From NCBI GenBank assembly GCA_018267585.1, contig JAFDYE010000166.1, positions 1-32,570 on the forward strand: DNA of 32,570 bases, in the 5' to 3' direction. Shown here one piece after another: positions 1-32,570 of the stretch (position 1 is its first letter; the number at the start of each line of letters is the position of its first letter). The DNA is from Bacteroidota bacterium (GTDB lineage: Bacteria > Bacteroidota > Bacteroidia > Chitinophagales > Chitinophagaceae). The position numbers and the translations under genes are program-made. The notes beneath the pieces were generated by a model, which worked only from the letters and a program-made list of their open reading frames with translations, was not told the origin of the DNA and made no database searches.

Positions 1-193
1 CGCCGCCGGCAGGGACAAGTTCGAAAGCACTATCCTGGGCGAGGGCATCGTCAATACCAAACAGGTCTGCGACCTCGGGAAGAAGTCGGGCGGTACCCGG
101 GTCTTCATCATCGAGCAGGAGTCTTACCAGGGCAAGACGCCGCTGGACTGCGCAAAGGCGGATCTGGCGATCATGAAGAAATGGGGTTATTGA
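1..193 (+). CDS. Sugar phosphate isomerase/epimerase-type protein, C-terminal fragment
   Basis: This is the 3' end of a gene that begins before the window. The frame starting at base 2 is open to the TGA at 191-193 and gives 63 residues containing GEGIVNTKQVCDLGKKSG and VFIIEQESYQGKTPLDCA, ending in MKKWGY. This resembles the C-terminus of the TIM-barrel sugar phosphate isomerase/epimerase (xylose isomerase-like) family common in Bacteroidota, where a late strand carries an I-E-Q-E metal-ligand stretch. Metal-dependent isomerisation of a sugar or inositol derivative would be the family role, but the substrate cannot be told from this fragment. Most of the barrel is outside the window. Confidence 0.7.
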   Translation, partial: AAGRDKFESTILGEGIVNTKQVCDLGKKSGGTRVFIIEQESYQGKTPLDCAKADLAIMKKWGY

Positions 194-244
194 TCGCTGC
201 CGGCGTGACGCACTCATTTCTGATACTAATTTAACAGGGGCTCC

Positions 245-721
245 TCAGTCCTCCAGTCCCTTGAGCGCCCGCAGATAGTCGTACTGGAGGTCTTCGTGCA
301 TCGTCGCTATCGCGGCCCGCACCTTTTTCAGCTGCTGCCGGTAGAGGTTGGTGAGCACCGGGCTGTCCTTTATCGGTATGCCGGCGGACCGTATCATCCG
401 GCAGAAATAGGTCAGCAGCTCCACCTCCGCCTGTGCCGAACCGGTATAACGGATCTGCTTAGCCGTATTTCGCAATACTTTCCGGAGGCTTTTCTTGGTG
501 AGGTAGAGATTGGGCTTTGGCAGGTCTTCGAACTCCGCGTCGATCTCTTTCTTTACGTTGCCGATAAAGGCGCTTTCGTCGCCGGCTTCGAATAGCAGAT
601 AGGTCAGCAGTTCTTTGTTGTCCTTTTTGAAGCGGGACAGCCGTAGACAGATCTCTACCAGCTGGGAAGGGGAAAGGGTCTTTAGTTGCTGTTTGATCTC
701 CTGGGCGCTTGCTGCTTTCAT
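245..721 (-). CDS. Small charged protein of unknown function
   Basis: A 158-residue protein that I do not recognise. I chose the internal ATG at 721 (MKAASAQEIKQQLKTL...) because the 26 codons upstream read like non-coding DNA and would overlap the palindrome before the thiolase gene. The protein is soluble, with no signal peptide or membrane segment, is rich in Lys, Arg, Leu and Glu, and looks almost entirely helical. One stretch, LSPSQLVEICLRLSRFKKDNKELLTYLLFE, resembles helical repeats of ARM/HEAT type, but this is an impression only. It is transcribed divergently from the thiolase gene and convergently with the isomerase fragment. Even codon use and an uninterrupted frame support a real gene. 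Confidence 0.65.
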   Translation of the reverse strand: MKAASAQEIKQQLKTLSPSQLVEICLRLSRFKKDNKELLTYLLFEAGDESAFIGNVKKEIDAEFEDLPKPNLYLTKKSLRKVLRNTAKQIRYTGSAQAEVELLTYFCRMIRSAGIPIKDSPVLTNLYRQQLKKVRAAIATMHEDLQYDYLRALKGLED

Positions 722-791
722 ATTGCTAAATAACCAAAAAAATTGGCAAGGGCGTGAAAAAAGATCGCGAGGGCAATCGCCGTTGCTGTTA

Positions 792-807
792 ACTAACACT
801 TGTTAGT
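792..807. promoter_or_regulatory. Palindromic operator-like site before the thiolase gene
   Basis: A perfect inverted repeat, ACTAACA-CT-TGTTAGT, lies in the divergent intergenic region, 43 bp upstream of the thiolase ATG. A TACCTTTA at 818-825 resembles the Bacteroidota -7 element (TAnnTTTG), which would place the palindrome near the -33 region. TAACA-n-TGTTA palindromes are typical of TetR-family operators, several of which control fatty-acid and thiolase genes. No TetR gene is in the window, so the regulator is unknown. Confidence 0.5.
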
Positions 808-850
808 ATTTTTTCCTTACCTTTACCCGTCAAAAAAAACAGACTCCCAT

Positions 851-2035
851 ATGAATAAAGAAGTCGTCATTGTCTCTGCAGTTCGTACTCCTATCGGCAG
901 TTTTGGCGGATCGCTCAAGGATTTTTCTGCTCCTCGGCTGGGGGCTATCGCGATCAAAGGCGCGCTGGCGAAGGCGAGGCTCGCGCCCGACCAGGTGCAG
1001 GAGGTGCTGATGGGCTGCGTACTGCAGGCGAATCTCGGACAGGCTCCCGCCAGGCAGGCGGCGAAAGGCGCCGGTCTGCCCGATGGTGTAGTGTGCACTA
1101 CCGTCAACAAGGTTTGCGCCAGCGGGATGAAGGCCGTCGTTCAGGCGGCGCAGGGAATCCAGCTCGGAGACAACGATATCGCCGTTGCCGGCGGCATGGA
1201 AAGCATGAGCAATGTGCCCTTCTATGTCGATCAGCTTCGATGGGGGAATAAATACGGGAATACGAACCTGATCGACGGGCTGGCCAAGGATGGTCTGACG
1301 GATGCCTATGACGGCAAGGCCATGGGAAATGCCGCGGAGCTTTGCGCCTCGACCTGTGGTGTCAGCCGGGAAGAGCAGGACGCATTCGCCGTCGCCAGCT
1401 ATCAGCGCGCTCAGGCGGCATGGGCGGCCGGACAGTTTGCAGACGAAGTGGTGCCGGTCGAAGTACCCCAGAGAAAGGGTAATCCCATACTGATCGCGAA
1501 GGACGAAGAGCCTTTCAACGTCAAATTCGATAAGATACCCGAGCTGAAGCCCGCCTTTCAGAAGGACGGGACGGTTACAGCCGCCAATGCGTCAACGCTG
1601 AATGACGGCGCCGCGGCCCTGGTCATCATGAGCAGGGAAAAAGCGACACAGTTGGGGCTCAAGCCCCTGGCACGCATCGTGGGATATGCCGATGCAGAGC
1701 AGGCGCCGGAGTGGTTTACGACGACCCCTGCTGTTGCCGTCCCCAGAGCCGTAGCAAAGGCAGGGCTGAAGATGGAAGACATCGACTACTGGGAATTGAA
1801 CGAGGCTTTTGCCGTCGTCGGTATTGAAAATTCGAGGCGCATGCAGTTGGATCCCGCCAGGGTCAATGTTCACGGAGGTGCGGTAGCTATCGGCCATCCG
1901 CTTGGCGCCAGCGGCGCGCGTATCCTGGTAACGTTGATCCATATCCTCCGCCAGAACAAAGCCCGGTATGGCGCTGCGGGAATATGCAACGGGGGTGGGG
2001 GAGCGTCCGCTATCGTCATCGAGAACCTGGGGTAA
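851..2035 (+). CDS. Acetyl-CoA C-acetyltransferase (thiolase)
   Basis: A thiolase of 394 residues, the normal length for the family. The start is the ATG at 851 (MNKEVVIVSAVRTPIGSF), the usual N-terminus; the open frame before it is not conserved-looking. The nucleophilic cysteine is C89 in NKVCASGMKA. The C-terminal catalytic motifs are NEAFAV, GHPLGASGAR with the catalytic His, and CNGGGGASA with the second catalytic Cys. These enzymes condense two acetyl-CoA to acetoacetyl-CoA or run the reverse thiolysis, in beta-oxidation, ketone-body or acetoacetyl-CoA metabolism. No beta-oxidation genes are adjacent, so the pathway is not fixed by context. The gene is monocistronic, with a palindromic site upstream and a terminator just after its stop. 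Biosynthetic and degradative thiolases cannot be separated from this sequence alone. Confidence 0.93.
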   Translation: MNKEVVIVSAVRTPIGSFGGSLKDFSAPRLGAIAIKGALAKARLAPDQVQEVLMGCVLQANLGQAPARQAAKGAGLPDGVVCTTVNKVCASGMKAVVQAAQGIQLGDNDIAVAGGMESMSNVPFYVDQLRWGNKYGNTNLIDGLAKDGLTDAYDGKAMGNAAELCASTCGVSREEQDAFAVASYQRAQAAWAAGQFADEVVPVEVPQRKGNPILIAKDEEPFNVKFDKIPELKPAFQKDGTVTAANASTLNDGAAALVIMSREKATQLGLKPLARIVGYADAEQAPEWFTTTPAVAVPRAVAKAGLKMEDIDYWELNEAFAVVGIENSRRMQLDPARVNVHGGAVAIGHPLGASGARILVTLIHILRQNKARYGAAGICNGGGGASAIVIENLG

Positions 2036-2055
2036 GAACGGGTAAGATCTTTTCG

Positions 2056-2100
2056 ACGGGGTCGTCCGCTATTTGGCGAAGACGGCCCCGTTCTTTATTT
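2056..2100 (+). terminator. Terminator after the thiolase gene
   Basis: Arms of 11 nt (ACGGGGTCGTC at 2056-2066 and GACGGCCCCGT at 2081-2091) pair at 10 of 11 positions across a 14-nt loop, followed by the T-rich TCTTTATTT. It lies 20 bp after the thiolase stop and overlaps the 3' end of the convergent XRE gene. Confidence 0.7.
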
Positions 2101-2469
2101 GTTCCCGGGAAGACGGGAATTGATGCGTTCCATCTCTTCCCGCAGATTCTTTATTTCCTGCAGGACGTAGTTCAGCTTGTCTTCTTTTATCATCTGATCC
2201 TCTGTGTCTGCATGGTCGTAAGCGGCCGCGATCGGGCTGCCCTGCCGCTGATAGACGTTGACTTCCGAGAGATCCACCTTAAGGAGCGTATCCAACGGGA
2301 TATCAAAATAATTGCTGATGATCAACAGCTCCTCAAGGTTGGGTTCGCTGATACCATTCTCCCAGTTGCCCACCGTCGTCTGCCCTTTTTTTATCAGAGC
2401 CGCAATCTCCGACTGGGTTTTAGACGATTGCTTCCGGAGATACCTCAAATTTTTTCCTAGAAAATGCAT
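2095..2469 (-). CDS. XRE-family helix-turn-helix transcriptional regulator
   Basis: A 124-residue protein with an N-terminal Cro/C1-type HTH at about residues 5-62: LRYLRKQSSKTQSEIAALI, then TTVGNWENGISEPNLEEL, then a Leu-rich last helix followed by FDIPLDTLL. This is the standard five-helix XRE fold. The C-terminal 35 residues (IKEDKLNYVLQEIKNLREEMERI) look like a short coiled coil and probably serve dimerisation. No protease or ligand-binding domain is present. It is divergent from the HEPN protein gene across 132 bp that contain an inverted repeat, so autoregulation and control of its neighbour are plausible. Similar solo XRE proteins are common in Bacteroidota. Confidence 0.85.
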   Translation of the reverse strand: MHFLGKNLRYLRKQSSKTQSEIAALIKKGQTTVGNWENGISEPNLEELLIISNYFDIPLDTLLKVDLSEVNVYQRQGSPIAAAYDHADTEDQMIKEDKLNYVLQEIKNLREEMERINSRLPGNK

Positions 2470-2497
2470 AGCAATAAATTGTCCGCCAAAAATATTA

Positions 2498-2516
2498 TTA
2501 CCTGTTTTGTTGGTAA
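2498..2516. promoter_or_regulatory. Inverted repeat in the XRE/HEPN divergent promoter region
   Basis: TTACC and GGTAA arms separated by 9 nt lie 29 bp upstream of the XRE start. A further small IR, GTTG-CTAA-CAAC, is at 2578-2589, just before the HEPN gene start. Either could be an XRE operator. The region 2470-2601 is AT-rich, contains TATACAAATATAG-like promoter sequence and shows no gene. Confidence 0.35.
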
Positions 2517-2601
2517 GTGATCAATTTTATTAGTTAATTTGTGGCTTGACATCCTTTATACAAATATAGCCAATTAAGTTGCTAACAACGACCGTTTAAC
2601 T

Positions 2602-3468
2602 ATGAATACTTCCATAAAACACTTATCTATCGCCCAGCGCCTTCAGCTCGATGCCGTCATTAAGATCATCGTCGATGCCATCCACCCGGAAAAGATCATT
2701 CTTTTTGGAGTTTACAGCGTGGAGGGTGAGGCGGAGCTGTTCAACCGCGTCTTGTCGCCTGCATCTACTCCATTCGACCTGCTGATCGCTACCAACAGCG
2801 GCGAGCGCCGCTCAGACTATGAGCTGCAGGATATTCTCGAAAACCGCTGCCGGGAGGTGGCTTCGGTGACGACGGTGATCCACGACATAGACCATATCAA
2901 CCGGCAGATACTCGCCCGTCAATATTTCTTCAGCCTGGTCGCAATGGAGGGGATCCTCCTGTATGACGCGGGCTTCACCCCTTTGGAAAAGCCTGCCCTG
3001 CCCGATTTCGATGCTGTAAAAAGGACGGCAGAAAAAGACCTTGAAAGATGGGCCGGTCAGGCCACGGCCTTTTACAACAATGCGAGGTTCAGTCTGCAGA
3101 ACCGGGAATGGAAGATAACGACCTTTCTCCTTCACCAGGCCGCCGAGCAGATCTATCAGGCCATTCTCCTGGTCTTCACCGGCTATAAGCCGACAACCCA
3201 TAACCTTGACAAATTAAGACGATATACCAACCGTCTGTCGTTGGAGCTGGCAACCCTGTTCCCCCGGGATAATCCCGAAGAAGAGCATCTTTTCAGGCTA
3301 TTGACCCAGGGCTATGTGGATGCCCGTTATAAAGATCATTTCACAGTCTCAGAGCAGGAGGCATCGTTGTTGACGGACCGAGTACAGCGGCTGCTGGACA
3401 TAGCGGGAAGGGTATGCAGGAATCATCTGGTAAGCCTCGGCAAAAAAGCCCGGTGCACGTCATTCTAA
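2602..3468 (+). CDS. Nucleotidyltransferase-like and HEPN domain protein
   Basis: A 288-residue two-domain protein. Residues 15-125 resemble a minimal nucleotidyltransferase (MNT) domain: HPEKIILFG around 29-36 and FDLLIAT at 58-64 stand where canonical MNT proteins have the FGS-R-G and D-x-D motifs. The GS motif is degenerate and only one Asp (D59) is obvious, so catalysis is doubtful. Residues about 145-280 form a HEPN domain: helical, with HQAAEQIYQAIL and KPTTHNLDKLRRY, ending in the ARYKDHF signature at 241-247 that resembles the R-x(n)-H motif of HEPN RNases. MNT-HEPN pairs are known toxin-antitoxin or stress systems, and fused forms of this kind occur in Bacteroidota with unknown roles. 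The divergent XRE regulator fits a small regulated module. Function is inferred only at domain level. Confidence 0.8.
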   Translation: MNTSIKHLSIAQRLQLDAVIKIIVDAIHPEKIILFGVYSVEGEAELFNRVLSPASTPFDLLIATNSGERRSDYELQDILENRCREVASVTTVIHDIDHINRQILARQYFFSLVAMEGILLYDAGFTPLEKPALPDFDAVKRTAEKDLERWAGQATAFYNNARFSLQNREWKITTFLLHQAAEQIYQAILLVFTGYKPTTHNLDKLRRYTNRLSLELATLFPRDNPEEEHLFRLLTQGYVDARYKDHFTVSEQEASLLTDRVQRLLDIAGRVCRNHLVSLGKKARCTSF

Positions 3469-3502
3469 GGTGTGGCCGACGTCTAAGCTGACCGGGGGCG
3501 GC

Positions 3503-3913
3503 CTATTCTCTTGCGAGGTCAGCGATCGTCTTCTTTTCCAGGATCTTCAGGTTGGCATCCCGAACCTGTGACATCACCGAGTGAAGACCACAGCTCTTTT
3601 CGTCGCAGTTCTTACAGCGTTCGTAGAAATAGAGGCTGACGCAGGGCAGGAGAGAGATGGGACCGTCCAGCAACCGCATGACCGTCGCAAGCGGTACGTC
3701 CTTCGGGTTCTTGGCGAAATAGTATCCTCCTCCTTTCCCTTTCTTGCTTTCCAGGATATTTGCATTCTTCAGCTCGAGCAGAATATTTTCCAGGAATTTC
3801 AGCGGGATCTTTTTCTTCTTGGCGATCTCGGCGATCAGCACTGGCTCGTCTTTTTCTTTTTGCGCCAGGTACATCAGGGCCTGAAAGGCATATTGGGTCT
3901 TTTTGGAAAGCAT
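3503..3913 (-). CDS. Rrf2-family transcriptional regulator with Cys cluster
   Basis: A 136-residue Rrf2 protein. The winged HTH lies at about residues 1-75 (MLSKKTQYAFQALMYLA, then IAEIAKKKKIPLKFLENILLELK and a wing SKKGKGGGYYFAKNP), and the following helix is DVPLATVMRLLDGP. Four cysteines, C91, C100, C103 and C108, sit where IscR/NsrR-type proteins bind an Fe-S cluster, so redox, iron-sulfur or cysteine sensing is likely. It is the last gene of the minus-strand par-dapB block, 49 bp after dapB. Rrf2 regulators control Fe-S biogenesis, NO stress or cysteine metabolism in other bacteria. Its targets here are unknown; the cys operon about 26 kb away is one candidate, with no direct evidence. 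Confidence 0.88.
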   Translation of the reverse strand: MLSKKTQYAFQALMYLAQKEKDEPVLIAEIAKKKKIPLKFLENILLELKNANILESKKGKGGGYYFAKNPKDVPLATVMRLLDGPISLLPCVSLYFYERCKNCDEKSCGLHSVMSQVRDANLKILEKKTIADLARE

Positions 3914-3962
3914 TTTTTATCCTTTGTCAAATTTGTGCATTTTGAAAAGCATACTCACACAT

Positions 3963-4679
3963 TTAAAATCCAAGTACATCGCTCATCCGGAATAGTCCGC
4001 TCTTCCCCTTTATAAATTCCGCCGCCAGAACAGCCCCCAGGGCAAAACCTTTGCGGCTGTGTGCCGTATGCGTGATCTCGATCGAGTCGATCTCCGAACT
4101 GTATTCTATCCGGTGCGTGCCGGGCGCCGGGTCTATCCGCTCGCTCAGGATCTCCAATTCATCTAAGTTATCACTAATATGATTGACCCATTCCTTTTTG
4201 CGGGGGATTTTTTCCAGTATCTGCTCGGCCAGGGTAATAGCCGTGCCGCTGGGCGAATCCTTTTTCTCGGTGTGATGGATCTCGGTTACCCGCACCTCAT
4301 AGTCGGGATGCGGGGCCATCAGATCAGCGAGCCGGCGGTTTACCTCGAAGAAGATGTTGACTCCCACGCTGAAATTGCTGGCATAGAGGAAGGCTCCTTT
4401 CCGTTGAAGGCAGGCGTTTTTGACCTCTTCCATCTTGTCCAGCCAGCCCGTCGAGCCGCTAATGACGGGAACGCCGGCTTCCAGGCAGCGAATAATGTTC
4501 CCGAAGGCGCTTTCGGGGCCGGTAAATTCAATGGCCACGTCTGCCTGACGGATCTTCCCGACAGTATTATCCTCCAAATTGTCGATCGATACTTTGAGCA
4601 CGATAGTATGGCCCCTGGAGACGGCGATCTCCTCGATCGCATGCCCCATTTTGCCATACCCGATGAGCGCAATCTTCAT
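3963..4679 (-). CDS. dapB: 4-hydroxy-tetrahydrodipicolinate reductase
   Basis: A 238-residue DapB, the short form usual in Bacteroidota (the E. coli protein is about 273). The N-terminal NAD(P)-binding motif is IALIGYGKMG (residues 3-12). The catalytic region is EIHHTEKKDSPSGTA (133-147), with the His pair at 135-136, the Lys at 139-140 and the substrate-binding SGTA loop. It reduces hydroxy-tetrahydrodipicolinate with NAD(P)H in lysine and meso-diaminopimelate synthesis in the cytoplasm. It follows the DUF5683 gene by 54 bp, within the ParA-ParB-DUF5683-DapB block, and probably shares its transcript. Nothing looks damaged. Confidence 0.95.
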   Translation of the reverse strand: MKIALIGYGKMGHAIEEIAVSRGHTIVLKVSIDNLEDNTVGKIRQADVAIEFTGPESAFGNIIRCLEAGVPVISGSTGWLDKMEEVKNACLQRKGAFLYASNFSVGVNIFFEVNRRLADLMAPHPDYEVRVTEIHHTEKKDSPSGTAITLAEQILEKIPRKKEWVNHISDNLDELEILSERIDPAPGTHRIEYSSEIDSIEITHTAHSRKGFALGAVLAAEFIKGKSGLFRMSDVLGF

Positions 4680-4733
4680 ACTGCGGATAAATTTAGCGTC
4701 AAATTTACGATAAGTTTTGTGGACTATGAAGTT

Positions 4734-5471
4734 TTAGGGCAACGCCTTCACCTGCTTGTACCGGGGCTTATGAAAGTCGAAGGCAAGACCGACCCCCATT
4801 CCCATAGCGCCCGGACCGGCTACGGCAGGCGGCTGCTGGAGTTGCAGGCTCAGCTTGTCGCTGACGTCAAAGCTCATCAGATGGGCATCCACAGTTGCAT
4901 CGACGATCTGCAGTCCCCAGAATAACAGGAAGAAAAGGACCGAATAGTCCTGGTCCTTCCGGAACTCGTTCCGATAGGTGCGCAGGGAATTGACATCGCC
5001 CCGGCCCTCCACAAAGGATCGCAGTCTCGGATCGACCTGAGGGGCGACGCTGGCCGGGATCGTATCCCCCTTTTCGACGTACGGATCAATAAGTGCAATC
5101 GCCTGCTGGGTCTTCCGATACCAGTTGCGGTTGTAAAAAAATGTATAGGCGGGAATACCTACCGCAGCATATACCAGCGGCAGCTTCCAGTATTTGCGGT
5201 TGTATATCTGCCCGAGCCCGGGACAGAAAGTCGAGTAAAGCGTCGCCTTCCTCGGATTATGTATCCTGCGGCCAAGCGAATCCGTCTGGTAGACCTTTTG
5301 CTTGTGTCCCTTCGGGTGCGGGCCGCGCGGCAGCGTATCGGTGACCCTATAGCCCGTTGCCGGCTTCCCCTTGATAAAAGAAGGCGTAGTGTCGTTCTTT
5401 ACCTGGCACTTGCAATGGCCATGCAGGAACAGAAATCCCACCATGATCAAAAAAAACCGGACCATCTTCAT
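4734..5471 (-). CDS. DUF5683 domain membrane/envelope protein
   Basis: A 245-residue protein with an N-terminal signal sequence (MKMVRFFLIMVGFLFLHG). The conserved core at about residues 78-135 reads ATLYSTFCPGLGQIYNRKYWKLPLVYAAV..., with a membrane segment, and a later hydrophobic stretch near 175-190 (SVLFFLLFWGLQIVDATVDAHL). This is the DUF5683 pattern: a PGLGQIYN motif and two membrane helices separated by a loop that includes FFYNRNWYR. It lies 11 bp after parB and before dapB, a neighbourhood I know from other Bacteroidota. The biochemical role is unknown; a cell-envelope role linked to division or segregation is inference from synteny. Confidence 0.85.
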   Translation of the reverse strand: MKMVRFFLIMVGFLFLHGHCKCQVKNDTTPSFIKGKPATGYRVTDTLPRGPHPKGHKQKVYQTDSLGRRIHNPRKATLYSTFCPGLGQIYNRKYWKLPLVYAAVGIPAYTFFYNRNWYRKTQQAIALIDPYVEKGDTIPASVAPQVDPRLRSFVEGRGDVNSLRTYRNEFRKDQDYSVLFFLLFWGLQIVDATVDAHLMSFDVSDKLSLQLQQPPAVAGPGAMGMGVGLAFDFHKPRYKQVKALP

Positions 5472-5482
5472 GTGGAGAGTGC

Positions 5483-6415
5483 TTAGTTGACGGAAACGCC
5501 CAGCTGGTCCAGTAATTTGTTCAATTCCTGGAGAGAGTAATACTCAATTGAAATACTTCCTTCTCCTTTCTTGTTATGATTAAGTTTTACCCTCGTGCTG
5601 AAATGCGAGGCTAAGTTATCCTCAATTCTTTTGAAAGCTTCCGGCAGGGTTGGCTTTACCGAATTTTTAACAGCGCCCGGCGCTGTGCCTTCCTTATAAA
5701 GTTTCCGCACCAGCTCTTCCGTCTGGCGAACGGAGAGTCCTTTTTCTTTTATTTCGTTGAAAAGATACAGCTGTTTGTCAACGGTGTCCACGTTGATCAG
5801 CGCCCGGGCGTGGCCCATCGAGAGCTGGTTGCTGCGCACCGCCACCTGGATATCGGGAGGCAGCTTTAACAGGCGGATATAGTTGGCAACCGTGCTTCGT
5901 TCTTTACCCATCCGCTCTGCCACCTGCTCCTGCGTATAGTTCAGCTCTTCCATCATCCGCTTGTAGCTGAGGGCGATCTCCATCGCATTCAGGTCTTCCC
6001 GTTGCAGGTTCTCCAACAACGCCAGCTCGAGCAGCTGCTGGTCATCCGCCTGCCGTACGTAGGCAGGGATGTCTTTGAGATCGGCCAGTTTCGCCGCCCT
6101 GTAACGACGCTCCCCCGAGATCAGCCGGTATTTGCCCGTAGGCAGCTTGCTGACGGTGATCGGCTGGATGATATCGTGGAGCCGTATGGAATGCGCCAGC
6201 TCCTGCAGCGCCTGCTCGTCAAAATCGTGACGGGGCTGGCGCGGGTTGGTCTCTATATCCCCCAAAGGAATGCGCAGCATATTGGTCACCGTCTCAACGA
6301 CCGAGGGTTTCAGGTCGCCGGACGTGGTCTTCAGGTCAGCGTCGATGCTTTTCAGCAGGGACCTGATACCTTTTCCCAGGGCCTCTTTATCACTTTTTTT
6401 ATTGGGTGTACTCAT
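5483..6415 (-). CDS. parB: ParB-family chromosome partitioning protein
   Basis: A 310-residue ParB. A basic N-terminal stretch (KEALGKGIRSLL) fits the ParA-contacting motif. The ParB/Srx CTP-binding domain covers about residues 47-140, with NPRQPR, GERRYRA (101-107) and LLENLQRE (133-140). The HTH is at about 160-185 (YTQEQVAERMGKERSTVANYIRLLKLP), and a short C-terminal dimerisation domain ends the protein. ParB loads as a CTP-dependent clamp at parS and works with ParA to segregate origins. It lies 47 bp after parA and 11 bp before the DUF5683 gene. No convincing parS was found in the window, so its loading site is elsewhere or too degenerate to recognise by eye. Confidence 0.96.
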   Translation of the reverse strand: MSTPNKKSDKEALGKGIRSLLKSIDADLKTTSGDLKPSVVETVTNMLRIPLGDIETNPRQPRHDFDEQALQELAHSIRLHDIIQPITVSKLPTGKYRLISGERRYRAAKLADLKDIPAYVRQADDQQLLELALLENLQREDLNAMEIALSYKRMMEELNYTQEQVAERMGKERSTVANYIRLLKLPPDIQVAVRSNQLSMGHARALINVDTVDKQLYLFNEIKEKGLSVRQTEELVRKLYKEGTAPGAVKNSVKPTLPEAFKRIEDNLASHFSTRVKLNHNKKGEGSISIEYYSLQELNKLLDQLGVSVN

Positions 6416-6428
6416 TGGTATTTTGAAT

Positions 6429-6441
6429 GAGCCTGCGGCTC
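6429..6441. repeat. Short hairpin between parA and parB
   Basis: A perfect GAGCC-TGC-GGCTC inverted repeat flanked by TTTTGAAT on the left and AAAAC on the right lies in the 47-bp parA-parB spacer. It may act as an mRNA stability or processing element. A T-tract on the parB-proximal side is absent, so it is not a good terminator. Confidence 0.5.
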
Positions 6442-6462
6442 AAAACTTCGCCGCGCTCGTTT

Positions 6463-7263
6463 TTATTCCAGAATTCTCTCCTCCTGTTTGATGCGCGTCA
6501 TGTTGTTCTTTTGCAGGATCTCCTTCGCGAGATTGAGATAGTTGACAGAACCCTTGCTGAGCGCGTCATACAGGATTACCGGCTTGCCTACTGACGGCGC
6601 CTCGCTGATCTTCGTGTTGCGATGGATGATGGTATCGAACACGATCTCGTCAAAGTGCTTCCGGACCTCGCTGACCACCTGGTTGCATAGCCGAAGGCGG
6701 CCGTCATACATCGTCATCAGGATGCCTTCGATCGCGAGCTGGGGGTTCAGCCGGCTTTGCACGATCTTGACCGTGTTCAGCAGCTTGCCCAATCCTTCCA
6801 GGGCGAAGAACTCGGTTTGCACAGGCACGATCACCGAATCGGCTGCGGTCAGCGCATTCACCGTGATCAGACCCAGCGAGGGCGAACAGTCTATGATGAT
6901 AAAGTCATATTCATCCTTCACCGGCTCGAGAATGCCTTTCAGCACGCTTTCCCGGTTGGGGTAGTTGATCATTTCGATCTCATAGCCTACCAGGTCAATG
7001 TGCGAGGGGACGACGTCCAGGTGCGGGATCTCCGATTTCAGGATGACATCTTTTACCGGGATACTGTTCACCATGCAGTCATAAAGACTCTGTGTAATAT
7101 TGTGCAGATCGAATCCTACGCCGGTAGTGCTGTTCGCCTGGGGATCAGCGTCCACCAGCAGCGTTTTAAATTCCAGCACAGCAAAGCTGGCGGCCAGATT
7201 GATCGCTGAGGTGGTCTTACCAACGCCCCCTTTTTGGTTTGCAACTCCTATAGTTTTTCCCAT
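6463..7263 (-). CDS. parA: ParA-family chromosome partitioning ATPase
   Basis: A 266-residue ParA/Soj ATPase. The deviant Walker A motif KGGVGKTT is at residues 11-18, after [10 protein letters not shown]. Walker A' ([14 protein letters not shown]) and Walker B ([13 protein letters not shown]) follow. The length is standard for a chromosomal Soj-type protein without an N-terminal HTH. It uses ATP-dependent nucleoid binding to move ParB-parS complexes. It is the first gene of the minus-strand block parA-parB-DUF5683-dapB-rrf2 and is divergent from the metallophosphoesterase gene. The 218-bp upstream gap holds direct repeats and a possible promoter. Confidence 0.96.
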
Positions 7264-7325
7264 ATTATATTATCTCGTCTCTCCGGGCCAAAAAAACCCA
7301 TTTTGCGGTAAAATTGTCACCAATC

Positions 7326-7364
7326 GACAAGATGGCAAAATAAAGTTTTTGACAGGATGGCAAA
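7326..7364. promoter_or_regulatory. Direct repeats and possible parA promoter
   Basis: Two 14-bp direct repeats, GACAAGATGGCAAA (7326-7339) and GACAGGATGGCAAA (7351-7364), are spaced 25 bp start to start. On the minus strand each begins TTTGCCATC. The distal TTTG (7364-7361) and a TTATTTTG (7343-7336) are 17 nt apart, close to Bacteroidota -33/-7 spacing, so this may be the parA promoter with a repeated protein-binding site. Nothing else was seen in the gap 7264-7481. Confidence 0.4.
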
Positions 7365-7481
7365 TGTACATTCTTCAGGAGAAATTCGAAGAACTTTCCT
7401 GATTTACGGAAGTTTGCCGCAATTTTGCACCCAAAATGGGAGATCGCCGAAAAGGCTCAAAATATATAAACTTAATATTTA

Positions 7482-8702
7482 ATGCGTAGTCGAAAGTTTC
7501 AGCTGGTGTTCATGGCGATAGCCGGGCTGTTGGACTTTTACGTCTTTCAGGCCATCAAGGCCGTTTCCGCGGGCCTTTTACCCCGTTGTGCGCTTTTGAT
7601 CTATACCGTCTATTGGATCGTTTCCCTCCTGACACTTTTAACTGTATTCTTTATTCTGCCCGGTCTGCAGTACAGGGCGCGAAAGACCTATTCCTATCTT
7701 ATGGCGCTGGTCGCCGGGCTTGTTCTGGGTAAGCTGGTCGCCTCGGTCCTCTTTTTTATCGACGACCTCCGTCGCGCTGCGCAATGGCTCCTGACAAGGA
7801 CTCCGGCCGGCGCCGCAGACATCTCCCGTAGTATATTCCTGAGCTGGCTGGGTCTGGGACTCGGCTGCGGCATTTTTGCCTCCCTTGTCGCCGGCTTCGC
7901 CAATAAATATAACTATAAGATCCGCCGGCTCCGGCTTGCATTTGCAAGCGTCCCCGCATCATTTAAAGGGCTTAAGATCGTTCAACTGTCTGATATTCAT
8001 TCCGGTAGCTTTGGTAACCCTGCGTCGGTCAACAAGGGTATCGACATGGTCCTGGCGGAGAAGCCGGATATCATCCTGTTCACCGGCGACCTGGTCAACA
8101 GCATCGCCTCCGAAATGAAGGACTACCAGGCCATGTTTTCCCGCCTGAACGCGCCAATGGGCGTCTATTCGACCCTGGGGAACCACGACTACGGTGATTA
8201 CCACTGGTGGGAGTCGGAGCAGGCTAAGAAAGCCAACCTCGATCGTCTCCGGCAGATACAGGCAGAGATGGGCTGGCGCCTGCTCATGAACGAACACGTC
8301 GTCTTTGAAAGGGGAGGGGACAGGATCGCCCTGATCGGGATCGAGAACTGGAGCGCAAAAGCACGCTTCCCCAAATACGGGAAGATGGGCGAAGCCCATG
8401 CGGGGACAGAGCAATATCCGTTCAAGATCCTGATGAGCCACGACCCAAGCCACTGGGACGCCGAAGTAAGAACCCAATACCCCGACGTCGACCTGATGCT
8501 TGCCGGTCATACTCACGGCATGCAGTGGGGTTTCGAGCTGCCGGGTCTCAAATGGAGTCCCGTGAGCTTTATCTACAAACAGTGGGCTGGTCTTTATGAA
8601 GAAGGGGATCAGAAATTATATGTCAATCGCGGTTTTGGCTTTATCGGTTATCCGGGCCGATTTGGGATACTGCCAGAAATAACGGTTATCGAGCTGGCTT
8701 AA
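7482..8702 (+). CDS. Membrane-anchored metallophosphoesterase
   Basis: A 406-residue protein with four hydrophobic segments in the first 140 residues (about 8-28, 36-60, 72-93 and 118-140) and a calcineurin-like phosphoesterase domain from about 160 to the end. The metal motifs are in order: LSDIHSG (169-175), TGDLVN (201-206), GNHDYGD (233-239), SHD and AGHTHGMQWG. This matches the YkuE-like family of di-metal phosphodiesterases or phosphatases. The substrate is unknown; UDP-diacylglucosamine and phospholipid-related reactions are known in related families but cannot be assigned here. The catalytic domain probably faces the cytoplasm, though topology is not certain. The gene stands alone on the plus strand. 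Confidence 0.9.
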   Translation: MRSRKFQLVFMAIAGLLDFYVFQAIKAVSAGLLPRCALLIYTVYWIVSLLTLLTVFFILPGLQYRARKTYSYLMALVAGLVLGKLVASVLFFIDDLRRAAQWLLTRTPAGAADISRSIFLSWLGLGLGCGIFASLVAGFANKYNYKIRRLRLAFASVPASFKGLKIVQLSDIHSGSFGNPASVNKGIDMVLAEKPDIILFTGDLVNSIASEMKDYQAMFSRLNAPMGVYSTLGNHDYGDYHWWESEQAKKANLDRLRQIQAEMGWRLLMNEHVVFERGGDRIALIGIENWSAKARFPKYGKMGEAHAGTEQYPFKILMSHDPSHWDAEVRTQYPDVDLMLAGHTHGMQWGFELPGLKWSPVSFIYKQWAGLYEEGDQKLYVNRGFGFIGYPGRFGILPEITVIELA

Positions 8703-8810
8703 GAAACCTTTAACATTTTAACGACTCATTTAAGGATTTTAACAAACCAATAAATTAATCAAATGTACTTTCACCCCATAATTAGAATGAAACACAAAAC
8801 AGCACCAACA

Positions 8811-9464
8811 ATGAAATTCAGCATGAACAAATTTGCTCTTCCGCTCGCTTCGATCGCCCTCTCCCTCATGCTCGTAACCTTTACTACTGCCAACGCCGAT
8901 GCCCAGGAATCGCTGCAATTGGGTGTAAAGGGCGGCGTCAATCTTATTAAAGTGAGCGGACGCTCTTTCAATACCAAAGTCCAGCCAGGCGCGGTAGCCG
9001 GCTTTTACGGAGAACTGAATTTTTCAAAGAAATGGGTGCTGCAGCCTGAGCTGATCTGGAATCAGGTGGTCACGCAGACCTCCGAAGAGTTCGGCCAGAT
9101 CTATCCCGGTAACGGACTGATCACCAGCCAGGCCATTAACAATTATATAGCGCTTCCAATTCTTGTTGCTTTTAAACCTACGCCCGAATTATCGATCCTA
9201 GCAGGACCACAGTATGGCTACCTGGTCAATCAAACGCAAGGCCTTTGGCATACGGACCAGAACAAGGGCATCTTTGCAAAAAATGACCTTGCGGTCGTCA
9301 TCGGTGGTCAGCTCAACCTGGGCAAGATAAAAATTGGCGCGCGTTATGTATGGAATATAACGGATGCCAACGGCATCAACAATTCGGATCAGTGGCGCGA
9401 GCACGGCTTTCAGGCCTATCTGGGTTACCAGATCAAGGATATCAGGCTGAAAAAGAAGAAATAA
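8811..9464 (+). CDS. PorT-like outer membrane beta-barrel protein (copy 1)
   Basis: An outer-membrane beta-barrel protein of 217 residues if it starts at 8811 (MKFSMNKFALPLASIALSL...); ATGs at 8763, 8787 and 8823 are also possible. A signal peptide ends near ANADAQ. The mature part begins SLQLGVKGGVNLIKVSGRSF and shows alternating strands typical of the OMP_b-brl_2/PorT-like family, including LQPELIWNQ and LSILAGPQYGYLVN. It is paralogous to the next gene (LGIKAGANLFKVNGESF, IQPELLFNQ, LSILVGPQFGILLN). It lies in the outer membrane; the role is unknown and small-barrel structural or porin functions are guesses. The 5' region 8703-8810 is AT-rich with several TTTTAAC motifs. Confidence 0.88.
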   Translation: MKFSMNKFALPLASIALSLMLVTFTTANADAQESLQLGVKGGVNLIKVSGRSFNTKVQPGAVAGFYGELNFSKKWVLQPELIWNQVVTQTSEEFGQIYPGNGLITSQAINNYIALPILVAFKPTPELSILAGPQYGYLVNQTQGLWHTDQNKGIFAKNDLAVVIGGQLNLGKIKIGARYVWNITDANGINNSDQWREHGFQAYLGYQIKDIRLKKKK

Positions 9465-9467
9465 ATG

Positions 9468-9508
9468 TGCGGGAATAGGGTTTGAATAAAAAATAATCCT
9501 ATCCCGCA
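9468..9508. repeat. Imperfect inverted repeat after barrel gene copy 1
   Basis: TGCGGGAATAGG (9468-9479) and CCTATCCCGCA (9498-9508) pair with a single bulged A across an 18-nt loop, starting 3 bp after the stop codon. No T-tract follows, so it may stabilise the mRNA end or be a weak terminator. Further small hairpins follow at about 9518-9545 (GGCC-TTC-GGCC and GAACCG...CGGTTC). The rest of the gap to 9663 shows no gene. Confidence 0.5.
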
Positions 9509-9663
9509 AACCGCCGATAATTGGCCTTCGGCCGAACCGTTACCAGCGGTTCTTGGCAAGATGTAGAAAATCCGGGACAACTTCGGGTCGGACCAACCTA
9601 AAATCACTGGCATATAAGTTGAAATATTACTTGCAATCCATTCTTTCATCAAATCAAACCAAC

Positions 9664-10251
9664 ATGAAGAGGACCGCAATTGTATTATCCGTATTGCTAG
9701 TGACTGCCGGCCTGGGAGTCCGGGCCCAGGGAGTTCACCTGGGGATTAAGGCCGGCGCCAATCTCTTTAAAGTGAACGGCGAGTCGTTCAGCAACGAGTT
9801 CAAATTTGGCTATAATGTCGGCGCCTTTGCGCAGGTCAATTTCACTCCGAACATCGGTATCCAGCCCGAGCTGCTTTTTAACCAGACCAACTATCGTACA
9901 GGTACGGAGTTCAGCTCTATCTATCCCAATGGCGTTGGTGATGTAGAGGGAAAACTGAACTATCTTACTGTTCCGGTGCTGTTAAACCTCAGGCCGATCC
10001 CATTACTAAGCATCCTGGTCGGACCTCAGTTCGGCATCCTGCTGAACCAGGACGAGCACTTATTAAACAATACAAAGGATGCTTTCAAGAAAGGCGACTT
10101 TTCTCTGGTAGGCGGCGCACAGCTAAATCTGGCAAGCCTTATGGTCGGCGCCCGGTATGTGATCGGACTCAATGATATTAACGATGCAGGCACCCCGAAC
10201 TCCTGGAAGAACCAGGGCTGGCAACTCTACGCAGGTTTTCGGATATTTTAA
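9664..10251 (+). CDS. PorT-like outer membrane beta-barrel protein (copy 2)
   Basis: A 195-residue paralogue of the preceding gene. The ATG at 9664 is preferred because it gives a clean signal peptide, MKRTAIVLSVLLVTAGLGVRAQG; the longer open frame upstream is not protein-like. The mature barrel starts VHLGIKAGANLFKVNGESF and has the same order of motifs as copy 1 (QPELLFNQTNY, YLTVPVLLNLRPIPLLSILVGPQFG, GAQLNLASLMVGARYVIGLNDIND). It ends in an aromatic, WQLYAGFRIF, as expected for BAM-dependent barrels. The two genes are likely a tandem duplication, separated by 199 bp, and the pair ends at a strong terminator. Function is unknown. Confidence 0.88.
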   Translation: MKRTAIVLSVLLVTAGLGVRAQGVHLGIKAGANLFKVNGESFSNEFKFGYNVGAFAQVNFTPNIGIQPELLFNQTNYRTGTEFSSIYPNGVGDVEGKLNYLTVPVLLNLRPIPLLSILVGPQFGILLNQDEHLLNNTKDAFKKGDFSLVGGAQLNLASLMVGARYVIGLNDINDAGTPNSWKNQGWQLYAGFRIF

Positions 10252-10270
10252 GCCAATTACTTAACTTTAC

Positions 10271-10304
10271 ACAAAACCCTCCCGTGGGAGGGTTTTGTTT
10301 TTTT
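10271..10304 (+). terminator. Strong intrinsic terminator after the barrel gene pair
   Basis: Perfect 13-bp arms, ACAAAACCCTCCC (10271-10283) and GGGAGGGTTTTGT (10286-10298), with a minimal loop and a run of T after the stem, 19 bp after the stop codon. The symmetric A-tract on the other side gives some potential on the opposite strand as well. Confidence 0.93.
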
Positions 10305-10353
10305 GGATAAGAGTGCTATTTTGTTACAGATTGCACATACTCAAACACCACTG

Positions 10354-12753
10354 ATGAAAGAGAATTTATTCATGCGTGCCGAAGATGACCTGGATTTCAT
10401 GCCTATCATACCCTTGAATGAGACCGATAATGAGAACCTCAACGATATAGAGATACCCAAAGAACTTCCCGTACTTCCCCTTCGCAATACTGTGCTCTTC
10501 CCGGGCGTGGTCCTGCCCATTACTGTCGGAAGAGACAAAAGCATCAAGGCTGTCAATGACGCCTACAAATCGGACAGGCTTATCGGCGTGCTGGCGCAAA
10601 AGGACAGCACCATCGAAGACCCTTCGGTTGCCGACCTGGAAGACGTCGGTACCGTGGCGCGCATCATCAAGCTGATCAAAATGCCGGACGGCGGAACTAC
10701 GGTTATCCTTCAGGGTAAAAGAAGGTTCAAGGTCGGGGCCATTACCGCGGAAGATCCTTATTTCAAGGCGCAGGTGGTCCTGTTGCAGGAGGCAGAGGCG
10801 CCGAAAGAACAGGACTTCGAAGCCTACGTTTCCAATATAAAGGACCTGGCGGCACAGATCATCCAGCTGTCCCCCAACATCCCTTCAGAGGCTTCGATCA
10901 TCCTAAAGAACATCGAGAACCCGTCTTTTCTTATCCATTTTGTATCCAGCAATCTCAATACGGAGCTGCACGAAAAACAGCAGCTCCTGGAGATCCACCA
11001 TATCAAATCCCGGGCAGACCTGCTGCTGCAGCTGCTGCAGCGCGAGCTGCAGTTCGCGGAGCTCAAGAACAAGCTCACCAACAAGACAAAGACGGAGCTC
11101 GACAAGCAGCAGCGGGAATACTTCCTCCAGCAGCAGCTGAAAAGCAACAAGTACGAGCTGGGGGGCGACACCAACGAGCGCGAGCTGAAAGAGATGCAGA
11201 AAAAGGCCGAGAGCAAGAAATGGCCGGCTACGGCCCGCGACTTATTCCGCAAGGGGATCGAACGGCTCGAGCGCATGCATCCGACGACCCCGGACTATTC
11301 CGTCGTCTATAACCATCTCGACCTGATGCTGGAGCTTCCCTGGGGAGACTATACCGAAGATTCCTACGACCTGAAGAAGGCCAAAAAGATACTGGACCAG
11401 GACCACTATGGCATGGACAAGGTCAAGGAGAGGATACTGGAGTACCTGGCCGTGCTCAAGCTGAAGGGCGATATGAAGAGCCCGATCCTTTGTTTTGTCG
11501 GCCCTCCCGGCATCGGCAAGACCTCGCTGGGGCGCAGCATCGCCAGCGCCATTGGCCGGAAATATGTCCGCATCTCCCTGGGCGGCCTCCACGACGAAAG
11601 CGAGATCCGCGGCCACCGCAAGACCTATATCGGCGCTATGCCGGGCCGGATACTCCAGTCCCTGCGCAAGATAAAGTCTTCCAATCCGGTGATGATCCTG
11701 GACGAGATCGACAAGACAGGCAGCGATTTCCGCGGCGATCCTTCTTCGGCGCTGCTTGAAGTCCTCGATCCCGAACAGAATCATACGTTCTACGATAACT
11801 ACCTCGAGCTCGAATACGACCTGAGCAAGGTACTCTTCGTAGCGACGGCCAATGACATCAACGCCATCCCGCATGCGCTCCGCGATCGCCTGGAGATCAT
11901 CGATCTCAGCGGCTATGCAGTAGAAGAAAAGGTGGAGATCGCCCGGCGCCACCTCGTGCCCAAGCAAAAGGAGCTGCACGGCCTGAAGCCGATGAATTTC
12001 AAGATCGCCGATAAGGTGCTCGAAAAGGTGATACAGGACTACACGCGGGAGAGCGGCGTTCGCGAGCTCGACCGGCAGCTGGCCTCCATCATGCGCTACC
12101 AGGCGAAGGAATATGCGATAAAGGGCAAGCTGAAAGCCCAGCTGACGACCGTCGATATCGAAAAGGTGCTCGGAAAATCCAGGTACAGCAACGATCTCTA
12201 CAAAGTCGCCAATATGCCGGGAGTCGCCGTAGGACTGGCGTGGACCCCCGTGGGCGGGGACATCCTCTTTATCGAGACCAGTCTCAGCGACGGCAAGGGC
12301 GATCTGAAACTGACCGGCAACCTCGGGAATGTCATGAAGGAAAGCGCAGCCACCGCCCTTACTTACCTGCAGTCCAATGCCCGCAAATACGATATCGATC
12401 CAGAACTGTTCAATAAGAAGACCATTCATGTCCACGTCCCCGAAGGCGCGGTGCCCAAGGATGGCCCCAGCGCGGGTGTGACGATGATGTCAGCCATCTC
12501 TTCCGCTCTCACCGGGCGGCGGGTCAAACCCTATCTCGCCATGACGGGCGAGATCACACTAAGGGGACAGGTGTTGCCGGTAGGGGGCATCAAGGAAAAA
12601 ATTCTGGCCGCCCGCCGGGCAGGTCTGAAAGAGATCGTCCTCTGCTGGCAGAACGAAAAGGACGTCCAGGAGATCGATTCGGCTTTTATCAAAGGCCTCA
12701 AATTTCATTTTGTCAAGACCATGCAGCAGGTGCTCGAGCTGGCGCTCGTATAA
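10354..12753 (+). CDS. lon: ATP-dependent Lon protease
   Basis: A LonA-type protease of 799 residues from the ATG at 10354 ([15 protein letters not shown]); the 17 codons before it overlap the spacer beside the terminator. The N-terminal substrate-recognition domain begins around [20 protein letters not shown] and is followed by a long helical region ([18 protein letters not shown]). The AAA+ module has Walker [10 protein letters not shown] at about 383-391 and Walker [10 protein letters not shown]. The protease domain has the catalytic Ser706 in DGPSAGVTM and the catalytic Lys749 in GGIKEK. It degrades misfolded and regulatory proteins in the cytoplasm. No heat-shock promoter could be identified by eye. 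Confidence 0.97.
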
Positions 12754-12850
12754 AGCGGCGCAACGAATTACGTATTAACAACCCTTTTTGAACCATTTGT
12801 TCCCCAATCGCGTTAGAATGTTTTCATGTTGGTTGTTTTAAGGGTAAAAC

Positions 12851-12884
12851 CAAATAGCCCGACCTCGGCCGGGCTATTTGTATT
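12851..12884 (+). terminator. Terminator after lon
   Basis: Perfect 11-bp arms, CAAATAGCCCG (12851-12861) and CGGGCTATTTG (12870-12880), enclose an 8-nt loop. The T-tail is short (TATT), so it may work in both directions. It lies 98 bp after the lon stop. The remaining intergenic DNA, 12754-13054 (301 bp), shows no convincing gene. Confidence 0.7.
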
Positions 12885-12998
12885 CAATGCAATGGCTGCC
12901 ACTGCGTTTTTTCTTATAAGGTATACTTCGTAGTCGTTTCTAAGTGCTCCCAGCCTGCTTTTCAAGGGAAATGGGTAATCGGTCCACGATTTGACGGT

Positions 12999-13033
12999 TT
13001 TGCTTTTTTATTATTACCGAAACATTAATTTTG
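12999..13033 (+). promoter_or_regulatory. Candidate promoter of the receiver-only regulator gene
   Basis: TAATTTTG at 13026-13033 matches the Bacteroidota -7 consensus TAnnTTTG exactly. A TTTG at 12999-13002 could serve as the -33 element, although the 23-nt spacing is somewhat long. Transcription would start about 15 nt before the ATG at 13055. Confidence 0.4.
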
Positions 13034-13054
13034 GTCAGGTAGAAAAAACCTTCC

Positions 13055-13498
13055 ATGATCAAGCTTATCATCGTAGACGATCATTTTCACGTGAGAGAAG
13101 CCTGGAGCTGGGTGCTCAACCAGGTACCCCGGATCAGCGTCATCGCACAATGCTCCAACGGCCAGGAGGCCATAGAAGCCGCCAAACGGTTGCAGCCGGA
13201 TGTGATCCTGATGGACATTCATATGACCCCCGTCAATGGTATCGAAGCCACCCGCACCATCCGTCAATTTTCCAGCAAGATAAAGATCATCGGCGTGTCC
13301 GTCCAGGCGGAGCGTTCTTACGTCAACGAGATGCTTCGCAACGGCGCCAATGGCTATGTGACGAAAAATTCCCCCAGCACCGAAATGGTGGCGGCCATCC
13401 ACGAAGTGCTGGCTGGCAATACCTATCTCTGCGAGGAAGTGGGGCATCTGCGTGCGGTCGCGGGAGAGATGCGCGCCCAGGCGCAGCTACGCAATTAA
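13055..13498 (+). CDS. Receiver-domain response regulator lacking an output domain
   Basis: A 147-residue protein consisting of a NarL/FixJ-type receiver domain. The acidic pair is D8-D9 (IIVDDH), the phosphoacceptor is D54 (VILMDIHM), the switch Ser is S82 (IIGVSVQ) and the conserved Lys is K104 (GYVTKNSP). After AAIHEVLAGNTYLCEEVG, where NarL-type proteins run through a linker into a LuxR-type HTH, this protein stops within about 17 residues. The DNA after the stop is a repeat cluster and encodes no HTH in any frame I can see. It could be a genuine single-domain phosphorelay protein or a regulator truncated by the repeat insertion. No partner histidine kinase is in the window. Confidence 0.88.
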   Translation: MIKLIIVDDHFHVREAWSWVLNQVPRISVIAQCSNGQEAIEAAKRLQPDVILMDIHMTPVNGIEATRTIRQFSSKIKIIGVSVQAERSYVNEMLRNGANGYVTKNSPSTEMVAAIHEVLAGNTYLCEEVGHLRAVAGEMRAQAQLRN

Positions 13499-13578
13499 CT
13501 CCTTCTCGTCCTTGTTTGCTCCGTCGGGTTTTCGAAAATTTAACAGGACTTCGTCGGAGCGTCATTCCTTGCTCAGAC

Positions 13579-13674
13579 CTTCGTCGAAGCGGCGTTCCTT
13601 GCTTCTCCTCGGTCGTTCCCTTCGATTCCTCGGGAACGTTCGCAACCTTCGCTTTAGCTCGGTTGTGTCGCAAA
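13579..13674. repeat. Imperfect repeat, copy 1
   Basis: About 96 bp beginning CTTCGTCGAAGCGGCGTTCC and containing CCTTCGATTCCTCGGGAACG, then ACCTTCGCT and GCTCGGT. It aligns with 13721-13816 at roughly three-quarters identity with one 1-nt indel. Shorter CTTCG-rich fragments flank it (13549 onward and 13691-13711). Read on the minus strand it gives RAKAKVANVPEESKG, similar to the peptide that copy 2 encodes at the end of BioB. The stretch 13499-13714 holds only this repeat material. Confidence 0.75.
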
Positions 13675-13714
13675 CTCGCTAATGATGGGAACTTCGGACG
13701 AGCTTCGTCCCTCG

Positions 13715-14788
13715 CTAGAACTTCGCCAAGGCTTCGTTCCTCGCCTTGACTCGTTCGTACCCTTCGGTTCCCTCGGGAACGTTCATGACCTTCGCTGTCG
13801 CTCGGTCACGGCCAACGGACGTGTCGTCCGTTTTAAATGCTACCCGGGGTTTCAGCCCCAGCAGCTCGAACATCAGATTGTCCTCTTCAAAAGAAGGATT
13901 GGGAGTCGTCAGCAGTTTTTCGCCGGCAAAGATCGAATTGGCTCCCGCCATGAAGCAGAGAGCCTGCTCTGCCTGGCTCATTTCCGCACGGCCGGCGCTC
14001 AGCCTGACCATCGTCGCTGGCATGAGGATCCTGGCAGTGGCTATCATCCGGATCATATCCCAGACGTCGACTTTTGGGTTATCGGCCAGCGGGGTACCTT
14101 TGACGCGGACCAGCGCGTTGATGGGCACGCTTTCGGGATGCTGGGGCAGGGTAGACAGTGTGTGCAGCATTTTAATGCGGTCGTCGTGGGTCTCGCCGAG
14201 ACCAATGATACCCCCGCAGCAGACGGTGACCCCGGCCTTCCGGACATTGTCAAGGGTCGCAAGACGGTCGTCATAAGTCCGGGTGGAAATGATCTCGCTA
14301 TAGTGTTCCTTTGACGTATCCAGGTTATGATTGTATGCGTAGAGGCCAGCATCCGCAAGACGTTTGGCCTGGTCCTCATTCAGCATGCCCAGCGTACAGC
14401 AGACTTCCATCCCCATCTCATTCACGCCTTTTACCATGTCGATGACCCGGTCAAAGTCCTTGTTATCCCTCACTTCACGCCAGGCTGCGCCCATGCAAAA
14501 TCGGGTGGAGCCGGCGGCCTTCGCCTTCGCTGCGTATTCGAGCACCTCTTCTTTCTTCATCAACGCCTGTACGTTGACCCCCGTATTATAACGGGCAGCC
14601 TGGGGGCAGTAGGCGCAGTCTTCGGGGCATCCCCCCGTCTTGATCGATAGCAGCGTGCAGACCTGGACCTCTCCGGTCTCGTTGTTCTCCCGGTGTACAG
14701 TGGCCGCGCGATAGATCAGGTCCAGCAGGGGCGTATCATAGATATCCTTTATTTCGTCCAGTGTCCAGTTATTACGGATCATAATCAT
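13715..14788 (-). CDS. bioB: Biotin synthase with repeat-encoded C-terminal tail
   Basis: A radical SAM biotin synthase of 357 residues. The SAM-cluster motif is [12 protein letters not shown], with C54, C58 and C61. Other family motifs are [27 protein letters not shown] and [10 protein letters not shown], with the Arg that ligates the 2Fe-2S cluster. It inserts sulfur into dethiobiotin in the last step of biotin synthesis. The family core ends near [23 protein letters not shown] (residue 319). The last 38 residues, [20 protein letters not shown] and onward, are encoded by repeat copy 2 and are not a normal part of BioB. The gene is downstream of the M42 peptidase gene (93-bp gap) and may be cotranscribed. 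No other biotin genes are in the window. Confidence 0.96.
13721..13816. repeat. Imperfect repeat, copy 2, inside the 3' end of bioB
   Basis: About 96 bp beginning CTTCGCCAAGGCTTCGTTCC and containing CCTTCGGTTCCCTCGGGAAC, homologous to 13579-13674. It lies in the bioB reading frame and encodes [19 protein letters not shown] and the residues up to the end. A hairpin, ACGGACG-TGT-CGTCCGT (13815-13831), marks its bioB-proximal border. Confidence 0.75.
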
Positions 14789-14881
14789 TGGTTTATTTTT
14801 TCTTACTTATTTCCCGTCATTTAAAGTGACGGTTGAGTCCTTTAATAAAGGTAGATTCGATTAATTGAAAAGCCGGATTGG

Positions 14882-16006
14882 TTACAAATAGCTGAGGTTT
14901 GTCCTGGGCGTAAGCACCAGCAAAGTCTCATACATCAGACGGATCGTCTGCTCAATATCTTTTTTGTGCAGCATCTCCACGGTGGTATGCATATACCGCA
15001 GGGGGATGGAGATCAACACGGACGGGCAGCCGTCATTGGCATAGGCAAACGAGTCGGTGTCGGTGCCCGTGCTGCGCGATACGGCCCGCATCTGTACGGG
15101 AAGGCTGTGTTTCTCCGCGGTCTCCTGCACGAGGGCCAGCAGCTTGTTGTGTACCGCAGGTCCAAATGCCAGGGACGGCCCTTTGCCGCAGGCAACTTCC
15201 CCTTCGATGGTCTTGTTGATCATGGGCGTCGTCGTGTCGTGCGTCACGTCGGTGATGACAGCGATATTGGGCTTTATCCGACGGGCGATCATCTCAGCGC
15301 CCCGCAGACCGACCTCTTCCTGTACGGCGTTCACCACATAGAGCCCGAAGGGCAGCTTCTTCTTGTTCTCCTTCAGCAGACGCGCCACTTCGGCGATCAT
15401 AAACCCGCCGACGCGGTTGTCAAAAGCCCGGCCGATCAGATTGTCATACGCAAGCTCCGCATAGCCGTCCTGGTAGGTGACAACAGCGCCGATATGTACG
15501 CCGAGGTCTTCGAGCTCTTTTTTCGTACGGGCCCCGGTGTCGAGAAACAAATTGTCCACCTTCGGCTGGGACTCCTTGGCGTCAGCCCCGAGACGGGTAT
15601 GAATGGCCGGCCAGCCAAATACTGCCGGGACCTTCCCCTTCTTCCCGTGGATAAATACCCGCATTCCCGGAGCGATCTGGTGGTCGACCCCGCCATTCCG
15701 CTTGAGGTACAATAATCCTTCCGGAGTCATATAGTTCACGAACCAGCTGATCTCGTCGGCGTGCGCTTCGATGACAACCTTGAACGGAGCATCCGGATTC
15801 ACGATGCCGACGGCCGTGCCGTAGGGGTCCGTAAAATGCGTGTCCACATAAGGTTTCAGATAATCGAGCCATAGCCGCTGACCGCTGCTCTCGAAGCCGA
15901 CCGGAGAAGGATTGTTGATATAGTTCTTGAAAAATTCCCAGGATCTCGTAGTAAGAATTGAGGATGCTGCAGCCTCGCTTTTCGCACTTTTTGCCATTGG
16001 ATTCAT
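14882..16006 (-). CDS. M42-family metallopeptidase (glutamyl/deblocking aminopeptidase type)
   Basis: A 374-residue M42 peptidase (a second possible ATG is at 15997). The metal-binding and active-site motifs are IEAHADEISWFV (His82 and Asp84), a region around AFDNRVGGFM with the bridging Asp, NAVQEEVGLRGAEM with the catalytic Glu pair, ITDVTHDT and the late His in PLRYMHTTVEM. These cytoplasmic, di-metal, often dodecameric TET-type enzymes trim N-terminal residues from peptides. Some relatives are annotated as endoglucanase M, a misnomer. It lies between the UbiA-like gene and bioB on the same strand; the link is probably positional. Confidence 0.92.
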   Translation of the reverse strand: MNPMAKSAKSEAAASSILTTRSWEFFKNYINNPSPVGFESSGQRLWLDYLKPYVDTHFTDPYGTAVGIVNPDAPFKVVIEAHADEISWFVNYMTPEGLLYLKRNGGVDHQIAPGMRVFIHGKKGKVPAVFGWPAIHTRLGADAKESQPKVDNLFLDTGARTKKELEDLGVHIGAVVTYQDGYAELAYDNLIGRAFDNRVGGFMIAEVARLLKENKKKLPFGLYVVNAVQEEVGLRGAEMIARRIKPNIAVITDVTHDTTTPMINKTIEGEVACGKGPSLAFGPAVHNKLLALVQETAEKHSLPVQMRAVSRSTGTDTDSFAYANDGCPSVLISIPLRYMHTTVEMLHKKDIEQTIRLMYETLLVLTPRTNLSYL

Positions 16007-16049
16007 TTCGATTAGTGTGCCGGAGATAGGTTCCGGCTGACAAATGTAA

Positions 16050-16889
16050 CTAAATCTTGAAAATCAGCATCAATACCCCCGAAAACATCATTAATCCGTC
16101 TAATATGATATAGTAGAGGTCGTCTGAAAAATTGCGCTTAGCCTCCTTGTAGAGGGCGGCCGTGATGATACCCGGTATCAGCAAAAGGAAAATATAAAAG
16201 GCATTGTAGTGGAAGAAGGAAAGAGCGATGCTTACCAGGAAGAACAGTCCGATCGATACCGAGAAGAGCAGATCGATGCCTTTTTCATCCAGCATTGTGA
16301 TAAGGCTGCGGATCCCCTGTGACCGGTCATCCTCGCGGTCCCGGTAGTCGAAGAGGATACAGATCGGATAGATGAGAAGGAACCGTCCGGCCGTGAACAA
16401 CACGAAGGACGTCTTCCAGGGTGCCTCTGCCACGATCAGCGGAAGGACGGTCGTTACATAGACCCAGACGAAGGCCAGGAAAAGGGTCTTGCCTATAGCT
16501 ATTTTTTGCAGCTGTACAAAGATGCGCTGGGGCAGTTTGGGCGCCGAATACAAAAAGGTGAGCAGAACGCCGAAGAGCATGGCGGGCAGAAAGTGCAGCA
16601 GGTAAAGAAAATTGACCCCCGCGCCTACCAATCCTACGAGATACAGAATAAAATGCAGTATTTTATGCGGAGTGGACCAGTGTACCCGGCGGGATGGACT
16701 GGCGGCTTTGGGAGTCAGCCACCAGTGGAAATTATAGCTGCAGATCGTGGCAAAGAACACAAACCCGATGAGCTTGCCGGATGGCGGCAGGCCCAGTAAA
16801 AGATGGCTCGTCTGCCAGACCATTACGACGGCACATAGAGCAATATACAGGCTGCTGAAAACAAAGAAATCGACTATTTTTCTAAACAT
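16050..16889 (-). CDS. UbiA-like integral membrane prenyltransferase-family protein
   Basis: A 279-residue polytopic protein with eight or nine hydrophobic segments from the N-terminus to the C-terminal LMMFSGVLMLIFKI. The second aspartate-rich motif of UbiA prenyltransferases is recognisable as DYRDREDDRSQGIRSL (181-196). The first motif (usually NxxxDxxxD) is not clear; the equivalent region is CSYNFHWWLTP, without the Asp residues, so catalytic competence is doubtful. UbiA enzymes attach isoprenoid chains to aromatic acceptors in quinone, heme or pigment synthesis. Similar UbiA-like proteins of unknown function occur in Chitinophagaceae. It starts 10 bp after the lipoprotein gene, which suggests cotranscription. 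Confidence 0.75.
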   Translation of the reverse strand: MFRKIVDFFVFSSLYIALCAVVMVWQTSHLLLGLPPSGKLIGFVFFATICSYNFHWWLTPKAASPSRRVHWSTPHKILHFILYLVGLVGAGVNFLYLLHFLPAMLFGVLLTFLYSAPKLPQRIFVQLQKIAIGKTLFLAFVWVYVTTVLPLIVAEAPWKTSFVLFTAGRFLLIYPICILFDYRDREDDRSQGIRSLITMLDEKGIDLLFSVSIGLFFLVSIALSFFHYNAFYIFLLLIPGIITAALYKEAKRNFSDDLYYIILDGLMMFSGVLMLIFKI

Positions 16890-16899
16890 CCGCCACTCA

Positions 16900-17340
16900 T
16901 TATTTCAAAATGATCAGCTTGGGCGAAGAGATCGTGTCGCTGTGAACACCGCCGGAGGACAGCACAAAGAATTTCATGATGACGGTGTCATTTTGTCCGA
17001 GGGTCGTCGACTGAAAAAGGGAGCTGTGGGGCAGCGAATACCTGAACTCGCCCTTGTTGGCGCCTTCCAGGTCAGGAATGGGGTTGATAAGGGTATCGAC
17101 GACGGGATCGGAAGCAGGGGCCTCGTTAAGCCGGTCGAGAATGGAAACGAAATAGCCGTTTTGGACGCTGTTGCCATTGGTGAACTTGAAATGCGCGACC
17201 AGCGAGTCATTCGTACCGATGGTGGTCTTATCGATGGACGTCAGGGTGAATTGTGGTTTGCCTCCGGAGCCGCCCTTGCTACAGCTGCCGGCTGCGAGTA
17301 GTAAAATTATCGCGGGTATCAGGAAAGAACCAGACTTCAT
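16900..17340 (-). CDS. Small predicted lipoprotein of unknown function
   Basis: A 146-residue protein with a type II signal peptide: MKSGSFLIPAIILLLAAGSC with the lipobox AGSC and lipidated Cys20, followed by a flexible SKGGSGGK linker. The remaining 120 residues look beta-rich (FTLTSIDKTTIGTNDSLVAHFKFTN...), like a single Ig-like or DUF4625-type domain, though I cannot assign the family. It probably faces the periplasm or the cell surface. It is the first gene of a likely transcript with the UbiA-like gene (10-bp gap) and is divergent from the LuxE-like gene across 54 bp. Confidence 0.75.
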   Translation of the reverse strand: MKSGSFLIPAIILLLAAGSCSKGGSGGKPQFTLTSIDKTTIGTNDSLVAHFKFTNGNSVQNGYFVSILDRLNEAPASDPVVDTLINPIPDLEGANKGEFRYSLPHSSLFQSTTLGQNDTVIMKFFVLSSGGVHSDTISSPKLIILK

Positions 17341-17394
17341 GATGCTGATTTGATGCCTACAAACCTAGTTGTTTTTATTTAAAAGGGGGTAATT

Positions 17395-18390
17395 TTGTTC
17401 CAAAATTCCCACTTGAAATTAACAGAAGGGCTGTTCTCCCTCTCCGAGTCCACTCTTGCCCCCCGCGCCCTGGAAATATTCGCCTTTCAGTATGCTGAGA
17501 ACCCGCTGTATCGCCAGTATGTCCAAACGCTGGGGATCGATCCGGCCACTGTCCATACACTATACGATATTCCCTTTCTTCCGGTTGCCTTCTTTAAAAC
17601 ACACTCCGTCCGGAGCGGGGCACCAGGACCGGCTGATGTCGTGTTCGAGAGCAGCGGTACCACCGGAATGGTCACCAGCCGCCACGAGGTAAAAGACGTC
17701 GATCTGTACAGGAAAAGCTTTTTCGCCGCTTTCCAACAGTCATATGGGCCTGTCAATGAATGGTGTATCATCGGCCTCCTGCCTGCCTATCTGGAAAGGA
17801 GCAATTCTTCGCTCGTGTTCATGGTCGACGAGCTGATCCGGGCCAGCGGCCACCCGGACAGCGGCACCTATCTGTACGACCACGAAACCCTGCACCGTGT
17901 CCTCCGGCGACTTGAACAGCAGGGGCAGAAGACGCTGGTGATCGGCGTGACCTTCGCGTTGCTGGATTTCGCGGAAAAATATGAAATGAAGCTTGGCCAT
18001 ACCGTGATCATGGAGACCGGCGGCATGAAGGGCCGGCGAAAGGAGATCACCCGCGCCGAACTGCACGAGGTGCTGACCCGCCGCCTGGGAGTGGCTTCCA
18101 TCCACGCCGAATATGGAATGACCGAGCTGCTGTCCCAGGCCTATTCCCATGGACAAGGCCTGTTCCGGTGTCCGCCCTGGATGAAGGTACTGGTCCGTAA
18201 AGAAGATGATCCGCTGGACATCAGCGGCGAAGGAGAGGGGATCGTCAATATCATCGACCTCGCCAATATATGGTCCTGCGCTTTTATTGCGACGGACGAC
18301 GTCGGCCGTATATTGCCTGACGGAACCTTTCAGATATCTGGACGGGTTGACAATAGCGATATACGCGGGTGCAGCCTTTTAGTGGTGTAA
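17395..18390 (+). CDS. LuxE/acyl-protein synthetase-like enzyme
   Basis: A 331-residue member of the LuxE (acyl-protein synthetase) family within the adenylate-forming group. The ATP/AMP-binding motif ESSGTTG is at 85-91. Other family features are HAEYGMTELLSQAYS and the late TDDVGRILPDGTFQISGRVDNSDIRGC. The start is a TTG at 17395: the in-frame stop at 17380-17382 excludes anything further upstream, and an AAAAGGGGG purine run precedes it. Such enzymes activate a carboxylic or fatty acid as acyl-AMP and pass it to a protein thiol. The substrate here is unknown. No lux genes are present; relatives occur in polysaccharide and lipid clusters. Its 3' end overlaps the convergent siroheme synthase-TSUP gene by 12 bp. 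Confidence 0.82.
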   Translation: MFQNSHLKLTEGLFSLSESTLAPRALEIFAFQYAENPLYRQYVQTLGIDPATVHTLYDIPFLPVAFFKTHSVRSGAPGPADVVFESSGTTGMVTSRHEVKDVDLYRKSFFAAFQQSYGPVNEWCIIGLLPAYLERSNSSLVFMVDELIRASGHPDSGTYLYDHETLHRVLRRLEQQGQKTLVIGVTFALLDFAEKYEMKLGHTVIMETGGMKGRRKEITRAELHEVLTRRLGVASIHAEYGMTELLSQAYSHGQGLFRCPPWMKVLVRKEDDPLDISGEGEGIVNIIDLANIWSCAFIATDDVGRILPDGTFQISGRVDNSDIRGCSLLVV

Positions 18391-19911
18391 CAACCCCGCA
18401 GCAGCCAGGGCCTTCCACAGCGTCCAGGCACTGGTGACCATCACCAGTGTACCCACAGCTACGAACATCGTCTTCACCGGCAGCTTGCCTACCAGCCTTG
18501 CCGCAATCGGGGCAGCAAGTATCCCCCCGAGTATCATTCCGGCGACGTCCAGGAGGGGAATGCTCTTAAGGAGTATAAAGAAGGTGATCGAGCTCGACAG
18601 GACGACAAAGAATTCAGCCAGGCAGACCGAACCGATGACGTAGCGGGGATTTCGGCGCTTGGCGATCAGGGTGCTGGTGACCAGCGTTCCCCACCCGCCG
18701 CCGGCAAATGCGTCCAGGAACCCGCCGGCCGACGCCAGCCAGCCGGCCCGCCGGACCTTGTCTTTGGGGTTGCGTTTGGCGAAGGCCTTCCGTAAGATAT
18801 AGTAACCCAGATAGACCGTATAGACCGACAGCGGAATCCGTACCCACTGCGAATACTCCTTACCGAAATAGGCCGCGGCGGCCCCGAGGACGGCCCCGAT
18901 AATGCCCGGCACCACGATTGTCCGGAACAGCTTTTTGTTGATATTGCCAAATCGGTGATGACTATAGCCCGAGACGCCGCTGGAGAATACCCGCGCCGAA
19001 TGCACGCGGCTGCTGACGATGGCAGGAGGGACGCCATAAGCAAGCAGGAAGGTGGTGGAAATCGTGCCATAACCAAGCCCCAGCGAGCCGTCCACCATTT
19101 GCGCAAGAAAACCCGCAAGCGTCATGACCAGGAAGCCGGTGCTGTCGATTGGCAAGCCGCGCACATAGTCGACCAGACCAGTGAGGGGTACCATCGACAG
19201 CAGTCCGTGCCCAAGTATCATAAAGAGAAAGGCCAGCAGACACCATTTCACGATCTGCTGCCATTTGGCCGGTTTCGGCTTGGCCAGAATTTCAACCGGC
19301 GGCGCGGCCTGTTTGGCCACCAGCACCATTGTCAGGTCGTTCAGCTTCCGCACCTTCTCGGAAAAATCCCCGTTGAGACCCTGGCGGAGGGTCTGCATAT
19401 TCTCCAGGACGTTGTCCATTTCATCGGGGATCAGGCTCCCTATCTCTTCCTTCAGCCGTTTGGCGATGGTGGGCGACTTGCCGTTGGTGGAGATCGCTAT
19501 CTTGAGGTGGCCCTTGCGGACGATCGAGCTCAGATAGAAATCGCAGAGGTCGGGCGTGTCGGCTACGTTGACCAGCAGCCCCGCCGCCCGCGTTTGCTTC
19601 GCGACGGCCTCGCTGACGGCCCGGTCGTTCACGGCTACGATGACGATATCGGCATATTCCAGGTCGTTCGGGTGATAAGGCCTTTCCAGCAGCCGGATTC
19701 CCGGATGGCGCTCTGCGAGTTCGCGGACAGATTCCGATATCTGCGGCGCGACCACTGTGACCTTTGTAGCCGGCGAATTTTGCAATACAGCCTGCAGCTT
19801 CTCTAGTCCGACATTGCCGGCGCCGACCAAAAGAAGCCTGAGCCGCTCTAGTTTTACAAACAGCGGGAACAAATGATTTTCAGTTTCGACCTCAGCTTTT
19901 ATATCTCCCAT
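18379..19911 (-). CDS. Siroheme synthase (Met8/CysG-N type) fused to TSUP sulfite exporter-like transporter
   Basis: A 510-residue fusion. The ATG at 19911 (MGDIKAEVETENHLFPLFVKL) is chosen because the open frame further upstream is antisense to nothing and overlaps the TonB tail hairpins. Residues about 12-200 are a precorrin-2 dehydrogenase/ferrochelatase domain: the NAD-binding LLVGAGNVGLEKL (27-39), NVADTPDLCDF with the likely catalytic Asp118, and IAISTNGKSPTIAKRLKEEI (139-158). From about 218 on, seven to nine membrane helices form a TauE/SafE (TSUP) transporter with duplicated LAGFLAQMVDGSLGLGYGT and SAGGFLDAFAGGGWGTL motifs. The first part would make siroheme for CysI; the second could export sulfite or a related anion. 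It follows the TonB receptor by 25 bp. Confidence 0.88.
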   Translation of the reverse strand: MGDIKAEVETENHLFPLFVKLERLRLLLVGAGNVGLEKLQAVLQNSPATKVTVVAPQISESVRELAERHPGIRLLERPYHPNDLEYADIVIVAVNDRAVSEAVAKQTRAAGLLVNVADTPDLCDFYLSSIVRKGHLKIAISTNGKSPTIAKRLKEEIGSLIPDEMDNVLENMQTLRQGLNGDFSEKVRKLNDLTMVLVAKQAAPPVEILAKPKPAKWQQIVKWCLLAFLFMILGHGLLSMVPLTGLVDYVRGLPIDSTGFLVMTLAGFLAQMVDGSLGLGYGTISTTFLLAYGVPPAIVSSRVHSARVFSSGVSGYSHHRFGNINKKLFRTIVVPGIIGAVLGAAAAYFGKEYSQWVRIPLSVYTVYLGYYILRKAFAKRNPKDKVRRAGWLASAGGFLDAFAGGGWGTLVTSTLIAKRRNPRYVIGSVCLAEFFVVLSSSITFFILLKSIPLLDVAGMILGGILAAPIAARLVGKLPVKTMFVAVGTLVMVTSAWTLWKALAAAGLLHH

Positions 19912-19932
19912 TTCATTAATGATTGACCACTC

Positions 19933-19974
19933 GACCTTAGGGTCTCGCGGGCGAACTGGCCTTCCGGCCAGTTC
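19933..19974. repeat. Tandem hairpins covering the TonB receptor stop codon
   Basis: Two perfect inverted repeats sit side by side: GAACTGGCC-TTCC-GGCCAGTTC (19953-19974) and GACC-TTAG-GGTC (19933-19944). The stop codon of the TonB receptor (19937-19939) falls in the loop of the second. The element is translated as the receptor's last residues. There is no T-tract, so it is probably an intergenic palindromic element rather than a terminator. Confidence 0.7.
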
Positions 19975-22783
19975 CGTCAAATACGATCGTGATGTAATAA
20001 AACCCTCCGATCGATGGCCCCCCAAGATACTGGTAATATTTTTTATTCAGCAGATTAGTAGCCCCCAATTTTAGTGTACTAAACAATTCCGGTATCCGGT
20101 AGTTGACCTGGGCGTCGATCGTGCTATAGGCCGGCACGTTCCCCGCAGCCAGAGGGCTGTTCCAGTAGAAGGCGTTCTGCCAGTGCCAGCCGACGTTAAA
20201 GCCGGTATTCTTCAGGATCTCGCGGTTGCCGATGTTCAGGTTGGTGATCCAGTTCGGCGTATTAAAGGCGGGGGTGAAGGCGTCGGTCGACTCCGAACTG
20301 ACGATCGCCGCGTAGCTGGCGTTGCCCGTGATGGTGAACTTCTTATAGAAATTATAGCTTGCTCCCAGCTCGACGCCATTATTGGTCACTTTGCTCCTGG
20401 AATTGGTCCACATCTTGTATTTCGTGACCGACCCGGAATAGATCTGTGTAGCCGTATTAACATTTACTCCGCCGCCGATGGTCCCGTTCTTCGGCTGGGT
20501 GATATCCAGCTGGCCGATAAAGTTGTCGTAGACGCTGAAATAATAGTCCACGTCCACGAACAGCCTGTTGTTCAGCAACACGCCCTTATAGCCGGCTTCG
20601 AAGGAATTGATATGCTCTGGCTGGATATAACCGTAGGTGCTTTGTACCAGGATACCCGCCTCCTTCTGTATCGCTGCTGCCTGCGTAATCCCGCTGCCGC
20701 TGTTGAGGTCGGCATTGACCGCATTCTTAAATGCGGTGACTGAAGAGTTGATATAGGAGTTCCCGAATGCCTGCGTATGCTGCGCGATCACGGGCAGCCC
20801 GCCCAGCCGGCGCACGCCGCCGTTGTTGACATAGGCAAAGCCTTCGAATAGGGTGGGGAACCGGTAGCCGTTCTGGAACGATGCCCTGAAATTATGCTGT
20901 GCCGTAGGTGAGTAGACCGCCGCAACCCTGGGATTGAACTTCGTGCTGAAATACTCTGTCTTGTCGGCCCTTAGACTAGCCGTCAGCTTGAGCTTTTCTT
21001 CGAAGAGCTTCTTCGTCAGCTGTATAAACCCGCCGTAGGTATAGTAGTCAAACCGGCTGTCCGCCTGCTTCGAATCCGCATAGGCATTCGGATTGACGTA
21101 GTTGTTGCCGTCCGGTGTGACGAAATAGTTGCGATAGTTCGCACCGGCAAGCACCTGTATGAAGGGGATCAGCCGGGAGAAGTCGTACTGACCCTCGAAA
21201 TGGACGAAGGCCGATCTCAATTTCATCTGCGCACCCACCGTATCCCAGTTGTTCGTATGGATGACCTTGTTGCGCACGCTGTCGAACGACCGGGTGCCTG
21301 GCAGGAACCGCCCGTTGTCGGCAAAGGCGCGTGCCGCATTCAGCGATGCCTGTACGTTCTGCGTGGTAGGAGCCGCAACGGCGTTGTAGGCGTTGTTAAA
21401 GCCAGTGGTAAAATCATTCCACCACTGCGGCGATTTTTTGAAGGCCATATCGATATTCTCTCCCAGCGGCCGGAAATTGAAGGAGTTGTCCCCGGTGTTC
21501 TCGGTAGTGTAATAACCCTTGAGGCTAAGCCCACCTGTCCGGATATCCAGCGCATGCTGCTGGATGCGCTCGCCGTCCAGCCGCACCCTGTTGCCGCGCT
21601 GATAGTTGTTTGTCACCACGCCGATGCGGTACGTATAGGAGATCTCTGTGCCGGCATTGGGACGGAAGTGGATGGCGGCGTCGGCCTTCGTATTCTTTAC
21701 GGCATAGTCCGTCAGGTCTTTTTCCAGGTAGCCGCTGCGCGAGACGTCGTATTTCTTCCCGGCAAGCGTGAGCGTCCTGAGGTCGCTGTTGTATTCGTCG
21801 CCATAGCGGTTGATGAGGTCTGCACCGGGATTTACGGCGGCCACAGATGCATTGGTCTTGTTCCCCACGTCAAAATACTGGTCATGCTGGTTGTTGGCGA
21901 TCCAGTCGGTACCCTCGGAATGCGCCACATTGATCTTGAACGCCCATTTGGGGTTCAGCACTTTCGCCCAGCGGATGGCCGACTCGGAATAGAGCGCGGC
22001 GTTGTGGTCCTTGTCATTGACGTGATTGACGCCTAGTTTCTGGTATACGCTCAGCCCTTCGTACTGGAAGGGTGATTTTGTCTTCAGGTTTGCGATGCCG
22101 TTGATGGCGTTCAGGCCGTAGATGGCGGAGGCCGCGCCGGGTATCAGCTCGACGCTTTCGATATCCAGCTCCGTCGGCCCGACCGCATTGGCGACAGGAG
22201 CCCCGATGCCCGGAGAAATATTATCGACGCCGTCTACCATTTGCAAGAACCGGCTGTTGGTCGTCCCCGAAAACCCTCTCGTATTGGGCACCTTATAGCC
22301 CAGGCTGAGCGTCGTCATCTGTACCCCCTTTACATTTTCCAGCGCATCATAAAAAGTGGGAGCCGGACTCTCTTTTATGGCCCGAAGGTCCAGCTTTTCG
22401 ATCGTCACCGGACTACGCAGGATGCTTTCCGATACACGGCTCGCCGTCACGACGACCTGGTCTACCAGCACGCGCCTCGTATTCAGCGCGATGGAGATGC
22501 CAGTGGTGCCATCGCCGCTGACAAGGAATTCCTGGCTTTTAAAGCCGATGGAGGTCACCACCAGGGTCAGCGGCAGCTTTTGCGCAGTCCTCAGGTGAAA
22601 GCTGCCGTCCTCTGCGGCAGTGGTGCCTATCGCCGTACCCTTGATCCTGACTGTCGCGGCCCCCAGGGGCTGGTTGCCCACCGAGTCAAAGACCTTGCCT
22701 GAGATGATATATGGGTCCTGCGCAAGAATGCGCGTCCCCGTCAAGAGAACTAAAATGGTCAATATTCCGGATAAACGCTTCAT
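19937..22783 (-). CDS. TonB-dependent outer membrane receptor in the sulfur assimilation locus
   Basis: A 948-residue receptor. The signal peptide is MKRLSGILTILVLLTGTRILAQ. Next comes a CarboxypepD_reg-like beta-sandwich (about 25-110: ISGKVFDSVGNQPLGAATVRIKG), then the plug (about 115-240, with PNTRGFSGTTNSRFLQMVDG and ELIPGAASAIYGLNAINGI), then a 22-strand-type barrel. The barrel ends at GGFYYITIVF, with the expected terminal Phe, but the frame continues for 13 residues (DGTGRKASSPARP) through a hairpin element. There is no SusD partner, so this is not a typical glycan system. Between sulfite reductase and the siroheme synthase-TSUP gene, uptake of a sulfur compound, a metal chelate or a siroheme precursor is plausible but unproven. 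A terminator separates it from cysI. Confidence 0.92.
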   Translation of the reverse strand: MKRLSGILTILVLLTGTRILAQDPYIISGKVFDSVGNQPLGAATVRIKGTAIGTTAAEDGSFHLRTAQKLPLTLVVTSIGFKSQEFLVSGDGTTGISIALNTRRVLVDQVVVTASRVSESILRSPVTIEKLDLRAIKESPAPTFYDALENVKGVQMTTLSLGYKVPNTRGFSGTTNSRFLQMVDGVDNISPGIGAPVANAVGPTELDIESVELIPGAASAIYGLNAINGIANLKTKSPFQYEGLSVYQKLGVNHVNDKDHNAALYSESAIRWAKVLNPKWAFKINVAHSEGTDWIANNQHDQYFDVGNKTNASVAAVNPGADLINRYGDEYNSDLRTLTLAGKKYDVSRSGYLEKDLTDYAVKNTKADAAIHFRPNAGTEISYTYRIGVVTNNYQRGNRVRLDGERIQQHALDIRTGGLSLKGYYTTENTGDNSFNFRPLGENIDMAFKKSPQWWNDFTTGFNNAYNAVAAPTTQNVQASLNAARAFADNGRFLPGTRSFDSVRNKVIHTNNWDTVGAQMKLRSAFVHFEGQYDFSRLIPFIQVLAGANYRNYFVTPDGNNYVNPNAYADSKQADSRFDYYTYGGFIQLTKKLFEEKLKLTASLRADKTEYFSTKFNPRVAAVYSPTAQHNFRASFQNGYRFPTLFEGFAYVNNGGVRRLGGLPVIAQHTQAFGNSYINSSVTAFKNAVNADLNSGSGITQAAAIQKEAGILVQSTYGYIQPEHINSFEAGYKGVLLNNRLFVDVDYYFSVYDNFIGQLDITQPKNGTIGGGVNVNTATQIYSGSVTKYKMWTNSRSKVTNNGVELGASYNFYKKFTITGNASYAAIVSSESTDAFTPAFNTPNWITNLNIGNREILKNTGFNVGWHWQNAFYWNSPLAAGNVPAYSTIDAQVNYRIPELFSTLKLGATNLLNKKYYQYLGGPSIGGFYYITIVFDGTGRKASSPARP

Positions 22784-22790
22784 AAGCTAT

Positions 22791-22800
22791 TAGTCTATTA
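22791..22800. promoter_or_regulatory. TAGTCTAtta motif before the TonB receptor gene
   Basis: TAGTCTATTA here matches TAGTCTACCA at 30181-30190 in the cys promoter region at 8 of 10 positions. It lies 7 bp upstream of the TonB receptor start codon, in a short AT-rich spacer that also contains TAGTAGAG at 22805-22812. It may mark a shared regulator. Confidence 0.3.
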
Positions 22801-22820
22801 ATTTAGTAGAGTAAAAGTAT

Positions 22821-22858
22821 AAAAAAAATGCCTTCAGACAAAAAGCCTGAAGGCATTT
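22821..22858 (-). terminator. Terminator at the end of the cysHDN-cobA-cysJI operon
   Basis: Perfect 12-bp arms, AAATGCCTTCAG (22826-22837) and CTGAAGGCATTT (22847-22858), enclose a 9-nt loop. On the minus strand the stem runs directly into a T-tract (the plus-strand A run from 22821). It is placed 10 bp after the cysI stop, so the TonB receptor and the fusion gene probably have their own promoter or rely on read-through. Confidence 0.93.
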
Positions 22859-22868
22859 CAAAAAATAT

Positions 22869-24545
22869 TTATTGTTTATACCATTTTTGACGCAGCGCGA
22901 AGTCACCGAACCGTTCGCCGGTGATCCGCTCTTTTTTGTACAGCCAGAACAGCAGGTCCAGTTCTTTCAGGATCGCCGCCTCGTCCAGGTTCTCCTTATA
23001 GATCCTGTTCAGCCTGGTCCCTTCATGGTCTCCGCACAGGTGCATATTGTAATGGCCCAGGGCAGTTCCGACAAAACCGATCTCCGCTGCATAGGGACGC
23101 CCGCAGCCGTTGGGGCAGCCGGTCATCCGGATGATGATCTGTTCTTCGCCGAGCTCATACTTGTCCAGCAGCCCTTCGATCTTACCAAGCAGGGTGGGCA
23201 GGTAGCGCTGCGCCTCCGCCAGGGCCAGGCCGCATGTCGGCAGGGCAACACACGCGATCGCGTTCTTTCGGACAGCAGAGGCTGCCTCCGTATGTTCGAT
23301 GATCCGGTATTTCTCGAGTATCTTCTGGATCGCAGCCTTGTCTTTGGCCTTGATATCAGACAGGATCAGGTTCTGTGTGCCGGTGAAACGGATATTGGCT
23401 TTCCCCGTTTCCGCCACTTCCAGCAGCGCAGTCTTCATCGCAACTTTTTCGTCGTCGACCACTCTTCCGCATTCGACATAGGGAGTATAGTACCAGAGTC
23501 CCTTGTGATTCTGTGTCCACCCGTAGTGGTCGACCCGGTCGGTAAACACAAAGGGGCGCGCGTCTTCCAGCGGAAAGCCCACTCTTTTTTCCAGCTCGGC
23601 ACGGTACCAGTCCAGACCATATTTGTCGACGGTATATTTCAGGCGGGCCAGTTTTCGGTCGCTACGGTTGCCATAGTCGCGCTGGATCGTAACGACCTCG
23701 TAAATGGCCTTGAATAATTTCTCGTCGTCCGCCGGCACGTAACAGAGTACGCTGGCCAGCCTCGGATAGGTCTCGGCATTGCCGTGCGTGGCGCCAAGTC
23801 CGCCGCCGATGGCGAAGTTGAATCCTTTCAGCTGCCCGTTCTCGATGATGGCGATCAGCGCCAGGTCATTGGTGAGTACGTCGATATCGTTGTTGGGCGG
23901 GATGACCAGGCCGATCTTGAATTTTCGGGGAAGATAGCGGTCCTGGTACAGGGGATCTTCCTCGTCCTTCTTATTGGTCAGCTTCTCTTCGTCCAGCCAT
24001 ATCTCATAAAAAGCCCGGGTCTTCGGCAGCAGCAGCGCACTGATGCGGGCAGCATAGCCGTGCACCTGTTCGTGGAGCTCGGATTCCATCGGATGGGCGG
24101 CGGCCGTAACATTGCGATTGACGTCGCCGCAGGCGGCAATGGAGTCGAGGTGCACATTGCTAAAGGCCTTCAGTGTCGGCTTGATCCTGCTCCTCAGTAT
24201 TCCGTGCAGCTGAATGGTCTGGCGGGTGGTGACCTTGATGGTGCCCGTGCTGTTCTCACCGGCGACGTGGTGAATGGCGATCCATTGTTCGGGCGTTAGA
24301 AAGCCTCCCGGTACCCGTAGCCTCACCATAAAGGAATACAGGCGCTCGAGCTTTTTTTCGGCGCGCTCTTCCCGCCGGTCGCGGTCGTCCTGCATGTACA
24401 TACCGTGGAACTTTACCAGGGCAGTGTCGTCATCTGCGATGGCGCCCGTGACCTCGTTCTTCAGTCCTTCAACGAGGGTGCCTCTGAGTCCATCGCTATT
24501 TTGTTTGATCCTTTCGGTGCTCGATAAGTTCTTGTTTTGCTCCAT
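22869..24545 (-). CDS. cysI: Assimilatory sulfite reductase hemoprotein (beta) subunit
   Basis: A 558-residue siroheme/4Fe-4S sulfite reductase. Cluster ligands are visible as CVALPTCGLALAEAQRYLP (Cys-x5-Cys) and MTGCPNGCGRPY (Cys-x3-Cys, the last bridging to siroheme). Other conserved motifs are TTRQTIQLHG, AACGDVNRNV and GGLGATHGN. It reduces sulfite to sulfide with six electrons, supplied by the flavoprotein encoded just upstream (1-bp gap). The length is close to E. coli CysI (570). CysI is preferred over the ferredoxin-dependent type because it is next to cysJ. It is the last gene before the operon terminator. Confidence 0.96.
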   Translation of the reverse strand: MEQNKNLSSTERIKQNSDGLRGTLVEGLKNEVTGAIADDDTALVKFHGMYMQDDRDRREERAEKKLERLYSFMVRLRVPGGFLTPEQWIAIHHVAGENSTGTIKVTTRQTIQLHGILRSRIKPTLKAFSNVHLDSIAACGDVNRNVTAAAHPMESELHEQVHGYAARISALLLPKTRAFYEIWLDEEKLTNKKDEEDPLYQDRYLPRKFKIGLVIPPNNDIDVLTNDLALIAIIENGQLKGFNFAIGGGLGATHGNAETYPRLASVLCYVPADDEKLFKAIYEVVTIQRDYGNRSDRKLARLKYTVDKYGLDWYRAELEKRVGFPLEDARPFVFTDRVDHYGWTQNHKGLWYYTPYVECGRVVDDEKVAMKTALLEVAETGKANIRFTGTQNLILSDIKAKDKAAIQKILEKYRIIEHTEAASAVRKNAIACVALPTCGLALAEAQRYLPTLLGKIEGLLDKYELGEEQIIIRMTGCPNGCGRPYAAEIGFVGTALGHYNMHLCGDHEGTRLNRIYKENLDEAAILKELDLLFWLYKKERITGERFGDFALRQKWYKQ

Positions 24546-24546
24546 C

Positions 24547-26265
24547 TTAGTATACGTCTTTTACATAGCGTCCAGCCTCTTTCAGCTCGTCGAGCCAGGC
24601 TTCGGCCTGTGATTGTGTCTTCTTTCCTTCCTCTTTGATGATCTCCAGCAGGGCGGCTTCCACGTCTACGCTCATCGGCTCTTTGGTGCCGCATACATAG
24701 ACATAGGCGCCGTCTTCCAGCCAGCGGTAGAGCTCGGCCGCCTCGCGGCGCATCTTGTGCTGGACATAGACCTTTTCTTTCTGGTCCCTCGAAAAGGCGG
24801 TGTTCAGGCGGGTCAGGACGCCGGTCTGCATCCAGTTCTGCAGGTCGGTCTGGTAGAGAAAGTCGGTGGTGAAATGCTGGTCACCGAAGAAGAGCCAGTT
24901 CCGCCCCGAAGCGCCCTGGCTGTCGCGATGGGCTAAGAAGCTGCGGAAGGGGGCGATCCCTGTCCCCGGCCCGATCATGATCACGTCCTTATCTTCCGCG
25001 GGTAGCCTGAACTGTGAATTCCTGTGAATATAGAAGTCGAGGGACCCGTCAGCAGACAACTGGGACAGAAGGTCAGAGCAGAGGCCGTGTTTGGTCTCAC
25101 CGTTGACGCTAAAACTGTCCCGGGTCACGGTCAGGTGTATCTCACCGCTGTGTGCCTCGGGAGAGGATGAAATGCTGTACAGTCTTGGGGCGGTCGGCTC
25201 GAGTATCGAAATGACCTCGTGGAACTGCGCAGCATCTTTCACCGGGTAGATCTTCAGGAGGTCGAGCAGGCCGATCCTTGTTTCCGGTATATCCTGCTGG
25301 ACGATGGCCGCGTATTTCTTTACCACGCGCTCGGGAAGATAGACGATGTTGAGCCGCTTTCTCAACAGGTGTCCGATGGTCGCCTCTTCCTGGCGGATCG
25401 TCAGCTTGCGGTTGGGATCCGCGCCTGTGAGCGCAAGTATCGCCTCGACCGTGGCGGCTGGATTCTCGGGGACGAGCCCGAGGGCATCGCCCGGCAGATA
25501 GTCAACTCCCTCCGCAGCTATCTCGAGGTGGTGGGTCTTTTTGGAAGAGCCCCGGTCGTTGAGGTTGATGTTGGCGAGCACGGTGCCGGTATAGGTTTTT
25601 TTTCCGGTAGGTCTGGCAGCCGTTGCAGGCGCCGCCGCCGGCGCAGAGGCGCCGCCGGATGTGCTGAGCTGCTGTAATACGGTTTCGAACCATTTTCCGG
25701 CCTGCGAATCATAGTCGGTATCGCATTTTTCCAGCGCGACTATCCGCTGACCGCCGGCCTTGTTCAGCTGGTGGTCGACGTCCTCTCCGGCCTTGCAGAA
25801 CAAGGGGTAGGAGGTGTCGCCGAGAGCAAGCACGCCGTATTTCAGCCGCTCGAGCTTCAGGCTGCCCTGGTGGATATGGTCGTAGAATTTCTTTGCCGCG
25901 GCAGGTGGTTCACCGTCGCCCTGGGTGCTGATCACCGCGAAAAAGTATTCTTCTTTTGTCAGGTCGCCCAGGCGATATTGTTCGAGGCCGATCAGCCTGG
26001 CGTTGATGCCCTTCTTTTTTGCCTTTGCCGCGAAGTCGCTGGCTAATTTTTTTGAGTTGCCGGTCTCGGTGCCATAGGCGATGGTTATCTTATTGACGGT
26101 TGGCGCCGCGGGCGTCGACAATGCCGGTACCGCCTGTGATCCGGTGGTCGCCTGTCCCTGACCCGCGGCAACGCCCGCCAGATAGCCGCTCAGCCAGACC
26201 AGCTCTTCCCGGGAGGAGCCGGCGATCAATTCCTGTATCTGCGTCAGTTTGGGCGTTGTTAGCAT
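24547..26265 (-). CDS. cysJ: Sulfite reductase flavoprotein (alpha) subunit
   Basis: A 572-residue diflavin reductase. After an N-terminal helical region and a low-complexity Ala/Thr/Pro linker (about 35-57), the flavodoxin-like FMN domain starts at ITIAYGTETGNSKKLA (60-75). A second Ala/Pro linker (GGASAPAAAPATAARP) leads to the FAD domain, with LYSISSSPEAHSGEIHLTV, followed by the NADPH-binding module with GPGTGIAPFRSFL and the C-terminal YVCGTKEPMSVDVEAAL. It passes electrons from NADPH to CysI. Its ATG overlaps the end of cobA by 7 bp and its stop is 1 bp before cysI, so translation is probably coupled. Confidence 0.95.
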   Translation of the reverse strand: MLTTPKLTQIQELIAGSSREELVWLSGYLAGVAAGQGQATTGSQAVPALSTPAAPTVNKITIAYGTETGNSKKLASDFAAKAKKKGINARLIGLEQYRLGDLTKEEYFFAVISTQGDGEPPAAAKKFYDHIHQGSLKLERLKYGVLALGDTSYPLFCKAGEDVDHQLNKAGGQRIVALEKCDTDYDSQAGKWFETVLQQLSTSGGASAPAAAPATAARPTGKKTYTGTVLANINLNDRGSSKKTHHLEIAAEGVDYLPGDALGLVPENPAATVEAILALTGADPNRKLTIRQEEATIGHLLRKRLNIVYLPERVVKKYAAIVQQDIPETRIGLLDLLKIYPVKDAAQFHEVISILEPTAPRLYSISSSPEAHSGEIHLTVTRDSFSVNGETKHGLCSDLLSQLSADGSLDFYIHRNSQFRLPAEDKDVIMIGPGTGIAPFRSFLAHRDSQGASGRNWLFFGDQHFTTDFLYQTDLQNWMQTGVLTRLNTAFSRDQKEKVYVQHKMRREAAELYRWLEDGAYVYVCGTKEPMSVDVEAALLEIIKEEGKKTQSQAEAWLDELKEAGRYVKDVY

Positions 26266-27086
26266 ACTAGCTTCTTTTTTATTTGTTGCTCCACTACGGG
26301 TGGAAAATATAGTTGTTCTTCTGTTGCGTCGCTCTTCCAGCCGAAGGCCTGGTGCAGCGCCGCCACTTTCCCGATGATGATAAGGGAGGGGGATGCATAC
26401 TGTGTACCCCCTGCAGCCGCGATGTATTCGTGCACCGGCAACGCGGTCACGCGTTGCTGGGGCGTGGTGGCCTGCTCGATCACCGCCACCCAGCGGTCCG
26501 CGGGTATGCCGTATTCGACCAGCCGGCCGACCAGCTCATCCAGCGGCTGTGATGACATATAAAAGACCAGGGTGTCTTCGGTGCGCGCCAGGTCCTGCCA
26601 GTAGGAGACATCGATCCGGTCGCTGCGCCATGCCGTAAGGAACCTGACCGCTGCGGCGTGTTTTCTCGCCGTCAGGGGTATGCCGGCATAGGCTGCCGCT
26701 CCGAGCGCCGCAGTCACGCCCGGCACCAGCTCATAGGGGATGCCGTGGCTCACCAGCGTCTGCAATTCGTCCAGCACGTTGGAGAAGATGGATACGTCTC
26801 CGCCCTTTAGCCGGACGACCCGGCGCCCCAGCAGGGCGTGTTCTACGAGCAGGTCATTGATGGCGGTCTGCGGAGTGCTGGCCTCGCTGTTGCACTGTTT
26901 GCCGACGGGTATGATGAGCGCATCCTCCCGGACGTACTCCGACAGGATGACCGGGCTGACCAGTCTGTCCGTGATGACCACGTCCGCCTGCTGCAGATGA
27001 CGCAGCGCCTTCAGGGTCAGCAGTTCCGGGTCTCCAGGTCCTGCACCCACGAGGAATACTTTTCCGATATGTTTGACACTGTGCAT
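26259..27086 (-). CDS. cobA: Uroporphyrinogen-III C-methyltransferase
   Basis: A single-domain SUMT of 275 residues. Motifs: VFLVGAGPGDPELLTLKALRHL at the N-terminus (the SAM-binding GxGxGDxxLLTxxA), RLKGGDVSIF, and ELVPGVTAALGAAAYAGIPLT. It methylates uroporphyrinogen III twice to precorrin-2, the first committed step to siroheme. The product can be oxidised and metallated by the Met8-like domain encoded at 18379-19911, so both halves of siroheme synthesis are in this locus but on separate proteins. It starts 8 bp after the cysN stop and overlaps cysJ. A symbol of cysG would be misleading because the C-terminal half only is present. Confidence 0.94.
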   Translation of the reverse strand: MHSVKHIGKVFLVGAGPGDPELLTLKALRHLQQADVVITDRLVSPVILSEYVREDALIIPVGKQCNSEASTPQTAINDLLVEHALLGRRVVRLKGGDVSIFSNVLDELQTLVSHGIPYELVPGVTAALGAAAYAGIPLTARKHAAAVRFLTAWRSDRIDVSYWQDLARTEDTLVFYMSSQPLDELVGRLVEYGIPADRWVAVIEQATTPQQRVTALPVHEYIAAAGGTQYASPSLIIIGKVAALHQAFGWKSDATEEQLYFPPVVEQQIKKKLVC

Positions 27087-27094
27087 TGACTATA

Positions 27095-28336
27095 TTATTG
27101 CACCATGCAGGCGCCTACCGTTACATAACTCGTTTCGTCGATCAGAATGGCTCCGCCGCCCACGGGAAGGTCTGCATACCGGTCGAAGGGCAGGGGAGAA
27201 GCCGTCCTGATCGTAGCCTTTACGATATCGTTCAGACCTGCCTGTTCGGGTGCCGGGAGTTTCTCGAGGGTATTGACGTCCAATTTATATTCGATCTCTT
27301 TTACCATCCCGCGCACCGTCCGGCTGCCCAGCTGCACGAGATACTTGTTGCCCGGCGCCAGGGTCTTGCTGTCCATCCAGCAGAGCAGCACGTCGAATTC
27401 CTGCTCGACACGGGGCAGCTCTTCGCCGCTGACCAGCAGGTCTCCCCGGCTGATATCGATATCGTCTTCCAGCTGAAGGATCACGCTCTGCGGAGCAAAC
27501 GCCTCTTGGACGGCCGCGCCGCCGACCTCGATGCTCCTGATCCTGCTGGTCTGGCCCGAAGGCAATACCGTGACGGTCTCTCCCTTTTTATATGTGCCGC
27601 TGGCGATCTTCCCGGCATAGCCACGATAGTCGTGTAATTCCTCTGTCTGGGGACGGATCACATACTGCACGCTCAGTCTGCCGCGTCTGAGATCAATATC
27701 ATGGTCTATCTCAATATTTTCCAGCACGTCGAGCAGCGCAGGGCCGTCGTACCAGGAGATGGCCGTCGAACGTTCGACGATATTGTCGCCTTTCAGTGCG
27801 CTGATCGGCAGATAGGTCACGTCCTTGAGTCCCAGCGTGCGGGCGACCTCCGCATAGTCGATGACGATATTATTGTATCGATCCTGCGAATAATCCACCA
27901 GGTCCATCTTATTGATGGCGACGACCACGTGCGGGATATTCAGCAGCGAGGCGATGATGGAATGGCGGCGGGTCTGCTCTACCACGCCGTTGCGGGCGTC
28001 GACGAGGATGATGATGAGGTTCGCGTTGGAAGCGCCGGTCACCATATTCCGCGTATATTGGATATGTCCGGGCGCGTCGGCGATGATGAATTTACGCTTT
28101 GGCGTAGAAAAATATTTATAGGCTACGTCGATGGTGATGCCCTGCTCGCGTTCGGCTCTCAGACCGTCGGTCAGCAGCGCAAGGTCGATCTCGCCGTCTT
28201 CCCTGTTCTTGCTTTGTTTCTCGAGGGCTTCCAGCTGGTCGGCCAGAATACTCTTGCTGTCGTATAAAAGTCTCCCGATCAGGGTGCTTTTCCCGTCGTC
28301 CACGCTGCCTGCAGTTATAAAGCGAAGTAAGTCCAT
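27095..28336 (-). CDS. cysN: Sulfate adenylyltransferase large (GTPase) subunit
   Basis: A 413-residue CysN. The translational-GTPase motifs are in order: G1 GSVDDGKST (10-18), the switch region REQGITIDVAYKYF, G3 DAPGHIQYTRNM and G4 NKMDLVDYS. Two beta-barrel domains follow. GTP hydrolysis drives CysD to make adenylyl sulfate (APS) from ATP and sulfate. It is shorter than E. coli CysN (475) and carries no APS kinase extension, which agrees with the APS-type reductase upstream. The 30-bp gap from cysD contains a GGACC-ACG-GGTCC hairpin at 28354-28366. Confidence 0.96.
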   Translation of the reverse strand: MDLLRFITAGSVDDGKSTLIGRLLYDSKSILADQLEALEKQSKNREDGEIDLALLTDGLRAEREQGITIDVAYKYFSTPKRKFIIADAPGHIQYTRNMVTGASNANLIIILVDARNGVVEQTRRHSIIASLLNIPHVVVAINKMDLVDYSQDRYNNIVIDYAEVARTLGLKDVTYLPISALKGDNIVERSTAISWYDGPALLDVLENIEIDHDIDLRRGRLSVQYVIRPQTEELHDYRGYAGKIASGTYKKGETVTVLPSGQTSRIRSIEVGGAAVQEAFAPQSVILQLEDDIDISRGDLLVSGEELPRVEQEFDVLLCWMDSKTLAPGNKYLVQLGSRTVRGMVKEIEYKLDVNTLEKLPAPEQAGLNDIVKATIRTASPLPFDRYADLPVGGGAILIDETSYVTVGACMVQ

Positions 28337-28366
28337 AATAATTATGTTTTAGCGGACCACGGGTCC

Positions 28367-29284
28367 TCAGAAATAACCATTCTTTTTCCTGTCCTCCATC
28401 GCGGCCTCCGACACCCGGTCGTCGATACGCGTCTCACCGCGCTCAGAAGTCCTGGTAGCCGTGATCTCACGAATAATATCATCGATGACCGCAGCCGATG
28501 ATTCCACAGCCGCCGTACAGGTCATATCCCCAACTGTCCGGTATCGAACCCGCACCTTTTGCACCTGGTCCGTTGCATCCAGGCGGATAAAAGGTGAAAC
28601 CGCTACCCACTGGCCCTGGAAGTCGATCACCTCGCGATCGTGCGCGAAATAGATGGACGGCAGGTCGATCTTCTCCCGGCGGATATAGTTCCAGATATCC
28701 AGCTCGGTCCAGTTGCTGATCGGGAAAGCCCTTACGTTCTCTCCTTTCCGGATGCGGCCGTTGTAGATATTCCACAGCTCGGGCCGCTGCCGTTTGGGAT
28801 CCCAGCCACCGAACTCGTCCCGTACCGAGAAGATCCGCTCTTTGGCGCGAGCCTTCTCCTCGTCACGACGAGCCCCGCCGATGCAGGCGTCGAAATGGAA
28901 CTCTTCGATCGTATCCAGCAGGGTGAAGGTCTGCAGCGCATTGCGGCTCGCGAATTTGCCGACGGGCTCGGTGAGCTGCCGCTGGCGGATCGTGTCTTCT
29001 ACCCTTCTTACGATCAGCTTCTCGCCGATGCGCTCTGCAAGCGCATCCCGAAATTCCAGCGCCTCAGGAAAATTGTGTCCCGTGTCGATGTGCACGAGAG
29101 GGAAGGGGAATTTACCCGGCCGAAAAGCCTTCAGCGCCAGGTGCACCAGGGTAATGGAGTCTTTGCCTCCGCTGAACAGCAGGGCCGGACGTTCAAACTG
29201 GCCCGCCACTTCCCGCAGGATATGGATGGCTTCCGATTCCAGCTGGTCCAGGTAGTCTAACCGATAATTATTTTCTTTGCTCAT
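28367..29284 (-). CDS. cysD: Sulfate adenylyltransferase small subunit
   Basis: A 305-residue CysD. I chose the ATG at 29284 (MSKENNYRLDYLDQLESEA); the 44 open codons before it overlap cysH antisense-frame noise and lack family similarity. The PP-loop ATP pyrophosphatase motif SGGKDS is at 38-43 (PALLFSGGKDSITLVHLALK). Other family motifs are HIDTGHNFPE, CIGGARRDEEKARAKER and FPISNWTELDIWNYI. With CysN it forms ATP sulfurylase. The start is 1 bp from the cysH stop, so the two genes are tightly coupled. Confidence 0.96.
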   Translation of the reverse strand: MSKENNYRLDYLDQLESEAIHILREVAGQFERPALLFSGGKDSITLVHLALKAFRPGKFPFPLVHIDTGHNFPEALEFRDALAERIGEKLIVRRVEDTIRQRQLTEPVGKFASRNALQTFTLLDTIEEFHFDACIGGARRDEEKARAKERIFSVRDEFGGWDPKRQRPELWNIYNGRIRKGENVRAFPISNWTELDIWNYIRREKIDLPSIYFAHDREVIDFQGQWVAVSPFIRLDATDQVQKVRVRYRTVGDMTCTAAVESSAAVIDDIIREITATRTSERGETRIDDRVSEAAMEDRKKNGYF

Positions 29285-29285
29285 A

Positions 29286-30008
29286 TTAATTCGAGTGTAG
29301 TCCACATTCTTTTTTACTATTGTCTTCCCACCACCACCTTCCCGCACGGAAGTCCTCACCGGCACGGATAGCGCGCGTACAGGGAGCACAGCCAATGCTG
29401 ACAAAGCCACGGTCATGCAGCGGATTATACGGCACGTCGTTCCTGTCGATATACGAGCGAACCGCGTCGGTGTCCCAATGCAGCAGTGGGTTATACTTGA
29501 CGACCTTGTTGCCTTCGTCCCATTCGAGAACGGTGTGGTCCTTCCGTTCGGGTGAATGCTCCGCCCGCAGCCCCGTTACCCAGATGGTTTGTCCCTGCAA
29601 AGCCCTGCGCAGCGGTTCGACCTTCCGGATAAAGCAACACTCCTTCCGGTTGGCCACCGACTCATAAAAAGCATTGGGCCCTTTCTGGTCAAGAAATTTC
29701 TCGAGCAGGTCACGGTCCGGATAATAGGCTTTTACCCGGGTATCGTATTTGCTGTTGGTGGCGCTCCATACCGAATAGGTCTCGGCAAAGAGACGACCGG
29801 TGTCCAGCGTAAAGATGGATATGGGCAGACCGTCGGTAAGGATGTGATGGGCGATCACCTGGTCCTCGATACTAAAGCTGGTCGAGAAGGTTACCTGGCC
29901 GGGGAATCTATCTGTCAGGAGGCGAAGTGATTCAGAAATGGATAATCCACTAATTAAGTGGAGTAATTGGGTTGTCGTTTCCTGTGTTGTTATCGTTGCA
30001 TTGTTCAT
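29286..30008 (-). CDS. cysH: Adenylyl-sulfate (APS) reductase, 4Fe-4S type
   Basis: A 240-residue reductase starting at the ATG at 30008 (MNNATITTQE). The PP-loop-like region is VTFSTSFSIEDQVI, then TLDTGRLFAET. Four cysteines that bind a 4Fe-4S cluster in APS reductases are present: C124-C125 (RKECCFIRK) and C207-C210 (GCAPCTRAI). The catalytic Cys235 is in the C-terminal KKECGLH. True PAPS reductases lack the CC/CxxC set, so APS is the likely substrate. This fits the absence of an APS kinase gene. It is the first structural gene of the cys operon and is preceded by a Cys-rich leader ORF. It has no recognisable Shine-Dalgarno; the sequence before the ATG is CACCACCACCACCGGATC. Confidence 0.95.
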   Translation of the reverse strand: MNNATITTQETTTQLLHLISGLSISESLRLLTDRFPGQVTFSTSFSIEDQVIAHHILTDGLPISIFTLDTGRLFAETYSVWSATNSKYDTRVKAYYPDRDLLEKFLDQKGPNAFYESVANRKECCFIRKVEPLRRALQGQTIWVTGLRAEHSPERKDHTVLEWDEGNKVVKYNPLLHWDTDAVRSYIDRNDVPYNPLHDRGFVSIGCAPCTRAIRAGEDFRAGRWWWEDNSKKECGLHSN

Positions 30009-30077
30009 GATCCGGTGGTGGTGGTTGTTTTCGAAAGAAAATGAATTCTCTGGCGAAGGCGTTCGGATAGACAAAGA
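30009..30077 (-). promoter_or_regulatory. Leader RNA segment between the poly-Cys ORF and cysH
   Basis: A 69-nt spacer with several pairing options. AACAAC at 30029-30024, about 15 nt before the cysH ATG, can pair with the GTTGTT formed by the Cys codons. CGGAT directly before the ATG (30014-30010) can pair with ATCCG at 30068-30064. GATCA at the cysH start can pair with TGATC at the leader-ORF stop. TTTTC-TTTC-GAAAA is a local hairpin. No T-tracted terminator is seen, so control of translation or Rho access is more likely than classical attenuation. Confidence 0.45.
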
Positions 30078-30143
30078 TCAACAGCAACAACAACAGGCGT
30101 TGTTATAAGAAGAAAAGAAGTGATATGAAGATGGTGTGTGCAT
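30078..30143 (-). CDS. Poly-cysteine leader peptide of the cys operon
   Basis: A 21-codon ORF, too short for normal gene calling. From the ATG at 30143 it reads MHTPSSYHFFSSYNNA and then five consecutive Cys codons (TGT, TGT, TGT, TGC, TGT) directly before a TGA. It lies 69 nt upstream of cysH on the same strand, downstream of the likely promoter. Asn14-Asn15 codons (AACAAC, 30104-30099) pair with the GTTGTT of the Cys codons (30094-30089) around a GCCT loop, extended by A-U and U-G pairs to 8 bp, so a ribosome stalled for Cys-tRNA would disrupt the hairpin. Cys-rich upstream ORFs that sense cysteine are known in mycobacteria; I do not know of one described in Bacteroidota. No homologues were checked, so translation is unproven. 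Confidence 0.7.
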   Translation of the reverse strand: MHTPSSYHFFSSYNNACCCCC

Positions 30144-30156
30144 TAAACTTTTACTT

Positions 30157-30222
30157 GTCTACCATTGTTATGGACAAAGATAGTCTACCAAATTGATATA
30201 AAAAAGAATTTTTTCTACAAAA
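30157..30222 (-). promoter_or_regulatory. Candidate cys operon promoter with GTCTACCA direct repeats
   Basis: Two identical 8-mers (plus strand GTCTACCA, minus strand TGGTAGAC) at 30157-30164 and 30183-30190 are spaced 26 bp. On the minus strand, TTTG at 30221-30218 and TCAATTTG at 30196-30189 are 21 nt apart and resemble -33/-7 elements. A perfect TATCTTTG at 30182-30175 is an alternative -7 element. Either way the 8-mers flank or overlap the transcription start, as repressor sites would. ATCTTTGTCYAT is also repeated at 30181-30170 and 30078-30067, flanking the leader ORF. Confidence 0.5.
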
Positions 30223-30225
30223 TAA

Positions 30226-30249
30226 AAACGGGGGCGCCGGCCCCCGTTT
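30226..30249 (-). terminator. Strong terminator after the DUF2723-type gene
   Basis: Perfect 10-bp arms, AAACGGGGGC (30226-30235) and GCCCCCGTTT (30240-30249), with a GCCG loop. On the minus strand the stem is followed by TTATTTTG. It lies 23 bp after the DUF2723-type gene stop and separates that gene from the cys promoter downstream. Confidence 0.92.
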
Positions 30250-30272
30250 GTTATAATCGATTGATCCTTTGC

Positions 30273-32570
30273 TTATTTGATCCCACCGCCGCCTGTTGGC
30301 GCCGTTTTAGCCCCATACTGCTTTTCCCAGTCGGCTATCTGCATGGTCAGCTGGTACGTTGAAAGGATATCCTGGGCGAATTCCATCTGCCGGTCGGACA
30401 GATTGCCGCCCTTGTTCTGCATGATCATCTGGGCATTGATCGCCAGCTGCTCGTCCGTCATATTATCCCCCAGCGATTTATAATACCGCATCTGCTGACT
30501 GAGGTCTTTCTTCAGGGAAGCAGCGACCTTCTTCGCCAGCGTCCAGTCTTCGGCCTCATAGCAGGCGTTCAGGAAGCGGAAAGAGAAATAGTCGTGCAGA
30601 TTGTTCTGGTTGGAGGTCATCCCGTAGGGGAAGTTGGACTCCAGCACGTTCTGGTCGAAATGTTCCAGGATCCTGCGGGCCGAGTCCTTCCTGCCGGCTG
30701 CGGCCAGGCTTTCGGCCAGCTGCGCATGCGCATACTTGATGCTGTTCAGGTGGCGCCGGTTCTCTTCGTCGTAATACACACCCGGTTTGTTCGCGCTGCC
30801 ATAGGCGAATTTCTCCATAATGGTCTTATATGCCGTCTCGTTGTCCACATTTTCTCCGTTGCGCGGGTTTCCGCCCTCTACCGGCACCAGCTGATAAGAG
30901 AGACCCCTCAGCCTCACATATCTGGACAGACCCAGGTCGCCAAGGTCCTGCGGGGAGGTAAAACAGATGGGGCGTTTCCATTTGTTGCGGGCGATAATGC
31001 CCAAAATGGCCAGGTCGTTCTTCAGCAGATAGCGCTTGTCGGCCGGCAGGTCCAGGTGAAGGTTGCTGACGACGCTGTCGCCTTCGTGAACGGTCCCGTT
31101 GCTCCGGACGGTATTGATATCAACAGGGACGTTGAACTTGTGCGTAGGCACTATATTCAGCGTGGTACCGTTGTCCGCCGGCATATTGTATTTGGGGTCA
31201 TCGCTGGCCGTTACGTTGGTCAGCGTGCTGTCCAGATCATAGTATCTGCTGGCATCGGTATAGCCCGGCACCTTGTCGGTGAAATAGGCTACGTTCCGCT
31301 TGTCACCCATGATCTGCTCGGGGGTGAACAATACGTCGAAAGGCGCGCTCTGGTTGATCTTATAGCGCAGCTGGTTCATATACCAGTCCGTGCCCAGCAG
31401 GGTATTGACCATCACGCGGACGTCGGGACGGATGCCTTCTACTTCCTGCGCATACCAGAGAGGGTAGGTGTCGTTGTCGCCAAAGGAGAACAGGATGGCG
31501 TTAGGCGGACAGCTTTCGAGATAGTCGCGAGCCAGGTCCCTGGCCAGCGTCTTCTTGCTACGGTCGTGGTCATTCCATTCCTGGCTGCCCATGAGTACGG
31601 GGACGGCGAACAGACAGAGGCCTGCCGCGGCGTAGTTGGCGGCGTCGGCCTTTCCTTTCAGCGCATATTTTTCGAGCATGTCCTTCACCCAGATGACGCC
31701 GAGGCCGATCCAGATGGCGAAGGCATAGCAGGCGCCGGCATAGGCATAGTCCCGTTCGCGCGGCTGCAGGCCGGCCTGGTTCAGGTAGATGACGATCGCC
31801 TCTCCGGTGAAGAAGAACAGGATCAGCGTCACCCAGAAATCATTCCGTCCTCTCTTGAACTGGAAGAAAATTCCGATCAATCCAAGGATCAACGGCAGCA
31901 AATACATCCGGTTATAGGACTTGTTATTGGTATGAATGCTGTCCGGCATCCGGCTCTGGTCACCGAGGCGCCAGCTGTCCAGGAAGGGAATACCGGTGAT
32001 CCAGTTGCCGTCCCGTACGTTGCCGAAGCCTTCGAGGTCGTTTTGCTTGCCGGAATAGTTCCAGAGAAAATAGCGGAGGAACATCCAGTTGGTCTGATAG
32101 TTCCAGAAATATTTCAGGTTGTCGGCCATGGTGGGCACGTCACCCTCCATTCCGGAGAACTTTCGGTATGTATTGACCTCCTGACGTTCGTTGCTGCCAT
32201 TCCACATACGCGGGAAGAAGTGCGCAGAAGGAGTGTTGCCCCAGTCCTGGCCAACGGCCTTTCCGGCGACCTCATACCGGTCTTTGCCCATGGTATAGAG
32301 ATCACCCTTGTCGACGGAAGGGGGCTGGTCCTGGAAGTCGGGACCGTAGAGGATGGGCCAGTCGCCATACTGGTCACGGCTCAGATAGCCAACCAGGGCG
32401 ACCGGGTTATCCACGTTGTACATATCCACGCCCGGGTTGGCGCTTATACGGATAAGTGTGGTGCAATAGGTGCAATAGACCAGGAGCATGAAAGAGGCGC
32501 ACCAGAGGCCCAGTTTCAGGAAATAATACCCTTTCTTCGCTGCCCAGCGGATCACGATGACCAATGCCGC
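30273..32570 (-). CDS. DUF2723/GT117-type membrane protein, C-terminal part
   Basis: The gene runs off the window at its 5' end: the frame is open through the last base, and the TTG at 32564 is an internal Leu, not a start. About 765 residues are visible; full-length members are usually around 1000 or more. The visible part has membrane helices near its start (FLKLGLWCASFMLLVYCTYC), then three or four between LLPLILGLIGIFFQF and AAAGLCLFAVPVLMG. A large soluble part follows, with ILFSFGDNDTYPLWYAQEVEGIRPDVRVMV, a motif I associate with Bacteroidota DUF2723 proteins, and a C-terminal helical, TPR-like region (ESLAAAGRKDSARRILEHFDQN). DUF2723 proteins resemble protein O-mannosyltransferases (GT117 group) and may glycosylate exported proteins. 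A terminator follows. Confidence 0.88.
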   Translation of the reverse strand, partial: AALVIVIRWAAKKGYYFLKLGLWCASFMLLVYCTYCTTLIRISANPGVDMYNVDNPVALVGYLSRDQYGDWPILYGPDFQDQPPSVDKGDLYTMGKDRYEVAGKAVGQDWGNTPSAHFFPRMWNGSNERQEVNTYRKFSGMEGDVPTMADNLKYFWNYQTNWMFLRYFLWNYSGKQNDLEGFGNVRDGNWITGIPFLDSWRLGDQSRMPDSIHTNNKSYNRMYLLPLILGLIGIFFQFKRGRNDFWVTLILFFFTGEAIVIYLNQAGLQPRERDYAYAGACYAFAIWIGLGVIWVKDMLEKYALKGKADAANYAAAGLCLFAVPVLMGSQEWNDHDRSKKTLARDLARDYLESCPPNAILFSFGDNDTYPLWYAQEVEGIRPDVRVMVNTLLGTDWYMNQLRYKINQSAPFDVLFTPEQIMGDKRNVAYFTDKVPGYTDASRYYDLDSTLTNVTASDDPKYNMPADNGTTLNIVPTHKFNVPVDINTVRSNGTVHEGDSVVSNLHLDLPADKRYLLKNDLAILGIIARNKWKRPICFTSPQDLGDLGLSRYVRLRGLSYQLVPVEGGNPRNGENVDNETAYKTIMEKFAYGSANKPGVYYDEENRRHLNSIKYAHAQLAESLAAAGRKDSARRILEHFDQNVLESNFPYGMTSNQNNLHDYFSFRFLNACYEAEDWTLAKKVAASLKKDLSQQMRYYKSLGDNMTDEQLAINAQMIMQNKGGNLSDRQMEFAQDILSTYQLTMQIADWEKQYGAKTAPTGGGGIK

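Follow-up and report, generated by a model that had tools for sequence, protein, structure and literature searches.

The polycysteine open reading frames (ORFs) of mycobacteria are, following Canestrari in 2020, reportedly leaderless, and a ribosome stalled within them is said to free a ribosome-binding site downstream. Excerpts of other mycobacterial studies place short ORFs with a terminal cluster of Cys codons upstream of cysteine and sulfur genes (Shell 2015, PMC4633059), describe downstream expression that follows ribosome speed and cysteine, and term the arrangement translation attenuation (PMC13236596, PMC9031893). In the accessible portion of the study by Seliverstov (2005, PMC1262725), the cys leaders predicted for Actinobacteria carry Cys codons near the stop, have no terminator, and are accompanied by pyrimidine-rich putative Rho sites. 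Descriptions of cysteine control in Bacteroidota are few. The original prediction that no leader of this kind had been reported from the phylum holds for cysteine, for which a literature search found no Bacteroidota example (weak evidence of absence, with subscription papers mostly outside its scope), but not for amino-acid operons at large: clues for leader-peptide attenuation appear in the available part of the Flavobacterium psychrophilum transcriptome (PMC9723704). Those suggested attenuators come from the same phylum and have structured 5′ regions, with no cysteine operon named in that part of the paper, whereas the leader considered here has no terminator.

A Cys-codon leader ahead of a sulfate assimilation operon

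The locus lies in a window of 32,570 nucleotides, the whole stretch of DNA analysed, from a draft genome within the Chitinophagaceae. The ORF at 30143-30078(-), with the letters ATG...TGTTGTTGTTGCTGTTGA, translates to MHTPSSYHFFSSYNNACCCCC followed by a stop. Reading of the sequence confirms this ORF, its five Cys codons, the 69-nt gap to cysH and two copies of AACAAC, one inside the ORF (30104-30099) and one before the cysH start (30029-30024), all as first described; NCBIfam assignments likewise agree with the gene order cysHDN-cobA-cysJI. The features of the leader and operon are as follows.

30078..30143, minus strand: leader peptide ORF, 21 codons plus TGA, MHTPSSYHFFSSYNNACCCCC then stop (sequence read; conserved in relatives)
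30081..30095, minus strand: five consecutive Cys codons, TGT TGT TGT TGC TGT, directly 5′ of the stop
30009..30077, minus strand: 69-nt spacer from the leader stop to the cysH ATG (30008), with 23 C and 9 G and without an intrinsic terminator
29289..30008, minus strand: cysH (phosphoadenylyl/adenylyl-sulfate reductase), which opens the operon; coordinates exclude the stop codon (NCBIfam)
29973..30008, minus strand: cysH codons 1-12, with which the Cys codons are predicted to pair (folding model)
28370..29284, minus strand: cysD, without stop codon (NCBIfam)
27095..28336, minus strand: cysN (NCBIfam)
26259..27086, minus strand: cobA / uroporphyrinogen-III C-methyltransferase (NCBIfam)
24547..26265, minus strand: cysJ-like sulfite reductase flavoprotein (NCBIfam)
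22869..24545, minus strand: cysI sulfite reductase hemoprotein (NCBIfam)
19937..22783, minus strand: TonB-dependent receptor, 3′ of cysI (NCBIfam)

An ORF after the receptor, 18379-20025(-), resembles by eye a fusion of a siroheme-synthase N-terminal domain with a TauE-type membrane exporter. No Rfam family, riboswitches included, matches the window at gathering score.

As in the available descriptions of mycobacteria, the Cys cluster stands at the end of its ORF beside the stop and upstream of cysteine genes. The window leader differs in its phylum, in a predicted 5′ UTR that probably makes it not leaderless, and in the predicted hidden site, which is the first codons of cysH and not a Shine-Dalgarno sequence. 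With the Actinobacterial cys leaders, as far as the accessible text describes them, it shares terminal Cys codons, the lack of a terminator and a pyrimidine-rich stretch; here, in another phylum, the C bias is tested against controls and the leader is traced over dozens of genomes. In the broad features of amino-acid leader-peptide attenuators, a codon run for the product of the pathway within a conserved ORF, the locus conforms, the run being conserved as well; the intrinsic terminator and competing antiterminator of the trp type are absent, with a terminator in 0/46 leaders and no conserved fold. The window leader is probably convergent with the known poly-Cys leaders.

Conservation and character of the leader

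Five Cys codons followed by TRR (a pattern that also admits TGG) match the 7.0-Mb draft genome three times. The window copy is the sole match within a short intergenic ORF, and the remaining two overlap longer ORFs on another frame or strand; two poly-Cys sites of the same genome from a separate search (C116 and C358) are left out of this reading. The DNA pattern proved uninformative across 248 genomes because 243 of them had matches. Conservation was instead scored by the presence, at most 300 nt upstream of cysH, of a short ORF holding three or more Cys within six residues, against a dinucleotide-shuffle expectation. Such ORFs occur at 21 of 24 further congeneric loci (0.5 expected) and at 27 of 52 loci of the order, a set that takes in the window itself and three congeners (2.8 expected). 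At a threshold of four Cys in six, the counts are 19/24 and 23/52, versus 0.02 and 0.2 expected, and on the antisense strand the same Cys-cluster test yields only 2 in the congeneric set and 4 in the order set. cysH itself is present in 32/33 genus genomes, 53/248 order genomes and 150/395 phylum genomes. The order set comprises 52 of the 53 matches, without one of 33% identity (G182); the genus set comprises 27 new loci, 24 scored and three ending at contig ends, with four more already in the order set and one broken locus (G631) left out. Cys-codon tails are visible at two of the three loci cut by contig ends (L152, L158). Three congeners (L164, L168, L172) have leader-like ORFs with just one or two Cys, possibly decayed leaders.

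The distribution of the leader follows the position of cysH. Where cysH heads its transcription unit, a leader precedes it at 27 of 37 order loci; where it does not, as judged by a frame on the same strand, 120 codons or longer, that ends within 110 nt of cysH, the count is 0/15 (Fisher p 7e-7, optimistic, as are the other p-values, because the loci are kin). No Cys cluster is found at 10/37 head loci in the order and at 3/24 congeners. The claim that five Cys codons before cysH are unlikely to be an accident is upheld by the shuffle tests and by this restriction to operon heads, and alignment of cysH upstream regions, the check suggested with it, finds start, frame and Cys run conserved in relatives. 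The predicted Cys-codon leader before cysH is beyond chance.

Outside the order, five of 60 loci, sampled from the 138 genomes with a cysH match, pass the three-Cys test versus 1.35 expected. Three of the five (L100, L110, L124) are probably frames inside genes, judged by eye, so Cys clusters at cysH are rare there; L144 and L109 are the clear cases. Among named genomes, for which 80 of 585 loci were kept, 15 were flagged, and several of these resemble frames inside genes. In L144, from a distant family of the phylum, the leader MIFAISCCCCCCSKSLCSLM is followed by a terminator-like hairpin and then by cysH. Two distant phylum members (L139, L141) have Cys-rich short ORFs, ..MHTCMCNNCMCCC and ..MRACACCC, several hundred nt before cysH, with a gene resembling DUF2061 by eye standing in between.

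The character of the peptide was examined in 46 leaders hand-picked from loci showing a Cys cluster, 42 of which entered the mask and accessibility tests; outside this set stand L008, the weak leaders L164, L168 and L172, and the clade members L152, L153 and L158. Leader length has a median of 21 aa and a range of 13-42, with at least 30 aa in 6/46, and the start position is set wrong in four of the 46, which touches length and start counts only. Cys is the final residue before the stop in 37/46 and makes up 27% of residues after the first, at spacings that differ from leader to leader. Ten close leader pairs show replacement changes in 7/60 Cys columns versus 53/138 others (p 1e-4, from pairs that share sequences and an alignment guided by Cys), and the non-Cys residues drift. 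Leaders also prefer TGT over TGC more than cysH does (189:82 vs 90:79, p 5e-4). TGY runs do arise by chance in other frames, but an accidental small ORF, or a Cys-rich small protein functional in its own right, is a scarcely credible account of a leader conserved far above shuffles, restricted to operon heads and drifting at its other residues; five leaders give no Pfam match and no NCBIfam match above cut-off.

The ribosome tunnel holds 30-40 residues, and most leaders are shorter, which makes codon sensing likelier than peptide sensing. With a median of 21 residues and Cys at the extreme end, the Cys would still lie inside a tunnel of this length; Cys spacing is variable, and the genes downstream are those of sulfate assimilation. 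These points make it improbable that the nascent Cys-rich peptide itself, and not tRNA charging, senses metal, sulfide or redox state in the manner of CruR. A precedent is the Bordetella copper-sensing uORF, described in the available part of PMC9426467 with a CXXC motif and Rho coupling. That CruR / DUF2946 uORF resembles the window leader, on this partial account, as an upstream ORF whose ribosome governs a C>G region and the genes downstream. Unlike the leader here, which has 21 residues and terminal Cys codons, CruR proteins form a copper-sensing family marked by CXXC and RAPP motifs. The originally proposed role of the leader as a putative sensor of cysteinyl-tRNA through ribosome stalling is well supported by comparison, in the conserved leader, start, frame and Cys run; the two AACAAC pairings put forward with it do not stand.

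Proposed coupling of the leader to cysH

In that proposal, the GTTGTT of the Cys codons paired with either copy of AACAAC. The partition function gives the Cys run ~0 pairs with either copy and ~15 with cysH 30008-29973. Over 46 leaders, the duplex of the Cys run with the spacer (spacer plus 12 nt of cysH) is not above shuffles (mean z -0.17), and pairing with the distal copy at 30029-30024 is rejected on the ~0 pairs together with this shuffle-level duplex. Pairing with the in-ORF copy is stronger than in dinucleotide shuffles (mean z -1.05, 46 leaders) but shows no excess over synonymous variants (mean z -0.09 in the genus, -0.11 in the rest); the in-ORF hairpin is a by-product of Asn/Ser/Cys codons, with synonymous choices giving as much. 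Nor does the whole 211-nt leader fold better than shuffles (z -0.95, 31/200), and RNAalifold on 20 congeners returns a conserved fold limited to the promoter palindrome. Of the folding checks first suggested, RNAalifold finds no conserved leader fold, and in the model occluding the Cys codons opens the cysH start at the window locus.

The predicted duplex joins 30097-30079 with 29998-29981 (cysH codons 4-10), together with a short helix beside the start codon. With the Cys codons masked, opening the cysH start at the window locus costs 5.9 kcal/mol less, a gain matched by 0/200 shuffles and 2/200 synonymous cysH variants (p 0.049 in a smaller test), and a mask on the leader start leaves that cost unchanged. 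At the eight loci nearest by cysH, the duplex exceeds that of synonymous variants with a combined p of 0.003, or 0.015 without the window's own locus; taken singly, only three of the eight fall below p 0.05, and for accessibility the gain stands at p 0.09 once the window's own locus is left out. Across all 46 leaders, the pairing is not above that elsewhere in cysH (one-sided p 0.86) or in synonymous variants (0.85), and it is weaker outside the genus. A Cys-region mask gains 1.78 kcal/mol over 42 related loci, versus 0.16 in shuffles (p 4e-5), with masks on other leader parts also opening the start at similar mean gains. A test of the mycobacterial type, in which the Cys tract hides the start, is thus strong at the window locus, present in part of the nearest clade and absent family-wide.

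On balance, the leader probably senses charged cysteinyl-tRNA for cysH-D-N-cobA-J-I, with coupling through pairing of Cys codons with cysH codons. When Cys-tRNA is ample, the ribosome would pass the five Cys codons, terminate and depart, after which the U/G-rich Cys codons could fold onto the first cysH codons, hiding the start region and turning the operon off. When cysteine is scarce, the ribosome would stall at the Cys codons and block this pairing, so that cysH and the downstream genes would be expressed. The cysH start is freed to the same extent whether the ribosome sits at the leader stop codon or on the Cys codons, and the model therefore requires fast ribosome release. We infer that the leader is translated, that ribosomes stall on it, that the response runs in this direction, and that pairing and not Rho is the coupling step.

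Because the pairing of the Cys run with cysH is not family-wide, Rho-dependent control is a serious rival, though a less probable one. The same Cys-tRNA sensor would serve: a ribosome that completes the leader would expose a C-rich, G-poor, unstructured spacer on which Rho loads to end transcription ahead of cysH or in its first part, and one held at the Cys codons would exclude Rho. Spacers of the 46 leaders are 26% C and 11% G, with C>G in 44/46, compared with 20% C, 17% G and C>G in 67/105 control upstream regions (p 4e-13, uncorrected for kinship), and YC dimers stand at 0.165 per nt in spacers versus 0.093 in controls. A terminator is found in 0/46 leaders, and spacers show no fold excess on average (mean MFE z -0.06). 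An identical idea is put forward for the Actinobacterial cys leaders in the portion of PMC1262725 that is accessible, and coupling of this kind is demonstrated for the CruR uORF in the excerpt of PMC9426467. Against this, the sequence surrounding the spacer at the window locus has more structure than its shuffles (z -2.46), spacers are short at ~55 nt and only their first part would lie under a stalled ribosome, and pyrimidine richness might equally be kept to avoid pairing with the Cys codons. The Rho gene was also not found in this draft genome (95% complete, 929 contigs); 58 of 68 genomes searched, the own included, have a match above the curated cut-off and 64/68 some match, one of them negligible, and the missing gene is probably an assembly gap. 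Translational unmasking by loss of the pairing ranks first for this species and Rho second, with the sensor common to both.

Spacer length bears on a further reading, in which translation of the leader merely supplies ribosomes to cysH by reinitiation or coupling and the Cys run tunes the rate. The spacers are short and narrow in length (median 55.5 nt over 46 leaders), and the literature already contains the idea that ribosomes reinitiate at leader peptides (available part of PMC4833913), but this reading is quite improbable: it leaves unexplained both the retention of Cys codons and the association with cysteine genes, and it predicts reduced expression in cysteine shortage.

Attenuation of the classical kind, by an intrinsic terminator and an antiterminator, has a clear representative in the phylum. 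At four Flavobacterium-type loci (L106; L205, F. limnosediminis; L209, F. humi; L220, F. urocaniciphilum), tandem Met/Cys leaders precede cysH, with a terminator after each. The complement of the terminator 5′ arm falls within the leader ~9-18 nt past the Met/Cys run in 8/8 leader-terminator pairs, and differences between genomes in the terminator and leader segments preserve pairing. Only three of 14 named Flavobacterium records were flagged, making the tandem-attenuator layout a minority in this genus. By these predicted devices, the textbook form of attenuation is represented in Bacteroidota by Cys/Met leaders placed before cysH. For the window it is very improbable: a terminator-like hairpin between the leader end and cysH+40 is found in 0/46 Chitinophagales leaders, the window's included (shuffle expectation 0.08), and the sole terminator-like site near the locus (30249-30226) is upstream of the promoter.

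Predicted promoter, operator-like palindrome and a second tRNA-Cys gene

Three further features of the window concern initiation at the operon.

30175..30182, minus strand: predicted -7 promoter element, TATCTTTG (fit to consensus)
30157..30175, minus strand: operator-like palindrome, GTCCATAACAATGGTAGAC, at the predicted transcription start
3503..3913, minus strand: Rrf2-family regulator, candidate operator reader

The octamer TATCTTTG (30182-30175) fits TANNTTTG, the consensus of the Bacteroidota -7 element. This element occurs within 110 nt upstream of 39/46 leaders versus a shuffle expectation of 3.3; at the window locus 31 nt separate its end from the start of the ORF, and the 5′ UTR is predicted from this distance. 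The palindrome is present at the start site of 24/24 congeneric leaders and 4/22 others, where shuffles predict 0.04 of 46. Four other matches to it occur in the own genome, three inside genes and one that precedes a tRNA-Cys(GCA) gene by 33 nt (G000:C822:24805-24928; L088, L269).

A search of the genus with this tRNA-Cys finds 48 places in 26/33 genomes. The 15 full-length matches (L269-L282, L295) are without exception called tRNA-Cys, and each is preceded by the palindrome at a distance of 4-171 nt, compared with 0/13 ordinary tRNA-Cys loci (L283-L292, L294, L296, L297). The other tRNA-Cys of the own genome (L299) is without the palindrome, and L293, L322 and L327 are with it; across these 32 genes in all, it lies upstream of 18 and downstream of none. 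The operator pattern, which was tightened after the cysH and tRNA-Cys sites were known, accompanies at least 26 of the 48 tRNA places in at least 18 of the 26 genomes, one of those 26 places being a 21-nt fragment uncalled by ARAGORN and two operator places being approximated. Among the matches listed, more operator sites (L319, L330, L331, L336, L343, L346) precede TonB-type receptors, an ABC transporter, PhyH oxygenases, ceramidase-like genes, a ComA phosphosulfolactate synthase and an ECF sigma factor. The sites probably mark a sulfur-linked regulon.

The Rrf2 regulator encoded at 3503-3913 shares 45-68% identity, over ~130 residues, with Rrf2 genes that lie ahead of cysH in other Bacteroidia, as they do in 10/12 loci, the 12 having been chosen for it. 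The regulator is a candidate reader of the palindromic operator. If it does read this operator, expression of the operon, and of the tRNA whose charge state the leader gauges, would increase when sulfur runs short. Only tentatively can the parts be joined into one scheme, in which a single operator, probably read by Rrf2, would drive a sulfate operon whose leader measures tRNA-Cys charge along with a dedicated second tRNA-Cys, adjusting the ligand of the sensor with the pathway. The leader in this scheme would be free of Shine-Dalgarno sites, its Cys codons would pair with cysH codons, and the output device would have been exchanged in the evolution of the phylum.

A tRNA-Cys gene under the operator of an operon that reads tRNA-Cys charging would, if true, be an unusual feedback design; the literature search found nothing like it, which is weak evidence. 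If the reading is right, poly-Cys leaders evolved in two or more distant phyla, with couplings that differ. Bacteroidota largely do without Shine-Dalgarno sites, and the leader would offer a case in which to examine how ribosome stalling turns into control of genes in such bacteria. It also supplies a simple annotation rule for missed small genes ahead of cys operons.
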